Source: Alistipes sp. dk3624 (GTDB lineage: Bacteria > Bacteroidota > Bacteroidia > Bacteroidales > Rikenellaceae). From it: 64,000 nucleotides of DNA. Shown here piece after piece: positions 1-64,000 of the stretch (positions are counted from its first letter, which is position 1; each line of letters begins with the position of its first letter). Where the stretch lies: positions 2,728,001 to 2,792,000 of the forward strand of contig NZ_CP045651.1 of the NCBI RefSeq assembly GCF_009557455.1, written 5' to 3'. The notes under the pieces were generated by a model. The model had not been told where the DNA came from, did no database searches, and saw only the letters and a list, made by a program, of their open reading frames with translations. The position numbers were made by a program, and so were the translations under genes.

Positions 1-1
1 A

Positions 2-625
2 ATGAAAATCATCTGCATCGGACGGAACTACGCCGAGCATGTCGCCGAACTGGACCATACGCGCGATCTGCCCGGGAAACCGCAGTTCTTCATGAAGCCC
101 GACACGGCGCTGTTGCGCAACAACGATCCGTTCTACGTGCCTGCGTTCAGCCGGGATCTGCACTACGAGACGGAACTGGTCGTCCGGATCAACCGCGTGG
201 GCAAGGCGATCGAAGAGCGTTTCGCCCCGCGTTATTACGACGAGGTGGGGCTCGGTATCGACTTTACGGCCCGCGACCTGCAACGCGAGTGCATTGCAGG
301 AGGTTTGCCGTGGGAGATCGGCAAGGCGTTCGACCATTCGGCGGCGCTGTCGCCGCAGTTCGTTCCGCTGGCCGAACTGGGCGGCGACGTGCAGCGGTTG
401 CATTTCGAGATGTCGCTCAACGACGAGGTGCGCCAGCGCGGCGATACGTCGCAGATGATTTTCGGCGTGAACCGGGTGATCGCTTACGTGTCGCAGTTCG
501 TGACGCTGAAAATCGGCGACCTGATCTATACGGGCACGCCGGTCGGCGTCGGTCCGGTGCGTCCCGGAGATCGTATCCGGGCCTCGCTCGAAGGACGTTT
601 GCTACTCGATTTCGACATCAAGTAA
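2..625 (+). CDS. Fumarylacetoacetate hydrolase (FAH) family protein
   Basis: A 207-residue single-domain FAH-fold protein, the usual size for the short bacterial members, which act as hydrolases, decarboxylases or isomerases on 2-oxo acid or acylpyruvate compounds in the cytoplasm. The N-terminus (MKIICIGRNYAEH) is the normal family start, so the ORF looks complete although only one base precedes it. Metal-ligand positions are present: the ExE pair at E56/E58 in YETELVV and D87 in GIDFTARDLQ. The C-terminus carries the usual GDLIYTGTPVGVGPV segment. The substrate cannot be told from sequence. A Crp/Fnr regulator follows 28 bp downstream on the same strand, but nothing shows a functional link. 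Confidence 0.92.
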   Translation: MKIICIGRNYAEHVAELDHTRDLPGKPQFFMKPDTALLRNNDPFYVPAFSRDLHYETELVVRINRVGKAIEERFAPRYYDEVGLGIDFTARDLQRECIAGGLPWEIGKAFDHSAALSPQFVPLAELGGDVQRLHFEMSLNDEVRQRGDTSQMIFGVNRVIAYVSQFVTLKIGDLIYTGTPVGVGPVRPGDRIRASLEGRLLLDFDIK

Positions 626-653
626 AATTTGGACGAGTACCTTTGTCGCGTTT

Positions 654-1232
654 ATGAACCGATTCAATCGTTATGCCGACCGGCTGGATGTCTCTTTGTT
701 GAAACCGCTTTTTACGGAACGAGGCGAGCGCCGGGTTTACGGACGGGGCGAACCGTTCCTGACGGCCGGAAGCGTTCCCCGTTTCGTCGCTTTCGTCGAG
801 AGCGGCGTGTTTCGCTATACGTGCCTTGACGGGCGCGGAAACGAGCATGTGGTGGGATATGCCTTCCCGGACGAATACGTTTGCGATTACCGGTCGTTTA
901 TCTGCGGTACGGCTGCCGTGGTCGATATCCGGGCGGTTGCGGAGTCGGTGTCGTACCTGCTCCCCTGCACGGAGCTCGAACGTTACTGGGAAAGCGGTAT
1001 CGAAGGGCAGCGCCTGGGGCGCCGGGTCGCCGAGGAACTGTTTGCCATAACTTACGACCGGCTGCTCGATTTCTATTGTAAAACGCCCGAAGAGCACTAT
1101 CTGAATCTGATCGACCGTTATCCGGGGCTTGTGGACGTTATTCCGCTCAAGGAGTTGGCTTCGTTTATCGGCGTGACGCCGGAGACGGTCAGCCACATTC
1201 GCCGAAAATTGTCATCGAAAAGAAAATCTTGA
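654..1232 (+). CDS. Crp/Fnr-family transcriptional regulator
   Basis: 192 residues with a cyclic-nucleotide-binding-like beta-roll in the first ~115 residues and a C-terminal helix-turn-helix (residues ~165-190, IPLKELASFIGVTPETVSHIRRKL). There is no cysteine cluster, so it is not an oxygen-sensing FNR; the effector is unknown, and many Bacteroidota members bind no cAMP. It is a cytoplasmic DNA-binding regulator. The start ATG lies only 9 bp after a TACCTTTG match to the -7 element (638-645), so a nearly leaderless transcript is possible. Target genes are unknown; the downstream SDR gene is the nearest candidate. Confidence 0.9.
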   Translation: MNRFNRYADRLDVSLLKPLFTERGERRVYGRGEPFLTAGSVPRFVAFVESGVFRYTCLDGRGNEHVVGYAFPDEYVCDYRSFICGTAAVVDIRAVAESVSYLLPCTELERYWESGIEGQRLGRRVAEELFAITYDRLLDFYCKTPEEHYLNLIDRYPGLVDVIPLKELASFIGVTPETVSHIRRKLSSKRKS

Positions 1233-1299
1233 ATTTTTTCAAGAAATTCCGCGCCGAGCGTATGTATTTTTGGCCGTAGTTAATTATGGAACGCATACG

Positions 1300-2034
1300 A
1301 TGACGAGAACAAACGATGTTTCGAAAACGGCGGTCGTGATCGGAGCTACTTCCGGGATCGGCCGCGAAGTGGCGGCGCAGCTCGCCTCGCAGGGTTACCG
1401 CGTGGGGATTACCGGCCGGAGGGAGGCTTTGCTGGAGGAACTGGCGCGTTCCGCTCCGCAACGCTATGAAACGGCCGCTTTCGATATTGCGCAACCCGAT
1501 GCCTGCGACCGGCTCGCGGCGTTGACCGGCTCGCTGGGAAGTCCGGAACTGATTGTTTTTTGCTCCGGGACGGGCGACCTGAACGACGGATTGGACTACC
1601 GGATCGAGGAGGCGACCAACCGGGTGAATGTGGACGGATTTACCCGCACGGTGGATTGGTGTTACCGTTATTTCGAATGTCGCGGCGGGGGATGTCTCGC
1701 GGCGGTTACCTCGGTGATGGGACTGCGCGGCAGCCGCACGGCCCCGTCTTATGCCGCGTCGAAAGCCTATCAGATCAATTACCTGGAGAGTCTGCGCCAG
1801 AAGGCTTGCCGTCAAAAGCTTCCGATTCGGGTCGTCGATATCCGTCCCGGATCGGTGCGCACGGCGATGATGAAAGGCGAAGGCCATTTCTGGATCGCTT
1901 CGCCGCAGCGGGCCGCGCAGTGCATTTGCCGGGCCGTTCGCAAAGGACGTTCCGTGCAGTACGTCACCCCGCGCTGGCGGTGGATCGGCTTGGCGCTGAA
2001 AATAATCCCCCGGAGCCTGTATCGCAGGATGTAA
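1300..2034 (+). CDS. SDR-family NAD(P)-dependent oxidoreductase
   Basis: A short-chain dehydrogenase of about 244 residues. The cofactor motif GATSGIG lies near the N-terminus, and the catalytic Tyr-x3-Lys is seen in SYAASKAYQ, preceded by a Ser-containing strand (AAVTSVMGLRGS). The frame is open to a TTG at 1270, but the ATG at 1300 places the Rossmann strand (TAVVIGATSGIG) at the usual distance and lies downstream of a TATTTTTG -7 match at 1265-1272, so I chose it. Classical SDRs reduce or oxidise carbonyl/hydroxyl groups with NAD(P)H; the substrate cannot be predicted. The C-terminus is basic and slightly hydrophobic, as in membrane-associated ketoacyl or sphinganine reductases, but that is weak evidence. 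Confidence 0.88.
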   Translation: MTRTNDVSKTAVVIGATSGIGREVAAQLASQGYRVGITGRREALLEELARSAPQRYETAAFDIAQPDACDRLAALTGSLGSPELIVFCSGTGDLNDGLDYRIEEATNRVNVDGFTRTVDWCYRYFECRGGGCLAAVTSVMGLRGSRTAPSYAASKAYQINYLESLRQKACRQKLPIRVVDIRPGSVRTAMMKGEGHFWIASPQRAAQCICRAVRKGRSVQYVTPRWRWIGLALKIIPRSLYRRM

Positions 2035-2158
2035 GCCTGGCCTTCTGCCGAATAGCGAGGTATAAAACGAATGGGAAAAGAGGATATTCAGGATGTTTTT
2101 GCGTAGTTTTGCAAGGTATCTCATCGGATGCGTCCGATGATAATCGAAAATCCTGCAT

Positions 2159-2764
2159 ATGTTTTTTATCGAAGAATTAAAAGAATACGATTTGATCCTG
2201 GCCAGTCGCTCTCCGCGGCGCAGGCAATTGCTCGCGGATTGCGGATTGGAGTTTTCGCTGGCCGGCGATTACGAAGTCGTCGAGGAGTATCCTCGCGACC
2301 TGCCGGCGGACGAAGTGGCCGCTTTCCTTTCGCGGTTGAAGTCGGAAGCCTATCCGGAGCCGCTCGGCGGGAAGGATATCCTGATTACGGCCGATACGGT
2401 CGTAATTGCGGACGGCCGTATTTTGGGCAAACCCGCCGGGCGGGAGACGGCGCTGGACATGTTGCGGAGCCTTTCCGGACGCAGTCATTCGGTGATTACC
2501 GGGGTTACGCTGCGCAATGGAAGCCGCAGCCGCACGTTCGATTCCCGGACAAAGGTTTTTTTTAAACAACTGTCCGACGAAGAGATCGACTATTACGTCG
2601 ACCGCTACCGTCCGTATGACAAGGCGGGCGCTTACGGCATTCAGGAATGGATCGGTTATGTGGCGATCGAGCGGATCGAAGGTTCGTTTTACAATGTAAT
2701 GGGGCTCCCTGTGCAAAAATTATTAACGGAACTTGAAATTTTTATCGAATTGAAAGAAAAATAA
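2159..2764 (+). CDS. maf: Maf-family nucleotide pyrophosphatase
   Basis: 201 residues, full family length. Maf hallmarks are present: SRSPRR near residue 17, ITADTVVIADGRILGKP in the middle and YDKAGAYGIQ near residue 158. Family members hydrolyse dTTP/UTP or modified nucleotides to the monophosphate and pyrophosphate, acting as cytoplasmic house-cleaning enzymes, sometimes linked to septum formation. A TAGTTTTG -7 match at 2104-2111 could drive it. It stands alone between an SDR and a lipoprotein gene. Confidence 0.94.
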   Translation: MFFIEELKEYDLILASRSPRRRQLLADCGLEFSLAGDYEVVEEYPRDLPADEVAAFLSRLKSEAYPEPLGGKDILITADTVVIADGRILGKPAGRETALDMLRSLSGRSHSVITGVTLRNGSRSRTFDSRTKVFFKQLSDEEIDYYVDRYRPYDKAGAYGIQEWIGYVAIERIEGSFYNVMGLPVQKLLTELEIFIELKEK

Positions 2765-2821
2765 GTACCGATCCTTTAAAAATGCTCTACATTTGCATTG
2801 AATATTTAAAGGATTGTTAGT

Positions 2822-4762
2822 ATGAGGAAAAATAAAGGCGGCTTCAATGCGGGACGGGTTCTGCTTTGCTGCATGGCGTCGGTCGTTGCGACCGGTTGCG
2901 TCAAAAATCCGAGCGACGGCCCGAAACCGGACGATCCGTCTGCGGGCGATTATCAGACGTTCGCGACGGCGCAGTCGTATGCCGCGAACATCGATTACCG
3001 TCTGAACGGTTATCAGATCGGTTTCGAGGTGTTCGGTGAAAATCCCTATGAAGAGAATGCCGACGGCGCTTTGACCAAGAAAGAGGTCGAACCTTATTTC
3101 CGGGGATATACCGACGAGACGGGGCATTTCTCCGGCAATCTGACGATGCCTTCGCTGGTGACGGAGGTCTGGTTGTCGTCCGATGCGATCGGTTCCGTCG
3201 GAACGGCGCATCTGAAAGTTTCCGGAAACCGGATCGATTTCGACCAGAACGAGTATATCGCGCAGCATGCCGGATCGAAAGCGATGACCGGGAGCGGTTA
3301 CACGTATCCGGACGATTGCAAAGTATTGTCCGAATGGACGGATGTATACGGAACGTTGCCTAATGTGCTGTCGGATAATGAACTGCCTGCCTCATTCGTT
3401 GCGAGGGTGGATAAGGTCTATTCGGGAGTCGTCGGCAAATTCATCACTACCGTTTATCCCGAATTGTTCGAAGATGAGGCCAGTGCGGATATTTCGATCG
3501 AGTCGCCGACCAAGATCAATATGGTCTTTCTGAAAAGCGGCGCTTCGTGGCAGAACGTCGTGGGATATTTTACCTATCCGACCGGAACGGTTCCTGCGGC
3601 GGACGCCCTGACGAAAATCATCGCATTCCCGAATGTAACCAAGTATTACAAAGGTAATTCGGATGTGCGTGTCGGGTCGTTGCTTGCCGGCGATCGGGTG
3701 CAGCTCAAGTACTGGGACGGAACGGCTTTTCAGGATGAATTCCCGGCCGGGGTCAGCATCGGATTTTTCCTGATGGGACACTGGTTTGCCAGTGGGAATA
3801 TCGCATCTTACGATTATGCGAAGGATATCCGTTATTCGAAGCCCGATTTGAACCCGATGGCGGACGGGAAGCGCCAGCAGCGCACGGTTTCTCTGTATGA
3901 CCGGCAAAGCGGATGGGTAGCCGTCGGATTCGAGGACAACAAGGACTGGAATTATACGGACGCGCTGTTCGGTCTACAGATGGAACACCAGAACGCGATT
4001 CCCGGCGTTCCTGATCTGCCGGAACCGGGCGCCGACCCCGATACCTACACCGAATACCGGGGAACGCTGGCGTTCGAGGATCTGTGGCCTTACGAAGGGG
4101 ACTACGATATGAACGACGTGGTCGTATTGTATAAAAGCCGGGTTTATACGGACAGAAGCAACAACGTGTCCCGTACCGTCGATGAATTTACCGCTAAACA
4201 CAATGGCGCGGCTTATACCGACGGTTTCGGTTATCAGTTGCACCTGCTCGGGGCGGATGCGGTTCGGAGCGTGCAGATCGAAAGCGACCTGGCGCCGTCT
4301 TCCTTCATGAAAGGGAAGAGCCTGGAACCGGGTCAGGATCATCCGACGGTCGTGTTGTTCGACGATATCGGCGTTGCGCTGGGACATACGTTTACAGTGA
4401 CGACTTCGTTTACCAGCGGGATCGGTTACGAGCGGGTCGTACCGCCTTACAATCCGTTCGCCGTATTGAAGACCGACGAAGGACGGGGATCCGAAGTGCA
4501 TTTGGTCAATTATCCTCCGACGGCGCTGGCCGACAGGACGCAGTTGCATTTCGGACACGACGTTTCGCAGCCCGACAAGGGCCTGTATTACGTGTCGAAA
4601 AACAATCAGTTCCCGTTTGCGATCCATATCGCCGGTTACGACTTCCGGTGTCCGAAGGAAGGAACGCGGATCGATGAGGCTTACCCCGATTTCAGCAGTT
4701 GGGTAGCTTCCGGGGGGCATAAGGATTGGTATCGGAATCCGGAAACATCGCTCGTTTACTGA
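2822..4762 (+). CDS. LruC-domain lipoprotein
   Basis: 646 residues starting with a lipoprotein signal peptide (lipobox VATGC, mature Cys at about residue 26). The second half contains the LruC/DUF4842 signature: AFEDLWPYEGDYDMNDVVV around residues 417-435, with acidic residues that look like a calcium-binding turn. These are secreted or surface-anchored proteins of unknown function, common in Bacteroidota and Leptospira. Repeated beta-strand-like segments suggest several extracellular domains. A TACATTTG -7 match lies at 2788-2795, 27 bp before the ATG. It is monocistronic, followed by a strong hairpin at 4780-4823. Confidence 0.88.
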   Translation: MRKNKGGFNAGRVLLCCMASVVATGCVKNPSDGPKPDDPSAGDYQTFATAQSYAANIDYRLNGYQIGFEVFGENPYEENADGALTKKEVEPYFRGYTDETGHFSGNLTMPSLVTEVWLSSDAIGSVGTAHLKVSGNRIDFDQNEYIAQHAGSKAMTGSGYTYPDDCKVLSEWTDVYGTLPNVLSDNELPASFVARVDKVYSGVVGKFITTVYPELFEDEASADISIESPTKINMVFLKSGASWQNVVGYFTYPTGTVPAADALTKIIAFPNVTKYYKGNSDVRVGSLLAGDRVQLKYWDGTAFQDEFPAGVSIGFFLMGHWFASGNIASYDYAKDIRYSKPDLNPMADGKRQQRTVSLYDRQSGWVAVGFEDNKDWNYTDALFGLQMEHQNAIPGVPDLPEPGADPDTYTEYRGTLAFEDLWPYEGDYDMNDVVVLYKSRVYTDRSNNVSRTVDEFTAKHNGAAYTDGFGYQLHLLGADAVRSVQIESDLAPSSFMKGKSLEPGQDHPTVVLFDDIGVALGHTFTVTTSFTSGIGYERVVPPYNPFAVLKTDEGRGSEVHLVNYPPTALADRTQLHFGHDVSQPDKGLYYVSKNNQFPFAIHIAGYDFRCPKEGTRIDEAYPDFSSWVASGGHKDWYRNPETSLVY

Positions 4763-4779
4763 TAATCCGAAAGCGTATA

Positions 4780-4823
4780 AAGACAGCCGGGAGGCTTCCG
4801 TGCGGAAGCCTCCCGGCTGTCTT
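4780..4823. terminator. Bidirectional hairpin between convergent genes
   Basis: Perfect 20-bp stem (4780-4799 with 4804-4823) and a 4-nt loop. It sits between the stop of the LruC gene and the stop of the convergent sirtuin gene, so it can serve both. No long T-tract is present on either side. Confidence 0.85.
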
Positions 4824-4832
4824 GGCGTAGGA

Positions 4833-5543
4833 TCAGAGATTTCCGAACTCGCCGATCAGCCTGTCCACAAGCAGCGGAGTGCCTTGCGCCGAGTTCATCC
4901 GGATAAGTTCTGTCGGGTTGCGGATACCGGACATATCCGGCTCGTTCGGGTCGATCAGGTAAACCGGGACATCCGGTCGGATGTAGCGTACCAGCGAGGC
5001 GGCCGGATACACGGCCAACGAGGTGCCTACGACGATCAGTAGATCCGCCGTAGCGGCGATTCGGGCCGCGCGGTCGAACATCGGGACGCCCTCGCCGAAA
5101 AAGACCACGAACGGACGTAGCAGCGATCCGTCCGGGGCGCGGTCGTCGAGGTGTTGTTCCCAACCTTCGATCGGTACGACCAGCGATTCGTCGGCGCTGC
5201 TGCGCAGTTTACGCAGTTCGCCGTGCAGGTGGGTGACGTGCGTGCTGCCGGCCCGCTCGTGCAGGTCGTCGATGTTCTGCGTGACGACCTCCACGTCGAA
5301 ATGATCTTCCAGTTTCCGGATCGCGTAGTGTCCGGCATTCGGCTCTTTCGACAGCAACTCGCGCCGCCGGATGTTGTAGAAGTCGATAACCGTTTTGCGG
5401 TTGCGAGCCAATGCTTCGGGGGTGCATACGTCCTCGATGCGGTATTTGTCCCACAGCCCGTCGGAGTCGCGGAAAGTCGAGATGCCGCTGTCGGCACTGA
5501 CTCCGGCGCCGGTGAAGACAACGATTTTTTTCCGGTTTTTCAT
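4833..5543 (-). CDS. cobB: NAD-dependent protein deacylase, sirtuin (CobB-like)
   Basis: 236 residues with the SIR2 fold markers: FTGAGVSADSGISTFR at residues 10-25, TQNIDDLHERAG at 89-99, the catalytic-type His107 in HLHGEL, and GTSLAVYPA. The enzyme removes acyl groups from lysine using NAD+. Y56 and R59 (FYNIRRREL) form the Tyr-x2-Arg pair that in CobB/SIRT5 accepts succinyl or malonyl lysine, so desuccinylase/demalonylase activity is inferred. The four cysteines that hold structural zinc in most sirtuins are absent: after HGEL the sequence continues RKLRSSADES and no CxxC pair occurs. It ends at the shared terminator with the LruC gene and appears monocistronic. Confidence 0.93.
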   Translation of the reverse strand: MKNRKKIVVFTGAGVSADSGISTFRDSDGLWDKYRIEDVCTPEALARNRKTVIDFYNIRRRELLSKEPNAGHYAIRKLEDHFDVEVVTQNIDDLHERAGSTHVTHLHGELRKLRSSADESLVVPIEGWEQHLDDRAPDGSLLRPFVVFFGEGVPMFDRAARIAATADLLIVVGTSLAVYPAASLVRYIRPDVPVYLIDPNEPDMSGIRNPTELIRMNSAQGTPLLVDRLIGEFGNL

Positions 5544-5637
5544 AACTTTTATTTTATATTACTAATAAACGAAACGTTCCGGCGGGCGTCGCAAGACGTT
5601 CCCACTCTCCTGGCTGTCGGTTTCGGACAGCGTGAGG

Positions 5638-7230
5638 TCAGGGTTCTACCGGATTGCATCGGATCGTTTCCAGCGCCGTAACATCGCCTTTTTTCAGCGT
5701 CACGTTGCCGCCTTCGGTGAATAGTTCGATGATATCGAACGGTTTGCCGGGGAAAAATACGTCGGTGAAGACGATCCGGCCGTCCGCCGCGAACAACTCC
5801 ATTGACGCGACGTCGACGAGCAACCGCCAGCGCATCGTTCCCGTTTCCGGTTCGTAGGGGGCGGTCTGTACGGAGGCGAAAGGATCCGAAAACCGGACGG
5901 CCGCCGCTTGCGTGCGGTCGACCCGGAACAGCCGTTTCTTCCGGTCGTATTCCATCGAGACGTACTCCCCGAGGTCGTTGCGGAGCCGGATGCCGTATCG
6001 CGACGGAGCATCCGGGCCGTCGATGCCATCGAAAGTCAGGTCGAGTTCGATGGGGGCTTTGTCGAACGGAATCCGGTCGGACAGCGTCGCCGTACGGTTT
6101 ATTTTCTGCCGTTTCAGTTTCACCGATCGGCCGCGAAGCCGTTCCAGTTCCCGCACCGGCTTCGATTTCAGCCGGTAGCCGTCGGCGCTGCGGACGATGC
6201 TCAGTTCGCGCGGGAAAGTGGCGGCTCCCGACCAAGACTGGGTCGTATGCCCCTGCGCGGCCGCCGCATATTGGTGCGAGTGCATCCAGCCGACGAAAAT
6301 CCGGCGGTCGTCCGGCGCGTTGTCGAACGTGATGCCCGCGTAATTATCCTTGCCGTAATCGATCCACAGCGTATCGGTTTGTTCGCTGGTAAAATGTTTT
6401 CCGTCGAAATCTCCGATAAAATACTGGGTCGCCGTAGCGAGCTTATCGGGCGTTTCGGTAAAATTCACGACGCTGGCCAGCAGCACCCATTTGATTTCTT
6501 TCGACCCTTCGACCCGGAGCGGAAACAGGTCGGGGCATTCCCACGGCCCGACGTGCGATCCGCGGTCGTGCCCGAATTCGCTGAGGTATTCCCAGTGCAG
6601 GCAGTCGGGCGATCCGTAGAACCGGACGGCTTTGCCGGCGGTCAGCACCATGATCCATTGTCCGGAAGGTTCGTACCGGACGATATGCGGATCGCGGAAG
6701 TCGGCGATGCCGGGATTCGGCAGAACCGGATTGGCGGCGTATTTGGTCCACGTGTGTCCCCGGTCGGTGCTGTATGCCAGTCCTTGCGACTGGGTTTCGA
6801 TCCGTCCCTGGGCGGCGGCGACCGGATCGTAATAGGTGAAGATCGCCAGAATCGGCGGATCGGCGGCGGTTCCGAGTCCGGACGTGTTGTTCAGGTCGGC
6901 TACGCAGCATCCCGAAAAGATATAGCCCAGGCTGTCCGGAGCCAGCGCGATCGGCATGTGCTGCCAGTTCAGCAGATCGCGGCTGACGGCATGTCCCCAG
7001 TACATCTCTCCCCAAGGGAGGTTGCCGTTTTCGTCGAACGGGATGTGCTGGTAGCAGAGGTGGTACTCGCCGTCGTAATAAACCAGTCCGTTCGGGTCGC
7101 TCATCCAGCCTTCGGCCGGCGAGAAGTGGATTCTCGGACGGTAATTTTCGGGCGGTTGCGGTTGGCCGCTTTGCGCTGCGAGCGTCGTGACGCAGCAGGC
7201 GAACAGCAGGGCGGTGATTTTTCGTTTCAT
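5638..7230 (-). CDS. Secreted glycoside hydrolase family 32 (sucrose/fructan hydrolase)
   Basis: About 530 residues. The reading frame is open far upstream into aspS, but the ATG at 7230 gives a clear signal peptide (MKRKITALLFACCVTTLAAQ), so this start is chosen. GH32 active-site blocks are all visible: WMSDPNG with the nucleophile D45, FRDPHIV (transition-state Asp), and WECPDLFPL with the acid/base Glu. The C-terminal beta-sandwich typical of GH32 follows. It would cleave beta-fructosyl linkages in sucrose, inulin or levan outside the cytoplasm. No SusC/D pair, fructokinase or sensor is beside it, so it is not in a standard fructan locus here. Two -7-like boxes (7249-7256 and 7259-7266, minus strand) lie upstream. 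Confidence 0.93.
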   Translation of the reverse strand: MKRKITALLFACCVTTLAAQSGQPQPPENYRPRIHFSPAEGWMSDPNGLVYYDGEYHLCYQHIPFDENGNLPWGEMYWGHAVSRDLLNWQHMPIALAPDSLGYIFSGCCVADLNNTSGLGTAADPPILAIFTYYDPVAAAQGRIETQSQGLAYSTDRGHTWTKYAANPVLPNPGIADFRDPHIVRYEPSGQWIMVLTAGKAVRFYGSPDCLHWEYLSEFGHDRGSHVGPWECPDLFPLRVEGSKEIKWVLLASVVNFTETPDKLATATQYFIGDFDGKHFTSEQTDTLWIDYGKDNYAGITFDNAPDDRRIFVGWMHSHQYAAAAQGHTTQSWSGAATFPRELSIVRSADGYRLKSKPVRELERLRGRSVKLKRQKINRTATLSDRIPFDKAPIELDLTFDGIDGPDAPSRYGIRLRNDLGEYVSMEYDRKKRLFRVDRTQAAAVRFSDPFASVQTAPYEPETGTMRWRLLVDVASMELFAADGRIVFTDVFFPGKPFDIIELFTEGGNVTLKKGDVTALETIRCNPVEP

Positions 7231-7306
7231 CGAGTCGTCGGTTTTATACAAATTTATACAAAAATATCCCGGAAAGGAAACCTCTCCGGGATGAATATCG
7301 AAACGG

Positions 7307-7332
7307 ACGACTCCCCGAAACGGGAATCGTCT
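7307..7332 (-). terminator. Hairpin after aspS
   Basis: Stem of 5+4 bp with one mismatch (GACGA/TCGTC, TCCC/GGGA) and a 6-nt loop, placed just past the aspS stop. A second, weaker GC hairpin sits at 7268-7292. Neither has a convincing T-tract. Confidence 0.5.
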
Positions 7333-7337
7333 TGGAT

Positions 7338-9095
7338 TTACTTTTCTTCTTTTTTGACGGTCAGCGACAGTTCTTCGAGCTGCGCGTTCGAAATGTTCGA
7401 AGGCGAGTCGATCATTACGTCGCGGCCCGAGTTGTTTTTCGGGAAGGCGATGTAGTCGCGGATCGAGTCGGCTCCGCCGAACAGCGCGCACCAGCGGTCG
7501 AACCCGAAGGCGATACCCCCGTGCGGCGGCGCGCCGAACCGGAATGCGTTCATCAGGAATCCGAACTGGTTCTCCGCCTCTTCGTGCGTAAAGCCGAGCG
7601 TTTCGAACATCTTTGCCTGCAGTTCGGCATCGAAGATACGGATCGACCCTCCGCCGACTTCCACGCCGTTGACGACGAAGTCGTAGGCGTTGGCCCGGAT
7701 TTTTCCCGGATCGGTGTCGAACAGGCCGATGTCTTCGGGATTCGGCGACGTGAACGGGTGGTGCATCGCGTAGAAACGCTGCGTCTGGTCGTCCCATTCG
7801 AGCAGCGGGAAATCGACTACCCACAGCGGCGCGAACTTCTCGTGCGACCGCAGTCCCAGCCGATTGCCCATTTCGAGGCGTAATTCGCACAGGGCGGTCT
7901 GCGTTTTTCTGCGCGGCCCGCTGAGGATCAGCAGCAGGTCGCCCGCTTTGGCGCCGCACTGCGCCGCCCATTTCCCGAGGTCTTGCTGTCCGTAGAACTT
8001 GTCTACGCTCGATTTGTAGTTGCCGTCGGCTTCGCAGCGCACGTACACCATGCCTTTGGCGCCGACCTGCGGCCTTTTGACGAATTCGGTCAGTTCGTCC
8101 AGCTGCTTGCGGGTATAGCCTGCGCACCCTTCGGCGCAGATCGCGCCGACATATTCGGCCGAATCGAATACGCCGAATCCCTTACCTTGGGCGGCTTCGG
8201 TAATGTCGTTGAACGTCATGCCGAACCGGATATCGGGTTTGTCCGATCCGTATTTATCCATCGCTTCGTGCCAGCCGATCCGCGGGAAGTTCCCGTCGAA
8301 CTCTTTGCCGAGGATGTTTTTGAACAGGCGCTTTGCCAGGCCTTCGAACATATTCAAAACGTCTTCGCGTTCGACGAACGACATTTCGCAGTCGATCTGC
8401 GTAAATTCCGGCTGACGGTCGGCCCGCAGGTCTTCGTCGCGGAAACAGCGCACGATCTGGAAATAGCGGTCGTAACCGGCCACCATCAGCAGTTGTTTGA
8501 ACGTTTGCGGCGACTGCGGCAGCGCGTAGAATTCGCCCGGGTTCATCCGCGACGGAACCACGAAGTCGCGCGCGCCTTCCGGCGTCGATTTGATCAGATA
8601 GGGCGTTTCTATTTCGAGAAAGCTATTTTCGTCCAGGTAATTGCGAATTTCGTGCGCCATCCGGTGACGCAGTATCAGCGCGTTTTTCAGCGGGTTGCGG
8701 CGCAGGTCGAGGAAACGGTATTTCATCCGCAGTTCATCGCCGCCGTCGCTGTTGTCTTCGATCGTGAACGGAGGGGTTTGCGATACGTTGAGCACCTTCA
8801 GTCCGTCGACCGCCACTTCGATCTCGCCGGTCGGGATCTTCGGGTTTTTCGCGGCCCGGGGGATCACTTTCCCGCTGGCCTGTATCACGTATTCGCGTCC
8901 CAGTCCGGCGGCCGTGGCGCGCACTTCGTCGGACGAATGTTCTTCGACTACCAATTGGGTGATGCCGTAACGGTCGCGGATATCGATGAACGTCATGGCG
9001 CCGAGATTTCTCACTTTCTGTACCCAGCCGGCCAGCGTAACGTTTTGGTCTGAATTTTCGATGCGGAGTTCTCCGCAGGTATGCGTTCTGTACAT
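7338..9095 (-). CDS. aspS: Aspartate--tRNA ligase
   Basis: 585 residues, full-length bacterial-type class II AspRS with the N-terminal OB-fold anticodon domain ([22 protein letters not shown]), motif 2/3 regions ([41 protein letters not shown]) and the GAD insertion domain in the middle. It charges tRNA-Asp in the cytoplasm. Start at 9095 ([11 protein letters not shown]) matches the family. It is transcribed divergently from tadA. Confidence 0.98.
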
Positions 9096-9205
9096 TACCT
9101 GATTTTTTATATTTTTGTCTTTTGAAATGCGGGAATGTGCCGGGAAATCAGTTCCTCCGATCCTGCAAAACAGGTTTCAAAGATAGTAAATTTCTGGCGA
9201 ACGGG

Positions 9206-9646
9206 ATGCAAAACGGCGATGAATTTTTCATGCGGCAGGCTCTGGACGAAGCCCGCAAAGCTTTTAATAAAGGAGAAGTGCCCATCGGGGCGGTGGTCGT
9301 GTACGGCGACCGGATCGTGGGACGCGGCCACAACCTGACCGAAACGCTGGCCGATCCGACGGCGCACGCCGAGATGCAGGCGCTGACGGCGGCGACCGGA
9401 GCGATCGGCGGGAAATACCTGAACGAATGCCGTTTGTATGTGACCGTCGAACCGTGCGTCATGTGTGCCGGGGCTTGTTTCTGGTGTCAGGTGGGGCAGG
9501 TGATTTATGGCGCGCCCGATCCGAAACGGGGGGCGTCGCTGCATACGCCTTCGCTGTTCCATCCGAAAACGCAGGTTCGCACCGGCATTCTCGAACAAGA
9601 GTGCCGCGAATGGATGGAGCGGTTTTTCCGAAAGCTACGGTTTTAA
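9206..9646 (+). CDS. tadA: tRNA-specific adenosine deaminase (tRNA-Arg A34 to inosine)
   Basis: 146 residues from the ATG at 9206; the frame is open to a TTG at 9122 but that extension matches nothing expected of the family. Cytidine-deaminase-fold motifs are intact: H54-A-E56 (proton donor Glu) and P-C84-V-M-C87 for zinc, with VPIGAVVV near the N-terminus. It deaminates adenosine 34 to inosine in tRNA-Arg(ACG). A TATTTTTG -7 match lies at 9110-9117. The C-terminal ~28 codons are repeated at 10038-10122, and the last nine codons differ between copies, which suggests the present 3' end was brought in by the inserted segment. Confidence 0.95.
   Translation: MQNGDEFFMRQALDEARKAFNKGEVPIGAVVVYGDRIVGRGHNLTETLADPTAHAEMQALTAATGAIGGKYLNECRLYVTVEPCVMCAGACFWCQVGQVIYGAPDPKRGASLHTPSLFHPKTQVRTGILEQECREWMERFFRKLRF
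9562..9618 (+). repeat. Left copy of tadA 3'-end direct repeat
   Basis: 57 bp identical, apart from one base (9598), to 10038-10094, offset 476 bp. The homology continues with divergence past both stop codons (TTCTCTCT shared just downstream). Together the two copies bracket an AT-rich segment. Confidence 0.95.
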
Positions 9647-10037
9647 TTTTCTCTCTGCAACAGGACCCTCTCCACCGTTTACAGTATATCAGTCAATAAA
9701 GAAGTATGCTGAATTATGAATACGAAAAAAATTCTACTTGAGGTCGGATTTTGGTTATTTTGCGGATTGTATTTGTATTTATACATAAAAGATCCGCTGC
9801 AAAGGCTTGGGTGGGAGGATGATTCCACGGCTTCTTCGGAGTGGCTTATCATAATAATCGCTGTTGCCTATATCCTTGTTTATAAGCGGGATATTGATCC
9901 TGAGAAAAAGAAAATATACAAAAGGTCGATTGTTCTTTGTTACCCGCTCTTGTTGTGTTTACTGTATTTTTTTAACTAAAACATCAGTTTGTAACTTCTA
10001 TGTACACAATGATTTAAAGTAGTAGGTTGGTCTCGAC
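9647..10037. other. AT-rich insert between duplicated tadA ends
   Basis: About 390 bp, clearly more AT-rich than the flanking genes, lying between the tadA stop and the second tadA 3' end. It holds one small membrane-protein gene (9716-9979) and about 58 bp of untranslated sequence before the right repeat. No recombinase, transposase or terminal inverted repeats were found. Confidence 0.7.
9716..9979 (+). CDS. Small three-helix membrane protein, function unknown
   Basis: 87 residues with three predicted membrane segments: residues ~5-24 (LLEVGFWLFCGLYLYLYI), ~43-57 (WLIIIIAVAYILVY) and ~71-87. A short basic loop (KRDIDPEKKKIYKR) joins the last two. I do not recognise the family. Its base composition and codon use (AT-rich, AAA/ATA/TAT) differ sharply from tadA and from the BlaI gene downstream, and it lies wholly inside the segment bracketed by the tadA duplication, so it is probably the cargo of a transferred cassette. 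The ribosome binding site is weak. Confidence 0.6.
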   Translation: MNTKKILLEVGFWLFCGLYLYLYIKDPLQRLGWEDDSTASSEWLIIIIAVAYILVYKRDIDPEKKKIYKRSIVLCYPLLLCLLYFFN

Positions 10038-10122
10038 TCCGAAAACGCAGGTTCGCACCGGCATTCTCGAACAGGAGTGCCGCGAATGGATGGAAACCTT
10101 CTTTCGCAAGTTGCGTTTCTAG
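10038..10122 (+). pseudogene. Orphan 3' end of tadA
   Basis: In frame this encodes PKTQVRTGILEQECREWMET followed by FFRKLRF and a TAG, i.e. the last 28 residues of TadA with one change (Thr for Arg). It has no start. The stop is exactly 476 bp after the functional tadA stop. Its last nine codons use different bases from the intact gene (e.g. CGCAAGTTGCGTTTC versus CGAAAGCTACGGTTT), so the two are diverged alleles rather than a fresh duplication. Confidence 0.85.
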
Positions 10123-10227
10123 TTCTCTCTTTCCCGAATAGCAGAAAATAAAAATAGTTTGGTATTATTTGAGATTTTATCGGACTATTTATTTGTAAAT
10201 AGTTGATTGTTAGTGTGTATTTATATT

Positions 10228-10244
10228 AACTATATTTTTTAGTT
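10228..10244. promoter_or_regulatory. BlaI-type operator, upstream site
   Basis: 17-bp inverted repeat AACTA-N7-TAGTT. Its centre is 42 bp (four helical turns) upstream of the centre of the second copy at 10270-10286, so dimers would sit on the same face of the DNA. Confidence 0.7.
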
Positions 10245-10263
10245 AAATAATTATGTAAAATAG

Positions 10264-10293
10264 TTTGTGAACTATTTTTTTTAGTTATATTTG
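10264..10293 (+). promoter_or_regulatory. Promoter with embedded BlaI-type operator
   Basis: The -33 element TTTG (10264-10267) and the -7 element TATATTTG (10286-10293) are separated by 18 bp, and the palindrome AACTA-N7-TAGTT (10270-10286) fills that spacer. A repressor bound here would block RNA polymerase. It drives the BlaI/M56 pair that starts at 10340. Confidence 0.75.
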
Positions 10294-10339
10294 TGTCGTA
10301 GCTCTCCGTTTGAAAAATCAATCATTAAAAACAGGAACC

Positions 10340-10714
10340 ATGAAACATTTGACAAACCGCGAAGAAGAGATTATGGAGCAGTTCTGGGACCGAGGACCGC
10401 TGTTCATCAATGATATCCTGAAAGCGCTCGGCGATTTGAAACTGCACTATAATACGGTGTCTACGGTCGTGCGCGGCTTGGAGGACAAAGGATTTGTCGA
10501 TCACGAGCAGTTCGGAAACACGTACCGTTACTTTCCGGTCATCTCGCGCGAAGATTTCAGCCGGATGTCATTGCAGAACATCGTAGGCAAGTATTTTAAC
10601 CATTCCTATGCATCGGTGCTTTCGATGTTCGTCGAGGAGGAGAAAATCTCTGCGGAGGAGATCCGGGAGTTGATCGCACAGGTGGAGGCTCACTCCCAAA
10701 AAGAAAAGAAATGA
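10340..10714 (+). CDS. BlaI/MecI/CopY-family repressor
   Basis: 124 residues from the ATG at 10340 (preceded by AGGAACC); the ORF is open to a TTG at 10310, which lies too close to the predicted transcription start. The N-terminal winged helix is clear (LTNREEEIMEQFW, HYNTVSTVVRGLEDKGFVDHE), followed by a dimerisation region. BlaI relatives bind palindromes over their own promoter and are removed by proteolysis when the partner M56 receptor is activated. The stop overlaps the start of the M56 gene (ATGA), indicating coupled translation. Confidence 0.93.
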   Translation: MKHLTNREEEIMEQFWDRGPLFINDILKALGDLKLHYNTVSTVVRGLEDKGFVDHEQFGNTYRYFPVISREDFSRMSLQNIVGKYFNHSYASVLSMFVEEEKISAEEIRELIAQVEAHSQKEKK

Positions 10715-12243
10715 AAGCGTTATTGATCTATTTGCTCGTTACGAGCGTTTGCACCGGCGTTTTTTATGGTTGTTTCCGGTTGCTGATGCGGAAAGAGACG
10801 TGTTTCGCTTTTAACCGGGCGACGTTGCTGCTGATCGTGATCCTGCCGCTGGCGATTCCCTTCCTTCCGTCGCCGGGCGGGTGGAGCTGGACCGGCGCGA
10901 CGATTCCGGAAACGACGTTCGCGACTCGTTTGAACGGGTATTCTACGGCGTCTCCGCTGCCGGTCGCTAATTCGGGAATATCCCGTACCGGCGTTCCGGA
11001 AGATCGGGGAGCGAAAGAGCGTCCGGTGGTTCGGGATAGGGAGACGGTCGCCCGGGCGGCCGAAATTGTCGATGTCCCGGTCGTTTTGGTCACTCCGGTC
11101 GGGATCGTATTCTGGATCTACCTTTTCGGGGCCGGGGTGTCGTTTTTCATATTCGTTGTGGGGATGTTCCGTCTGTTCGGATGGCTCAGGCAAGCGCGTC
11201 CCAGGAGAGAGAACGGGGCCGAGGTGATCGTCTTGCCGGGGATGGTGTCGGCGGCTTCTTTCGGAAAATACGTGGTCATTTCCGACGAAGATTACGCGAA
11301 CAACCGGGAGGAGATCCTGACCCACGAGCAGGGACACCGGCAGTTGGGACACGTGTTCGATCTGACGTTGCTTACCGTGGCGCAAATCGTCTTCTGGTTC
11401 AATCCGGTGATCTATCTGATCAAGCGGGATCTGCGTGAGATACATGAATACCAGGCCGACGATTATGCGTTGAAGCGTGGCGTTGACGCCCGTAAATACC
11501 AGATGCTGATTATCCGTAAAAGCGTCGGCCTGCAACATTTTGCACTCGCAACCAATTTCAATAACACCTATTGTCAAACCAAAAAACGAATTGCTATGAT
11601 GAACACGATGAGAAAAAACGGAAGGATTTATTGGAAGTCGCTGGTTTACCTTCCAGTAGCGGCTTTGGCGCTGATGTCTTTCGGAATGGCCGGAAACAGC
11701 GATGCCGCCGGATCGCTGACCGTGCCGGAAGGGTGGATCAAAGCGGGCACCGCACCTGAAAATTATGAAATGGGAGTCGATCCGTCTGCGAAAAAAGATG
11801 GGAAGAACGTAGCTGTGATTCAGTCGGTCGAGGCTTTTCAGTCAGGCGTTGGAAAGTTCGGTACATTGATGCAGATGTGTCTTCCCGGCCAATATGCCGG
11901 TAAACGCGTTAAAATGACTGCGGATATCAAATCGGAAAATGTTACCGGTTGGGCTGGCATGTGGTTCCGGGTCGATGCGAAAAATTCCAGAAACAGTCTC
12001 GCTTTTGACAATATGCAGGATCGTCCGATAAAAGGAACTACGGATTGGAAGCAATGTCAGATCGTACTCGATGTCCCTGCCGATGCGGGAAAGCTGGCCT
12101 ACGGCGTATTGTTGGACGGAGAGGGAAAAGTCTGGTTCGGTAACGTGTCGTTCGAAATCGTCGGCGATTCGGTTCCGTTGACAGGCATGGATATGAATCC
12201 AAATATTCCCGAATCTCCTGAAAATCTGGATTTCAGTAAATAG
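10711..12243 (+). CDS. M56 (BlaR1-like) sensor peptidase with unusual C-terminal domain
   Basis: 510 residues. The N-terminal ~300 residues form the membrane-embedded M56 metallopeptidase: hydrophobic segments near 1-25, 35-50, 130-155 and 225-240, and the zinc motif HEQGH at H205/E206/H209, followed by EIHEYQADDYA, the distal ligand region. A further membrane segment (~310-330) leads to a ~165-residue periplasmic domain that is not a penicillin-binding or TonB-plug domain; it has WAGMWFRVD and AFDNMQDRPIKGTTDW motifs and looks like a beta-sandwich of the type also found in some regulator-linked proteins. In BlaR1-type systems ligand binding outside triggers the peptidase and the partner repressor is inactivated. 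The ligand is unknown here. Confidence 0.85.
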   Translation: MKALLIYLLVTSVCTGVFYGCFRLLMRKETCFAFNRATLLLIVILPLAIPFLPSPGGWSWTGATIPETTFATRLNGYSTASPLPVANSGISRTGVPEDRGAKERPVVRDRETVARAAEIVDVPVVLVTPVGIVFWIYLFGAGVSFFIFVVGMFRLFGWLRQARPRRENGAEVIVLPGMVSAASFGKYVVISDEDYANNREEILTHEQGHRQLGHVFDLTLLTVAQIVFWFNPVIYLIKRDLREIHEYQADDYALKRGVDARKYQMLIIRKSVGLQHFALATNFNNTYCQTKKRIAMMNTMRKNGRIYWKSLVYLPVAALALMSFGMAGNSDAAGSLTVPEGWIKAGTAPENYEMGVDPSAKKDGKNVAVIQSVEAFQSGVGKFGTLMQMCLPGQYAGKRVKMTADIKSENVTGWAGMWFRVDAKNSRNSLAFDNMQDRPIKGTTDWKQCQIVLDVPADAGKLAYGVLLDGEGKVWFGNVSFEIVGDSVPLTGMDMNPNIPESPENLDFSK

Positions 12244-12260
12244 AATCCCGTGTCTCGAAA

Positions 12261-12296
12261 CGGATCGGGCGGAGTCGGTTGCCTCCGCCCGATCCG
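12261..12296. terminator. Bidirectional hairpin between convergent M56 and VanX-like genes
   Basis: Perfect 14-bp GC-rich stem (12261-12274 with 12283-12296), 8-nt loop, in the 59-bp gap between the two convergent stops. Confidence 0.8.
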
Positions 12297-12302
12297 GCGT
12301 GT

Positions 12303-13064
12303 TCAGTCGATAGGCGTTAATATTTTACGGGCTTCGGCGGTCGGCATGATGTTGAAGTGCCACCACTCCTCGGAGATGGTCGTGAAGCCCGCTTCGGTCA
12401 TTACCCGGCGCAGCAGCAGTCGGTTTTCCAGTTCCCGCCGGGTGATACGCGCCGAGTCGAGCAACTGCCGCTCGTCGGTAATGCGCGCTTCGTCGCCGAA
12501 AAAGTCGTAACACGATCCCATCGGCAGCGGTTGTCCGGTGCAGTCCATTAGCGTCAGGTCGACCGCTGCTCCGAAGTTGTGCATACCGGGGCCGTTGTTC
12601 GGGTTGGCTACGAAATCTTTCATCGCGGTTCCTTTGACCATATCCCACATTTCCCGCTGTACCGAAAGGGGGCGTGCGGCGTCGTAGACCAGCAGGTTCA
12701 GGTCGGGACGGATCGCTTTGAGCCGGTTTTTCGCATCGATCAGCATACCGGCCGTTTCGGGCAGCATGAAGGCTTTCGTCAATCCGTGATAGAGCCGTTT
12801 GCCCATGAAGTTGTAGGGTGTCGCATAGACCAGGCGCACGGCGATCGACGAATCCTGTTCGGCGATGTCGACCAGTCCCTGGTCGCGCATTTTCTTCTCG
12901 ACGGGCGTATCGTTCGACTCGTGGTTGCTGAACAGCGATTTTACGGTGTCGGCCGGGATGATCTGTATCTGTTCCACCGTGTTTCGGCGGAGGTTGCAGC
13001 AGGCGCAACCCATCAATAGGCTGATCAGAAGTCCGGTTTTCAGTGCGGTAAATTTGTATTTCAT
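12303..13064 (-). CDS. VanX-like D-alanyl-D-alanine dipeptidase lipoprotein (M15)
   Basis: 253 residues from the ATG at 13064 (the frame is open to 13127, but only this start gives the lipoprotein signal MKYKFTALKTGLLISLLMGC). M15D zinc ligands are present: H162 and D169 in GMHNFGAAVDL and H236 in EWWHFN with the catalytic E233. The enzyme splits D-Ala-D-Ala; as a periplasmic lipoprotein it most likely recycles peptidoglycan fragments rather than conferring vancomycin resistance as cytoplasmic VanX does, especially since no vanH/vanA genes are near. It lies between two BlaI/M56 sensor pairs, and downstream of the second on the same strand, so control by wall stress is plausible but inferred. 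Confidence 0.9.
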   Translation of the reverse strand: MKYKFTALKTGLLISLLMGCACCNLRRNTVEQIQIIPADTVKSLFSNHESNDTPVEKKMRDQGLVDIAEQDSSIAVRLVYATPYNFMGKRLYHGLTKAFMLPETAGMLIDAKNRLKAIRPDLNLLVYDAARPLSVQREMWDMVKGTAMKDFVANPNNGPGMHNFGAAVDLTLMDCTGQPLPMGSCYDFFGDEARITDERQLLDSARITRRELENRLLLRRVMTEAGFTTISEEWWHFNIMPTAEARKILTPID

Positions 13065-13117
13065 GGTCTTTTCGCTTTGTGTCGTGTCGTATATGCCGGT
13101 ACGATGCCGTATCGGAA

Positions 13118-13162
13118 CGCGGGACAAAGATAACCGGAAATTCCGGTTATCTTTGTCCCGCG
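13118..13162. repeat. 45-bp near-perfect palindrome
   Basis: 22-bp arms (13118-13139 and 13141-13162) around a single central base, between the M56 stop and the VanX-like gene. Each arm contains TATCTTTG, a match to the -7 promoter element, so one copy points each way (13125-13132 minus, 13148-13155 plus). It may be a terminator for the M56 gene, the promoter/operator of the dipeptidase gene, or both. Confidence 0.8.
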
Positions 13163-13202
13163 GTTTGTCTTGGGGTTCGATTCTTTTTAAATGTTCGGGT
13201 AT

Positions 13203-14900
13203 TTATTTTTCCGGTTTTTCGTTTTCTTCCGGATTTCGAGCAGGCTTATCGGATCGATCAGACGTTATGACGGCGGGTATCTCTACGATTTTGACGCGGG
13301 AGTTTTTCGACAGGGATTTGGTCTTGATTAGAATCACTCCGTTTTTGCCTCTGTCGCCGTAGACGCCCACAAGCGTCGGGTCTTTGAGCACCGATACCGT
13401 TTCGACGTCGTTTGGATTCAGTCCCTTGATATTGTCTACTTCTTTCTCGTCGATGAGAATGATGGGGCGGGGTTTCCCGAATATTGAAGTATCGGAAGAG
13501 GCTCTGTTTGTTGAGTCTGAGAATCTTGCCATTCGGTTGGCCAGCGCATGGGACAGATTGGCCGATTGCCTGTTGAGCGCAGCCATACGGGATGCTATGG
13601 AACGGGTTTGTTCGGACGAGAGGTTGTTTGTCAATGCATGGGCCAACTGGGCCGATTGTCTATTGAGCTCAGCCGTACGGGAGGCCAAAGCATTGGCTTG
13701 TTTGATCAGATCGGTCGATTGCCTGTCGAACGCAGTCGTACGGGATGCCGTATCGGTCGTATGCTCCCGGGCGTTTTGCGATGTCTCGGTAGGCTGTTCC
13801 GGTTGTTTCGAAACGGTCGGGCGCGCTGCGTTTTTTTCGTTCTGTTCATCGGCTGTCGAAGGCGGCGGCGCGGGGGAGGTAGGTGCGATCGCATTTCCGC
13901 CATTCGTCCCGGTTGCGGAGGAAGAGGACATTTGTTGCACGGCGGATAACCTCTGGGGGCTTTCCCCGTTGTTCGGAGAGTACGGTTGTTCGGTGTCGGC
14001 GGTCTCCGTAAGTACGGATTGCCGTACCGGGCGTTCGGTAAAGGAAAAGCAAACCGTCAGGAGCGCGGTTAGCGGTAATGCCAGCAAAATTCTGAATTTC
14101 GACCGGCGTTTTTGTTTGTTTCGAGCGATCATGATAAGGCGTTTTTTGATGAGTGAATAACAGAACCCGCTGACAAACTCCGGACGGATGACGGTAAGTC
14201 CTCCGAGGATCAGCGCGATGTATTGTTCCGAATCGAAACCGTTGTTCAGTACCGCATCGTCGGCCTGGAACTCGTGCACCTCTCTGAGCGAACGTTCCCA
14301 CAGCCACACGAACGGATTCCACCAGAATAGAATCCGCAGTACGGACGACAGCAGAATGTCCCAACTGTGGCGCAGTCTCGCATGGTGCGTCTCGTGCGCG
14401 ACGATCTGCGCGATGTCCTGCGGCTTCGTCCCCAGTTCGTTGATATAGATGCGATTGAAGAAGGTGAAGGCGGAACCCTGCATGTTGAGGCCGTAAATAC
14501 GGATTTTGCCCGGTTGTAGCAGCGTGGCGCGACGGGTGATTCTCCACAGCCGGAATCCGCCTGCCGATAACGCCAGCAGCATGATCAGATTGCCTGCGTA
14601 GCAAAACAGTCGGAGTCCCTGCGGAATACCGCCCGGTCGGGTGCCGGGGAGCGTTTCGGGTTGTATTCCGGTGAAGATCTCGGCCGGAATGCGGAAACCG
14701 TACGGTTCTCCTCCGGTTGCCTCCGGCGTCCATACCGGAACGGAAAGCGCCGGAATGACAAAAGCCGCCGCTACTGTCAGCAGCAGGTAGGCCCGGTTGC
14801 GTGCGAACGCCTTGTCGCGTGCGAACAACAGCCGGTAGGCGATCCAGAATGCTGCGAGGCAAATCTGTGTTTTGACGAGGTAGGGTAGTTCAGTTTCCAT
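13203..14900 (-). CDS. M56 (BlaR1-like) peptidase with TonB-plug-like C-terminus
   Basis: 565 residues. Membrane segments near residues 8-25, 37-55, 98-118 and ~275-290 and the zinc motif HETHH (H169/E170/H173) with EVHEFQADDAV define the M56 module. A long Ser/Thr/Gln/Asn-rich region (~300-480) follows and includes an imperfect repeat of about 20 residues (TAELNRQSAQLAHAL, MAALNRQSANLSHAL, TTAFDRQSTDLIKQ). The last ~80 residues end in VYGDRGKNGVILIKTK, resembling the plug of SusC-type TonB-dependent receptors, a tail known from Bacteroidota M56 proteins. It is encoded 51 bp downstream of a BlaI-type repressor and forms a sensor-repressor pair with it. Signal unknown. Confidence 0.85.
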   Translation of the reverse strand: METELPYLVKTQICLAAFWIAYRLLFARDKAFARNRAYLLLTVAAAFVIPALSVPVWTPEATGGEPYGFRIPAEIFTGIQPETLPGTRPGGIPQGLRLFCYAGNLIMLLALSAGGFRLWRITRRATLLQPGKIRIYGLNMQGSAFTFFNRIYINELGTKPQDIAQIVAHETHHARLRHSWDILLSSVLRILFWWNPFVWLWERSLREVHEFQADDAVLNNGFDSEQYIALILGGLTVIRPEFVSGFCYSLIKKRLIMIARNKQKRRSKFRILLALPLTALLTVCFSFTERPVRQSVLTETADTEQPYSPNNGESPQRLSAVQQMSSSSATGTNGGNAIAPTSPAPPPSTADEQNEKNAARPTVSKQPEQPTETSQNAREHTTDTASRTTAFDRQSTDLIKQANALASRTAELNRQSAQLAHALTNNLSSEQTRSIASRMAALNRQSANLSHALANRMARFSDSTNRASSDTSIFGKPRPIILIDEKEVDNIKGLNPNDVETVSVLKDPTLVGVYGDRGKNGVILIKTKSLSKNSRVKIVEIPAVITSDRSDKPARNPEENEKPEK

Positions 14901-14951
14901 AGTTTTACGGTTGAGGTACCGTCGGATCGGGGTGCGCCGTGCGGTTCCGGG

Positions 14952-15362
14952 TTACTCGGTTCGTTTTTTTGTTCGGGCGATGGCTTCCTGCGCGATTTGC
15001 AGGATTTTTTCGGACTCGTCGGCCGGCAAGTGTTCCTTCTCGCAGAAAAACGAGACCATTCGGGCGAATGAGTTGCCGAAGAAATTGCGGACGACTCCCT
15101 GCATCAGGTTTTGCGTGTAGGCTTCGCGCCCGAACAGCGGGTAGTAGCGGTGGCTTTTTCCGAGGACTTCGTGCCCGACGGCGCCTTTCTTTTCGAGGAT
15201 GCGCACGATCGTCGAAACCGTATTATAAGCAGGTTTCGGTTCGGGCATCCGTTCGAGGATATCGTTTACGAAAGCGTTTTTTTCGTCCCACAGGATTTGC
15301 ATTATTTCGAGTTCCGCCCGGGTCAGTTCCCGCATGTTTTCCCGCTCCGTCTCTTTTTTCAT
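14952..15362 (-). CDS. BlaI/MecI/CopY-family repressor (second copy)
   Basis: About 136 residues from the ATG at 15362; a later ATG at 15335 (MRELTRAELEIMQILW) matches the usual family N-terminus and is an equal candidate. The ATG at 15392 lies inside the -7 element and is rejected. Winged-helix sequence: LTRAELEIMQILW, AYNTVSTIVRILEKKGAVGHE. It pairs with the downstream M56 gene as repressor and sensor. It differs from the first BlaI at many positions, so the two systems are paralogues rather than a recent duplication. Operators lie at 15395-15410 and 15424-15439. Confidence 0.92.
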   Translation of the reverse strand: MKKETERENMRELTRAELEIMQILWDEKNAFVNDILERMPEPKPAYNTVSTIVRILEKKGAVGHEVLGKSHRYYPLFGREAYTQNLMQGVVRNFFGNSFARMVSFFCEKEHLPADESEKILQIAQEAIARTKKRTE

Positions 15363-15385
15363 AATATACCGGTTTGATTTGAAAA

Positions 15386-15416
15386 CAAACATATAACTAA
15401 AATTTTAGTTGTGCAA
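15386..15416 (-). promoter_or_regulatory. Promoter with embedded BlaI-type operator (second system)
   Basis: Minus-strand -7 element TATGTTTG (15386-15393) and -33 TTG (15414-15416) with a 20-bp spacer. The perfect palindrome AACTAAAATTTTAGTT (15395-15410) fills the spacer, as in the first BlaI system. Confidence 0.75.
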
Positions 15417-15423
15417 GTTTTTT

Positions 15424-15439
15424 AACTAATTTTTTAGTT
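15424..15439. promoter_or_regulatory. Second BlaI-type operator of the divergent region
   Basis: 16-bp near-palindrome AACTA-N6-TAGTT, 29 bp centre-to-centre from the operator at 15395-15410, upstream of the BlaI promoter and between it and the phosphatase gene. Confidence 0.65.
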
Positions 15440-15614
15440 GTTGTCGGGTGTTTTTACTGTATGTTGTTTATTTACAGGTTTTTTGTGTGGTCTGTTTTCC
15501 GGGTGCGGTTTTCCGGGACTTTTTGTATTTTTGCGTCGGGTATAAAATCCGTTTCCCGGCGTGTTCGGAAAACGGGCGGATAAACCGAAAAGATCGGGAT
15601 GTAAATAATTTGTT

Positions 15615-16103
15615 ATGAACGGAAAATATAAAGTGCTTTTTGTCTGTCTCGGGAATATATGCCGTTCTCCGAGTGCCGAAGCCGTGTTTCGCGAGGCCGT
15701 TGACAAAGCCGGAATGAGCGGAAAGGTCGAGGTGGATTCGGCCGGAATAATCGGTTACCATGCGGGGGAGGGGGCCGATCCTCGAATGAAGCGACATGCG
15801 TCTCAACGGGGATATCGGCTGACTTCGATATCCCGTCCGGTGATTGCGGAAGATTTCAACCGTTTCGATTTGATCGTCGGTATGGACGATCGGAACATCC
15901 GGGACCTGCGCCGCAAGGCTCCGGCGGATGGCCGGGCCGAGATCCGGAAAATGACCGATTTCTGCACCCGTTTCGACGAAACGGAGGTTCCGGATCCCTA
16001 TTACGGCGGGGCGGCAGGGTTCGAGCGGGTGCTCGATCTGTTGGAAGACGCCTGCGACGGATTGTTCCGCTATGTGAGCCGGCAGGCGGAGACGGAACGG
16101 TAG
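15615..16103 (+). CDS. Low-molecular-weight protein-tyrosine phosphatase
   Basis: 162 residues, family length. The P-loop CLGNICRS starts at C11 (nucleophile) with R17, and the general-acid Asp is in VPDPYYGG. It removes phosphate from protein tyrosine and often controls bacterial tyrosine kinases of polysaccharide export; wecC/wecB lie 2-4 kb away, but no tyrosine kinase is in the window. A TATTTTTG -7 match at 15526-15533 gives a leader of ~75 nt. It is divergent from the second BlaI gene. Confidence 0.95.
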   Translation: MNGKYKVLFVCLGNICRSPSAEAVFREAVDKAGMSGKVEVDSAGIIGYHAGEGADPRMKRHASQRGYRLTSISRPVIAEDFNRFDLIVGMDDRNIRDLRRKAPADGRAEIRKMTDFCTRFDETEVPDPYYGGAAGFERVLDLLEDACDGLFRYVSRQAETER

Positions 16104-16129
16104 ATGCCGTCTTCGGGTTTCCCGGAATC

Positions 16130-16681
16130 TTATTCGCCGGTTTTACCGGTCAGCCAGAGTAGCTCGTCGATCATCGGGCGCAGCAGTTTCTCGGTCGCTG
16201 CGGGAGAAGCGGCCGTCCCTTTTTCGTCGAAAGTCTCCCCGGCCGAAATCACCGTGCACAGCATCGGTACGACCAACGCCCCGAGTTTCAGCAGCAAAGC
16301 CTGGAGTTGCTGTACCGTCGCGATTCCCGGCACTTTGCCCGAGGTGACCGAAACGACCGCCACCGGTTGGCGGCGCCACTCCTGCAGGTACAGGTCGATG
16401 ACGTTTTTCAGCGCGGCTGAGAAGGAGGCGTTGTAGACCGGGGTGACGATGATCAGCGCGTCGGCCGCCACGAGTCGTTCGGTGAAATCGATCACTTTCC
16501 CGGACGGATTCGGCAGGAAGGCGAAACGTTCCTCGAACAGCGGAAAATCGTACGCTTTCAGGTCGAGTATTTCGGTTTCGGCCAGTTCGTTGGCCGTCAG
16601 ATAGTGTTGAAGATAGAGGGCGACACGGTGACTGAGGCGTCCCGTCCGCACGCTGGACGATAGAATGGCAATCCTTTTCAT
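16130..16681 (-). CDS. NADPH-dependent FMN reductase family protein
   Basis: 183 residues with a flavodoxin-like fold. The phosphate-binding loop SSSVRTGRLSHRV is at the N-terminus, and TPVYNASFSAALKNVIDLY is the typical flavin/dimer-interface block. Such enzymes reduce FMN, quinones or azo compounds with NAD(P)H in the cytoplasm. It converges with the phosphatase gene across a 26-bp gap. The substrate cannot be set. Confidence 0.9.
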   Translation of the reverse strand: MKRIAILSSSVRTGRLSHRVALYLQHYLTANELAETEILDLKAYDFPLFEERFAFLPNPSGKVIDFTERLVAADALIIVTPVYNASFSAALKNVIDLYLQEWRRQPVAVVSVTSGKVPGIATVQQLQALLLKLGALVVPMLCTVISAGETFDEKGTAASPAATEKLLRPMIDELLWLTGKTGE

Positions 16682-16814
16682 AGTAATTCGATGTTCAAAA
16701 CGGTGCTTTTCAAAGATACCGTTTTATCCGTGAATAAAAAATACCGAACGATCCGAATTTTAGTCGTTCCTGAAGCGGACGATGGCGCAAAAAGAGCGTA
16801 TGGAATCAAATATT

Positions 16815-16844
16815 TTTGAATTATGGCAATTATTTTTAACTTTA
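16815..16844 (+). promoter_or_regulatory. Promoter of the calcineurin-like gene
   Basis: TTTG (16815-16818), 18 bp, TAACTTTA (16837-16844; last base differs from TAnnTTTG). Start codon follows at 16902. Confidence 0.5.
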
Positions 16845-16901
16845 CGACCGGTCATAGCATTTTTTTATGTGCTGAATATCGTCATTTAATCTCCTCGGAT
16901 T

Positions 16902-17744
16902 ATGAAACGTATCGTATTCTTTTTGTTTTGTATGCTGTTTTCCTTTTCTTTTTCCGCCCCGGGAAAGGACCGGTCGTTCTTTTTCGTTCAGTTGAGCGAT
17001 CCGCGGTTGGGCCTTTGTAGTGAGGACGGCGGTTTCGAGCGGGAAAAACAGCAGTTCAAGCAGTTTATCGACGCGATCAACCGGTTGAAGCCCGCATTCG
17101 TGGTGATTTCCGGGAATCTGGTGAACGACCGCGGGAACGCCGCCCAACTGGCCGGGTTCCGGGAGTTGTGCCGCCGGATCGATTCGAAAATCCCGATTTA
17201 TCTGTTGCCGGGCGCTTGCGACGTAGGGGACGAAGCCTCGCCCGAAGCGGTGCAGGATTTTATCGGCCGGTACGGCAGCGATCGTTTCGTTTTCCGTAAG
17301 GAAGGGTGTTGCGTGATCGGCCTGAATACGCCGGTCGTAAAAGCGGGGAACTCCGGGCAGCGCCGGCAGCAATACGATTGGCTCGAAAAGCAGCTCCGGC
17401 ACGCCGGGAAATACCGGCGCCGGATACTGATCGGACATCATCCGTTTTTTGTAAACCGGCCGGACGAACCCGACGCCGACGAAAACATTCCGTCGCAGGA
17501 ACGGCAGCGATACCTCGATCTCTGCGCCCGTTATCGCGTCGATCTGGTGCTGGCCGGACACCTGTGTCGCCGGATGGAATCCGATTTTAACGATACGCAT
17601 TTCTCGGTAGCCGGTTCAGCCGGCCACCCGGCGGGAAAAGAGAAACCCGGTTTGCAGATTGTGATCGTTCATCCGGAGCGGATTCATGCGGTTTATTACG
17701 AGATCGACCGGATCCCTTCCTGCGTGGAATTATTTCGTCATTAA
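16902..17744 (+). CDS. Secreted calcineurin-like phosphoesterase with degenerate active site
   Basis: 280 residues with a signal peptide (MKRIVFFLFCMLFSFSFSA). The fold and motif order match metallophosphoesterases of the CSTP1 type, but expected metal ligands are altered: LSDPRLG where DPQ/DxH is expected, SGNLVND where GD is expected, PGACDVG where PGNHDVG is expected, and AGHLC where GHxH is expected; only GHHPFF looks normal. Each change was read directly from the codons. This suggests a pseudoenzyme or a protein with another role in the periplasm. It is monocistronic and has its own promoter. Confidence 0.85.
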   Translation: MKRIVFFLFCMLFSFSFSAPGKDRSFFFVQLSDPRLGLCSEDGGFEREKQQFKQFIDAINRLKPAFVVISGNLVNDRGNAAQLAGFRELCRRIDSKIPIYLLPGACDVGDEASPEAVQDFIGRYGSDRFVFRKEGCCVIGLNTPVVKAGNSGQRRQQYDWLEKQLRHAGKYRRRILIGHHPFFVNRPDEPDADENIPSQERQRYLDLCARYRVDLVLAGHLCRRMESDFNDTHFSVAGSAGHPAGKEKPGLQIVIVHPERIHAVYYEIDRIPSCVELFRH

Positions 17745-17892
17745 TCCGGACCGAAATTGTTTCTGCCTGAAAATGTGATTAAAACGGGGCGATAGCGTAG
17801 AAATTCGTAAATTTCCGTAACTTTATCGCGCCGATTGTGCGACGCAGGAAGCGCCGCAACGATCGGTCGTATCTAAAAGCATCAGAACAGTT

Positions 17893-19110
17893 ATGGAGAG
17901 TACCGAACAGATACTTTTTCTCGGGTTGGGCTATATCGGCCTGCCGACGGCGGCCGTGGCCGCATCCAAAGGATTGCAGGTCATCGGAGTCGATATCGAT
18001 CCGCAGGTCGTGGATACCGTCAACCGGGGCGAGATTCACATTGTCGAACCGGGATTGCGGGAGGTAGTCCGCGAAGTCGTGCGGGCGGGACGGTTCCGGG
18101 CCGCTACGAAGCCGGTCGCGAGCGGCGTTTACCTGATCGTCGTGCCGACTCCGTTCAAAGGGAATCACGAGCCGGACGTTTCGTACGTGGAGGCCGCTAC
18201 GCGTTCGGTCGTTCCGTTGCTGAAAGCGGGCGACCTTTTTATCATCGAATCCACTTCGCCGGTCGGAACGACCGACCGGATGGCGAGGCTGATCTTTTCG
18301 GAGCGGCCCGAGCTCGAAGGGCAACTGCACGTCGCCTACTGTCCGGAGCGGGTGCTGCCGGGCAACGTGTTGCACGAGTTGGTGCACAACGACCGGGTGA
18401 TCGGCGGGATCGACGAGGCTTCGACGCAGCGGGCGATGGCTTTTTACGCCCGTTTCGTGGAGGGCGCGCTGCATCCGACCAATGCCCGGACGGCCGAGAT
18501 GTGTAAGCTGACCGAAAATTCGTCGCGCGACGTTCAGATTGCCTTTGCCAACGAACTTTCGCTGATCTGCGCCAAGGCGGGGATCAACGTCTGGGAATTG
18601 ATCGAACTGGCGAACAAACATCCGCGCGTACATATCCTGCAACCCGGCAGCGGGGTGGGAGGCCATTGCATTGCGGTCGACCCTTATTTTATCACGGCCG
18701 ATTTTCCGAGCGAGTCGCAGTTGATCGCCAAATCGCGCGAGATCAACAATTATAAGGCCTTCTGGTGCGCCGGGCAGGTCAAAGCCGCTATCCAGCGGTT
18801 CAAAGTGACGCAGGGGCGTCCCCCGCGGGTAGCCCTGATGGGACTGGCTTTCAAGCCGAATATCGACGACCTGCGCGAGAGTCCTGCCAAGTATATCGCT
18901 TCGAAAGTGATGGAGGGGGAGGATGCCGATTACCGGATCGTCGAGCCGAACGTGCGGGAGCATCCGGTATTCAAACTCGCCGATTACCGGAAGGCTTATG
19001 CCGAATCCGATATCATCGCTTTTTTGGTGGCGCACAAAGAATTTAAAACTCTGGAATATCGGGACAACGCCGTTATTCTCGATTTTTGCGGTGTTTTTAA
19101 AAAACAGTAA
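17893..19110 (+). CDS. wecC: UDP-N-acetyl-D-mannosamine dehydrogenase
   Basis: 405 residues. The NAD-binding loop [12 protein letters not shown] is near residue 9 and the catalytic thiol is C259 in [13 protein letters not shown]; a second Rossmann half follows ([19 protein letters not shown]). It oxidises UDP-ManNAc twice to UDP-ManNAcA, using the product of the wecB gene 4 bp downstream. The pair supplies an acidic sugar for capsule, LPS or exopolysaccharide, though no glycosyltransferases lie next to it. Confidence 0.95.
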
Positions 19111-19114
19111 CGGA

Positions 19115-20260
19115 ATGAAAAAAATCATGCTGGTTTTCGGCACCCGGCCGGAGGCGATCAAAATGGCCCCGCTGGTCGGAGCGCTCCGGGAGCGTCCCGA
19201 CCGGTTCGAAACGGTCGTCTGCGTCAGCGGACAGCACCGCGAGATGCTGGATCAGGTGTTGCGTCTGTTCGGGATCGTTCCCGATTACGACCTGAATATC
19301 ATGAAGCGGGGGCAGGATCTCTACGATATTACGACGGCCGTGCTGGCCGGGATGCGCGGCGTGCTGGCCGAAGCGAAGCCGGACGTGGTGTTGGTGCACG
19401 GCGATACGACCACTTCCGCGGCCGCCGCGCTGGCGGCTTTCTACGCGCGGATTCCGGTGGGGCATGTCGAAGCGGGCCTGCGTACGCACGATATGTACAA
19501 CCCATGGCCCGAGGAGATCAACCGTCAGTTAACCGGGCGGCTGGCGTCGTTTCACTTCGCGCCGACCTCGCTGGCCCGCGAAAACCTGTTGCGGGAGGGC
19601 GTTCCGGACGACCGGATATTCGTGACCGGCAATACGGTGATCGATGCGCTCCATGCGGTGGTCGGACGGATCAAGTCGGACGAGGCCCTGGCCGGGAGAC
19701 TGGCAGGGGAGCTGCGGCGGGCGGGATACGATGCCGCGAGGCGATTGTCCGATCGCCGGCTGGTGCTGATTACCGGACACCGGCGGGAAAATTTCGGGGA
19801 CGGCTTTTTGCGTATTTGTACGGCGATCCGGACGCTGACCGGCAGGTTCCCGGAGGTCGATTTCGTCTATCCGATGCACTTGAACCCGAACGTGCGGCGC
19901 CCGATCGGCGAGGTTTTCGGGACGGACGCGCCGCAGAACCTGTTCTTGATCGAACCGCAGGAATACCTGCCTTTCGTATACCTGATGGAGAAAAGCGCGG
20001 TCGTGCTGACCGACAGCGGAGGCATTCAGGAAGAGGCTCCGGGGCTCGGTAAACCGGTGTTGGTGATGCGCGAAACCACCGAACGGCCGGAGGCCGTGCA
20101 GGCCGGTACGGTCAAGTTGGTCGGTACGGACGAGGCCCGGATCGTTTCCGAGGTTTCCGCTTTGTTGACCGACCCCGTTTATTACCGGGCAATGAGCGAG
20201 GCCGTGAATCCCTACGGGGACGGGGAGGCCTGCGGACGGATCGTCCGGTTGCTGGAATAG
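19115..20260 (+). CDS. wecB: UDP-N-acetylglucosamine 2-epimerase (non-hydrolysing)
   Basis: 381 residues from the ATG at 19115 ([19 protein letters not shown]); the frame is open further upstream inside wecC, but that is a shadow. Family blocks: [81 protein letters not shown]. It interconverts UDP-GlcNAc and UDP-ManNAc in the cytoplasm and feeds WecC. Spacing to wecC is 4 bp, so both are co-transcribed. Confidence 0.97.
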
Positions 20261-20345
20261 ACTGTTGGCAAAACCCGAAGTCGGGATATCTGTTTAGCGA
20301 AAAGCGCGACTATTTGCGTCTTTTCGGAATAATTTTACGGATGAA

Positions 20346-20377
20346 TTTGTTATTTCAGAAAAAATAATTTAATTTTG
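20346..20377 (+). promoter_or_regulatory. Promoter of the beta-propeller lipoprotein operon
   Basis: TTTG at 20346-20349, 20-bp spacer, TAATTTTG at 20370-20377. The start codon at 20447 leaves a ~60-nt leader. Confidence 0.65.
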
Positions 20378-20446
20378 ATATTAAGGCCGTCTGGAACGGT
20401 TTTTGGGTCTGAATACGATATTTGCGCATCCTTAAATTTTTGACCT

Positions 20447-21886
20447 ATGAAAAAGAGAATGAAATTGGTTTTGGCAATGATTCCGGCGCTGGCTTTGGGC
20501 GGTTGCAAGTCGGCTCTGGAAATTCCCGTCGTCGAGACGGGGTGGGATATTTACACCGGCGGACAGTACCGTTACGGACCTTCCATCATCGTCAACAAAG
20601 ACGGCTCGGTCGATGCGTGGTTCGCCGCTCCGGGCGGTTATCACGACGACGGCAATCTGAAATTCGATGCCGATGCCGTCATGAAGCCGGTCGTGCTGGG
20701 CAAAGGCATGACGGCCGCCCAGCGGTTCGCCGAAACCAAACCGTTCTATTCGGTACGCGTGATCTGCCCGAATCAACAGGCGAAAAACGCATCGCTTACG
20801 TTCAGCCTGTACCGGTGGGATACCGACTATAAAACGACCCTGCGGCACCGTCCGGTGGCCACGCAGCGCTATGAAAATTATAAGGACAACCAGAGCCTGG
20901 AGCTGGTCAACAAGGATAAGTTTCCGTACGGCGAATACTTGTGGACGCTCAGCGACGGCAACAACGACCAGTGTATGGTCTGGCAGTCGGATAAGAATAT
21001 GGAAGGGGTGACCAACTATTTGAACGGAGAAGAGGTCGCCGGTAGCTTCCGGGCACGCGTGTCGCAGGACTTTTCGGACGGAACCATATTCTGGGATCAG
21101 GCTTCCTATCAGCATTCGACCGACGGAGGCAAAACGTGGACTCCGGAGCAGATGGTGCTGCTTCCGACCGAATTTGCTTCCGATCATTTTTCGGTATGCG
21201 ACCCGGCCGTAGCCCAGTGGGGCGATTATTACTATGCGGGTTATACTTCTACTGAAAACGAGGGGATGGTCGAAAACCATGTTTATATCGCCCGTTCGAA
21301 ATCGCCGGTAGGCCCGTGGGAAAAGTGGAACGGTTCGGGCTGGACTACCGGGACGGACGTACAGCCGATGATCCGGTACACGGACGATCCGAAGAAGTTC
21401 GGAGCCGGGGAGCCGTCGTTCGTGGTGCTCGGCGACAGCGTCTATTGCTATTATACCTGGAATGCGACGGGCGACGAGTCGATAACGACCCGGTTGGTTA
21501 CGGCCGATGCGAACGATCCGAATTGGCCCGCCCATCTGAATTTCCACGGGACGGTGATCAATAAGAGCGACATCAAAGGGGCCGATCATTGCGATGTGAA
21601 ATACCGTGACGATCTCAAGAAATTTCAGGCGATCCATGCCGCCCAGCGGATGGGTCCCGACAGCTATATCGTGTTGTGGGAATCGGAGGACGGAATCCAT
21701 TTTACCCGGAAAGGAGAGATTCGTGATAATTTGAAGCCTTACCTGCACAATTGCGGGTGGAGCGGCGACGGCCGGGGACACATGCGCAAAGGGGTGCAGC
21801 AGTATATCTCCTATGCGTACGGTACGCCGGAAGCTGCGTGGGGACAATGGAATACGTGGTGGAGTCCATTGAAACTGACCGAATAA
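20447..21886 (+). CDS. Beta-propeller glycosidase-like lipoprotein
   Basis: 479 residues with a lipobox at LALGGC. The sequence has features of five-bladed beta-propeller glycosidases: an Asp-box-like STDGGKTWTP, then YIARSKSPVGPWEKW and FVVLGDSVYCYYTW, as in GH43/GH117-type or sialidase-like proteins. I cannot assign a GH family or confirm catalytic acids. It probably sits on the cell surface and acts on, or binds, a glycan. The DUF4493 lipoprotein gene follows 10 bp downstream, so the two form an operon. Confidence 0.75.
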   Translation: MKKRMKLVLAMIPALALGGCKSALEIPVVETGWDIYTGGQYRYGPSIIVNKDGSVDAWFAAPGGYHDDGNLKFDADAVMKPVVLGKGMTAAQRFAETKPFYSVRVICPNQQAKNASLTFSLYRWDTDYKTTLRHRPVATQRYENYKDNQSLELVNKDKFPYGEYLWTLSDGNNDQCMVWQSDKNMEGVTNYLNGEEVAGSFRARVSQDFSDGTIFWDQASYQHSTDGGKTWTPEQMVLLPTEFASDHFSVCDPAVAQWGDYYYAGYTSTENEGMVENHVYIARSKSPVGPWEKWNGSGWTTGTDVQPMIRYTDDPKKFGAGEPSFVVLGDSVYCYYTWNATGDESITTRLVTADANDPNWPAHLNFHGTVINKSDIKGADHCDVKYRDDLKKFQAIHAAQRMGPDSYIVLWESEDGIHFTRKGEIRDNLKPYLHNCGWSGDGRGHMRKGVQQYISYAYGTPEAAWGQWNTWWSPLKLTE

Positions 21887-21896
21887 CCAAACTACT

Positions 21897-23108
21897 ATGA
21901 AAAGAAGGAACCTGTTGTTCCCATTGCTGATAACGGCGATGGGCTGGGGATCGTGCGCTAAAAACGATCCCGGAAATGTCGGAAACGGATCGCTTGTTGT
22001 CCGCCTGGATGTCGATCCGACCGTGAGAGTCGTAACTGCGTCGGCAACCAAAAGCGCGGATGCCGCCACCTTCACGCTCGAGATCCTGCAAAACGAAACG
22101 GTGATTAAAAAGCTGTCGCCCATCGGCGTCGATCCGGGGCCTATCGAATTGCCTTCGGGAGTTTATACGGTGCGGACCTATTCGCAGTCTTTTACTGCGC
22201 CGGCTTTCGATACGCCCGTTTACGGCGGATCGGCGGGGGTGTCGATCGCCGTTGACAACGAAACCCCGGTTTCGATCGGCTGCAAGCAGACCAATGCCGG
22301 CGTCCGGGTCAGCTATTCGGAAGCTTTTCGCGCCAACCATTCGACGCGTTCAACGACGATCCGGCAGATCCAGGGCGCTCTGACATTTACTGACGACGAC
22401 GTTTCCGGTGGGCGAATCGGCTATTTTCCGGCCGACCGGGCGACGATCGTCGTTACGGCCGACGGAGTGGAATACGAGCAGGAGCTGACGCTGGATGCCC
22501 AAACCGTCTATAACGTGAGCGTCGACGACGCGCCTCAGTCGGTTTCGGGAAACCTGAAACTCGATATTACGGTTTCGACCGATGTGAGCGAGCAGGACGT
22601 GGCGGTCGTTTTCCCTTCCGGCGTGGTCGATTATACGGAGACGATGGGCGGCGTTCCCGTTTCGGTCGAGCAAAATGTCAGCGGGTATGCGAAATGGTCG
22701 TACCTGAAAGCTTCGTATGCGGGATCGGGCGCTTTCGTTTCGTCGGCCGCTCCTTCCGATTACAACGGCGCTTCCGGCGGAAATTACCTGTTGTTCAAGA
22801 CGTCCGGCGCCTATTTTACGGTTTCGGGCCTGAATACGTCGATGGCGGCGAACGATCTGGTGCTGTCGTTCGGATGCTGTAGTTTTTCGCAGGCTTACGA
22901 TGTGAATAACCTGACGGTCAGCGTGAGTCAGGATGAAGGGGCTAATTTTACGCAGCTTCCGATCGCGTCCGATGCTCGTCCGGCGAATAAAAAATGGGCT
23001 CAGGTCTCCGTTACGGAGGGAATCCCGAAGACCAAAAATCTGGTGATTCGTTTCGATTGTCTCGGAACGAATTACGGAATCGACGATATCCGGTTGAAAA
23101 CACTGTAA
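21897..23108 (+). CDS. DUF4493-domain lipoprotein
   Basis: 403 residues. A signal peptide ends in GWGSC. Residues ~30-225 match the DUF4493 pattern: GSLVVRLDVDP, TFTLEILQNETVIKKL, IELPSGVYTVRTYSQSFTAPAFDTPVYGG. This domain is common in Bacteroidota lipoproteins that accompany carbohydrate-processing enzymes. The last ~160 residues form a separate beta-sandwich (YLLFKTSGAYFTVSGL ... FDCLGTNYGIDDIRL) resembling a carbohydrate- or surface-binding module. It probably partners the beta-propeller protein encoded just upstream. Confidence 0.82.
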   Translation: MKRRNLLFPLLITAMGWGSCAKNDPGNVGNGSLVVRLDVDPTVRVVTASATKSADAATFTLEILQNETVIKKLSPIGVDPGPIELPSGVYTVRTYSQSFTAPAFDTPVYGGSAGVSIAVDNETPVSIGCKQTNAGVRVSYSEAFRANHSTRSTTIRQIQGALTFTDDDVSGGRIGYFPADRATIVVTADGVEYEQELTLDAQTVYNVSVDDAPQSVSGNLKLDITVSTDVSEQDVAVVFPSGVVDYTETMGGVPVSVEQNVSGYAKWSYLKASYAGSGAFVSSAAPSDYNGASGGNYLLFKTSGAYFTVSGLNTSMAANDLVLSFGCCSFSQAYDVNNLTVSVSQDEGANFTQLPIASDARPANKKWAQVSVTEGIPKTKNLVIRFDCLGTNYGIDDIRLKTL

Positions 23109-23122
23109 AAAGCAGCGAAAAC

Positions 23123-23156
23123 AACGGGCGTTCCTCCCACAGGAGGAACGCCCGTT
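23123..23156. terminator. Bidirectional hairpin between convergent genes
   Basis: Perfect 15-bp stem (23123-23137 with 23142-23156), 4-nt loop, between the DUF4493 gene and the convergent peptidase gene. Confidence 0.85.
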
Positions 23157-23181
23157 TCATGCCGGATATCGTTCCGGACGA

Positions 23182-23889
23182 TTATCTCCAACGGGTCGTA
23201 TAATTTTTCAGTTCCTGTCTCAATTGCGGATGTTTACCGCCGGTCAGCCGGTTGAGAAGCTGGTGAAATTCGGCCCCGTGGTTTTTATGTAGCGTGTGGC
23301 AGAGTTCGTGAACGATGACGTAGTCGATCAGGTGGTCGGGCAATTTCATCAGATGGATGCTCAGCGACAGGTTGTTTTCCGACGAGCAACTGCCCCAGCG
23401 CGACCGGGTGTTGCGGATCGTCACGGTTCCGCAACGGAATCCGAATGTTTTACAAAGTGCGTCGACCCGTTGCGGCAGGTAGGCTTTCGCTTCGATACGC
23501 CATGCTTCCTCGATTCCCTGCTGGATGATCCGCTGAACCTCCGGAGCGTCGTATCGCAGGGCGGCGGGATAACTGACCCGGATGATTCCGTTTCCGATCC
23601 GAGCCGAAGGGCTCAAGCAGGGACAGGGGTTCAACTGCAATACGTGACTGCGCGTAGCGTAGGGCAGTTCGATCGTTTCGTGCGGGTAGCGCCTGGCGAG
23701 CCGTTCCCGGGTACGGACGGCCCATTGTTCCTTTTCGTTCAGAAATTGGATCGCCTGCTGGTCGCTGACCCCCGAAGGGATCGACAGGCGTATTTCACCC
23801 GTTGCCCGGATGCTGATGCCGAGCCTGCGTAACCGCGACGAGCGGACGACCGTGATCGCACCGAGCGACGGATGGTGATATTCCGCCAT
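23182..23889 (-). CDS. YgjP-like (M48/DUF45) metallopeptidase
   Basis: 235 residues. The C-terminal half holds the zinc motif HELCH (VIVHELCHTLHKNHGAEFH) and the RNTRSRWGSCSS block characteristic of the YgjP family. E. coli YgjP is linked to nucleotide or protease functions that remain poorly defined. No membrane segments, so cytoplasmic. It is last in the minus-strand run, 9 bp after argH. Confidence 0.88.
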   Translation of the reverse strand: MAEYHHPSLGAITVVRSSRLRRLGISIRATGEIRLSIPSGVSDQQAIQFLNEKEQWAVRTRERLARRYPHETIELPYATRSHVLQLNPCPCLSPSARIGNGIIRVSYPAALRYDAPEVQRIIQQGIEEAWRIEAKAYLPQRVDALCKTFGFRCGTVTIRNTRSRWGSCSSENNLSLSIHLMKLPDHLIDYVIVHELCHTLHKNHGAEFHQLLNRLTGGKHPQLRQELKNYTTRWR

Positions 23890-23898
23890 GAACTTTGC

Positions 23899-25230
23899 TT
23901 ATTTAACCAGTTCCGTTTCGGCCCGGTCGACCCGGTCGAAATGGAACTTATCGAGCGTTTGCTGCATCAGGGCCGAAATTTCGTCGGTACACAGGTTGCC
24001 GATACTCCCTTCGTGGGTGTGGTGTACGGTTTTTTCTGCTTTAAAATTCCCGTTTTCGATGTCGATCCCTACTTTTTTGTAGGCTTCCCGGAATGGAACT
24101 CCGTTGAGCACCATGTTGTTGACCACTTCGACACTGAACAGGTAATCGTATTTCGGATCGTCCAGAATGTGCTCTTTAACCTGCAGGTTTTCGAGCATGT
24201 AAACTGCCATATGAATGCAGCTCCGCAGTTCGGCGATGGCCGGGAAAAGCACTTCTTTGAGCAACTGCAGGTCGCGGTTGTATCCGCACGGCAGGTTGGT
24301 CGTCATCATTGCGATCTGGTTCGGAAGTCCTTGGATCAGGTTGCATTTGCCCCGGATCAGTTCCCATACGTCCGGATTTTTCTTGTGCGGCATGATGCTC
24401 GATCCGGTGGTCAACTCGGCCGGATAGGAGATGAATCCGAAGTTCTGGTTCAGGAACAGCGTGTTGTCCATCGCCAGCCGCGCCAGCGTAGCGGCGACCG
24501 ACGACATGGCCTGCGCCATGATCCGTTCGCTCTTTCCGCGCCCCATCTGGGCATATACGACGTTGTAACTCAGCGTGTCGAAACCGAGCAACTGCGTGGT
24601 CATCGTACGGTTCAGCGGGAACGACGAGCCGTATCCGGCGGCCGATCCGAGCGGATTCTTGTTGCAGATGCGGTAGGCGGCGTGCAGCATTTCGGTATCG
24701 TCCACCAGGCTTTCCGCATAGGCTCCGAGCCACAGCCCGAACGAGGACGGCATTGCGATCTGCAGGTGGGTGTATCCCGGCATCAGCACCTCTTTGTACT
24801 TTTCCGAAAGTTGTTGCAGCCGGTGGAACAACTGCTCCACGTCCGCTACGATCTCCCGGATCTGCCGCCGCAGGAAGATCCGCAGGTCGACCAGCACCTG
24901 GTCATTGCGCGAACGGCCGCTGTGGATCTTTTTGCCGGCGTCGCCGATGCGCTGCGTCAGCAGGAATTCGACCTGCGAGTGCACGTCTTCGACGCCCTCT
25001 TCGATCGTAAATTTTCCGGCCGTGATGTCCCGGTAAATGTTTTTGAGTTCGCGCTGCACGTTTGCGAGGTCTTCGCTGCCGAGCAGTCCGATGGATTCGA
25101 GCATGCGCGTGTGCGCCAGCGATCCCAGGACGTCGGCTTCGGCAAGAAAGAGGTCCATCTCGCGGTCGCGCCCGACGGTGAACTGTTCCACCGCCTTATT
25201 CACGTCGTTGGTTTTTTGCCACAACTTCAT
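23899..25230 (-). CDS. argH: Argininosuccinate lyase
   Basis: 443 residues with the signature loop GSSIMPHKKNPD and FLTQRIGDAGKKIHSGRSRNDQV. It splits argininosuccinate into arginine and fumarate, the last step of arginine synthesis. Other arg genes are absent nearby except the M20 deacylase at 28167-29228, which fits the earlier deacylation step. Confidence 0.97.
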   Translation of the reverse strand: MKLWQKTNDVNKAVEQFTVGRDREMDLFLAEADVLGSLAHTRMLESIGLLGSEDLANVQRELKNIYRDITAGKFTIEEGVEDVHSQVEFLLTQRIGDAGKKIHSGRSRNDQVLVDLRIFLRRQIREIVADVEQLFHRLQQLSEKYKEVLMPGYTHLQIAMPSSFGLWLGAYAESLVDDTEMLHAAYRICNKNPLGSAAGYGSSFPLNRTMTTQLLGFDTLSYNVVYAQMGRGKSERIMAQAMSSVAATLARLAMDNTLFLNQNFGFISYPAELTTGSSIMPHKKNPDVWELIRGKCNLIQGLPNQIAMMTTNLPCGYNRDLQLLKEVLFPAIAELRSCIHMAVYMLENLQVKEHILDDPKYDYLFSVEVVNNMVLNGVPFREAYKKVGIDIENGNFKAEKTVHHTHEGSIGNLCTDEISALMQQTLDKFHFDRVDRAETELVK

Positions 25231-25294
25231 CTGTCTGTCGTTTTTGGGTTTTAAACAGGGAGCGTACGGGCATTTGCGGGTACGCCCCGTAATT

Positions 25295-28114
25295 CTATTC
25301 TTGTTTGGCGATTCCGTTCATCACTACTTCCACCCGGTTCGGCGAATCGGAAATCTTCTTTGCGAGCCGGGCGATGTCTTCCGGGGTGATCGCGTTCAGC
25401 GTTTTCAGGTATTCGGTGTGCGAGTCGGTTCCGTAGCGGTAGAAAGAAGTGAGCTGCCCCAGCCAATAGCCGTTTTCCTTGATCGACTGCGCATAGCTTT
25501 TCTGTAAGAACTCTTTCACTTTGTCGAAAGCGGCTGCGGTCGGGCCTTCGTCGCCCACTTTTTTCAGTTCGGCCAGCGCCCGGTCGGCCAAAGCTTCCGA
25601 TTTCTCGTTGCTCGTATCGAAACTGATCGTGAACGCATACCGGTTGTACGGTTCGCGCAGCAGCGAAGCCTGCGTGCTGACCCCATAGGTACCTCCCTCC
25701 TCGGCGCGGATCGTTTCGACATAGACGATGTCCATGATCTGTTTGAGAAAGGTCATTTCGAGTTGGTCTTTCAACGAATAGCGTTCGTCGCCGCTGATCG
25801 TGACGACGACCGTCGCTTTCGGTGTGGATACTTCTTTGTCGAAGCGGGATTCGCGGTTTCCCGGCACGATGAATTCGATGTGCCGAGCCGTTTCTTTCTG
25901 CGCTGAACCCGGCAGCGAGGCGATATACCGTTCGATGTCGGGACGTATGCTCTGCGGATCGACGTTACCGACGAAGATGAACGTGAAATCCGCCGCATTG
26001 GCGAAACGCTGTCTGTAAAGTTCCAGAATCCGGTCGTACGAGTAGCCGTCGAGACGCTGCGGCGTCAAGCGGCGGTAGCGCGGGTTGTTCCCGTATATCG
26101 CCCGGTTTAACGTATCCTGCATCGTTATCGAAGGATTGGCTTCCTGGTTGGCCAGGACGGTGCGCGTCTGGTTTTTCCAGGCCGAGAACAGGACGGTGTC
26201 TTCGCGCGGTTCGGTGAACAGCAGGTGGGTGAGTTGCATCAATTCCGAAAAATCTTTCGGCGAACAACTGCCCGAAACGCCTTCCGACGTGCTGCCGATA
26301 TAGGGTTGGTAGGAGATCCGTTTGCCGGCGAGTTTCTTTTGCAAGTCGGTCGGCCGGAATTTGCCCAATCCGCCGACGAGCGCCGTACCGGTCGGGAAAT
26401 TCATGTACAACGAATCGCCGTCTCCGTAGGCGGAAGTTCCTCCGAGGCTGATCGCTTCGAATAGGATTTCGTCGCTCTTGAAATCGGTCGGCTTGAATAC
26501 GACGCGCGCTCCGTTGCTCAGCGTCCACACTGTCGTGCCGAATACCGGGTCGGTCTGCTCGGAAACGACGGTTCCCGCCTGCGGTTCGCGGTCGAGAAAT
26601 CCGCCTTCGTCCAGTTTCTCCTCGTACGGGGTCACCGGGGCTTCGTACGCTTTGCGGTAGGCTGAGACGAATTCTTTTTCGGTCGGGAAGTTCAGCGAGT
26701 CTTTGGACGGGGCCATCATCATCAGCGCGATGTTGTGATCCGGGAACATCGTCCTGAAGATATCGTTGATGCTGTCCAGAGTGATCTCCGGAGCGCGTTT
26801 CAGATAGTAATGATACAGGTATTCGGCGCTCGCAAGCGGTTCGTTTTCGAGGAAATTATCGAGGCACTCCTGCACGTAGGTATCGTTTTTGACCTTGTTC
26901 CGTTCGTTGTATTTATTCTCGAAGTAGCTGGCCAGTTTCGCCTGCGCCCGCTGGTATTCGGGTGCGGTGAAGCCGTATTCGCGGGCCCGCTTCAGTTCGC
27001 CGATCCCGGCGTCGAGCGCCCGCTGCCAGGCGTCGTCCCGGAAGGCCACGTAAAGCTGATAAGCGCCCTTGGTTTTGGCCAGGAAATAATCGTCGTCGCC
27101 GAATCCCGCATACAGGTACGGAGGGTCGGCCTGTTGGGTCAGTTCGGCCAGTCGCGCGTTCAGCATGATCGAAAACGTAGACTGAATATAATCGTTGTCG
27201 AGCGCTTCGGTCGTTTTCATTCGTTCGGGCGTCAGCTTGTCGTGTTTGTAGAAAACGGCCAGCGACGAAGAGGTCGCTTCCGGATCGGTGGCGATGGCTG
27301 CGATCGGTTCCGCATTGTCTTCTACCGGGAAATATTTCCGTTCGGCGGCGCGCTTGTGGCGCGGGATATCCTGCCACATTGTTTTGATCCGCGCCTCGAC
27401 GCTGTCCACGTCGATGTCGCCCACGACGACGATCGCCTGCAAATCCGGACGGTACCATTTTCTGTAATAATTTCTCAGCACTTCGTACGGAAAATTGTCG
27501 ACCACTTCCATCAATCCGATCGGCATTCGGCTCGCATAACGATTGCCGTTCGGGTAGAGTTTCGGCAGCAGGCTGTCGTACATCCGGAGCGTCGCGTTGC
27601 TGCGCGTGCGCCACTCTTCGTGGATCACTTTGCGCTCGCGGTCGATCGCGTCGTCTTCGAGCAGGATGAATCCCGACCAGTCGTGCAGGATCAGCAGGCA
27701 GGAGTCCACCAGTCCCGGCTTTACGGTCGGCACGTCGGTAATGTTGTAGACCGTTTCGTCGACCGAAGTGTAGGCGTTCAGATTCGCGCCGAACTTGATG
27801 CCGTTCTGTTCGAGGTAACCGGTGAGTTTCCCGTCCGGGAAGTTTTTGGTTCCCGCGAAAGCCATGTGTTCGAGGAAGTGCGCCAGTCCGCGCTGATTCT
27901 CCTCTTCGAGAATCGATCCGACCCGCTGGGCGATGTAAAAGTTGGCCCGTTCTTTCGGCAGGTCGTTGTGCCGGATGTAATAGGTCAGACCGTTCGGCAG
28001 TTTTCCGACGCGCACCGCCGTATCGACCGGAACGGGCTGGTATTTCGGTGCGCGGTGGCCGTACATACTCGCAGCGGCGAGCACGACGGCGGCAGTCAGA
28101 ATCAGTTTTTTCAT
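25295..28114 (-). CDS. M16-family zinc peptidase, periplasmic
   Basis: 939 residues with a signal peptide (MKKLILTAAVVLAAASMYG). The inverted zinc motif HFLEH is at H79/E82/H83 (GLAHFLEHMAFAGT), with the downstream Glu in the region near residue 150. The length matches two fused M16 halves, the second inactive as usual. Such enzymes degrade peptides in a closed chamber. It lies between argH and the M20 gene in the same orientation; a weak hairpin near 25262-25285 separates it from argH. Confidence 0.94.
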   Translation of the reverse strand: MKKLILTAAVVLAAASMYGHRAPKYQPVPVDTAVRVGKLPNGLTYYIRHNDLPKERANFYIAQRVGSILEEENQRGLAHFLEHMAFAGTKNFPDGKLTGYLEQNGIKFGANLNAYTSVDETVYNITDVPTVKPGLVDSCLLILHDWSGFILLEDDAIDRERKVIHEEWRTRSNATLRMYDSLLPKLYPNGNRYASRMPIGLMEVVDNFPYEVLRNYYRKWYRPDLQAIVVVGDIDVDSVEARIKTMWQDIPRHKRAAERKYFPVEDNAEPIAAIATDPEATSSSLAVFYKHDKLTPERMKTTEALDNDYIQSTFSIMLNARLAELTQQADPPYLYAGFGDDDYFLAKTKGAYQLYVAFRDDAWQRALDAGIGELKRAREYGFTAPEYQRAQAKLASYFENKYNERNKVKNDTYVQECLDNFLENEPLASAEYLYHYYLKRAPEITLDSINDIFRTMFPDHNIALMMMAPSKDSLNFPTEKEFVSAYRKAYEAPVTPYEEKLDEGGFLDREPQAGTVVSEQTDPVFGTTVWTLSNGARVVFKPTDFKSDEILFEAISLGGTSAYGDGDSLYMNFPTGTALVGGLGKFRPTDLQKKLAGKRISYQPYIGSTSEGVSGSCSPKDFSELMQLTHLLFTEPREDTVLFSAWKNQTRTVLANQEANPSITMQDTLNRAIYGNNPRYRRLTPQRLDGYSYDRILELYRQRFANAADFTFIFVGNVDPQSIRPDIERYIASLPGSAQKETARHIEFIVPGNRESRFDKEVSTPKATVVVTISGDERYSLKDQLEMTFLKQIMDIVYVETIRAEEGGTYGVSTQASLLREPYNRYAFTISFDTSNEKSEALADRALAELKKVGDEGPTAAAFDKVKEFLQKSYAQSIKENGYWLGQLTSFYRYGTDSHTEYLKTLNAITPEDIARLAKKISDSPNRVEVVMNGIAKQE

Positions 28115-28166
28115 ACGTCCGAATTTTAGGTTTGTCCGATCCGTTTCGTCGGCGTGGTCGGATTCG

Positions 28167-29228
28167 TTACAATATCGCGGATAACATCTTTATATACAGT
28201 TCGATCCCTTCGCGTATTTCGCTCAAATGGACGAATTCGTCGGCGCTGTGCGACCGGGCGCTGTCCCCGACGCCGAGCTTCAGCGACGGGATGTCGAGCA
28301 GCGCCTGATCCGACGTCGTCGGCGATCCGTAAGTCGTGCGTCCGAGCGCCAGGCCCGCTTGTACGATCGGATGATCCGGCCGGATGCTCGACGGTCGCAG
28401 GCGCGTGGAACGCGCTTTCACTTCGCAGCTCACATGCTCCTTAATAATCTCTAAAACCTCCTCGTTCGTGTAACGGTCGGTGACGCGGATATCCACCGTG
28501 AAGCGGCATTCGGCCGGAACCACGTTGTGTTGCGTTCCGGCCGAGATGATCGTCACGCTCATCTTGACCGCACCGAACAGGTCGGACACCTTCGGGAAAC
28601 GGTACGTGCGGAACCACTCGATGTCCTGCATCGCCTTGTAGATCGCGTTGTCCCCCTCCTCGCGCGCCGCGTGTCCGGCTTTGCCGTGCGCCGTACAGTC
28701 GATGACCATCAGTCCGCGTTCGGCGATGGCCAGTTGCATCAGCGTCGGTTCGCCGACGATCGCGAATTCCAGCGGCCCCAATTCCGGGATCACGCATTCG
28801 AGTCCGTCGTGCCCGCTGTTCTCCTCCTCGGCCGTGATCGCTACGCATAAGTTATACTTCAGGTCTTTCCGGTCGTAAAAATGCAAAAAGGCTGCCAACA
28901 GCGATACCCCGCTGGCCCCGGCGTCGTTGCTGCCGAGCCCGTACAGCCGGTCGCCCTCGACGGTCGCTGCGAACGGGTCGCGCGTGTAGGCGCCGTTCGG
29001 TTTGACGGTGTCGTGGTGCGAGTTCAGCAGAATGGTCGGTTTGGCCGGGTCGTAGTGGCGGTTGAACGCCCAGACGTTATTCTTTTTCCGGTGCACTTCC
29101 ACGCCGCGTTCTTGCAGGAATTCGGCCAGCAGCCCGGCGGTTCCGGCTTCTTCTTTGCTGAACGAAGGGGTTTGGATCATCTGTCGCAACAGAGCGACCG
29201 CATTTTCGTATAATTGTTCCGTTTCCAT
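28167..29228 (-). CDS. argE: M20 metallo-hydrolase, acetyl/succinylornithine deacylase-like
   Basis: 353 residues. M20 metal ligands are visible in LLNSHHDTVKP, GLGSNDAGAS and AEEENSG. In Bacteroidota an M20 enzyme of this kind releases ornithine from N-succinyl- or N-acetylornithine, and the presence of argH two genes downstream supports this. The specific substrate is inferred. Stop/start spacing to rlmB is 4 bp, so they share a transcript. Confidence 0.82.
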   Translation of the reverse strand: METEQLYENAVALLRQMIQTPSFSKEEAGTAGLLAEFLQERGVEVHRKKNNVWAFNRHYDPAKPTILLNSHHDTVKPNGAYTRDPFAATVEGDRLYGLGSNDAGASGVSLLAAFLHFYDRKDLKYNLCVAITAEEENSGHDGLECVIPELGPLEFAIVGEPTLMQLAIAERGLMVIDCTAHGKAGHAAREEGDNAIYKAMQDIEWFRTYRFPKVSDLFGAVKMSVTIISAGTQHNVVPAECRFTVDIRVTDRYTNEEVLEIIKEHVSCEVKARSTRLRPSSIRPDHPIVQAGLALGRTTYGSPTTSDQALLDIPSLKLGVGDSARSHSADEFVHLSEIREGIELYIKMLSAIL

Positions 29229-29232
29229 AGCG

Positions 29233-29976
29233 TTATCGATTGTTTATCCGTTGCCGCGCCGTTTCGAACAGCATGACGGCGGCGGCGGCCGAAACGTTCA
29301 GCGACTCGATGCTGCCGACGATCGGGATCGCCAATTGGAGATCGCACATCTTGAGCACCTCTTTCGAAATGCCTACGTCCTCGCTGCCCATTACCAGCGC
29401 GGTCGGCTTGGTCAGGTCGGCCTCGAACAGCAGCGTGTTGCTCTTTTCGGTGGCCGCTACGATCTGCAGTCCTTCGCTTTGCAATATTCTCAGCGTGTTG
29501 CGGACGCTGCCGACCCGACTGACGGGAATGACGCTCAGCGCTCCGGCCGAACTTTTCATCGACTCGGCGTTGACCGGCGCGGAGTTCTTGACCGGCATGA
29601 TCAGCCCGTGCGCTCCGGCGCATTCGGCGCTGCGGGCGATCGCCCCGAAGTTGCGCACGTCGGTCACCCCGTCGAAAACGACGACCAGCGGCGTTTCGTC
29701 CTCCGGAATCCCAGCCAGCATGTCGTACACGTCGACATATTCGATCGCCGCCGTCAGCGCGACGGCCCCCTGGTGGTTGCCGTTGCGGGTCAGGTAATTC
29801 AGTTTTTCGATCGGAACCCACTGCACGTGGATGCGCTTGCTGCGGCACAGTTCGGCCAACTCGTTCAGCAACACGCCGTCGGCGCCCTTTTTCAGGTACA
29901 CTTTTTCGAGCTGTTTGCCCGCCTCGATCGCCTCGATGATCGGGCGTAGCCCGAATATCATGTTTTTCTTTTCCAT
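29233..29976 (-). CDS. rlmB: 23S rRNA (guanosine-2'-O)-methyltransferase RlmB-like
   Basis: 247 residues, SpoU/TrmH family. An N-terminal L30e-like substrate-binding domain (FGLRPIIEAIEAGKQLEKVYL) precedes the knotted methyltransferase with motifs NFGAIARSAECAGAHG, VMGSEDVGIS and IPIVGSIESLNVSAAAAVML. It methylates G2251 (E. coli numbering) in the ribosomal P loop using S-adenosylmethionine. Confidence 0.94.
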   Translation of the reverse strand: MEKKNMIFGLRPIIEAIEAGKQLEKVYLKKGADGVLLNELAELCRSKRIHVQWVPIEKLNYLTRNGNHQGAVALTAAIEYVDVYDMLAGIPEDETPLVVVFDGVTDVRNFGAIARSAECAGAHGLIMPVKNSAPVNAESMKSSAGALSVIPVSRVGSVRNTLRILQSEGLQIVAATEKSNTLLFEADLTKPTALVMGSEDVGISKEVLKMCDLQLAIPIVGSIESLNVSAAAAVMLFETARQRINNR

Positions 29977-30023
29977 CGTTTTTCTTTTTTCGGGCTTTGG
30001 TCGCCCCGGCGTTGCCGCCGGGT

Positions 30024-31979
30024 CTACGAGGCCAGCGTTTCTTTCAGGTTTTCCAGCGTGATGCTGAGTTCTTCCCAGCGGTACGTCAGTTTATTGAGTT
30101 TGTCTTTCAGTTCGTTGTAATGCGCGTAGAAGCTGCCGTCCGCCAGGTCGATGCCGTGTGCGGCGGGGTCGGCCAACTGCCGGTCTTTTTCGGCGATCTC
30201 CTTTTCGAGCGCCATGATCTCCTGTTCGGCCTTTTCGACGTCGCGTTCCGCTTTGCGGAGCTGTTTTTCGGCTTCCCGTTTCTGTTCGTACTGCGCCTTG
30301 CCGGACGGCCCTTTGGGCTTTTGTTCGGCTGTAACGACGGGAGCTTTCTGTTCGATTTCGCGCATCGACTCGATTTGCCGGTCGCGTAGGAAATCGTAAA
30401 TGCCGCCCAGGTGCTCCTTGACCCGTCCGTCGCGGAATTCGTATACCCGTTCGACCAGCCCGTCGAGGAACTCGCGGTCGTGCGAAATGACGATTACCGT
30501 GCCGTCGTATTTTCTGACGGCGTCTTTGAGGATGTCCTTCGAACGCATATCCATGTGGTTGGTCGGCTCGTCGAGTACCAGCAGGTTGTATGGTTCGAGC
30601 ATCAGCCGGGCCATAGCCAACCGCGCCCGTTCTCCTCCGGACAGTACGCGCACCTTCTTGTCGATGTCCTCGCCGCGGAACAGAAATGCCCCCAGGATAT
30701 CGCGCAGTCGCGTCCGAATGTCGCCGACGGCCACCCGGTCGAGCGTGTCGAATACCGTGAAATCGCCGTTCATCAGGTCGTCCTGATTTTGTGCGTAGTA
30801 GCCGATGCGGACGTTGTGTCCGATGCGGACGCTGCCTTCGGTCGGCTCCAGTTGCCCGATCGCCATCCGCGCGAACGTGGTTTTCCCTTCGCCGTTGCGG
30901 CCGACCAGCGCGATTTTTTGTCCGCGTTCGATCGTAAACGTCGCGCCCGAAAAGACGTGCTTTTCGCCGAAACTTTTGCCGGCGTCTTTCGCTTCCACGA
31001 CGATCTGTCCCGAACGCGGGGCCGGCGGAAACTTGATGTTCAGCCGGCTGAGGTCTTCCTCGTCCACTTCGATCCGTTCGATCTTTTCGAGTTGCTTGAT
31101 GCGCGACTGCACCTGGTTCGATTTGGTCGGCTTGTAACGGAAGCGTTCGATGAAGTCTTCGGTCTGTTCGATCATCTTTTGCTGGTTCACGTAGGCCGCC
31201 ATCTGCTGCTCGCGCCGTTCGCGCCGCAGCTCGACGTACCGGCTGTACGGCACGCGGTAGTCGTACACCTTGCCGAGCGATATTTCGATCGTCCGCGTGG
31301 TGACGTTATCGAGGAATGCGCGGTCGTGCGAAATCAGCACGACCGCGCCGTTGTACTCCTTCAGGTAGTTTTCGAGCCATCCGATGCTCTCGATGTCGAG
31401 GTGATTCGTGGGTTCGTCGAGCAGGAATACCGACGGCCGGCGAAGCAGCAGCTTCGCCAGTTCGATGCGCATCCGCCATCCGCCGCTGAACTCGCTGGTC
31501 GCCCGTCCGAAGTCGCTTCGTTGGAAGCCCAGTCCGAGCAGCGTCTTTTCGACCTCCTCCTCGCGGTTCATCCCGCCGAGAATGTGAAAGCGGTCGGTCG
31601 CATCGTTCAACCGGTGCAGCAGCTTTTCGTACCCCTCGCTTTCGTAGTCCGTCCGCTCGGCGATCTCCCGGTTCAGTTGCTCGATTTCGCGTTCGAGTCC
31701 GATCACTTCCGAAAAGGCCGATTCGGTTTCGGCGAACAGCGTGGTCGTGTCGGCCACCTTCATCTGTTGCGGCAGGTAGCCTACCGTGCAGTCGCCGTTG
31801 CGCGAAACGGTTCCCGACGAGGGCGGCTGTTCTCCGATCAGCACTTTCAGCATCGTCGATTTTCCCGCTCCGTTCTTGCCCACCAGACCGATCCGGTCTT
31901 TGGCATTGATCAGGAACGATACCTCCCTGAACAGATCCCAACCCCCGAAGCTGACCGTAAGATTGTCTACCGATATCAT
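30024..31979 (-). CDS. ABC-F family ATPase (ribosome-associated)
   Basis: 651 residues with two ABC cassettes and no membrane segments: Walker A GKNGAGKST at ~37 and GRNGEGKTT in the second half, signatures EFSGGWRMR and LSGGERARL, and Walker B VFLLDEPTNHLD and LLVLDEPTNHMD. A ~90-residue linker with alternating charged residues joins the cassettes, and a C-terminal coiled coil follows (EKREAEKQLRKAERDVEKAEQ region). ABC-F proteins bind the ribosomal E site to relieve stalling; some protect against antibiotics, which the sequence alone cannot show. Confidence 0.93.
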   Translation of the reverse strand: MISVDNLTVSFGGWDLFREVSFLINAKDRIGLVGKNGAGKSTMLKVLIGEQPPSSGTVSRNGDCTVGYLPQQMKVADTTTLFAETESAFSEVIGLEREIEQLNREIAERTDYESEGYEKLLHRLNDATDRFHILGGMNREEEVEKTLLGLGFQRSDFGRATSEFSGGWRMRIELAKLLLRRPSVFLLDEPTNHLDIESIGWLENYLKEYNGAVVLISHDRAFLDNVTTRTIEISLGKVYDYRVPYSRYVELRRERREQQMAAYVNQQKMIEQTEDFIERFRYKPTKSNQVQSRIKQLEKIERIEVDEEDLSRLNIKFPPAPRSGQIVVEAKDAGKSFGEKHVFSGATFTIERGQKIALVGRNGEGKTTFARMAIGQLEPTEGSVRIGHNVRIGYYAQNQDDLMNGDFTVFDTLDRVAVGDIRTRLRDILGAFLFRGEDIDKKVRVLSGGERARLAMARLMLEPYNLLVLDEPTNHMDMRSKDILKDAVRKYDGTVIVISHDREFLDGLVERVYEFRDGRVKEHLGGIYDFLRDRQIESMREIEQKAPVVTAEQKPKGPSGKAQYEQKREAEKQLRKAERDVEKAEQEIMALEKEIAEKDRQLADPAAHGIDLADGSFYAHYNELKDKLNKLTYRWEELSITLENLKETLAS

Positions 31980-31986
31980 CGTTTGT

Positions 31987-32637
31987 CTATACGTTCAACA
32001 GTTTGTGGATTGTCTCTTCCGGATTCGGGCTGGCGAATACCGTGCTTCCGGCAACCAGTACTTCGCATCCGGCGGCATACACCTCGGCGGCGTTATCCAG
32101 CGTGATTCCGCCGTCGATCTCGATCACCGCCTGCGACCCGCAGCGGTCGATCTCCCGACGCAGTTCGGCCACTTTCTCGGTCGATCCCTCGATGAACGAC
32201 TGTCCGCCGAAGCCCGGTTCGACGCTCATGATCAGCACCAGGTCCAGTTCATTGAGATAGGGTACGATTGCCGATACCGGCGTTTTCGGCTTGATCGAAA
32301 CGCCGGCTTTGACGCCCGCCTTTTTGATCGTCGCGATCGCGCCGTGCAGGTCGTCGGTCGCTTCGAGGTGGATCGTGACGATGTCCGCGCCGGCCTTGGC
32401 GAAGCGTTCGATGTATTTTTCCGGATTGACGATCATCAGGTGCGTGTCGAGCACCTTTTTCGTTCCTTTGCGGATCGGCGGCATCAGTGGAAATCCGAAC
32501 GAAATGTTCGGCACGAATACGCCGTCCATCACGTCGATGTGCACCCATTCCGCTTCGCTGCGGTCGAGCATCGCGATATCATCGGCCAAATGTCCGAAGT
32601 CCGCCGAGAGCACCGAAGGGGATATGATTCTTTTCAT
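31987..32637 (-). CDS. rpe: Ribulose-phosphate 3-epimerase
   Basis: 216 residues from the ATG at 32637 (MKRIISPSVLSADFGHL); the ORF is open to 32679, which is within the promoter. TIM-barrel motifs: HIDVMDGVFVPN, HLEATDD, MSVEPGFGGQSF, EIDGGI. It interconverts ribulose-5-phosphate and xylulose-5-phosphate. It is first in the minus-strand run, with a TACCTTTG -7 element at 32677-32684. Confidence 0.96.
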   Translation of the reverse strand: MKRIISPSVLSADFGHLADDIAMLDRSEAEWVHIDVMDGVFVPNISFGFPLMPPIRKGTKKVLDTHLMIVNPEKYIERFAKAGADIVTIHLEATDDLHGAIATIKKAGVKAGVSIKPKTPVSAIVPYLNELDLVLIMSVEPGFGGQSFIEGSTEKVAELRREIDRCGSQAVIEIDGGITLDNAAEVYAAGCEVLVAGSTVFASPNPEETIHKLLNV

Positions 32638-32676
32638 GTTTTCTGAAGTTTTGGTTTTGTAAATGTCAAATTTGTA

Positions 32677-32705
32677 CAAAGGTAATGATTTTATAGCTAT
32701 TTTTG
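32677..32705. promoter_or_regulatory. Divergent promoters for rpe and rmuC
   Basis: The minus-strand -7 element TACCTTTG (32677-32684) faces rpe and the plus-strand -7 element TATTTTTG (32698-32705) faces rmuC. The two sit 13 bp apart, so their -33 regions overlap. Confidence 0.6.
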
Positions 32706-32747
32706 TTCTGCGGCCGGCGTTGCCGGCTAAATTTAAAGGACAGGAGA

Positions 32748-34091
32748 ATGATCGAAGCGGGTTTGTTGTTCATCGGATTGGTTGCGGGAATCGCTGCGGC
32801 GGCGTTGGCTTTCCGGCCGGCGTTCAGGCGGTATGCGCGGACGGAAGAGGCGTTGAAAGCGGATAATGAAGCCAAAAACGCACAGTTGATCGACCTGAAC
32901 CGCCAGGCCGCCGAACGGGCGGCCCGGTGTGCGGCCCTCGAGGAGAAATTGCTCTATCAGCAGGCCGAAGCCGAGCGCGAGCGCGCCCGCCGCACCGAAG
33001 AGATCGCCGCGCTGCAAGAGCAGCAGCGTCTCGCTTTTAAAAATCTGGCTAACGACATTCTGGAGGAGAAGAGCCGGCAGTTCAAGCAGAGTAACCGGGA
33101 ATCGCTGGAGTCGTTGCTGAAGCCGTTCCGGGAAAATATCGAAGGATTCCGCAAACGGGTCGACGAAGTGTACGACAAGGAGGCGCAGCAGCGTTTCTCG
33201 CTGAAAGAGGAGATTCGCAGCCTGAACGAGATGAACCGCCGGATGTCCGAGGAGGCCAACAACCTGACGCGCGCGCTGAAGGGCAATTCGAAGGTGCAGG
33301 GCGATTGGGGCGAAATGATCCTCGAAACGATCCTCGATAGTTCGCACTTGGTCAAGGGGATTCATTATTTTACGCAGGAAAACCTCAAAGACGCTGCGGG
33401 CAACAACCTGCGTCCGGACGTGATCCTGAACCTGCCCGATCGCAAGCAGATCGTCGTCGACTCGAAAGTGTCGCTGACGGCTTATGTCGCCTATACCGAA
33501 AGCGCCGATCCGGACGAAGCGTCGCGCGCGGTGAAGAATCACCTGCGGTCGGTGCGCAGTCATATCGACGAGCTGGGCAGCAAGCGTTACCAGGCGCTCG
33601 TAGACTCGCCGGATTTCGTCATCATGTTCGTGCCGAACGAGCCGGCGTTCTTGCTGGCGATGCAGCACGACCCGACGCTGTGGAGCGACGCTTATAATAA
33701 AAAGGTGATCGTCAGCAGTCCGACGAACCTGTTCGCGCTGCTGAAATTGGTCGACGACCTGTGGAAGCGGGACAAGCAGAACAAGAATGCGATCGCGATC
33801 GCCACCGAAGGGGCGAATCTGTACGACAAATTCGTCGGTTTCGCCGAGACGCTGACCGATCTGGGGCGCAGCGTTTCGGCTGCCGGGGAGAAATACGAAC
33901 GGGCGATCAAACAATTGAAAACCGGCAGCGGCAACCTGATCCGGCGTACCGAGCGGTTGCGTGAGCTGGGGGTGAAAGCCACCAAAGACCTGCCTGCGCA
34001 GTTGTCCGATTACGACGATGGCGACCCGTTGCCGGGGGCGCAGGACGGCCGCTCGGGGCTTCAGGTTGAAAAAAATAACGGTATCGGTTAA
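32748..34091 (+). CDS. rmuC: DNA recombination protein RmuC
   Basis: 447 residues from the ATG at 32748, which has a clear AGGAG six bases upstream. An N-terminal membrane anchor (residues 2-22) is followed by a long coiled coil (~30-180) and the conserved RmuC nuclease-like domain (GNSKVQGDWGEMILETILDSS, IVVDSKVSLTAYVAY, FVPNEPAFLLAM). RmuC limits inversion and rearrangement at repeats; its biochemical role is not settled. Confidence 0.95.
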   Translation: MIEAGLLFIGLVAGIAAAALAFRPAFRRYARTEEALKADNEAKNAQLIDLNRQAAERAARCAALEEKLLYQQAEAERERARRTEEIAALQEQQRLAFKNLANDILEEKSRQFKQSNRESLESLLKPFRENIEGFRKRVDEVYDKEAQQRFSLKEEIRSLNEMNRRMSEEANNLTRALKGNSKVQGDWGEMILETILDSSHLVKGIHYFTQENLKDAAGNNLRPDVILNLPDRKQIVVDSKVSLTAYVAYTESADPDEASRAVKNHLRSVRSHIDELGSKRYQALVDSPDFVIMFVPNEPAFLLAMQHDPTLWSDAYNKKVIVSSPTNLFALLKLVDDLWKRDKQNKNAIAIATEGANLYDKFVGFAETLTDLGRSVSAAGEKYERAIKQLKTGSGNLIRRTERLRELGVKATKDLPAQLSDYDDGDPLPGAQDGRSGLQVEKNNGIG

Positions 34092-34098
34092 ATTTTTC

Positions 34099-34128
34099 TT
34101 GTTTTTTCCCGTTTTTGTCGTACATTTG
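34099..34128 (+). promoter_or_regulatory. Promoter of the aromatic amino-acid operon
   Basis: TTG at 34099-34101, 19-bp spacer, TACATTTG at 34121-34128, just after the rmuC stop. Transcription would start near 34135 and produce a ~220-nt leader before pheA. Confidence 0.75.
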
Positions 34129-34175
34129 CACAGTTAAAAAATAAAGTATAACAAGCTAATCAGTTCAGAGGGACG

Positions 34176-34259
34176 ATGAATCAGCTTTCGCTTTTTTGGG
34201 GTTATTATTTTTACTTCTACTTTTTTACCAAAAGCGGACTGGGGTTGCGTTGCCGATAG
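34176..34259 (+). CDS. Aromatic leader peptide of the pheA operon
   Basis: A 27-codon ORF too short for routine gene calling, with GAGG placed four bases before the ATG. Residues 7-17 read FWGYYFYFYFF: ten of eleven are aromatic (five Phe overall, four Tyr, one Trp). The stop is TAG at 34257-34259. The peptide itself is probably not functional; its translation senses charged tRNA-Phe and tRNA-Tyr. Ribosomes that stall in the aromatic run leave the antiterminator strand at 34236-34246 free, whereas ribosomes at the stop codon cover it. Confidence 0.85.
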   Translation: MNQLSLFWGYYFYFYFFTKSGLGLRCR

Positions 34260-34302
34260 CGAAGATAAGTGCTTGTGCGAAAAATAATAAAAATCCCGGT
34301 CC
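34236..34302 (+). promoter_or_regulatory. Antiterminator of the pheA attenuator
   Basis: GGACTGGGGTT (34236-34246, inside the leader ORF) pairs over all 11 bases, with two G-U wobbles, to AATCCCGGTCC (34292-34302). The second strand contains most of the left arm of the terminator, so this pairing and the terminator exclude each other. Confidence 0.8.
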
Positions 34303-34322
34303 GTAAGGAGCCGGGATTTTTT
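34290..34322 (+). terminator. Attenuator terminator upstream of pheA
   Basis: 10-bp outer stem (34290-34299 with 34311-34320), an inner TCC/GGA closing a GTAA loop, and a run of six T at 34317-34322. It lies between the leader ORF and pheA (start 34355), the classic position for amino-acid attenuation. Confidence 0.88.
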
Positions 34323-34354
34323 GTCGATACGGAAGATGTAAAAGAGACAGGAAG

Positions 34355-35185
34355 ATGAACGGAAAGATGAAAGTGGCCATACAGGGTTACGAGGGGAGTT
34401 TCCACCACATTGTCGCCGAACGGTATTGGGGCGAAGGGATCGAGATCGTGCCGTGCCCGACATTCCGCGAAGTGGCTCGCCAGGTCGAAAGCGGCGACTC
34501 GGACTGCGGCGTGATGGCGATTGAGAACTCGATCGCCGGCAGCATCCTGCCGAATCTCGGCATCCTGCATAACAGCCGCCTGCAGGCGGTCGGCGAGTAT
34601 TACCTGCATATCAGGCAGAACCTGATGGCGCTGCCCGGCGTGCGGTTGGAAGATATCGAAGAGGTGCACTCGCATCCGATGGCGTTGTTGCAGTGCGTCG
34701 ATTTCCTCGATCCGCACGGCTGGAAGCTGGTCGAAACCGAAGACACCGCGCTCAGCGCCCGCCGGATCGCCGAACGGGGCACGCGCAACGCCGCCGCGAT
34801 CGCCGGCGAACTGGCGGCCCGGCTGTTCGGACTCGAAATTTTGGCTCCCGACATCCATACGATCAAGAACAACTGCACCCGCTTTATGATTCTGCGCCCC
34901 GACCACCAGCCGATCGACGAAAAGGCCGATAAGGCGTCGCTGTGCCTGATGACCGACCACCGGCAGGGATCGCTGCTGCAAGTGCTGCGGGCGATGGAGG
35001 ATTCGTCGATCAACATGACCAAGCTGCAATCGTCGCCGATCCCGAGCGAACCGTGGCACTATATGTTCCATATCGACATGGAATTCGCGTCGATGGACGA
35101 TTATAACGAAGTGATCGAACGTATGCGCCGCGCGAGCCGCGAGCTGCACGTATACGGCGTTTACCGCAGAGGAGAACATTCGTAA
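34355..35185 (+). CDS. pheA: Prephenate dehydratase
   Basis: 276 residues: the catalytic PDT domain (residues ~1-190; TRF motif in NNCTRFMILRP) and a C-terminal ACT domain (GSLLQVLRAMEDSSINMTKLQSSPIP) for feedback by phenylalanine. It converts prephenate to phenylpyruvate. It is the first gene of a four-gene Phe/Tyr operon controlled by the leader peptide. Unlike E. coli PheA, no chorismate mutase is fused; that activity is on the fourth gene. Confidence 0.96.
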   Translation: MNGKMKVAIQGYEGSFHHIVAERYWGEGIEIVPCPTFREVARQVESGDSDCGVMAIENSIAGSILPNLGILHNSRLQAVGEYYLHIRQNLMALPGVRLEDIEEVHSHPMALLQCVDFLDPHGWKLVETEDTALSARRIAERGTRNAAAIAGELAARLFGLEILAPDIHTIKNNCTRFMILRPDHQPIDEKADKASLCLMTDHRQGSLLQVLRAMEDSSINMTKLQSSPIPSEPWHYMFHIDMEFASMDDYNEVIERMRRASRELHVYGVYRRGEHS

Positions 35186-35203
35186 ATTTTAAAATAGCAA
35201 AAG

Positions 35204-36373
35204 ATGAATCCGATCAAAGTGGAACTGGCCGAACGGCTGGGCAGCGTCGAGGAGTACTACTTCTCGAAGAAGCTGCGTGAGATCGACGAGATGCGGGCCG
35301 CCGGACGCGAGGTAATCAACCTCGGCATCGGAAGTCCCGATCAGCCTCCCCATCCGGAGGTGGTGGCCACGCTTGCCGCCGAAGCGGCCAAACCTGGGAA
35401 TCACGGTTATCAACCCTATAAAGGCGCCGCCGTGCTGCGCAACGCATTCGCCGCTTGGTATCGGGATCGTTACGGCGTAACGCTCGATCCTGTGAGCGAG
35501 ATCCTGCCGCTGATCGGCTCGAAAGAGGGGATCATGCACGTTTGCATGACCTACCTGGACAAGGGCGATAAAGTGCTGGTGCCGAATCCCGGTTATCCGA
35601 CTTACCGCTCGGCGGCTACGATTGCCGGCGGGGTCTGCGTCGATTACAAATTGCGCGAGGCGACCGGCTGGATGCCCGATTTCGACGAGATCGAACGGCA
35701 GGGGATACAGGGCGTCAAAATGATGATCGTCAATTATCCGCACATGCCGACCGGGGCGATACCCCAAGAGGGTTTGTTTCAGAAACTGGTGGATTTCGCG
35801 AAAAAGCATAACATCCTGCTGCTGCATGACAACCCGTACAGTTTCTTGCGTAACCCGCGTCCGGCGAGCCTGCTTGCGGCCGACGGGGCGATGGATGTGG
35901 CCATTGAACTGAACTCGCTGAGCAAAAGCCACAGCATGGCCGGTTGGCGTATCGGGATGATCGGAGCGGCGAAACAGCGGATCGACGAGATCATCCGATT
36001 CAAGAGCAATATGGACTCCGGAATGTTTTACCCGATGCAGGCGGCTGCGGCCAAAGCGTTGAGCCTCGGCGACGACTGGTACCGTTCGATCAACAAGTTG
36101 TACGGCAGCCGCGAAGCGAAAGCCTATGAAATTCTGAACCAGATCGGGTGTTCGTACGATGCGGGCCAGGCCGGTCTGTTCGTCTGGGGACGCCTGCCGG
36201 AGGGCGCGGGCGACTGTTACGAGTTTTCGGATAAAATACTGAACAGCTGCGGCGTCTTCCTGACTCCGGGCGGTATTTTCGGTTCGGAAGGGAACCGGTA
36301 CGTCCGGATCAGCCTTTGCGCGACGGAAGAGTTGTTGCAGCGTTCGATCGATAAAATCAAGACATTGCTATGA
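35204..36373 (+). CDS. PLP-dependent aminotransferase (class I), aromatic or aspartate type
   Basis: 389 residues with the fold-type I features LGIGSPDQPPHP, NYPHMPTGA and the PLP lysine in SLSKSHSMAGWRIGM. Its place between pheA and tyrA implies that it transaminates phenylpyruvate and hydroxyphenylpyruvate, or prephenate, with glutamate or aspartate as donor. The substrate is inferred from context. The stop overlaps the tyrA start (ATGA). Confidence 0.9.
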   Translation: MNPIKVELAERLGSVEEYYFSKKLREIDEMRAAGREVINLGIGSPDQPPHPEVVATLAAEAAKPGNHGYQPYKGAAVLRNAFAAWYRDRYGVTLDPVSEILPLIGSKEGIMHVCMTYLDKGDKVLVPNPGYPTYRSAATIAGGVCVDYKLREATGWMPDFDEIERQGIQGVKMMIVNYPHMPTGAIPQEGLFQKLVDFAKKHNILLLHDNPYSFLRNPRPASLLAADGAMDVAIELNSLSKSHSMAGWRIGMIGAAKQRIDEIIRFKSNMDSGMFYPMQAAAAKALSLGDDWYRSINKLYGSREAKAYEILNQIGCSYDAGQAGLFVWGRLPEGAGDCYEFSDKILNSCGVFLTPGGIFGSEGNRYVRISLCATEELLQRSIDKIKTLL

Positions 36374-37209
36374 AGGCGGCGGTAATAGGTATCGGGTTGA
36401 TCGGGGGATCGTTCGCACTGACCCTGAAAGATAAAGGCATTTGCGAGGAAGTGATCGGAGTGGATAATTCCGAGCGCAACCGCGCCAAGGCGGTCGAATT
36501 GGGACTGGTCGATCGCACGCTTCCGCTGGACGAAGCGATTCCGGCTGCCGATCTGATCGTGCTGGCCACGCCGGTAGATTCGATTCCGCTGCTGGCCGTG
36601 AAAGTGCTGAACAAGGTCGACCGGCAGGTGGTGATCGACATGGGATCGACCAAACAGGAGCTTTGCGAGGTGATCGCCCAGCATCCCAGGCGCGGGCGCT
36701 TCGTAGCGACCCACCCGATGTGGGGTACCGAGTACAGCGGCCCGGAAGCGGCCGTTCACGATGGATTTGAAGGACGTACGGTGGTGCTTTGCGACGGTGC
36801 GGAGAGCGATCCGGACGCACTGAAACTGGTCGAGGATATCTACCGGAAAATCGGAATGCCGATTAAATACATGAGTTCCGAGGAGCAAGATACGCATACG
36901 GCTTACGTCAGCCACATTTCGCACATCACGTCGTTCGCGCTTGCGCTGACCGTGCTTGAGAAGGAGCGCGAAGAGGAACATATCTTCGATCTGGCGGGCG
37001 GCGGTTTCGAGAGTACGGTGCGTTTGGCGAAAAGTTCGCCGGAAACCTGGGCTCCGATTTTCATGCAAAATAAATATAATGTGCTCGACGTGCTGCGCGA
37101 GCATATCCATCAGTTGCAGATTTTCCGGCGCCTGCTCGAAAAGGACGACACCGAAGGACTGAAACAGATGATGCAGCGCGCGAACCGGATCAACCGGATT
37201 ATAAAATAG
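36370..37209 (+). CDS. tyrA: Prephenate dehydrogenase
   Basis: 279 residues with the NAD(P) loop VIGIGLIGGSFA at the N-terminus, the TyrA block THPMWGTEYSGPEAA, and an all-helical C-terminal half with HTAYVSHISHITSFAL. It oxidatively decarboxylates prephenate to 4-hydroxyphenylpyruvate for tyrosine. Start codon overlaps the aminotransferase stop. Confidence 0.95.
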   Translation: MKAAVIGIGLIGGSFALTLKDKGICEEVIGVDNSERNRAKAVELGLVDRTLPLDEAIPAADLIVLATPVDSIPLLAVKVLNKVDRQVVIDMGSTKQELCEVIAQHPRRGRFVATHPMWGTEYSGPEAAVHDGFEGRTVVLCDGAESDPDALKLVEDIYRKIGMPIKYMSSEEQDTHTAYVSHISHITSFALALTVLEKEREEEHIFDLAGGGFESTVRLAKSSPETWAPIFMQNKYNVLDVLREHIHQLQIFRRLLEKDDTEGLKQMMQRANRINRIIK

Positions 37210-37265
37210 GGCGTCCGGCGCCCGTTCGCCGGAATGAAAACAGAAAACGTAAAAAACATAAGGAT

Positions 37266-38327
37266 ATGAAACCGTTTGATATCAAAGCGAAACGTCCCTT
37301 GATTATCTCCGGCCCGTGCAGCGCGGAGACGGAGGAACAGACACTCGAGACTTGTCGGCAAATCGCTGCGACCGGCCTGGTCGACGTACTGCGCGCCGGC
37401 ATCTGGAAACCCCGGACGAAGCCCGGTTCGTTCGAAGGAGTGGGCCTCAAAGGTCTGGCGTGGATGAGTAAGGCCCGCGAACTGACCGGCCTGCCGATCG
37501 GAACCGAAGTGGCCACGTCGAAACACGTCGAGGCCGCCCTCGAATTCGGGGTGGATGTGATCTGGGTGGGGGCCCGTACGACGGTCAATCCGTTCAGCGT
37601 GCAGGATATTGCCGATGCGCTGAAAGGGGCCGACGTGACGGTGCTGATCAAAAACCCGATGAACCCCGACATCGAACTGTGGAGCGGGGCGATAGCCCGG
37701 ATGCAGAATGCCGGAATCACCAAGCTCGGCCTGATCCATCGGGGTTTTTCGGCCTACGGAGCCTCGCTGTACCGCAACAATCCGATGTGGCATCTGGCTA
37801 TCGAAATGCGGAGCCGTTTCCCGGAACTGCCGATGATCTGCGATCCGTCGCATATCTGCGGTTGCCGGACGTATCTGCAGGAGGTTGCGCAGAAGAGCGC
37901 CGACCTCGACTACGACGGGCTGATCATCGAAAGCCATATCTGTCCGGACAAGGCGTGGAGCGACGCTTCGCAGCAGGTTACCCCGGACGGGTTGAAGGAG
38001 TTGCTGGGTAAGATCGTATGGCGTCGTTCGACGACCGACAGCCCGGATTACCAGCAGGCATTGGCGAAACTGCGCAGCCAGATCGACCAGATCGACGCCG
38101 AAATTTTCGAATTGATCAGCAAGCGGATGCGGGTGGCCGAGCAGATCGGACTCGTCAAACGCGACAACAACGTGACGATCCTGCAGGGCGGCCGATGGCA
38201 GAGCATCGTAGACCGCGTGGTTTCGCAGGCTCCGAAGTTGGGCGTCAGCACCGAATTCCTGAAAACGGTGCTCGAAGCGATCCACCTCGAAAGTATCAAC
38301 CGCCAGAATATGGTGATGAACCGGTAG
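37266..38327 (+). CDS. Bifunctional DAHP synthase / chorismate mutase
   Basis: 353 residues. Residues ~1-260 are a DAHP synthase barrel (ISGPCSAETEEQ, RAGIWKPRTKPGSFEG, CDPSHICG, DGLIIESH) that starts the shikimate pathway from PEP and erythrose-4-phosphate. Residues ~268-353 are an AroQ-type chorismate mutase (LAKLRSQIDQIDAEIFELISKRMRVAEQIG). The fusion places the first step and the branch point of aromatic synthesis on one polypeptide, allowing the mutase part to act in feedback control. Last gene of the attenuator-controlled operon, 56 bp after tyrA. Confidence 0.95.
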   Translation: MKPFDIKAKRPLIISGPCSAETEEQTLETCRQIAATGLVDVLRAGIWKPRTKPGSFEGVGLKGLAWMSKARELTGLPIGTEVATSKHVEAALEFGVDVIWVGARTTVNPFSVQDIADALKGADVTVLIKNPMNPDIELWSGAIARMQNAGITKLGLIHRGFSAYGASLYRNNPMWHLAIEMRSRFPELPMICDPSHICGCRTYLQEVAQKSADLDYDGLIIESHICPDKAWSDASQQVTPDGLKELLGKIVWRRSTTDSPDYQQALAKLRSQIDQIDAEIFELISKRMRVAEQIGLVKRDNNVTILQGGRWQSIVDRVVSQAPKLGVSTEFLKTVLEAIHLESINRQNMVMNR

Positions 38328-38346
38328 ATTGCCGGAATCCGGTCGT

Positions 38347-38381
38347 GACGGGGCGTTCGGCATACGGTCGGACGCCCCGTC
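38347..38381 (+). terminator. Hairpin after the aromatic operon
   Basis: 10-bp GC-rich stem (38347-38356 with 38372-38381) and a 15-nt loop, 20 bp after the operon's last stop; no T-tract. The rest of 38382-38578 holds only a possible TAACTTTA -7 element at 38537-38544. Confidence 0.5.
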
Positions 38382-38578
38382 GCGTTCTGGGTGGAAATAA
38401 TATTGTGTTACCGTGTTTGTATTCAGGATAATGACTTGTGAGATCGGCGATGCGTCAGACAGGAGGGATCTTCCGCGTCATGTATAAATATTCGTTATTT
38501 TCACGGTTTTTATTTTCCCTCGCCGCAATTTTTACATAACTTTAAAAACTTTATCGTAGATCCCGAATTTGAACGATT

Positions 38579-40024
38579 ATGTTGAGAAATCCGATTATCG
38601 GCCAGTATGTAGAAGCGTTGACCGATCCGTTTCGTATTTTCAGGACGCTGGGGGAGGTTGTCCCCGAGCGGGATGCATACGGAGAACCGTTGTTCTGGTC
38701 GGGGAATTATTCGGTGATTTTCAAAGTCCGCTGCGCGGACGGAAAATATTACGCCCTGAAATGTTATACGCGCCTGCCGCGTCATGCCGCTGCGGTCTAT
38801 GCGTCGCTCGGCGGCGGAACGGTTCCTTATTTGGTGCCGGCCCGTTTCCTGCCGGACGAGATTTATCTGTGCGAGCACTCGGGCGGAGGAGCTTATTATC
38901 CGGTAACTTTGATGGAGTGGGTCGAAGGCGAGTCGCTTGGCGGCCGGTTGGCTCGACTGTGCCGTAACGGCGACCGTACGGGGCTCAAGGAATTGGCCCG
39001 GGCGTTCGACCGGATGGCGCTGTGGCTGTTGGAATCGGATTTCGCGCACGGCGATCTGAAACAGGACAATCTGATGGTCGATCGGCAGGGGCGGTTGCGG
39101 CTGATCGATTACGACGGAGCCTATATCGGAGAACTGGCCGGACGGAAGGCAGAAGTCATCGGCTCGCCGGCTTACCAGCATCCGTCGCGCGATGCGGATT
39201 TTTTCGGGAAGGCGATCGACGATTATCCGATCGCCCTGATTAGCCTGAGCCTGCATGCGCTGGCACTCGATCCGTCGCTTTTCGGGCGTTATCACGACGG
39301 GGAGAATATTATTTTCGACGCTGCCGAGGTGAATCGGGGGAAGTCGGCCCTTTTCGACCGACTGATGCGGGAGTGGGCGCGCTGCGGCGCGTCGGCTTTG
39401 GTCGTTCTGGGCGGCTGGATGCAGCATCCGACGCCGGAAGTGAACGGATTGCCTGGGTTGTTGAGGGATTTATCGGGCAATGTGCCGGACGGATTGTCGG
39501 ACGGGATCGAGATAGTCGACGACGAAAACCCGCGTTGCGCCGTATTTCGCTGCGACGGGCGGTTCGGGTACGCCGATTTGCAGGATCGGCGCATCCTGTT
39601 GCAGAACATCTATCTCGACGCGAAACCTTTCCGTGAAGGATTGGCCGTCGTGCGTCTCGAAGAGGGGTTTTGGATGATCGACCCTCGGGGACATTGTCGG
39701 ATCGATTGCCGCGATTACCGGAGCGTGGAACCGTTGAGCGAAGGCCTGGCCCTGGTTTCTGACGGGAGCCTGTACGGTTTTATCGACCGGGAGGGCAGAC
39801 GGGCGATCCCGCTGCGGTACGTGTTCGCAACCAGTTTCCGGGAAGGGCTGGCCGCCGTGCGGATCGGGGATAAATTCGGATATATCGACGTGTCGGGCGA
39901 GCTGGCGGGGCCGCCGGTTTTCGACTATGCCGGTTGTTTTCGGAACGGTCGTGCGCGGGTCGAAAAAAACGGAGAATCGTTTTTTATCGGGCGTTTCGAT
40001 CGAAAGTGGCAGATTCGGGTCTGA
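38579..40024 (+). CDS. Protein kinase with C-terminal WG repeats
   Basis: 481 residues. Residues ~20-270 form a eukaryotic-like kinase: ATP-site lysine K61 (YYALKCY), catalytic loop HGDLKQDNLMV with D159, and the metal-site Asp D177 in LIDYDGAY. The loop HGD rather than HRD is common in bacterial kinases. The C-terminal ~165 residues contain four WG-type repeats (FGYADLQDR, FWMIDPRGH, YGFIDREGR, FGYIDVSGE, each near an F.EGLA.V block), which probably form a binding surface. There are no membrane segments, so it is cytoplasmic. It is followed by a VWA gene and a related pseudokinase/WG gene, together forming a likely signalling module. Confidence 0.85.
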   Translation: MLRNPIIGQYVEALTDPFRIFRTLGEVVPERDAYGEPLFWSGNYSVIFKVRCADGKYYALKCYTRLPRHAAAVYASLGGGTVPYLVPARFLPDEIYLCEHSGGGAYYPVTLMEWVEGESLGGRLARLCRNGDRTGLKELARAFDRMALWLLESDFAHGDLKQDNLMVDRQGRLRLIDYDGAYIGELAGRKAEVIGSPAYQHPSRDADFFGKAIDDYPIALISLSLHALALDPSLFGRYHDGENIIFDAAEVNRGKSALFDRLMREWARCGASALVVLGGWMQHPTPEVNGLPGLLRDLSGNVPDGLSDGIEIVDDENPRCAVFRCDGRFGYADLQDRRILLQNIYLDAKPFREGLAVVRLEEGFWMIDPRGHCRIDCRDYRSVEPLSEGLALVSDGSLYGFIDREGRRAIPLRYVFATSFREGLAAVRIGDKFGYIDVSGELAGPPVFDYAGCFRNGRARVEKNGESFFIGRFDRKWQIRV

Positions 40025-40038
40025 AATGATCGCTACGG

Positions 40039-40069
40039 TTTGTTTATCCGGACAGGAATTGTAATTTTG
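40039..40069 (+). promoter_or_regulatory. Promoter of the VWA gene
   Basis: TTTG (40039-40042), 19 bp, TAATTTTG (40062-40069), with the ATG at 40097. The VWA and pseudokinase genes can therefore be expressed apart from the kinase gene. Confidence 0.7.
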
Positions 40070-40096
40070 TTAGAGCCTTAGCTAAATCGCAATTCT

Positions 40097-40954
40097 ATGT
40101 ATTCAGCCAGAATCAGCCGGAACTCTCCGGCAGCTTTCATTATCCTGATCGATCAGTCCGGATCGATGGCCGAAACGGTGGTAATCGATCGTAAAGAAGT
40201 TGTCAAAGCCAAAGCGGTGGCTTTTATTGTCAATATGCTGATCGCCGAGCTGCTCAACCGCAGCAGGCGGGAAGAGGGGTACCGCGATTATTTCGATATC
40301 GCCGTACTGGGGTATCACGGAGACGAGGTTGCTTCCCTGTGGAAGAACCCGAATAGAATGTTTATGCGTCCCAACGATTTGATAGGAAACGAACTGTCTC
40401 GCGTGCCCGTTCAACGGGAGCGCCGGTTGCCCGACGGCAGTACCGTCGTATCGTCGGTTTGCCAGAAGATCTGGGTGGAGCCTTATGCGGGCGGAAAGAC
40501 GCCGATGTATCATGCGCTGACCGAGTGTTACCGGCTTTGCAAAGCGTGGTGCGGCGCGAAGGCGCACCGGAAGAGTTATCCGCCGACGATCTTCAACATT
40601 ACCGACGGGGAGTCGTCCGACGGGGACGATTTCAAGTTGCAGGAGATCGCCGACAGTATCAAAGGACTCTCTACCGAGGACGGTGCTGCGCTGCTGATCA
40701 ACATCCATATCTCTTCCGATGCGGAGCGTTCGCCCGTGTTGTTTCCCGAATCGAAAAAAGAGCTTCCCGATCAGCGTTACGCCCGGTTGCTGTACGATAT
40801 GTCCAGTGAAATGCCGGCAATCTATAACGAAAGCATCGTCCAGCTGCGGGGACGCGACGGGGAGCGTTTCAGGGGGATCAGTTACAACGCGGCGATGACC
40901 GATCTGGTCAGTATGATGAATATCGGCTCCGTAAGTGCGAACCTTTTATTCTAA
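40097..40954 (+). CDS. VWA-domain protein of the WG-kinase module
   Basis: 285 residues. The MIDAS metal site is intact: D19-x-S21-x-S23 (LIDQSGSMAE), the Thr in GGKTPMYHAL and the Asp in NITDGESSDG. The domain resembles TerY-type cytoplasmic VWA proteins that work with kinases and phosphatases. No signal peptide or membrane segment. The pseudokinase gene follows after 5 bp, so the two are co-translated. A role as scaffold or metal-dependent ligand of the kinases is inferred. Confidence 0.85.
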   Translation: MYSARISRNSPAAFIILIDQSGSMAETVVIDRKEVVKAKAVAFIVNMLIAELLNRSRREEGYRDYFDIAVLGYHGDEVASLWKNPNRMFMRPNDLIGNELSRVPVQRERRLPDGSTVVSSVCQKIWVEPYAGGKTPMYHALTECYRLCKAWCGAKAHRKSYPPTIFNITDGESSDGDDFKLQEIADSIKGLSTEDGAALLINIHISSDAERSPVLFPESKKELPDQRYARLLYDMSSEMPAIYNESIVQLRGRDGERFRGISYNAAMTDLVSMMNIGSVSANLLF

Positions 40955-40959
40955 AACCT

Positions 40960-41916
40960 ATGGCTTTATCGATATATAATTTGATTGAATCCGTTTGCAA
41001 TCCGGCGGGCCGTTTCAAAACGTTGCGGGAGATCGGGGTAAAGACGGACGAAAAGGGCGATCCCGTTTTTTCATATTCGGGAACGACGATCAGTTTCTCG
41101 GTCGTGTGGAAGGGCAGGAGCTACCTGCTGAAATGTTCGCTGCGCGAGGAGCAGGAGAATACGTTGTCGTGGCGGCGGATTGCCGCCTATCTCCAGAGGA
41201 TACGTTCCTCGTTTCTGGTCGGTTATTATTATCTGAGCGGAGAAATGCTGGTTTTCAACGACCGGGGAGCTGCCGGTTACATCGACGTGGTGTTGATGGA
41301 ATATCCCGATCATATGCAGCCGTTGGATGAGTTTCTCGAAAAGGCCTGCATGGAGGGCGACAAAGAACGTATCCGTAAATTATTGACGGAATTTTGCCAG
41401 ATGGCCGTGTGGCTGATCAACGACAACCTGGTTCACGGGGCGATCCGCGCATCGAACGTGATGATCGACAAGGATTGTTCGGTGCATCTGGTCAATTACG
41501 AGTACATGCAGATGCCGCGATCGGACGCTCCGGATTACGAATCGATTCGGGACGCCGACAACGTGATGGTAGCCAACCTGGCGTTGGGTATAAAAGCGGT
41601 CGCATCCGATCCGGCCGCTTTCCGGTATTTGAGGGGCAATGCGATATTCCGGTTTCCCGTGGTGCGTTCGCCCCTGCTTCCGATGTTTGCCGATGTCGCC
41701 AGGGAGGCGGGATGCGAACCGGTGTTGCGGATCGTCGAAATGCTTTCGTGCAGCAATCATACGTTGCACGGTCGTTTGGCGTTGAGCGAAGCGTTGCGGA
41801 AATTGTCAGGCGACCGTACGGAACTGGGTGTCGATTTGTCGGTAAAACTGGCGAACGGAGACCGTCCGCTGCGGAGCCGGACGACAGCGATGCCCGGCGG
41901 GAGGAGTACCTGCTGA
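40960..41916 (+). CDS. Pseudokinase-like protein (N-terminal part of a frameshifted gene)
   Basis: 318 residues related in layout to the kinase at 38579. The ATP-site lysine is kept (K58, YLLKCSL), but the catalytic loop is HGAIRASNVMI, with A161 in place of the catalytic Asp, and the metal-site Asp is lost in LVNYEYMQ. It should not phosphorylate. The frame ends abruptly at 41916, and WG repeats matching the end of the first kinase continue at once in the -1 frame (41880-42458). One lost base in the A-run at 41844-41847 would join them as ...SVKTGERRPSAAEPDDSD..., a natural-looking linker. Confidence 0.7.
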   Translation: MALSIYNLIESVCNPAGRFKTLREIGVKTDEKGDPVFSYSGTTISFSVVWKGRSYLLKCSLREEQENTLSWRRIAAYLQRIRSSFLVGYYYLSGEMLVFNDRGAAGYIDVVLMEYPDHMQPLDEFLEKACMEGDKERIRKLLTEFCQMAVWLINDNLVHGAIRASNVMIDKDCSVHLVNYEYMQMPRSDAPDYESIRDADNVMVANLALGIKAVASDPAAFRYLRGNAIFRFPVVRSPLLPMFADVAREAGCEPVLRIVEMLSCSNHTLHGRLALSEALRKLSGDRTELGVDLSVKLANGDRPLRSRTTAMPGGRSTC

Positions 41917-42458
41917 ACCGTACGCAGCTTCAGTCGTTTTATTGTTGGGTCGGGCCGGTTTGCGAATCGTTGATCTGCGTCCGCAAGGGCGATCTGTGGG
42001 GCTATGTGGATTGTTCCGGGAATGAAGCGCTTCCATTGCGTTACGAGTGGGCGAGCGATTTCATGGAGGGGCGCGCCGAGGTCATGCGCAACGGTTGTTA
42101 CGGGTTAATCGACAAAACCGGAAAGGAGATCCTGCCGGCGATTTACGAATTGGTCGAATGGAACAGCGAGCGCGGAATCGCCAAAGTCGCTTGCGACGGG
42201 CTTTTCGGATTGTGCGACCGCGACGGGAAAGAGTTGGTTCCGTTTATTTACCGTTGGATGGGCGGCACCGAGAACGATTTGATTCTGGTCTTTTCCGAAA
42301 AACATTACGGTTATATCCGTCAGGACGGGACGGCCGTTATCCCGTTTCGTTATGACGATGCTTATGACTTTAAGGATGGAACGGCATTGGTCGTGCGCGG
42401 CGGAAAAAGTTACAAGATCGACATGCAAGGCCGTGAGGAGGAGACGACCGAAGAGTAG
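41844..42458 (+). pseudogene. WG-repeat C-terminal part, out of frame with the pseudokinase
   Basis: From about 41880 the frame reads DDSDARREEYLLNRTQ and then four to five WG-type units (LWGYVDCSGNEALPLRY, CYGLIDKTGKEILPAIY, LFGLCDRDGKELVPFIY, YGYIRQDGTAVIPFRY). There is no good start codon or ribosome binding site for independent translation. With 40960-41916 it would make a protein of about 499 residues with the same layout as the kinase at 38579. This could be a real mutation, a programmed or phase-variable shift, or a sequence error. Confidence 0.65.
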
Positions 42459-42483
42459 GCCGCGGGCATAAGGTACTGAAAAT

Positions 42484-42519
42484 AAAAAGCGGGCGTGTCG
42501 GCAGACACGCCCGCTTTTT
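42484..42519. terminator. Bidirectional terminator
   Basis: Perfect 16-bp stem (42484-42499 with 42504-42519), GGCA loop, and A/T runs at the ends that give U-tracts in both directions. It separates the convergent WG gene and S46 peptidase gene. Confidence 0.9.
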
Positions 42520-42534
42520 CAGGTACTCGGTCAT

Positions 42535-44709
42535 TTATTTCACCAGGCGCATTTCTTCGATCAGGCCGGAGGCGCCGGCGTACCGGTCGATGATCCAGAG
42601 AACGAAGCGGATATCGACGCAGACGGTCCTCGCATATTCGGGATGGAAATAGATGTCGCCGGACATCGATTCGCGGTTGCCGTCGAAAGCCAGCCCTACG
42701 AGGTTGCCCCGGCCGTTGAGAACGGGGCTGCCCGAGTTCCCTCCGGTGATGTCGTTATTGGTGATGAAGTCCGTGTAAAGGACTCCCTTTTCGCCCCATC
42801 TGCCCCAGTCTTTGGCCCGGATCAGCGAGAACATCTTGTCGTCCACCCGAAATTCGAAATCTTCCGGGTCGTTTTTTTCGAGGTATCCGTCTACCGTCGT
42901 GCGGAAGTCGTATTTTACCGCGTCGTACGGGCTGATCGACTCTACGTTGCCGAACGTGATCCGCATCGTGGAGTTGGCGTCCGGGTATTGCGGGAGCCCT
43001 TTCGATTCCCGCATCCGGTACAGCGCTTTGGCGTACAGGGATTCGGTTTTGTCGACGTCGGTTTCCGCCTCTTCTTCGGCGTTGCGGACTCCGTCGCTGA
43101 ACGTCATCGTCGAAACCGAAGCGGCGAGAGCTACCAGCGGATCTTGCATGATCTGGTCGGCCGTGCGCGGGGTTTCGAAGTATTCGCAGAGTTTTTCGAG
43201 GGTGGCGCACGCGCTGTTACGGAACGCGTAGTCGGCGATCGCTTCGGCATTGCCGTCGTAGCGGGTATAAACCTGTTGCAGATAGTCGCCCCACATCTGC
43301 GGCGGTACGTTGTCCGTGAATAGTTTCAGCATGGCGGCGAAAATCTCCTGATCGGTGGCCGGATCGTAGGCCGCGTACATTTTTTTCGTCAGGTTCAGCG
43401 CGTAGGCGAACGCTTTGTCTGTGACCCGCACGCTGTCGATCTTCTCTTTCCGCATCCGGTTGACCATCGACGCTACTCGGAAACCGGTCATCAGCGCGTC
43501 GCTCGGGCTGATCCAGGCCTCCTGGAAGTAGTTTTTCCGGCGGACGGCCTCCGCACGGGCCGCATACCCTTTTTTCAGGTCGGCCAGAACGCGGCCGTAT
43601 TCGGTCTGCCGTTCGGGCGTTTCCGCGATCCACCGTTGCAGTTCGGTTTCTTCCGCTTCGCGGATGCCGGCGACGTCGTAACGACGCAGGCAGATGTTCT
43701 CCCAGGTCGCGTAATCGGCGTAATTGCTGAGGTTGAAATATTTGTCGCTGTACAACAGGCGTACTTTCGGATCGGCTTCCATGTGCTTTTTGATGATCTC
43801 CATCCGCTCGTGCCGCGCCCGGATCACGACCGGGTTGACGACCTGCTGTTTTTCGGCGACGGCGAACGACGACATGTACCGGTTGGTACGTCCCGGGAAG
43901 CCCAGCACCATCGTATAGTCTCCTTCGTGGACGCCGCCCGTCGATATGTCGAGCACTTTCGCCGGTTTGATCGGAACGTTGTCTTTCGAATACGGGGCGG
44001 GCTTTCCGTCTTTGTCGCCGTATACGCGGTATAGGGCGAAATCGCCTTTGTGCTGCGGCCATCCCCAGTTGTCCTGGTTGCCTCCGAACGCTCCGATCTT
44101 TTCGGGCGGAGCCCCGACGAGCCGGACGTCCTTATAGACTTCGTAATAGAACAGCAGGTATTTTTCCCCGCGCCACATCGAAGCGCAGGAGACTTCGTAG
44201 GGAGTGTCCTTCCCGTATTTCTTTTCGATTGCGCCGTATATCTTCCGGGTGCCGAATACGCCGAATTTTCCTTCCCGGATCATGCTGTCGCGCATTTCCA
44301 TCGCTTCGTCGGTAACGTCGGCGATCCGGCGCAGGAACATCACCGTTTTGCCTTTGACCGGGAGTTCGTCCTGTTCGGTCGCCGCCCAGAATCCGTTTTC
44401 AAGGTAGTTGTTTTCCGGGGTGCTCAGATCGTGTATGTCGCCGTAAGCTACGTGGTGGTTCGTGATGACCAGGCCCCGGTCGGAAATCACGCTTCCGGTT
44501 CCCATCCCGTAGTCCACCGCTACGATCGCGCCGCTGAGTGCGGTACCCCGCTCGTTGTAGATCTCGCCCGGTTTCAGCTTCAATCCCTTTTTTTTCATTT
44601 GGGGATAGATCGAACTTTCGAACAGGTTCACCAGCCACATCCCTTCGTCGGCCATGGCCGACGCGGGAGCCAGCAGCGCCAACAGGGCGTAAATCAAGAT
44701 TTTTTTCAT
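42535..44709 (-). CDS. S46-family dipeptidyl-peptidase, DPP7-like
   Basis: 724 residues with a signal peptide (MKKILIYALLALLAPASAMA). The trypsin-like core has the catalytic His at H85 (ITNHHVAYGD) and Ser at S659 (GGNSGSPV). The residue 18 positions after the Ser is Gly (AFDGN); in this family Gly there marks DPP7 and Arg marks DPP11, so preference for hydrophobic rather than acidic P1 residues is inferred. It releases dipeptides from oligopeptides in the periplasm, feeding amino-acid fermentation. Confidence 0.93.
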   Translation of the reverse strand: MKKILIYALLALLAPASAMADEGMWLVNLFESSIYPQMKKKGLKLKPGEIYNERGTALSGAIVAVDYGMGTGSVISDRGLVITNHHVAYGDIHDLSTPENNYLENGFWAATEQDELPVKGKTVMFLRRIADVTDEAMEMRDSMIREGKFGVFGTRKIYGAIEKKYGKDTPYEVSCASMWRGEKYLLFYYEVYKDVRLVGAPPEKIGAFGGNQDNWGWPQHKGDFALYRVYGDKDGKPAPYSKDNVPIKPAKVLDISTGGVHEGDYTMVLGFPGRTNRYMSSFAVAEKQQVVNPVVIRARHERMEIIKKHMEADPKVRLLYSDKYFNLSNYADYATWENICLRRYDVAGIREAEETELQRWIAETPERQTEYGRVLADLKKGYAARAEAVRRKNYFQEAWISPSDALMTGFRVASMVNRMRKEKIDSVRVTDKAFAYALNLTKKMYAAYDPATDQEIFAAMLKLFTDNVPPQMWGDYLQQVYTRYDGNAEAIADYAFRNSACATLEKLCEYFETPRTADQIMQDPLVALAASVSTMTFSDGVRNAEEEAETDVDKTESLYAKALYRMRESKGLPQYPDANSTMRITFGNVESISPYDAVKYDFRTTVDGYLEKNDPEDFEFRVDDKMFSLIRAKDWGRWGEKGVLYTDFITNNDITGGNSGSPVLNGRGNLVGLAFDGNRESMSGDIYFHPEYARTVCVDIRFVLWIIDRYAGASGLIEEMRLVK

Positions 44710-44728
44710 CGGTTTTCTCTATTTTTAA

Positions 44729-44756
44729 ACGGGAGAGTCTGCGAAGACTCTCCCGT
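44729..44756 (-). terminator. Hairpin after the NapH-like gene
   Basis: Perfect 12-bp stem (44729-44740 with 44745-44756) and 4-nt loop, between two minus-strand genes; only a weak T-rich stretch follows. Confidence 0.6.
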
Positions 44757-44765
44757 CCGTATCGG

Positions 44766-46748
44766 TTACTCGGCCGGAGCTCCGGGAGATTCCGGAACTG
44801 TACGCCCTTCGTTTTTGAACTTGAGTTTGGGTTCCTCCTCCTTTGTCGAACCGTCCGTGTATTTGATCGTCCATTTCGGAGCGTTGAAAAGTTCGGTCCA
44901 GATTTTGACGTCGTCCCACATTCCGGTAACGTAAGTGATTCGCAGTACGGGGGTGGTGTCTTTCAGTTGCACGTCGATGCGCAGGATGCCTTCCTGCGTC
45001 GAAAGGAAACTCTTGAAATAAGGAAATCCCTTTTTAATCAGCGTTTTTTCGATCGCCGGGTATTCGACTTCGTAAACCGCCGTTTCGTAATTCCGGCCGT
45101 CGAGTTTTTTCATATTGTCGAGGAACTTGCCCGACATCGCCGCCGTAGGCTTGAACATCAGCTCGACGAATTCACGACTCGAAATCCGGTCTCCGTTGCG
45201 TTCGTACGAAACGAGTTTGTAGTCCACCGGGAACCAACGCACTTTGCCGCCCGCCGCAAGCATGTGCGTCTGTTCGACTTCGATCGAGTCTTTCAACAGT
45301 TTTTCGGAAAGTTCGGCCGACGGGTCGGCGTAAAGTTTTACGGTCACCGGGCACGAATATTCGGCGTCGAAGCCGTAAATCCCCGGGATCTGTTTCAGGA
45401 TATTCCCGAAATAGACCATATCCATCCGGTCGAACAGCTTGTCGACCCCGAGGGTCAATACCTCTACCGAATCGACCTGCGGTTCGGGATTCGAGAATTT
45501 CATGATGGTTGGGATGAAAATGACCTCGCGTATTTTGTCTTCGTTGGTCTGGGCCGGGTCGTACGAGATTACTACCGCATGGCGCTTGACGAATGTTTTG
45601 ACGCCGTACACACCGGGCACTTTCTGCATTTTGGCGGAGAAGGCCTTCGAACTGCCGTAACATTTGATCGAGGTGAGCCCTTCCATTTCGAATGTCTTCA
45701 TCTCTCCGACCTGTTCGGTATTGCCCCACCGTTCGTCGATCGTAGGCAATTCCCACTGGTTCCCCAGGATCAGCGCGAGTACGAACAGTACGATCGTCAG
45801 TATGCCGGGCAACCAGCGCAGCGACTTTTTGCCGCCGACCTGCAGGGAGCCTTTCGGACAACTCGATACGCAATCGCCGCACAGCGTGCAGTCGATGTGC
45901 CGGACGGTTTTCAGCTCCTTCAGATCGATGTGATAGGGACATTTTTTCGTACAGGAGCCGCAGCCGTTGCAGCTCTCCGCGTCGCGGACGATGCGCAGCA
46001 ACGGGAATACTTTGCTACGCAGGTAGATCATTTCGTACAGGTAGCCGATCAAGCAGGCTGCGCCCAGCGCCCATACCCATGCCGACGGAAGCCCGGCCCA
46101 TCCGAGCAGCCAGAACAGCAGGAGGAGCCCCACGAACGTGATCGTGAATTTGAAAATATTGCTCAGCGCTCCGAGCGGGCAGATGTATTTGCACCAGAAC
46201 ATTTTGATGAAGAAACTGCCGAGGAACAGCAGCACGATCGAGATGCTGGTCATCCAGGCCGTGATTTCACCCTTGAAACCGGTCGCCATTGCGTAGTAAG
46301 GGTCGAAATTCTTGCAGAACAACTCGCTCGAAGAGACCGACATGTAGAATACCACGAACAGCAATCCGTATTTGACGATCCGCAATCCCCGATCGGCGAT
46401 GCCGCCCGGTTTCAGGTCGAAGTTCATTTTCAGCTTGCGGCCGCCTTTGCCGAGGTATTCCCCGATTGTCCCCAGCGGACACAGATAACCGCAGAATAGC
46501 TTGCTGAACAGGATGACGCCCACGGCCAGTACGACTCCCATCATGATCTGCGCCATCGACATGCTGCATGCCAGCGAATTGTTATGCAGGTAACTGCCGA
46601 TAGCCTGCAAGCCTCCGAACGGGCAGTAGGCTTCCGGATCGGCGCGTTGTTCTCCGAAAAAGATCCCATAGAGAATAAATGCCACGATCGCCAGCAGCGT
46701 GCCGCCTTGCAGCGAAAGTTTCAGCCAGTTGCGTTTTTTTGATTTCAT
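44766..46748 (-). CDS. NapH/CcoG-like membrane ferredoxin with C-terminal HMA-like domains
   Basis: 660 residues. The first ~280 contain about five membrane segments and the CxxxCP motifs CGYLCPLG and CKYICPLG of NapH-type proteins. Two 4Fe-4S sites follow (CNGCGSCTKKCP, CTLCGDCVSSCP), then another membrane segment (~308-328). The remaining ~330 residues are unusual: at least two segments look like heavy-metal-associated folds without the CxxC pair (IKCYGSSKAFSAKMQKVPGV; VDSVEVLTLGVDKLFDRM). It probably passes electrons across or along the membrane; the partner is unknown. A minus-strand promoter lies at 46790-46820 (TTG, 20 bp, TATGTTTG). Confidence 0.82.
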   Translation of the reverse strand: MKSKKRNWLKLSLQGGTLLAIVAFILYGIFFGEQRADPEAYCPFGGLQAIGSYLHNNSLACSMSMAQIMMGVVLAVGVILFSKLFCGYLCPLGTIGEYLGKGGRKLKMNFDLKPGGIADRGLRIVKYGLLFVVFYMSVSSSELFCKNFDPYYAMATGFKGEITAWMTSISIVLLFLGSFFIKMFWCKYICPLGALSNIFKFTITFVGLLLLFWLLGWAGLPSAWVWALGAACLIGYLYEMIYLRSKVFPLLRIVRDAESCNGCGSCTKKCPYHIDLKELKTVRHIDCTLCGDCVSSCPKGSLQVGGKKSLRWLPGILTIVLFVLALILGNQWELPTIDERWGNTEQVGEMKTFEMEGLTSIKCYGSSKAFSAKMQKVPGVYGVKTFVKRHAVVISYDPAQTNEDKIREVIFIPTIMKFSNPEPQVDSVEVLTLGVDKLFDRMDMVYFGNILKQIPGIYGFDAEYSCPVTVKLYADPSAELSEKLLKDSIEVEQTHMLAAGGKVRWFPVDYKLVSYERNGDRISSREFVELMFKPTAAMSGKFLDNMKKLDGRNYETAVYEVEYPAIEKTLIKKGFPYFKSFLSTQEGILRIDVQLKDTTPVLRITYVTGMWDDVKIWTELFNAPKWTIKYTDGSTKEEEPKLKFKNEGRTVPESPGAPAE

Positions 46749-46789
46749 TGATCGAATTTATTAGAATATAAAAAGTGCAATCCCTGCCA

Positions 46790-46820
46790 CAAACATAAAG
46801 ATTCTTGCGAAGAATTACAA
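46790..46820 (-). promoter_or_regulatory. Promoter of the NapH-like gene
   Basis: Minus strand: TTG at 46818-46820, 20-bp spacer, TATGTTTG at 46790-46797; the ATG lies at 46748. Confidence 0.6.
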
Positions 46821-46873
46821 CGGAAGCGTTATGAATCGCCGTAAAAACGCCCTTTTCCGGTCCGACCGGGGGA

Positions 46874-47743
46874 TCAGTAGGCGGCGAGATCGATCTTCGT
46901 CGGCTGCCAGCGTCCGCCCGTCAGTTGCATGACCGTATCGATGCCGGCTTCTTGCAGTGCAGCGAGCGCTTCCCGGCGGCCGCTGTCGATCGTTTGGGGC
47001 AGGTGGGCGTCCGAATTGACGAGCACGGGAATGCGCAACTCCCGCAGCAGCCGGAAGTGCGATCTGTTCGGGAAAAATACGCCGCCGGCGCCGGCATGGT
47101 ATTTTTTCGTGTTGATTTCGACCATTGCGCCGTGCCGCGCGATCGTTTCGAAATATTCCCTGATTTTCTGCCGGTACCATGGCTGTTCCGCAATGTCGGG
47201 CTGGCATCGGGAGGCATTGTAGACGATCTTGTCGGCATGTCCCACGAAGTCGAATCCTCCGGTCGAGACCATCCGCATCAGTTTGTCGAAATAGTCCGTA
47301 ACCAGCTTGCGCAGGTCGTCGCCGAAATGAAGGCGCAGGTTTTCTGCAAACGTCTCCGCGTCGGTGTCTATATCGACATATTTCCCACGGGACTCGATCA
47401 GGTGCACCGATCCGATCCGGTAGTCCAGCGGCAGTTTCTGAAAGTAGTCCGAAGCCGGATTGCTCTGTTCGTTCAGGTAGTCGATTTCGAGTCCGGCGTA
47501 CAGTTCGATCCGATCCGCGTATGCGGCTTTCAGCCGGTCGATTTCCGCAAGGTAGGCCGCCATCCGTTCCGCTTCCAGCGTCCAGCGGGCCGGGAAAGGG
47601 AGCGGTGCGTGCGACGAGATTCCGTAAGCGGCGAATCCTTGCCGCACGGCCTCCTCGACGAAATCCTCCATCGGAGCTTTCCCGTCGCAGAACGAGCAAT
47701 GGCTGTGGTAGTTGGTGCGGTTGTTCGGTCTGTCGGTAGTCAT
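46874..47743 (-). CDS. hisK: Histidinol-phosphatase (PHP family)
   Basis: 289 residues with the PHP metal motifs in order: NYHSHCSFCDG, GISSHAP, AGLEIDY, GSVHLIE, FVGHADK and NSDAH. It hydrolyses histidinol phosphate in histidine synthesis. It starts 7 bp after the outer-membrane protein gene, so the two appear co-transcribed although the functions do not obviously match. Confidence 0.92.
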   Translation of the reverse strand: MTTDRPNNRTNYHSHCSFCDGKAPMEDFVEEAVRQGFAAYGISSHAPLPFPARWTLEAERMAAYLAEIDRLKAAYADRIELYAGLEIDYLNEQSNPASDYFQKLPLDYRIGSVHLIESRGKYVDIDTDAETFAENLRLHFGDDLRKLVTDYFDKLMRMVSTGGFDFVGHADKIVYNASRCQPDIAEQPWYRQKIREYFETIARHGAMVEINTKKYHAGAGGVFFPNRSHFRLLRELRIPVLVNSDAHLPQTIDSGRREALAALQEAGIDTVMQLTGGRWQPTKIDLAAY

Positions 47744-47750
47744 GTGCGGA

Positions 47751-48818
47751 TTACTGTTTTTGTTTGAAAAGGCGGCGCTGTCCGAGGTTTACCGAGAAAA
47801 GCACTTTTTGCTGCCAACCCCATTTCCTGCCGTCGTAATGGTGCACCGATGCCACGCGCAACTTCATGATTTCGGTATGTACCGGCTGCCAGTAGATTTC
47901 CAGCCGGTCGTAGATGTTATGCCGGGTGCGGTACCACGGCTCGCCCCAATAGAGTCCCGGGCCGTAATCGAGCGACGGGTCGGCCATGTAGTAGGGCATC
48001 AGATCCTTGCCGGCGTACAGCGTGTTGAAGATCCCGAAATTCCATTTCTGCACTTTCAGCTCGATCTGTACGCCGCCGGGCGTGACGTAGTCGCCGACGT
48101 ATTTGCGGTCGTTCTGGAACGCCTGGAGCCACCCGGCTTGCAGCGACAGTTCCTGCATACCCGTTTTTCCGCTCAGGTCGATCCCTACGTGCGGATGCAG
48201 CAGTACGTTGTCCACTACGCCGTCGTCGAGGTAGGTGCCCGCATGGTGGTACATCGACAGGTGGTAACCGGCATAGAAAAGCCCGTGGCGGATGCGGCCT
48301 GCCGAGAAAAGTAGGAATTTTTCGCGTTTTTCGTTAGTTATCATGCTGTTCCAGTCGCATCCGAATTCGACGTAACCCTTTTCGCCGACGTATTGCAGCA
48401 GCAATCCGGTCAGATTCGGGTCGTAATATTTCACCGAATCGCTGAAAAAGGCGCTGGGGTAGTCCCCGATCACTTTACGGCGCGGAACCACGCCGGCGAA
48501 CGCCTTGAATTTCGGGGCGTTGTATTGGTAGTAGCCGAAAATCTCGTTATCGGTCTGGAACGGTTTCGCTCCGAAGTTCGCCAGCAGATCGATCCCCATC
48601 ATCAGCGAATGACGTTCCGCCCACCGGATACCCAGTTCGGGTGCGATGCGGGCTCCGAATAGCGTTTGCGGCCAGTTGATTTCGCTTTTGTATTCGCGGT
48701 TGTCGAAAAAGAAGTCGAACGACGCTCCCCATACCACTTCCTGGGCCATGGATTTGGGTGCGGTCAGCAACAGGGCGGCCAGAGCCGTCATCAGTAATCT
48801 GAGTGTAGATTTGATCAT
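47751..48818 (-). CDS. Outer-membrane beta-barrel protein, function unknown
   Basis: 355 residues with a signal peptide (MIKSTLRLLMTALAALLLTAPKSMAQ) and alternating aromatic/polar strands throughout (YVEFGCDWNSMI, GLFYAGYHLSMYHHAG, ELSLQAGWLQAF), ending in a strand-like KVLFSVNL. I do not recognise the family. A TATATTTG -7 match is at 48869-48876 on the minus strand. Confidence 0.75.
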   Translation of the reverse strand: MIKSTLRLLMTALAALLLTAPKSMAQEVVWGASFDFFFDNREYKSEINWPQTLFGARIAPELGIRWAERHSLMMGIDLLANFGAKPFQTDNEIFGYYQYNAPKFKAFAGVVPRRKVIGDYPSAFFSDSVKYYDPNLTGLLLQYVGEKGYVEFGCDWNSMITNEKREKFLLFSAGRIRHGLFYAGYHLSMYHHAGTYLDDGVVDNVLLHPHVGIDLSGKTGMQELSLQAGWLQAFQNDRKYVGDYVTPGGVQIELKVQKWNFGIFNTLYAGKDLMPYYMADPSLDYGPGLYWGEPWYRTRHNIYDRLEIYWQPVHTEIMKLRVASVHHYDGRKWGWQQKVLFSVNLGQRRLFKQKQ

Positions 48819-49006
48819 CGGGTTATTGTTTTTAGTGGATTTTATCGTCGTTTGAAAACCGAATTCTGCAAATATACGGGATAATCCCGAAGAACGAATC
48901 GTGTCGACGGGTAAATTGTTGTGAAGCGTCTGCCGGAACGTTCTGTGCGGGGATTGAAAAATCCGGAAGGACGTTCGTGTCGCGCAAGGAATTATGGATT
49001 TCGTTT

Positions 49007-49038
49007 TTTGGAGAAGTTAAATAAAAATTCTACTTTTG
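49007..49038 (+). promoter_or_regulatory. Promoter of tRNA-Arg
   Basis: TTTG (49007-49010), 20 bp, TACTTTTG (49031-49038); the tRNA starts 14 bp later. Confidence 0.7.
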
Positions 49039-49051
49039 GGGCGGAAAATCC

Positions 49052-49125
49052 GGTTCCGTAGCTCAGTTGGATAGAGCAACAGCCTTCTAAGCTGTGGGTC
49101 GCGCGTTCGAACCGCGCCGGAATCA
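49052..49125 (+). tRNA. tRNA-Arg(UCU)
   Basis: 74 nt folding into a full cloverleaf: acceptor stem GGTTCCG/CGGAATC with one G-U pair, D-arm GCTC-N-GAGC, anticodon stem ACAGC/GCTGT with loop CTTCTAA (anticodon TCT at 49086-49088, reading AGA), and T-arm GCGCG-TTCGAAC-CGCGC. Discriminator base A; CCA is not encoded. A strong terminator follows. Confidence 0.97.
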
Positions 49126-49137
49126 CCGAGTTAATTG

Positions 49138-49169
49138 ACGGGTTGCAGTGGAACTGCAACCCGTTTTTT
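49138..49169 (+). terminator. Terminator of tRNA-Arg
   Basis: 12-bp perfect stem (49138-49149 with 49153-49164), 3-nt loop and TTTTT directly after. The gap 49170-49411 otherwise contains only the next promoter. Confidence 0.9.
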
Positions 49170-49360
49170 ATGAATACGCGTACGATTTTCACGCGATTTT
49201 CCGATTCTTCGTTTTTTTCAAAAAACGGTTTATTCCGGCCGGATGTCCGGTTCGGCAATGTTGCGCCGAGGGGCACACTCCGGGCGATGCAGTGCTGGAA
49301 ATCAATACGGAATCCCGATATTCAGGTATGCCGTCCGGTTTTTTTACTGGATATTGGGGA

Positions 49361-49391
49361 TTGTCGTCTCTTTGCGGGCGCTCTAATTTTG
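49361..49391 (+). promoter_or_regulatory. Promoter of the imelysin/di-heme operon
   Basis: TTG (49361-49363), 20 bp, TAATTTTG (49384-49391). The first start codon at 49412 leaves a short leader. No Fur-box-like palindrome was recognised by eye. Confidence 0.65.
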
Positions 49392-49411
49392 CAGCGATTA
49401 AAAAGCTGTAA

Positions 49412-50710
49412 ATGAAAAACATCTATCCCATTCTTATTTTATCTGTTTGTTGCAGCGTTTGGGCGCGCCCGGTATGCTCGCAAAAACTTACGGCCGATTC
49501 GGCAGCCCGTAAAACGCCGTTCGAGTGGAACTTCAAAAAGTATCGTGTCGGCGGATACGGGGAAATCTTGTTCCAATACATGACTTACGGAACGAACCGG
49601 TATACGAATCCGGTCGGGGCGACGCGGGACAACCGCGCCGAGGTGTCGTTGCCCCGGGCCGTCTTTGCATTCGATTATCACTTCGGCAAAGGGTGGTACC
49701 TGGGTACCGAGGTTGAGTTCGAGCACGGCGGAACCGGTGCGACCAAGGAAATCGAGTACAATAAAGAGGGCGGCGAGATCGAAACCGAGATCGAAAAAGG
49801 CGGTGAAGTGGCTCTGGAACAGCTCCATATCACGAAACATTTTTCGAATGCGTTCAACCTGCGGATCGGCCATATGATCGTACCGGTGGGGTTGACGAAC
49901 TCGCACCATGAGCCGACTCTCTTTTTTGGGACGGTGCGGCCCGAGAGCGAAACTTCGTTGCTGCCATCGACTTGGCACGAGACCGGCGTTTCCGTACTCG
50001 GTTATCTGGGGGACTTCCGTTACGAGGTGATGCTCGTCAGCGGACTCGACCCGAACGGTTTCTCGTCGGAGAATTGGGTCGGAAGCGGACGGCAGAAGAT
50101 TTTCGAGATTTCGAAAATGACCAATCCGGCCGTTGCGGCGCGGGTCGAATATTCCGGCGTGCGCAACCTCCGGCTGGCCGTGTCGGGTTACTGCGGCAAT
50201 ACGGCGAAAAACTCGTCGAAACCTTATGCGATGACCGGCGTGAAAGGAACGGTGGCGATCGGTTCGTTCGATGCGCAGTACGTGGGACGCAACCTGATCG
50301 CGCGGGGTAATTTCCTGTACGGAACCGTTTCGGATTCCAAGGCGATTTACGATATCAACCGCAAGTATTTCAATAGCACGGGTTATCCGATCACGCCGTT
50401 CGGTAAGGCTGCCATGGCTTACGGCGCCGAGGTCGGATACGACGTGCTCTCTTTTGCCCGCACGAACAACCGCCTGTTTCCTTTCGTGCGTTACGAATAC
50501 TACAATACCGGTCAGAAGATCGAGCGGGGAGCGCAGGAGTTGCCGCGTTACAAACGCGATGTGTTTACCGTAGGGCTCAACTATTTTCCGATTCGCGACT
50601 TGGTCATCAAATTCGACTACTCGTACCGCCGGATCGGCGGCGACCGGTACAACAGCGAAGATACGTTTGGTCTGACGGTGGCTTATTCAGGGTGGTTTTG
50701 CTCCAAATAA
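49412..50710 (+). CDS. OprO/OprP-like outer-membrane porin (first)
   Basis: 432 residues with a signal peptide ending near residue 23. The barrel pattern is clear (RVGGYGEILFQYMTYG, WYLGTEVEFEHGG, FNLRIGHMIVPVGLTN), as in phosphate-selective or related specific porins. First gene of a seven-gene plus-strand operon with imelysin and a di-heme protein, so it probably admits a substrate for that system. The specific solute is unknown. Confidence 0.85.
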   Translation: MKNIYPILILSVCCSVWARPVCSQKLTADSAARKTPFEWNFKKYRVGGYGEILFQYMTYGTNRYTNPVGATRDNRAEVSLPRAVFAFDYHFGKGWYLGTEVEFEHGGTGATKEIEYNKEGGEIETEIEKGGEVALEQLHITKHFSNAFNLRIGHMIVPVGLTNSHHEPTLFFGTVRPESETSLLPSTWHETGVSVLGYLGDFRYEVMLVSGLDPNGFSSENWVGSGRQKIFEISKMTNPAVAARVEYSGVRNLRLAVSGYCGNTAKNSSKPYAMTGVKGTVAIGSFDAQYVGRNLIARGNFLYGTVSDSKAIYDINRKYFNSTGYPITPFGKAAMAYGAEVGYDVLSFARTNNRLFPFVRYEYYNTGQKIERGAQELPRYKRDVFTVGLNYFPIRDLVIKFDYSYRRIGGDRYNSEDTFGLTVAYSGWFCSK

Positions 50711-50741
50711 ATGAATATCAAACTTCTAATTTTAAATAATC

Positions 50742-51980
50742 ATGTACGGAATGAAAACGAAATGGATGGGTGCGGCTTTGCTGGCCGCACTGATCGGAGC
50801 GACGGGATGCAGTAAAAATGAAGACGGCGGCGACGGTGGCGACGGTGGCGGAGGCAGTAACGCTTCCAAACTGGAGAGTTATGCGATGACGCCCGAGTGG
50901 ATCAACTACGCGACGGCCGTGTCGTCGGAACTGCTCGACGACTGTATCGGCCTGTGGGCTGCGTGGAACGGTCCGACGGGGATTCCGGACGAAGATTGGG
51001 AACGGATCGGCCGCGACTTTTTCAGCAAAAATACGGTTGTCGGCGCGAACGGTTACGCCGAGTACATGAGAACGGCCGATGCGGGCAACGCTAAATTCAC
51101 CAGCGGAGTCGATGCGATCCGGACGATTCTCGTCGACGGTTTCGCCAACATTTCGAACGAAGTCGGCTCCTCGAAGATCGGTAATCCGAACACGTTGGCC
51201 AAAGACGGCAAAACGGCGGAAGCCGTGTTGCAGGTTGAATCGTGGTATAGCTGGAACTCGATCACCGACTATTCGGACAACATCATCAGTATCAAAAACG
51301 GATACGCCGGCCGGATCGGCGCGATCGGGGACGCAGCCCATGCGAACAGCATTTCGGCCTATGTCAAGAGCCGGAATGCCGACTTGGACGCACGGATGAC
51401 CGCGGCGATCGACGGAGCTTACAATGCGATCAAAAGCATGCAGTCGCCTTTCCGTAACAACCTGACCGGAACGAAGGTGGATGCCGCGATCGAGGCTTGC
51501 GCCGATCTGACCGAACTGACCGAGGGCGAGCTGCTCGGCGCGTTCCGCGATGCGGGCGACTACGATTTTACATCGATACTGACCCAGTATGCCGACCAGG
51601 TCGTAACTCCCACCTACAAGGATATGAAGGAGAAAGCCTGGATGCTTTACAAGGCGATGCAAGCTCTGCAAGCCGACAATAAGAGCCAGGCCAAAGTCGA
51701 TGCCGCCTGTGCCGCCTGGCGTGCGATGCGCGTGCCCTGGGAACAGAGCGAAGCCGTGCTGTTCGGTCCCGCCGGCGAAGAGACGGGACTCGGATTCGAC
51801 CCGTCGATGGACAGTTGGCCGCTGGATCAGGAGGATATCGCTACGATCATAACCAACAAGAACCTGTCTACCGTAGAACAGTACATCGCGGCGATCGGCA
51901 GCGAGTCGGTTCGCGGATTCCACACGATCGAACTGCTTCTGTTCAAAGACGGGCAAAACAGGAAGGTACTCGCCGAGTAA
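50742..51980 (+). CDS. Imelysin-family (M75) lipoprotein
   Basis: 412 residues; lipobox IGATGC, followed by a Gly/Asp-rich linker and the imelysin fold. The conserved GxHxxE motif is GFHTIELLLF near the C-terminus. An internal start at 50751 (MKTKWMG) would give an equally good signal peptide. Imelysin-like proteins (ICMP, IrpA, EfeO relatives) are surface or periplasmic proteins tied to iron uptake; peptidase activity is doubtful. Next to a di-heme oxidoreductase, a pairing also known from other phyla. Confidence 0.9.
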   Translation: MYGMKTKWMGAALLAALIGATGCSKNEDGGDGGDGGGGSNASKLESYAMTPEWINYATAVSSELLDDCIGLWAAWNGPTGIPDEDWERIGRDFFSKNTVVGANGYAEYMRTADAGNAKFTSGVDAIRTILVDGFANISNEVGSSKIGNPNTLAKDGKTAEAVLQVESWYSWNSITDYSDNIISIKNGYAGRIGAIGDAAHANSISAYVKSRNADLDARMTAAIDGAYNAIKSMQSPFRNNLTGTKVDAAIEACADLTELTEGELLGAFRDAGDYDFTSILTQYADQVVTPTYKDMKEKAWMLYKAMQALQADNKSQAKVDAACAAWRAMRVPWEQSEAVLFGPAGEETGLGFDPSMDSWPLDQEDIATIITNKNLSTVEQYIAAIGSESVRGFHTIELLLFKDGQNRKVLAE

Positions 51981-52017
51981 TTCCGGAAGGGAACAGAACT
52001 TTTTCATACGCAAGGTT

Positions 52018-53442
52018 ATGTCCGCTTTTATACAGAAGCATTCGGTTTATGTGACGGCGTTGCTATGCGTCGTCACATTTTCCGCATGTAAAGACGGCGA
52101 TTTTTACGAGATCCGCGACGAATATGGCAATGTCGCCGATTCGCGTACGTTATCGGCCGGTATATCCACCGTTTATCAGTCGGGCGTAACGGCCTACGAT
52201 ACGCCGGCCGGCTGGGTGACGGGTAACCTGAATACCCGTTTCTACCGGGGGGACGCGCTGTACGACAATCCGCGCGTCAGCGGCGACGATCCCACGCAGG
52301 GCGGCAAAGGGCCGCTTTACGCCGGTTCGTCGTGCGGAAGCTGCCATTCCAATGCCGGACGAACTTATCCGACGCTCTATTCGGAAGGCGGCACCGGTAG
52401 CGGGGGCTTCTCGTCGCACCTGATCTACATTACGAAGAAAAACGGAGGCTTTTTCCGCAATTACGGCCGTGTGCTGCACGATCAGGCGATCACCGGCGTC
52501 GAACCGGAGGGGAAACTTTCCGTTTCATACACCGAGGAGACCTACGCTTTTCCCGACGGGGAGAAGTATTCGCTGATTACGCCTTCCTATTCCGTTTCGG
52601 CTTGGTATGCCGACAGCATCGCTCCGCAGGATCTGATCGTCGACGTCCGCATTCCGCTGCGCCATGTCGGCATGGGGCAGATGATGGCGCTTGACCCGAT
52701 CGAGCTCGAAGAGCTCGCCCGACGCAGCAACTATCCCGAATACGGGATTTCCGGCCGGCTGAACTACATTACCGAGCGCGGCCGGCAGTATATCGGCGTG
52801 TCGGGCAATAAGGCGCAGCATGCCGACCTGACGATCGAACTGGGATTTTCGTCCGACCTGGGCGTCACGAACGACCGTTATCCGCTGGAAGTGGCCGAAG
52901 GGCAGTCGCAGATGCTCGGATACAGTCATTACGGGATACAGATTTCGACGCAGGATATGGAACACGTCGACTTCTACCTGCATGCGCTGGGTGTTCCGGC
53001 GCGCCGCAATGTTGACGATCCGGTCGTGCAGCAGGGCGAGAAGGCGTTTTACCGGGCCCGCTGCGACCTGTGCCACGTTCCCACGCTGCATACGCGGCAG
53101 GACGCTCCGGCGCTTATCAACGGAACCCGACTGCCGTGGCTGGCCAATCAGACGATCCATCCGTACAGCGATTTCCTGCTGCACGATATGGGGCCCGATC
53201 TGGACAGCCATTATACGTCGGGATTGGCGCAGGGCTGCGAATGGCGCACGACGCCGCTGTGGGGGATCGGTCTGCAGCAACGGGTCAATCAGCATACCTA
53301 TTTTCTGCACGACGGCCGTGCCCGCAACCTGAAGGAGGCGATTATGTGGCACGGGGGCGAAGGCGCCGTGTCGCGCGAACTGTTCGCCCGGATGTCGCGG
53401 GACGACCGCGACGCGCTGATCAAGTTCCTCGAATCATTGTAA
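52018..53442 (+). CDS. Di-heme oxidoreductase (DHOR family) lipoprotein
   Basis: 474 residues; lipobox TFSAC with the mature Cys at residue 24. Two haem-c sites are present: CGSCH (about residue 105) and CDLCH (about residue 350). The family (formerly 'thiol oxidoreductase') is a di-haem cytochrome usually encoded beside imelysins. It probably oxidises or reduces a metal or small molecule at the cell surface. Haem attachment can be supplied by the ResB/CcsA protein at the end of the operon. Confidence 0.92.
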   Translation: MSAFIQKHSVYVTALLCVVTFSACKDGDFYEIRDEYGNVADSRTLSAGISTVYQSGVTAYDTPAGWVTGNLNTRFYRGDALYDNPRVSGDDPTQGGKGPLYAGSSCGSCHSNAGRTYPTLYSEGGTGSGGFSSHLIYITKKNGGFFRNYGRVLHDQAITGVEPEGKLSVSYTEETYAFPDGEKYSLITPSYSVSAWYADSIAPQDLIVDVRIPLRHVGMGQMMALDPIELEELARRSNYPEYGISGRLNYITERGRQYIGVSGNKAQHADLTIELGFSSDLGVTNDRYPLEVAEGQSQMLGYSHYGIQISTQDMEHVDFYLHALGVPARRNVDDPVVQQGEKAFYRARCDLCHVPTLHTRQDAPALINGTRLPWLANQTIHPYSDFLLHDMGPDLDSHYTSGLAQGCEWRTTPLWGIGLQQRVNQHTYFLHDGRARNLKEAIMWHGGEGAVSRELFARMSRDDRDALIKFLESL

Positions 53443-53464
53443 ACGACAACCGAACACTATCGAC

Positions 53465-54715
53465 ATGAAGATAAAAATTATATTTTTACTGACCCTGTGT
53501 GCAGCGGCCGTTCAGGCGGCGGCCCAGATCAAGCAGGCCGAAGTCGCTGCGGACAAATACGACGATGCGGACAAATACATCGAAAGCGCCGTGATCCCGA
53601 TGGGGGGCAAAAAAGGATTCAGTTTTCAGACCAAGGCGGGCGATTTCATGCTGAAGCCTTACGTGCTGCTGCAAACCGCCGGAAAATTCAACTGGTACGA
53701 CGACGAACAACTCGGCCTGGACGACCAGGACAACGTGGCGAACAGCGGTTTCGAGATCCCGTATGCGATTTTGGGTTTCTCGGGCCGGGCTTTCAATAAA
53801 CTGACCTTCAATCTGACGCTGAATGCGGCCAAAACCGGCGGGGCGCTGCTCCAGCAGGCGTGGGTCGACGTGAATCTCAAAGACCAGATCCGGTTCCGCG
53901 TCGGTAAGTTCAAGACGCCGTTCAGCCAGGCTTACCTGGTGACGCTGGGCGAAACGCTGTTCCCGATGCTGCCCACTTCGCTCACTTCGTCGGTCTATAT
54001 GGACCGCAGCCTGAACTCGACCCCGCCGACCTTCGCTACCGGCTTCGACCTGGGCGTCATGATGCACGGCCTGCTCGGCGGCAAATGGGAATACAACCTG
54101 GGCGTGTTCAACGGTACAGGCATCGACGTGAACCTGGCCCAGAAAACGCTCAGCGACGACCTGGGCATTCCGTCGCTGCTGTATGCCGCGCGGGTGGCCT
54201 ATATGCCCAAAGGCCCGATCCCGTCGCATCAGGGCCGTATCGACGACTTGCATAACGATAAGATCATGTTCGCGCTGTCGGCTTCGTATAACGTAGAGGC
54301 TAACTGGCAGACGACCAACGATCTGCGGCTCGGCTTCGAATTCACTTACCTCAAAAATCGGCTTTATTTGTCGGCCGAAGCCTATTACCTGAGTTCCGAC
54401 CTGGTCAAGCGGCAGCGGGTGAACCATACTTACCGTTACATTGGGGGATACGCTCAGGTCGGTTATTTCGTGACCCGGAAGTTGCAGCCTGCGCTGCGGT
54501 GGGATTTCATGGACCGCAACTCGACCGAAACGGACGGTTTCCTGAACATGCCGGCCGTCGGACTGAACTATTATATCATGGGGTATAACCTGAAACTGCA
54601 GGCGATGTACCAGTTCCTCGGTCGTTGGGGGCATGCGACGCAGGATGCGCGCGAGCTCGACGATCTGGGACTCGCCCAGCATACGGCCATGGTCATGCTG
54701 CAGTTTTCATTCTAA
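53465..54715 (+). CDS. OprO/OprP-like outer-membrane porin (second)
   Basis: 416 residues with a signal peptide ending near residue 21. Porin-like strands recur (FMLKPYVLLQTAGKFNWYDD, IRFRVGKFKTPFSQAYL, AMVMLQFSF at the C-terminus, a proper barrel end). VGKFKTPF matches the OprO/P signature region. It lies between the di-heme gene and the haem-c lipoprotein gene, with spacings of 22 and 12 bp. Confidence 0.85.
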   Translation: MKIKIIFLLTLCAAAVQAAAQIKQAEVAADKYDDADKYIESAVIPMGGKKGFSFQTKAGDFMLKPYVLLQTAGKFNWYDDEQLGLDDQDNVANSGFEIPYAILGFSGRAFNKLTFNLTLNAAKTGGALLQQAWVDVNLKDQIRFRVGKFKTPFSQAYLVTLGETLFPMLPTSLTSSVYMDRSLNSTPPTFATGFDLGVMMHGLLGGKWEYNLGVFNGTGIDVNLAQKTLSDDLGIPSLLYAARVAYMPKGPIPSHQGRIDDLHNDKIMFALSASYNVEANWQTTNDLRLGFEFTYLKNRLYLSAEAYYLSSDLVKRQRVNHTYRYIGGYAQVGYFVTRKLQPALRWDFMDRNSTETDGFLNMPAVGLNYYIMGYNLKLQAMYQFLGRWGHATQDARELDDLGLAQHTAMVMLQFSF

Positions 54716-54727
54716 CGATGCGCCGAA

Positions 54728-55441
54728 ATGAATAAACGATATCGTCGCCCGGTTTGGGCTGCCGTCCTGTGTTCGCTGTTTGCGGTTTCTTGCGACAGCG
54801 GGGATATTTTCGAGAAGGACAAAACGGCGGATGGGGGAGTCGCCGTACGCGGAACTTTCGAATTGCTCAATCCGGAGGTCTTCCCGCAGCAGTACGACCT
54901 GATTTTCGGAGTTTTCGCCGCCGACGGCACGTCGGCGCTTTCGTCGGTCAACGTGTTGAAACCGGCCGACGGAGAAAAAGTGCAGTTGTCGATCGACAAC
55001 GTGCCCGACGAGGCTCGTTCGGTACGGTTCAGCCTGATTAATTCGGGCCGCCAGGTCGTTCATACGTTTTTCGAATACGATCTCGACGACGACCGGACGT
55101 CGGATGTCGATCTGCCGGCCGTTCAGATCGACCTGCTGGAGTACGACCGCATTCAGCGGATGGTTTTTCAGCAATATAACTGCATTTCGTGCCATCAGGG
55201 AACCAGCGGGGCAGGCGGCTTGCTGCTGACCGAAGGAGACAGCTACCGCTCGCTGGTCGGCGTGCCCGCGACGCACTCGGACAAGCCGCGCGTCGAACCG
55301 TCCGATCCCGACGGCAGCTTTCTGTTGGACGTGTTGACTGCCGAAGGGGCGGTCGCCTATCCGCATACCGGCCTGGTTACGCGGAGCGAAGACATCAACC
55401 TATTGCGGGTATGGATCGAAAAAGGATGCCCGCAGAATTAA
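54728..55441 (+). CDS. Single-haem c-type lipoprotein
   Basis: 237 residues; lipobox LFAVSC. An N-terminal beta-rich domain (~30-135) precedes one haem-c site CISCH (about residue 155) in a short cytochrome-like tail (YNCISCHQGTSGAGGLLLTEGDSYRSLVG). A likely electron carrier between the di-heme protein and another partner. I do not know a named family for the whole chain. Confidence 0.82.
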   Translation: MNKRYRRPVWAAVLCSLFAVSCDSGDIFEKDKTADGGVAVRGTFELLNPEVFPQQYDLIFGVFAADGTSALSSVNVLKPADGEKVQLSIDNVPDEARSVRFSLINSGRQVVHTFFEYDLDDDRTSDVDLPAVQIDLLEYDRIQRMVFQQYNCISCHQGTSGAGGLLLTEGDSYRSLVGVPATHSDKPRVEPSDPDGSFLLDVLTAEGAVAYPHTGLVTRSEDINLLRVWIEKGCPQN

Positions 55442-55445
55442 CCCT

Positions 55446-56600
55446 ATGCCTATGTGTTTTTCAAGCAAAGTATTGTTTTATAGCGATGTGCGCATCGAAA
55501 TCGGATATTTCGAACGCAGCGGCGGTATCGGCGAATGCCATGCGATGCTGCACGTGACCGATACGCAAGCCCCGTTCGCCAAGCAGTTCGGGGATATTTC
55601 CGCCGCTTATTTTTACCTGCTGTCGAGTTACGGCGGCGAGCTGCGTCCCGTTTTCAAACGCTATTTTCTGAGCGATGCGGCCAATCAGATCGCCGTGTTG
55701 CGGGCCGGGGAAAAGCCCTATCCGCCCTGTGCGACTTCCGTCGTGCAGCAGCCTCCGCTCGACGGCGGTAAGATTGCGCTGTGGGTCTACCTACAGTCGG
55801 ATGTCGAAGTCGCTGCGATTCCGTCCGGAGTCACGGCCGATCATAACGGTTACCGGCATATTTGGACAGCGGAGGGAACCTCCCTGTGCGGCGCTTCGGC
55901 CGATCAGACCGAGACATTGCTGGCGCGTTACGCGGACTTGCTGGCCGGACTCGGATGCGCGTTAGAGAACGATTGCGTCCGCACCTGGTTTTTTGTGCAG
56001 AACGTGGACGTCAATTACGGGGGAGTCGTCCGGGCTCGTCGCGGGCTTTTCGAACGGCATGGACTGACGCCGCAGACCCATTACATTACGAGTACCGGGA
56101 TCGAAGGCCGTCACAGCGACCCGCGATGCACCGTCCTGTTCGACGCTTACGCCGTGCAGGGGCTGCAACCCGGACAACAGACTTACCTGCATGCCCGGGA
56201 TTATCTGAATCCGACCTACGAGTACGGCGTGACGTTCGAGCGGGGGGTGCGCGTCCGGTACGGCGACCGCAGCCATGTCCTGCTGTCCGGAACGGCCAGT
56301 ATCGATAACCGGGGAGAGATCGTGGCTCCGGAAGACATCGCGGGCCAGACCGTGCGGATGCTCGAAAACGTCGAAGCGTTGCTCGCCGAGGGGGAGGCGT
56401 CGGCGGACGACCTGGCTCAAATGATCGTCTATCTGCGCGATGCGACCGACTATCCGGCGGTGCGGAAGATATTCGACGACCGGTTCGGACCGGTTCCCAG
56501 GGTGTTCGTGCATGCTCCGGTCTGCCGCCCCGGATGGCTGATCGAAACGGAATGCATTGCCGTTCGGCAGGAGTGCAATCCGCAGTTCGCTCCGCTTTAG
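55446..56600 (+). CDS. RidA-like protein with a long N-terminal domain
   Basis: 384 residues. The C-terminal ~120 residues are RidA/YjgF-like (LLSGTASIDNRGEIV, QTVRMLENVEALLAEG, VYLRDATDY, CRPGWLIETECIAV). The N-terminal ~260 residues resemble the chorismatase/FkbO type of enlarged RidA protein (CVRTWFFVQNVDVNYGGVVRARRGLFERHG). No signal peptide, so cytoplasmic, which is odd in an otherwise envelope-directed operon. Possible role: hydrolysis of an enamine/imine or chorismate-like compound. The gene sits 4 bp after and 3 bp before its neighbours. Confidence 0.78.
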   Translation: MPMCFSSKVLFYSDVRIEIGYFERSGGIGECHAMLHVTDTQAPFAKQFGDISAAYFYLLSSYGGELRPVFKRYFLSDAANQIAVLRAGEKPYPPCATSVVQQPPLDGGKIALWVYLQSDVEVAAIPSGVTADHNGYRHIWTAEGTSLCGASADQTETLLARYADLLAGLGCALENDCVRTWFFVQNVDVNYGGVVRARRGLFERHGLTPQTHYITSTGIEGRHSDPRCTVLFDAYAVQGLQPGQQTYLHARDYLNPTYEYGVTFERGVRVRYGDRSHVLLSGTASIDNRGEIVAPEDIAGQTVRMLENVEALLAEGEASADDLAQMIVYLRDATDYPAVRKIFDDRFGPVPRVFVHAPVCRPGWLIETECIAVRQECNPQFAPL

Positions 56601-56603
56601 CCG

Positions 56604-58970
56604 ATGAGAGCGCTTACCCGGTTCGCATTCGCGCTTTTCGTCGGCATGACGCTCTGTCTGGCCGCCGCGACTTTCGTCGAAAAAGCGGAAGGAACCGAAT
56701 TCGCCGCCCGGACGATCTATCACAGCGGATGGTTCGTCCTGTGGTGGGCTTTACTGGCCGTTTCGGCCTTGACGGTCGTCGCGGGCCGGGCAGTTGCCGG
56801 CCGCCCGGCCGCCGCGGCGCTGCACTTTTCATTCGGTTTGATTTTACTCGGGGCGTTGCTGACCTTTATGACCGCGCGGAAAGGATACGTCCATCTGCGG
56901 GAGGGGAGAACCGTAAACGCTTATTTCTGCGAAACGTCCGCCGAGTCGCGGTCGCTTCCGTTCGGACTCCGGCTCGACCGGTTCGAAATTGCGTGCTATC
57001 CGGGAACGCAGGCTCCGGCGGACTACCTCAGCCGGGTGACGGTGGTCGACGGACAGGATACCCGCGCCGCCGTCGTGTCGATGAACCGCGTGCTGTCGTA
57101 CCGGGGTTACCGTTTTTACCAAACGTCTTTCGACGAAGACCTGCGCGGGAGCATTCTGTCGGTCAACCGGGACCCGTACGGCATTCCGGTTACTTATGCC
57201 GGTTATCTGCTGCTCGGGTTTTCGATGATCGGTACGTTGTGCTCGAAACGGTCGGGGTTCCGCCGGCTGCTCCGTCATCCGTTGCTTCGGCGGACCGGTT
57301 GCCTGTTGTTTTTTGTATTCGGCGCATACGGAGCGGCGGCCGCTCCGGCGACACTGAGCCGTGAAACTGCCGATGCGCTGGGACGGCTGCGCATATTGTA
57401 CGACGGGCGGATCGCGCCGGTACAGACGTTCGCCCGCGATTTTACGCTGAAAATCTACGGAAAACCGTCTTATCGGGGGTTCTCGGCCGAACAGGTGCTC
57501 GCCGGCTGGATTTTTTATCCGGAACAGTGGCAGTTCGAGCGGATGATCCGGGTCGGGCAAGACACTGTGCGCAGGTCGATCGGGTCGGGAAAAACGGCTG
57601 CTCTGGTCGATTTTTTCGGCACAGGAAGAGATTACCGGCTGGCCGGAATGCTCCGTCTTCCGGCCGATCGGAACGATTCTGCGCTGAAAGCGTTTGTCGA
57701 AGCGGACGAAAAGGTGCAATTGATAGCGATGCTCCAGTCCGGCCGGATGCTGAAGTTGTTCCCCGTCGTCGTCGGAGACGGTGTGCGTTGGTTCGCGCCG
57801 ACCGATTCCGTCCGCGGTTTGCCGCGGGGCGATTCGGTTTTTATCAAAGGAATTTTCCCGTTGTTGTACGAGGCCGTGCAAAGCGGTCGTGATGCCGACA
57901 TCCGGAAATTGATCGACAAAACGGACGCTTTTCAGCGGGAACGGGGCGGCGAACGGTTTCTGCCGGACGCGCGGCTTCGCGCCGAGTTGTGGTATAACCG
58001 GTTCGATCCGGTTTCGCTGCTTTGCAGAATCAACCTTGGTTTCGGCCTGCTGGCGTTCGTTCGTTTCGTGTGGAGCCTTGCTGCCGGAAGGCGGCGACGA
58101 TGGGTCGAAAAGATATTTCTCTTTCCGCTGATTCTGTCGGCTGTGGCGCTGACCGCAACGCTCGCGCTACGGAGCTATACGGCCGGACACCTGCCGCTGA
58201 GCAACGGATACGAGACGATGCTGTTCGTCGCCTGGTGCGTGCTGCTGATTGCGCTCGGACTCCGGCGGCGTTTCCCGATCGTGACGGCTTCGGGGTTGTT
58301 GTTGTCGGGATTTGCGCTGCTGGTGGCATGGCTCGGGATGACCAACCCGCAGATCACGCCGCTCGTGCCGGTGCTCCGTTCGCCTTGGCTCAGCCTGCAC
58401 GTGTCGCTGATCATGGCGTCCTATGCGTTGTTCGGATTGATTATGTTGAACGGGACAGCCGCGCTGATCTTTGCGTCCGTCGTCCGTTCGGATGTTGCGG
58501 CGAAACGAACGGTTCTGCTGTGCAGGTTGCAATTGACCGGACGGTTGTTGCTTTATCCGGCCGTTTTCCTGCTGGCCGCCGGTATCTTTATCGGAGCCGT
58601 ATGGGCGAATGCGTCGTGGGGCCGTTACTGGGGTTGGGATCCGAAAGAGGTGTGGGCGCTCGTTACGCTGATGTTGTATGCCTTGCCGTTGCACGGACGG
58701 AGCATTGTCCGGTTTCGTGATCCGCTGTTTTTTCACGCTTACTGTCTGTGGGCGTTCGGGGCAGTGCTGATGACTTACTTCGGGGTGAATTATTTTCTCG
58801 GTGGCATGCACAGCTATGCGGGGGCATTCGCTTTCGGCTCTGCGCTGACCGTCACGGTGGCGGTTGTCGTTGTTTTTGTGTTGCTGACGGTCGTTGCGCG
58901 GGTGCGGTACAAAAATCCGGTTCCGTATTCGAGGCACCGCCGCTATCCGGGATCAGGAAGCGGAAACTGA
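56604..58970 (+). CDS. ResB/CcsA fusion, cytochrome c biogenesis (system II)
   Basis: 788 residues combining a ResB (CcsB) half (N-terminal membrane segments ~5-20, 45-62, 70-88, a large periplasmic part and ~195-210) and a CcsA half with about eight membrane segments. The haem-handling WWD motif is ASWGRYWGWDPKEVWALV at about residues 672-690, and HVS...HSY histidines that ligate haem are in the flanking helices. It exports haem and attaches it to CxxCH motifs. Its place in the operon fits the two haem proteins upstream. Confidence 0.92.
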   Translation: MRALTRFAFALFVGMTLCLAAATFVEKAEGTEFAARTIYHSGWFVLWWALLAVSALTVVAGRAVAGRPAAAALHFSFGLILLGALLTFMTARKGYVHLREGRTVNAYFCETSAESRSLPFGLRLDRFEIACYPGTQAPADYLSRVTVVDGQDTRAAVVSMNRVLSYRGYRFYQTSFDEDLRGSILSVNRDPYGIPVTYAGYLLLGFSMIGTLCSKRSGFRRLLRHPLLRRTGCLLFFVFGAYGAAAAPATLSRETADALGRLRILYDGRIAPVQTFARDFTLKIYGKPSYRGFSAEQVLAGWIFYPEQWQFERMIRVGQDTVRRSIGSGKTAALVDFFGTGRDYRLAGMLRLPADRNDSALKAFVEADEKVQLIAMLQSGRMLKLFPVVVGDGVRWFAPTDSVRGLPRGDSVFIKGIFPLLYEAVQSGRDADIRKLIDKTDAFQRERGGERFLPDARLRAELWYNRFDPVSLLCRINLGFGLLAFVRFVWSLAAGRRRRWVEKIFLFPLILSAVALTATLALRSYTAGHLPLSNGYETMLFVAWCVLLIALGLRRRFPIVTASGLLLSGFALLVAWLGMTNPQITPLVPVLRSPWLSLHVSLIMASYALFGLIMLNGTAALIFASVVRSDVAAKRTVLLCRLQLTGRLLLYPAVFLLAAGIFIGAVWANASWGRYWGWDPKEVWALVTLMLYALPLHGRSIVRFRDPLFFHAYCLWAFGAVLMTYFGVNYFLGGMHSYAGAFAFGSALTVTVAVVVVFVLLTVVARVRYKNPVPYSRHRRYPGSGSGN

Positions 58971-58994
58971 ATTCGTTTTTTCGGTTTCCGCTTC
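58957..58994. terminator. Hairpin between ccsBA and the MG2-protein gene
   Basis: 11-bp stem (58957-58967 with 58984-58994) with a 16-nt loop, overlapping the last codons of the ResB/CcsA gene and facing the end of the convergent gene. Confidence 0.6.
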
Positions 58995-59009
58995 GTTTCG
59001 GGTGTAAGG

Positions 59010-61607
59010 TCATTGCAGGCGGCCCCAATACTTACAGGGTTTTCCGTCCCGGGTGACGCCTTCGATCGCGATGTCGTACCGGGGCGAGTCGTTGTCGTCC
59101 GTATAAAAATAGATATCGCCCGTGCCGTCGGAGCCGATTTTCAGGGTGGGATTCCAATAAACGGTTGTCCGGACGTCCGGTTTTTCGCTCTCCCGCATTT
59201 GAGGCAGGCTGTAAATCGGGCAATAGAATTGTACGCTTTCGGCATAACCGGCCATTTTACAGATTTCCGCTCCGACGGCCCGCGCCCTTCGCTGTAATTC
59301 CGCTTCTGGTTTGAGTACCGCCTCTACGACCAGAGCCTGCCCATTATGGTCGATTTTTACATAAGAGGCATCCCGGGTCGTAAATCCGTTGTATTGCGAA
59401 TAAAAGGTCGGGCTTCTCATCCCTGTTCGCGTATTCATCTGAAAGGTTCTGGCCATGAAATGCGGCAACGGGATGGGTTTGAACATGGATAATCTCGCAG
59501 AGTCGTACAGGGTACCCTGTACCGATATTCTGGGGCGTCTTTTGTCGATTCCCCGCACGACGGCTCCTTTGAGGTAATAGATTTTCTTGCCGCCTTCGAT
59601 ATAGTATTTTTCTTTCGCATTTTCCAGGTAGATTTCCTGTTCCTTTTTTTGTTCGGAAGTGCGTTCCGTAAACGGATGCATCCTTTCGAATCCGGGCCGA
59701 GAATAGTAGCTGTCGATTTCTATTCCCTGCATGGGTTTTCCTTTTGCCGTTTGCGAATAGACGAAAAATTTTGCCGTGTCGTGGAATTCGAGTCCTCCGA
59801 TACGGAAATCGCCTTTTTTGTCCGTTTTTACGGATTGTGAAATGATTCCGTTTTTTCCCGACGATACGGCTATGACCGGGGCGTTTTTGGCTTTCATCCC
59901 TACGATCCATTTGACGTGCCCGCTGATGAACAAGTCCCGCTCTACGGGTTGCGTCGGCCGGAACCGGGCGGTGTCGTTGATTTTGTTCAGGTCGAATCTT
60001 CTCCATCCGTTGGTCATCATGACCATATCCAGCCGGCGTCGGGTATCCGGAGCGTCGTTTAAGAAGTAATATCCCGGGTTCTCGACGTGTCCTTTGAGGT
60101 CGGAACTCAGTAGCAGGTTCGACCGGATGTTGTCGGAAAGGGAGTCCGGTTTTACGGAATTGCTGTCGGTGACGCTGACGGAACAGTCTGCTTCGAGCGG
60201 AATCGCGTTGGCATCGGTAAGCGCGATCCGGACGTGAACCTGTTCCCTGCGTCCGTATTTCGGTTTATCAGGAGCGATCGACCATACTTCCCTCTGGTGG
60301 GGATGAGAGACGAAAACGAGTCGTTCGCTGCGGGGCTTTCCCCGGGCGTCGAGCAGAATTAGGTGCAGGATTCCTTCTGGAAGAGAATCGGTCGGCCATC
60401 CTCCGATGAGATTCCCGGAATCGACGGATACGATTGCCGTGCAGATTCCGCGTACGTGAGTCACGAGAATCATCGAATCGCATGTCGATCCGGGAGCGGC
60501 GGCGATCTTGTATCGTATTTCCCGAGGGGACTGGGAGACGACGATGGCATATCCATCCTCTTTTACGGTGGGTAATTGCGTCCGCAATTTTCTTCCGTCC
60601 GAAGCGGTCACTTCGGCCCGGTAGTCTTGTCCGCTTTGGGGCGACATCGTGAATACGCCCATTCCGTCGTGCTCGCTTACGATTCTTGCAACGGTGTCGC
60701 CGTTGCTGCCGAATACGGTTCCGCTGAACGATATCGGAGAGCCGTCCGAACTTTCTCCCTTAAAAGCAATCCGTTGCGGTTGTCCTGCGATGAGATCCCC
60801 GCCTTCGGGAAAAAACTGTATGCCGAAAGGGGAAAAACTGCCTGGAAAGAAAAACGTGCGTTTGTAATACATCCGGTCGTTGTCAATCTCCAGATCTATA
60901 CGGCCGCCCTCGCAGGCCGAGATTACGGGCAGTTCGGCGAAAACGGAGCCTGTGGCGGAACTTCTTTGCTGTCCCGAAGAGAGACGCTTCCCGTTCCTAT
61001 CGAAGATTTTGAACTGGATGTTTATGTCGGAATACGGCCTGTCGTTTTCGTCACGGAATCGTACGACGGCCTGTTTTTTTGCTGCGCTCAGATCGGTATA
61101 GCTGATTTCCGCGTCGATCTGGTCTGCAATCGGGTTTCCGATCGGGATGTTTTTTTGAAAGAAAAATGCCGGATCGAAATTCAGCATCCATCCGGTGTAT
61201 GCTCTAAGAGTATAGTCTCCTGTCGGAAATGTTGCCGGAATTATGAAATTATTGGTAAATCCGTACCGGTCGCGTTTGATTTTTTTTGAAAATACGATTT
61301 CTCCTTTCCGGTCGATCAGGTCGACGTAGATAAAGTTCGACAAGGTGTCGCTACAGTGGTTCACGGCGTCGACGAGGTACGCTTTGAACCACATTTCGTC
61401 GCCTGCGGCATAATAGGGCTTGTCGAGGTGCAGCCACAGTTTTTCCATGTGCGCCGACCGCTGCCTTTCGAAGAAGGAGTCGATCCGTGCCGTCAGGCAC
61501 GGCAGACTGTCCGCGGCCGAAGATTTTTCCCCTTTCGCGCAAAGCGTCGTCGTCGTCCACGATATGGCGATCAATAAAATACTTTTGAAAAAAAGTCGCT
61601 TTGTCAT
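59010..61607 (-). CDS. MG2-domain (macroglobulin-like) secreted protein
   Basis: 865 residues with a signal peptide (MTKRLFFKSILLIAISWTTTTLCA). Residues ~50-150 match the MG2 domain of alpha-2-macroglobulin-like proteins (LWLHLDKPYYAAGDEMWFKAYLVDA). Further beta-sandwich segments follow (~150-500), then a carboxypeptidase-regulatory-like stretch and a ~200-residue C-terminal region. No thioester motif is seen. In Bacteroidota such proteins are usually found with TonB systems or surface lipoproteins; the function is unknown. Minus-strand promoter elements lie at 61642-61649 and 61670-61673. Confidence 0.8.
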   Translation of the reverse strand: MTKRLFFKSILLIAISWTTTTLCAKGEKSSAADSLPCLTARIDSFFERQRSAHMEKLWLHLDKPYYAAGDEMWFKAYLVDAVNHCSDTLSNFIYVDLIDRKGEIVFSKKIKRDRYGFTNNFIIPATFPTGDYTLRAYTGWMLNFDPAFFFQKNIPIGNPIADQIDAEISYTDLSAAKKQAVVRFRDENDRPYSDINIQFKIFDRNGKRLSSGQQRSSATGSVFAELPVISACEGGRIDLEIDNDRMYYKRTFFFPGSFSPFGIQFFPEGGDLIAGQPQRIAFKGESSDGSPISFSGTVFGSNGDTVARIVSEHDGMGVFTMSPQSGQDYRAEVTASDGRKLRTQLPTVKEDGYAIVVSQSPREIRYKIAAAPGSTCDSMILVTHVRGICTAIVSVDSGNLIGGWPTDSLPEGILHLILLDARGKPRSERLVFVSHPHQREVWSIAPDKPKYGRREQVHVRIALTDANAIPLEADCSVSVTDSNSVKPDSLSDNIRSNLLLSSDLKGHVENPGYYFLNDAPDTRRRLDMVMMTNGWRRFDLNKINDTARFRPTQPVERDLFISGHVKWIVGMKAKNAPVIAVSSGKNGIISQSVKTDKKGDFRIGGLEFHDTAKFFVYSQTAKGKPMQGIEIDSYYSRPGFERMHPFTERTSEQKKEQEIYLENAKEKYYIEGGKKIYYLKGAVVRGIDKRRPRISVQGTLYDSARLSMFKPIPLPHFMARTFQMNTRTGMRSPTFYSQYNGFTTRDASYVKIDHNGQALVVEAVLKPEAELQRRARAVGAEICKMAGYAESVQFYCPIYSLPQMRESEKPDVRTTVYWNPTLKIGSDGTGDIYFYTDDNDSPRYDIAIEGVTRDGKPCKYWGRLQ

Positions 61608-61641
61608 GCCGGCGCGGTTTTTTAATGATGCTTTCGTTTTA

Positions 61642-61673
61642 TAAAGTTATTTATATAATTCGGTTTTACCAAA
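61642..61673 (-). promoter_or_regulatory. Promoter of the MG2-protein gene
   Basis: Minus strand: TTTG at 61670-61673, 20 bp, TAACTTTA at 61642-61649 (last base differs from the TAnnTTTG consensus). The ATG is at 61607. Confidence 0.5.
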
Positions 61674-61713
61674 TAGTTTTATGTAGAAATTGCGATAATG
61701 GCGGACGGATTAT

Positions 61714-61751
61714 AAAATAAGGCTTACGGGATATTCCGTAAGCCTTATTTT
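61714..61751 (-). terminator. Terminator of the PCMD-lipoprotein operon
   Basis: Perfect 16-bp stem (61714-61729 with 61736-61751), 6-nt loop, A/T-rich ends giving a U-tract on the minus strand, 42 bp after the stop at 61793. Confidence 0.85.
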
Positions 61752-61792
61752 CCCGGCATTTTTCGCCGGATGCAACTGCCCGCCGTCCGTTG

Positions 61793-63430
61793 TTATTCGT
61801 CGTAAATCAGTTCGAAATCGTCGACCCACATTTTACTGTCGCGGCTACCGGTGAAGTAGTCCCCGTATCTTGAGGCCGAGCATACCAGTACGAGGTGGGT
61901 CGGAACGATGTTCGTCGCGTTGTATTCCAGTTTGATCGTGAACTCCTGCCAGCCTTCGGTGGATTGCGAGAATACCAGTTCTCCGTAAGCGACTACCGCC
62001 GGGCTGTTCGGGTTGAAGAAGGTGTTTTTGTCCCGCGTGTCGATGCAGATCGGTATCTCGTCGGTGCCGACCAGCGGATCGCCGTCTTCTTTCTCGCAGA
62101 CGCCGTATTCCTGGGGAGTCCACGTGCCCAGCGCGAAATAAATGATTCCGTTGTCGGGATCGCCTTTGGCGATGGTCGTTCCCGGGGGCTGGGTCGTGCC
62201 GACGTCGGTAATGTTTCCGCAGGTATATTTTACCCATCCGTGCAGTGCGGTGGGCCGCAGCGTGAACGGGCGGCCGAAGCCGACGATGCCGTTCGTGCCC
62301 CGGGTACCTATATACTTGCCTACGAACAGGTTGCCTGCGGCCAGCTTGCCTACTCCGGCGATGCCGACGAGTTTCGATTCGAGCCGGGCGGCGTATTGCC
62401 CCGGGCTGCCCGGCCGCGTTTCGGCGACTTTGTCGGTCAGCGTCGTGCCGGCAATGGCGGCGCCCGTATTGCCCGTGCCCCAGTAGGCCCCGTCCCTGGT
62501 CGGACCCGGGTAGACGATGTCTTTTTCCGTGCACCATTCTTCGAACCCTCCGCCGGTCAGTACGGCTTCGGGATCGGTCGTCAGCGTCGTTACCGGCGAG
62601 AGGTCGTCGTCCGAAACGGCCACCACTTCGTAGGCCGTTTCGGGTTCCAGCCCGGCGATGCGGGTATGGAACGCCCCGCCCGACACCTGGATCTTGTCGG
62701 AGGGCACTTCGATCCACTGAGCGTCGCCTTGTTTGCGGTAACGGAATCCGAGCGCCGCGCCGCTGCGTCCTTCGGCATAGAGCCAGATGATCCGCGACCA
62801 GGCGTCGGTCTGCGTGAACTGCACGGTCACTTCGGTCGGAACGACGTACAACATCCATTGTTCGGTGAAGTCGTGGTATTTGATTTCTACCGACCGGAAC
62901 GTTTCGAACGAAGTCAGTTCTTCGGCCGCGGGGGTCATGGTCGTGATGTCTTTCGGGCCGAGTTTGAGTCGGGTGATCCGGATGTGCTGCATGTCGGTTC
63001 CGGTAGGGACGTACGCGCGGGCGATTCGTTTGTCGGGGTCGAATTCGGCGGCGCCGATCTGCGACTCGACCGTGAAAAAGCGTTCGATCGGTTGGTCGGC
63101 CCGCAGTGTCCAGTCGTAGTCCTGGTAGAGCGACAGAACGACGGACAGGTCGGCCCGCAGGTCGAATTCGCCCGACAGCGGAATCGACGAACGTCCTCCC
63201 TCGGTAATCGTTATTTCGCTGATCGGAACCCGGCTGATGTCGGTCGTCTCGTCCAGGTGCAGGGTGACGATCCGGTTTTTTGTGTCGATGTCGGAACTTT
63301 CGCAGGTGAAGCCCTCGCCCTGTACCGACAGGATGTCGATGGATACGACCGGATACGGGATGTCGTTGCGGATACAGGCCCCCAGCGTCAGCGTCAGTAA
63401 CAGGATACAGTAGCGTCGAATGTTCATCAT
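61793..63430 (-). CDS. PCMD-domain lipoprotein
   Basis: 545 residues from the ATG at 63430 (MMNIRRYCILLLTLTLGAC); the frame is open to 63595 inside the upstream gene, but only this start gives a lipobox. The C-terminal ~240 residues carry the PCMD (putative carbohydrate metabolism domain) pattern: GGFEEWCTE, GAYWGTGNTG, ARLESKLVGIAGVGKLAAGNLFVG, MWVDDFELIY. The N-terminal part consists of beta-sandwich/Ig-like segments, one of which (TRIAGLEPETAYEVVAVSDDD) looks like an Fn3-type fold. A surface protein likely to bind a carbohydrate. It starts 8 bp after the barrel-protein gene. Confidence 0.85.
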   Translation of the reverse strand: MMNIRRYCILLLTLTLGACIRNDIPYPVVSIDILSVQGEGFTCESSDIDTKNRIVTLHLDETTDISRVPISEITITEGGRSSIPLSGEFDLRADLSVVLSLYQDYDWTLRADQPIERFFTVESQIGAAEFDPDKRIARAYVPTGTDMQHIRITRLKLGPKDITTMTPAAEELTSFETFRSVEIKYHDFTEQWMLYVVPTEVTVQFTQTDAWSRIIWLYAEGRSGAALGFRYRKQGDAQWIEVPSDKIQVSGGAFHTRIAGLEPETAYEVVAVSDDDLSPVTTLTTDPEAVLTGGGFEEWCTEKDIVYPGPTRDGAYWGTGNTGAAIAGTTLTDKVAETRPGSPGQYAARLESKLVGIAGVGKLAAGNLFVGKYIGTRGTNGIVGFGRPFTLRPTALHGWVKYTCGNITDVGTTQPPGTTIAKGDPDNGIIYFALGTWTPQEYGVCEKEDGDPLVGTDEIPICIDTRDKNTFFNPNSPAVVAYGELVFSQSTEGWQEFTIKLEYNATNIVPTHLVLVCSASRYGDYFTGSRDSKMWVDDFELIYDE

Positions 63431-63438
63431 GGTATCGT

Positions 63439-64000
63439 TTACAGGTGTATGTTCAGCCCGATCCGGATGTTGGCCAAGTTCAGGCGGAAAAGCATTTTCG
63501 AGGCGTGGCGGGTTCCGACGACGTTTCCTTCGGGGTCTTTCTGCGTCACTTTGTTGAACTGGATTCCTCCGAGTCCGAACGAGAGCGTGCCGCACACGTT
63601 GGGAAAAATATAGACGGCCACGCCGGGATTGAACGAAAAGCGGAACTGCAGGTTGTCGCTGTTGGTGTATTTCATCTTTCCGTCGGATTCGTAGGCCAGG
63701 CTCGTCGAACCGGTCTTGACCGCGAACTCCAGTTCGGCGAAGAACCCGAAATGGCCTTTGGCATCGATCCCGGCGTACGAACGTAGGAACGCCCCGTAGG
63801 AAGCGGAGTGGCTCTTGAGGCTGACGTTTGCGAAAGACATGTTCACGTCGTTGACTTCGCCCAGGTCGAGCGTGGCGCTTCCCAGATTGCCTTCCATCTG
63901 CGTATAGCCGAAACGGGCGCCGACGCTCAGGTTGTCTTTGATGAAGTAGCCGAACGACGGGTTGACCGTAAAGATGCTGCCGCTGAGGTTGATCCCGTCG
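63439..64000 (-). CDS. Outer-membrane beta-barrel protein, partial (5' end outside the window)
   Basis: The open frame continues through base 64000 without a start, so at least 187 residues are visible. The alternating strands (SIFTVNPSFGYFIKDNLSVGARFGYTQ, HFGFFAELEFAVKTG, FRFSFNPGVAVYIFP, CGTLSFGLGGIQFN, IRIGLNIHL at the end) are typical of OprF/OmpW-like eight-stranded barrels of Bacteroidota. It is probably co-transcribed with the PCMD lipoprotein. Function unknown. Confidence 0.75.
   Translation of the reverse strand, partial: DGINLSGSIFTVNPSFGYFIKDNLSVGARFGYTQMEGNLGSATLDLGEVNDVNMSFANVSLKSHSASYGAFLRSYAGIDAKGHFGFFAELEFAVKTGSTSLAYESDGKMKYTNSDNLQFRFSFNPGVAVYIFPNVCGTLSFGLGGIQFNKVTQKDPEGNVVGTRHASKMLFRLNLANIRIGLNIHL

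Follow-up and report, generated by a model that had tools for sequence, protein, structure and literature searches.

Within the 64,000-nucleotide stretch of Alistipes sp. dk3624 DNA that we analyzed (the window), four genes for the synthesis of Phe and Tyr follow one another on the plus strand. They comprise pheA, coding for prephenate dehydratase (34355-35185; family PDT), a class I/II aminotransferase gene (35204-36373; Aminotran_1_2), tyrA, coding for prephenate dehydrogenase (36370-37209; PDH_N/PDH_C), and a gene for a DAHP synthase fused to chorismate mutase (37266-38327; DAHP_synth_1 and CM_2), and these gene families confirmed the identities given in an earlier note on this DNA. As they share a strand and are separated by 18, -4, and 56 nt, the four genes probably form one operon. 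Upstream on the same strand, rmuC (family RmuC) ends at 34091.

Downstream of rmuC, a promoter-like pair spans 34099-34128 on the plus strand and is composed of TTG (34099-34101), 19 nt, and TACATTTG (34121-34128). This call is based on the Bacteroidota promoter consensus, and transcription would be expected to start a few nucleotides downstream of 34128. TANNTTTG was found 15 to 120 nt 5′ of the leader ATG in 94 of the 156 distinct leaders described below, versus 6.2% of mononucleotide shuffles. The pair is followed by a putative leader ORF on the plus strand (34176-34259; 27 codons and a stop), which translates to the 27-residue peptide MNQLSLFWGYYFYFYFFTKSGLGLRCR with the Phe/Tyr run FWGYYFYFYFF, where 10 of 11 residues are aromatic. 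Its aromatic score of 10 out of 12 was equaled by none of 2,000 shuffles of the 450-nt upstream region, whose maximum was 8; the aromatic leader ORF reported earlier was thus confirmed. A perfect complementarity was also seen between 34202-34212 in the aromatic run (TTATTATTTTT) and 34280-34290 (AAAAATAATAA), just 5′ of the terminator; this helix would cross the antiterminator.

A Shine-Dalgarno-like GAGG had been noted for this ORF, but it is not conserved. Shine-Dalgarno-like 4-mers precede 20 of the 156 leader ATGs and are present at 12% of random positions, and the motif was dropped as evidence. This lack of enrichment makes initiation of the leader by Shine-Dalgarno pairing unlikely. Passages of published work on Bacteroidia state that Shine-Dalgarno pairing is not in general use in this class (PMC9976891).

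An intrinsic terminator hairpin (regions 3:4) is predicted at 34289-34321 on the plus strand, with a stability of -19.7 kcal/mol and a T run at 34317-34322. When the segment downstream of the ORF was dinucleotide-shuffled 300 times, no hairpin as stable arose, the lowest reaching -11.8 kcal/mol; the T-tailed terminator was thus confirmed, with coordinates slightly different from those first given (34290-34322). Its left arm holds region 3 (34292-34302), which can pair either with region 4, forming the terminator, or with region 2 (34236-34246), forming an antiterminator. Region 2 lies inside the leader ORF and starts 12 nt from the first base of the last aromatic codon. The 2:3 helix has 11 bp, including 2 G-U pairs, at -18.6 kcal/mol, and no segment as strong was obtained in 200 shuffles, in agreement with the antiterminator described in the earlier note. 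The locus therefore displays the hallmarks of an attenuator as predicted from sequence, namely, a leader ORF rich in codons for the products, a terminator before the first gene, and a mutually exclusive antiterminator using the terminator's left arm. Very probably, it controls the Phe/Tyr genes by ribosome-mediated attenuation of transcription.

Transcription would start just 3′ of 34128, with a ribosome trailing the polymerase through the leader ORF. With ample charged tRNA-Phe and tRNA-Tyr, the ribosome would pass the aromatic codons and move onto region 2; with region 2 covered, region 3 would pair with region 4, and transcription would end at approximately 34322. If Phe or Tyr were short, the ribosome would stall in the run with its leading edge at or before region 2, and regions 2 and 3 would pair before region 4 is made, blocking the terminator. 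Read-through would then carry transcription into pheA and the three genes that follow it. It is from the parts, their conservation, their co-variation, and their fixed spacing, as observed, that we infer the stall, the coupling, and the amino acid response.

Upstream regions were retrieved from relatives by way of PheA, and an ORF was called aromatic when at least 6 of 12 residues were F, Y, or W. Such an ORF precedes pheA in 9 of 9 loci of the genus. A PheA match was found in 128 of the 200 family genomes, at 129 places, of which 90 were examined; one (L020) was dropped because its contig ends just upstream, and an aromatic ORF was present in 75 of the remaining 89 loci. The aromatic run is thus kept in close relatives, a check proposed in the earlier note. 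A set of named genomes (Rikenellaceae, Chitinophagaceae, Sphingobacteriales, Hymenobacter, and others), drawn from the best 80 loci and reduced to 66 by filtering, yielded the ORF in 65; this set shares some genomes with the family sample, and 54 of its 65 leaders are not identical to any family leader. At the level of the order, 29 other families were represented by one locus each, and 27 of these 29 loci have the ORF. Removal of loci with less than 200 nt upstream and of identical upstream regions reduced the collection from 198 to 184, of which 17 have no aromatic ORF, and removal of identical leaders from the other 167 left the 156 distinct leaders, which come from the genus, family, named-genome, and order sets. 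A phylum set (L265 to L313) was scanned for the ORF alone. Of 44 places in the order, 30 were examined, and of 103 in the phylum, 50.

In the phylum set, 22 loci of class Bacteroidia have a PheA of this type, and the leader was found in 20 of them, the two without it (L281 and L287) both belonging to genus g135. It was also found in the two loci outside this class whose PheA has a score similar to that of the Bacteroidia type (L272 in genome G311 and L278 in genome G363). That these two carry a Bacteroidia-type PheA together with an aromatic leader suggests, at the sequence level, that gene and leader moved together into other classes. Among the 25 examined loci with lower-scoring PheA types (5 plus 20, two of the latter within class Bacteroidia), none had a leader reaching the threshold, the best score being 5.

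Several features of the sample concern pheA itself. Eleven pheA homologues of the family (L024, L037, L040, L042, L044, L046, L047, L049, L055, L064, and L078) have neither an aromatic ORF nor an upstream T-tailed hairpin of -9 kcal/mol or lower, an apparent joint loss of the predicted attenuator. No PheA match was obtained in 72 of the 200 family genomes (e.g., G026 and G029), nor in 37 of the 109 that are at least 90% complete with at most 5% contamination; Phe synthesis seems patchy in the family. Finally, a metagenome-assembled genome titled Verrucomicrobiota bacterium (L106) harbors an aromatic leader together with a pheA that resembles those of Rikenellaceae (62% identity) and may be mislabelled, mixed, or the result of transfer.

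Shuffle controls showed that the aromatic ORFs are not expected by chance. Of the 89 family regions, 75 reached a score of 6 and 56 a score of 8, as opposed to 101 and 0 of 2,670 dinucleotide shuffles, respectively; on the opposite strand, 9 of 89 regions reached 6. The runs of the 156 leaders total 1,620 residues, including 743 F, 567 Y, 19 W, 2 L, and 1 I, and at least 2 Phe and at least 2 Tyr each are present in 150 of the 156 runs, while 4 runs have no Tyr. The sensed residues would thus match the products, as first proposed, since the genes make Phe and Tyr and not Trp. ORF and hairpin occur together: of the 156 leaders, 153 are followed by a T-tailed hairpin at or below -12 kcal/mol, compared with only 9 of 468 shuffles, and such a hairpin is found in 4 of the 17 upstream regions lacking the ORF, despite the longer stretch searched there. 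With a limit of -9 kcal/mol, such a hairpin is present 3′ of the aromatic ORF in all 167 distinct loci.

These data bear on two other explanations of the locus. The hairpin might be the terminator of rmuC, which ends shortly upstream on the same strand, and the aromatic ORF might have arisen by accident in T-rich DNA. A bias toward T should on its own also give Leu and Ile, but the runs are made of TTY and TAY codons with hardly any of either (2 and 1 of the 1,620 residues). Together with the promoter-like box in between, the co-occurrence of hairpin and ORF, their fixed spacing, and their co-variation, this makes the explanation all but untenable. Alternatively, the short ORF might act on translation, through pheA initiation or reinitiation, rather than on transcription termination. 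Leader ORFs are able to act in this manner, and passages of one study propose reinitiation after leader genes, with a distance peak at 11 to 14 bp in Bacteroidetes (PMC4833913). In the window, the leader stop is 95 nt away from pheA, far from that peak, and the T-tailed hairpin in 167 of 167 loci also argues against it. We regard an effect on translation as very unlikely.

Further support for transcription attenuation came from co-variation. The terminator arm varies between lineages, even among members of genus g22, where arms with TCCTGACC, GCCCCGCCC, GCCGTTCC, or CCCGCTCC are found, and region 2, located at or next to the end of the leader ORF, varies in step with it. Over the 156 leaders, the mean pairing energy of region 2 was -15.2 kcal/mol with its own arm and -9.0 kcal/mol with arms of other loci sharing no 5-mer with it. 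In 10,308 such swaps, the median fraction of foreign arms pairing as strongly as the own arm was 0.017, and this fraction was 5% or less in 99 of 156 leaders. In 128 of 156 leaders, no more than 5 of 100 shuffles did as well as the antiterminator, and 9 leaders have weak antiterminators, with more than 20 of 100 shuffles as good. In 72 family leaders, unrestricted swaps were as good as the own arm in a median of 9.9% of cases because many leaders share an arm. Single-linkage clustering of the arms placed 68 of the 72 in one cluster and was discarded as uninformative.

A MAFFT alignment of 22 close leaders gave a less even picture. For the antiterminator, two pairs changed on both sides, a number reached by 355 of 500 shuffles, and the covariation score was reached by 14 of 500. 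Co-variation was clearer for the terminator, whose score was reached by 0 of 500 shuffles. In the arm, three leaders (L014, L016, and L018) seem to be shifted by one base in the alignment. On the whole, the comparison with relatives called for earlier bore out the reading: covariation was seen for the terminator on this alignment, and for arm and region 2 across the 156 leaders, but the antiterminator signal was weak on the 22-leader alignment. Taken together, the joint occurrence of ORF and terminator and the co-variation of arm and region 2 over 156 leaders support the reading of the locus as a Phe/Tyr leader-peptide attenuator. Co-variation also addresses the idea that the leader peptide acts in trans as a small hydrophobic protein, for which peTrpL, a leader peptide reported to have a function in trans, offers a precedent (PMC7298713). 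The C-terminal codons vary in step with the terminator arm that the same RNA carries, a pattern expected when selection acts on the RNA, and there is next to no likelihood of a trans-acting peptide here.

We then considered where region 2 lies relative to the run. Across the 156 leaders it starts a median of 12 nt (IQR, 11 to 15) past the first base of the last aromatic codon, and in 134 of them at 9 to 17 nt, versus 18.9% of 3,120 shuffled segments. A bacterial ribosome reaches about 12 to 15 nt beyond its A site. In 125 leaders, region 2 ends before the stop codon is reached; in 10 it includes the stop codon, and in 21 it begins only beyond it. The median spacing between run and region 2 is 12 nt in the 125 leaders and 15 nt in the other 31. 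Judged by these positions, it is the aromatic run and not the stop codon that sets the placement of region 2. The earlier description, which located the antiterminator strand by its distance from the stop codon as well as from the middle of the run, must be amended accordingly, as the strand starts about 12 nt past the run's last codon wherever the stop lies.

The effect of ribosome position was modeled with transcripts ending before region 4, an approach that replaced full-length folding with ribosome masks and that partly restates the 12-nt spacing and is not independent of it. The mean modeled probability of 2:3 pairing was approximately 0.8 with the A site in the run and 0.70 at the last aromatic codon, then dropped to 0.41, 0.17, and 0.04 at one, two, and three codons past the run. 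Over four assumed footprints, it ranged from 0.01 to 0.16 at three codons past the run, and the predicted switch position agreed to within about two codons. With the ribosome at the stop codon, the probability exceeded 0.5 in 30 to 64 of the 156 leaders, depending on the footprint. For the window leader, the smallest footprint gave 0.75 and each of the three others 0.00, and the claim that a ribosome at the stop hides the antiterminator strand is thus not robust.

Before region 4 is made, and with no ribosome, 2:3 pairing was the preferred fold in 108 of 156 leaders in the model. Equilibrium folding of the full leader favored the terminator in 147 of 156 leaders without a ribosome and in 126 with a ribosome in mid-run; with ribosome masks, 28 of 156 leaders switched in this calculation, which thus failed to tell the states apart in most cases, and in the window the probability of 2:3 pairing was near 0 with and without a ribosome. 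Since equilibrium mostly favors the terminator, the switch would have to rest on the order of folding, 2:3 pairing taking place before region 4 is transcribed.

A possible protector hairpin was found in the window at 34182-34247 on the plus strand, pairing region 1 (34182-34199) with 34228-34247 and leaving most of the aromatic run in the loop. A hairpin of this kind would hold a leader without translation in the off state. The MFE over the first 75 nt of the leader ORF was -12.2 kcal/mol, and the hairpin did not go beyond 1 of 10 shuffles. Over the 156 leaders, the mean for 1:2 pairing was 0.72 observed and 0.58 shuffled, and 39 leaders beat all 10 of their shuffles; folding thus offers weak support for a conserved protector hairpin. 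A simpler design than that of textbook attenuators may be shared across Bacteroidia, with three RNA strands and no conserved protector, in which the ribosome edge at the last Phe/Tyr codon serves as the ruler, transcription proceeds through an untranslated leader by default, and the genes are shut off only by a ribosome past the run. We put this forward tentatively, and judge it possible but somewhat less than even in likelihood.

We also compared the leader with known RNA families. No Rfam family was matched at its gathering score in the window leader or in the leaders of 20 scanned loci. The best subthreshold match of the window leader was to Thr_leader, itself an attenuator (22.8 bits versus 55; E = 0.038), and the sole family found in the 20-locus scan was Flavo-1, twice in L269 and outside the leader. 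Covariance models for Phe_leader (RF01859; 14.7 bits versus a cutoff of 55), Bacteroid-trp (RF01692), and T-box gave no match in the window pheA leader. T-boxes govern comparable genes in Firmicutes, and a T-box or a ligand-binding riboswitch could in principle sense Phe or Tyr directly, with the ORF being incidental. Both the absence of Rfam matches in these leaders and the fact that the coding run and the pairing are what is conserved speak against direct sensing, which we consider highly improbable.

The predicted attenuator resembles the enterobacterial pheL-pheA system (RF01859), in which a product-rich leader peptide, a terminator, and an alternative antiterminator precede pheA. It differs from it by the joint use of Phe and Tyr codons, by the row of four Phe/Tyr genes, by having neither a Shine-Dalgarno signal nor a clear protector hairpin, and by the location of region 2 inside the ORF in 125 of 156 leaders. 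Leader-peptide attenuation also appears to exist elsewhere in the phylum. Passages of a transcriptome study of Flavobacterium psychrophilum report strong clues for it before amino acid operons, as well as structured 5′ elements without Rfam hits upstream of pheA and hisG, the pheA element being present in other Flavobacteriaceae genera as well (PMC9723704). Like the leader described here, that element belongs to the same phylum, lies 5′ of pheA, and is without Rfam hits; those passages name neither a leader sequence nor a sensed residue and do not describe the geometry of a switch (PMC9723704). Leader-like short ORFs are mentioned in passages on Bacteroides thetaiotaomicron (PMC7366714), and the leader families covered in the relevant passages of another study are those for Trp, His, Leu, and Thr only (PMC3766115).

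No account of a joint Phe/Tyr leader from Bacteroidota turned up in our search of the main text of open-access papers. The novelty suggested for the joint form in the earlier note stands to that extent, but the kind itself has precedents in the phylum, as seen from the Flavobacterium passages (PMC9723704) and from Bacteroid-trp (RF01692). Given those hints of attenuation and of a pheA element, the Phe/Tyr leader is best viewed as a widely conserved addition to a known kind. What is new is its conservation across much of class Bacteroidia and the spacing rule.

Other amino acid leaders were identified in the genus. Bacteroid-trp contains a Trp leader peptide, and one was observed in this genus. 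The family was matched at an E value of 0.001 or lower in 4 of 9 genomes, and above the cutoff in 1. In the window genome, a subthreshold match (L316; G000:C1:351259-351393; 45.8 bits versus a cutoff of 49) contains a leader ORF ending in WWWRILQLPQS and is followed by trpB and then by a trpE-type gene; a scan upstream of trpE had missed this Trp leader because trpB comes first. In a published table, Bacteroid-trp is classed as cis-regulatory in Bacteroidetes (PMC2864571). The pheA leader shares this phylum and, as predicted, this mode, and the match before trpB has, like it, a leader ORF, here with WWW, and a T-tailed hairpin. Where Bacteroid-trp has Trp codons, the pheA leader has those for Phe and Tyr, and it has no match to RF01692; by eye, region 2 of Bacteroid-trp seems to be at the stop codon, farther from the Trp codons.

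Before hisG, a His-rich leader ORF, a T-tailed terminator, and a complementary strand were seen in 9 of 9 genomes of the genus, a count made with no shuffle control. In the window genome, this leader (L209; G000:C1, upstream of 2408225, minus strand) includes the ORF MSQFNHIHVHHHHLRPSR and a T-tailed hairpin. It differs from the pheA leader by the use of His codons, and its arm pairing is weak in 1 of 9 genomes (L206; -6.9). Inspection by eye, with no control, revealed no convincing leader before leuA, the aspartokinase gene, or ilvD in the genus. The presence of Phe/Tyr, Trp, and His leaders in one genus suggests that attenuation by leader peptides is routinely used by a lineage without general Shine-Dalgarno pairing.

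Altogether, these analyses provide a well-supported regulatory model for Phe/Tyr synthesis in Bacteroidia, where the scanned leaders match no Rfam family. For the attenuator to function in the predicted manner, transcription would have to be coupled to translation at these leaders. If the three-strand design with the ribosome edge as ruler were true, transcription and Shine-Dalgarno-independent translation would be closely coupled in Bacteroidota leaders, and the leader would travel with pheA into other classes.
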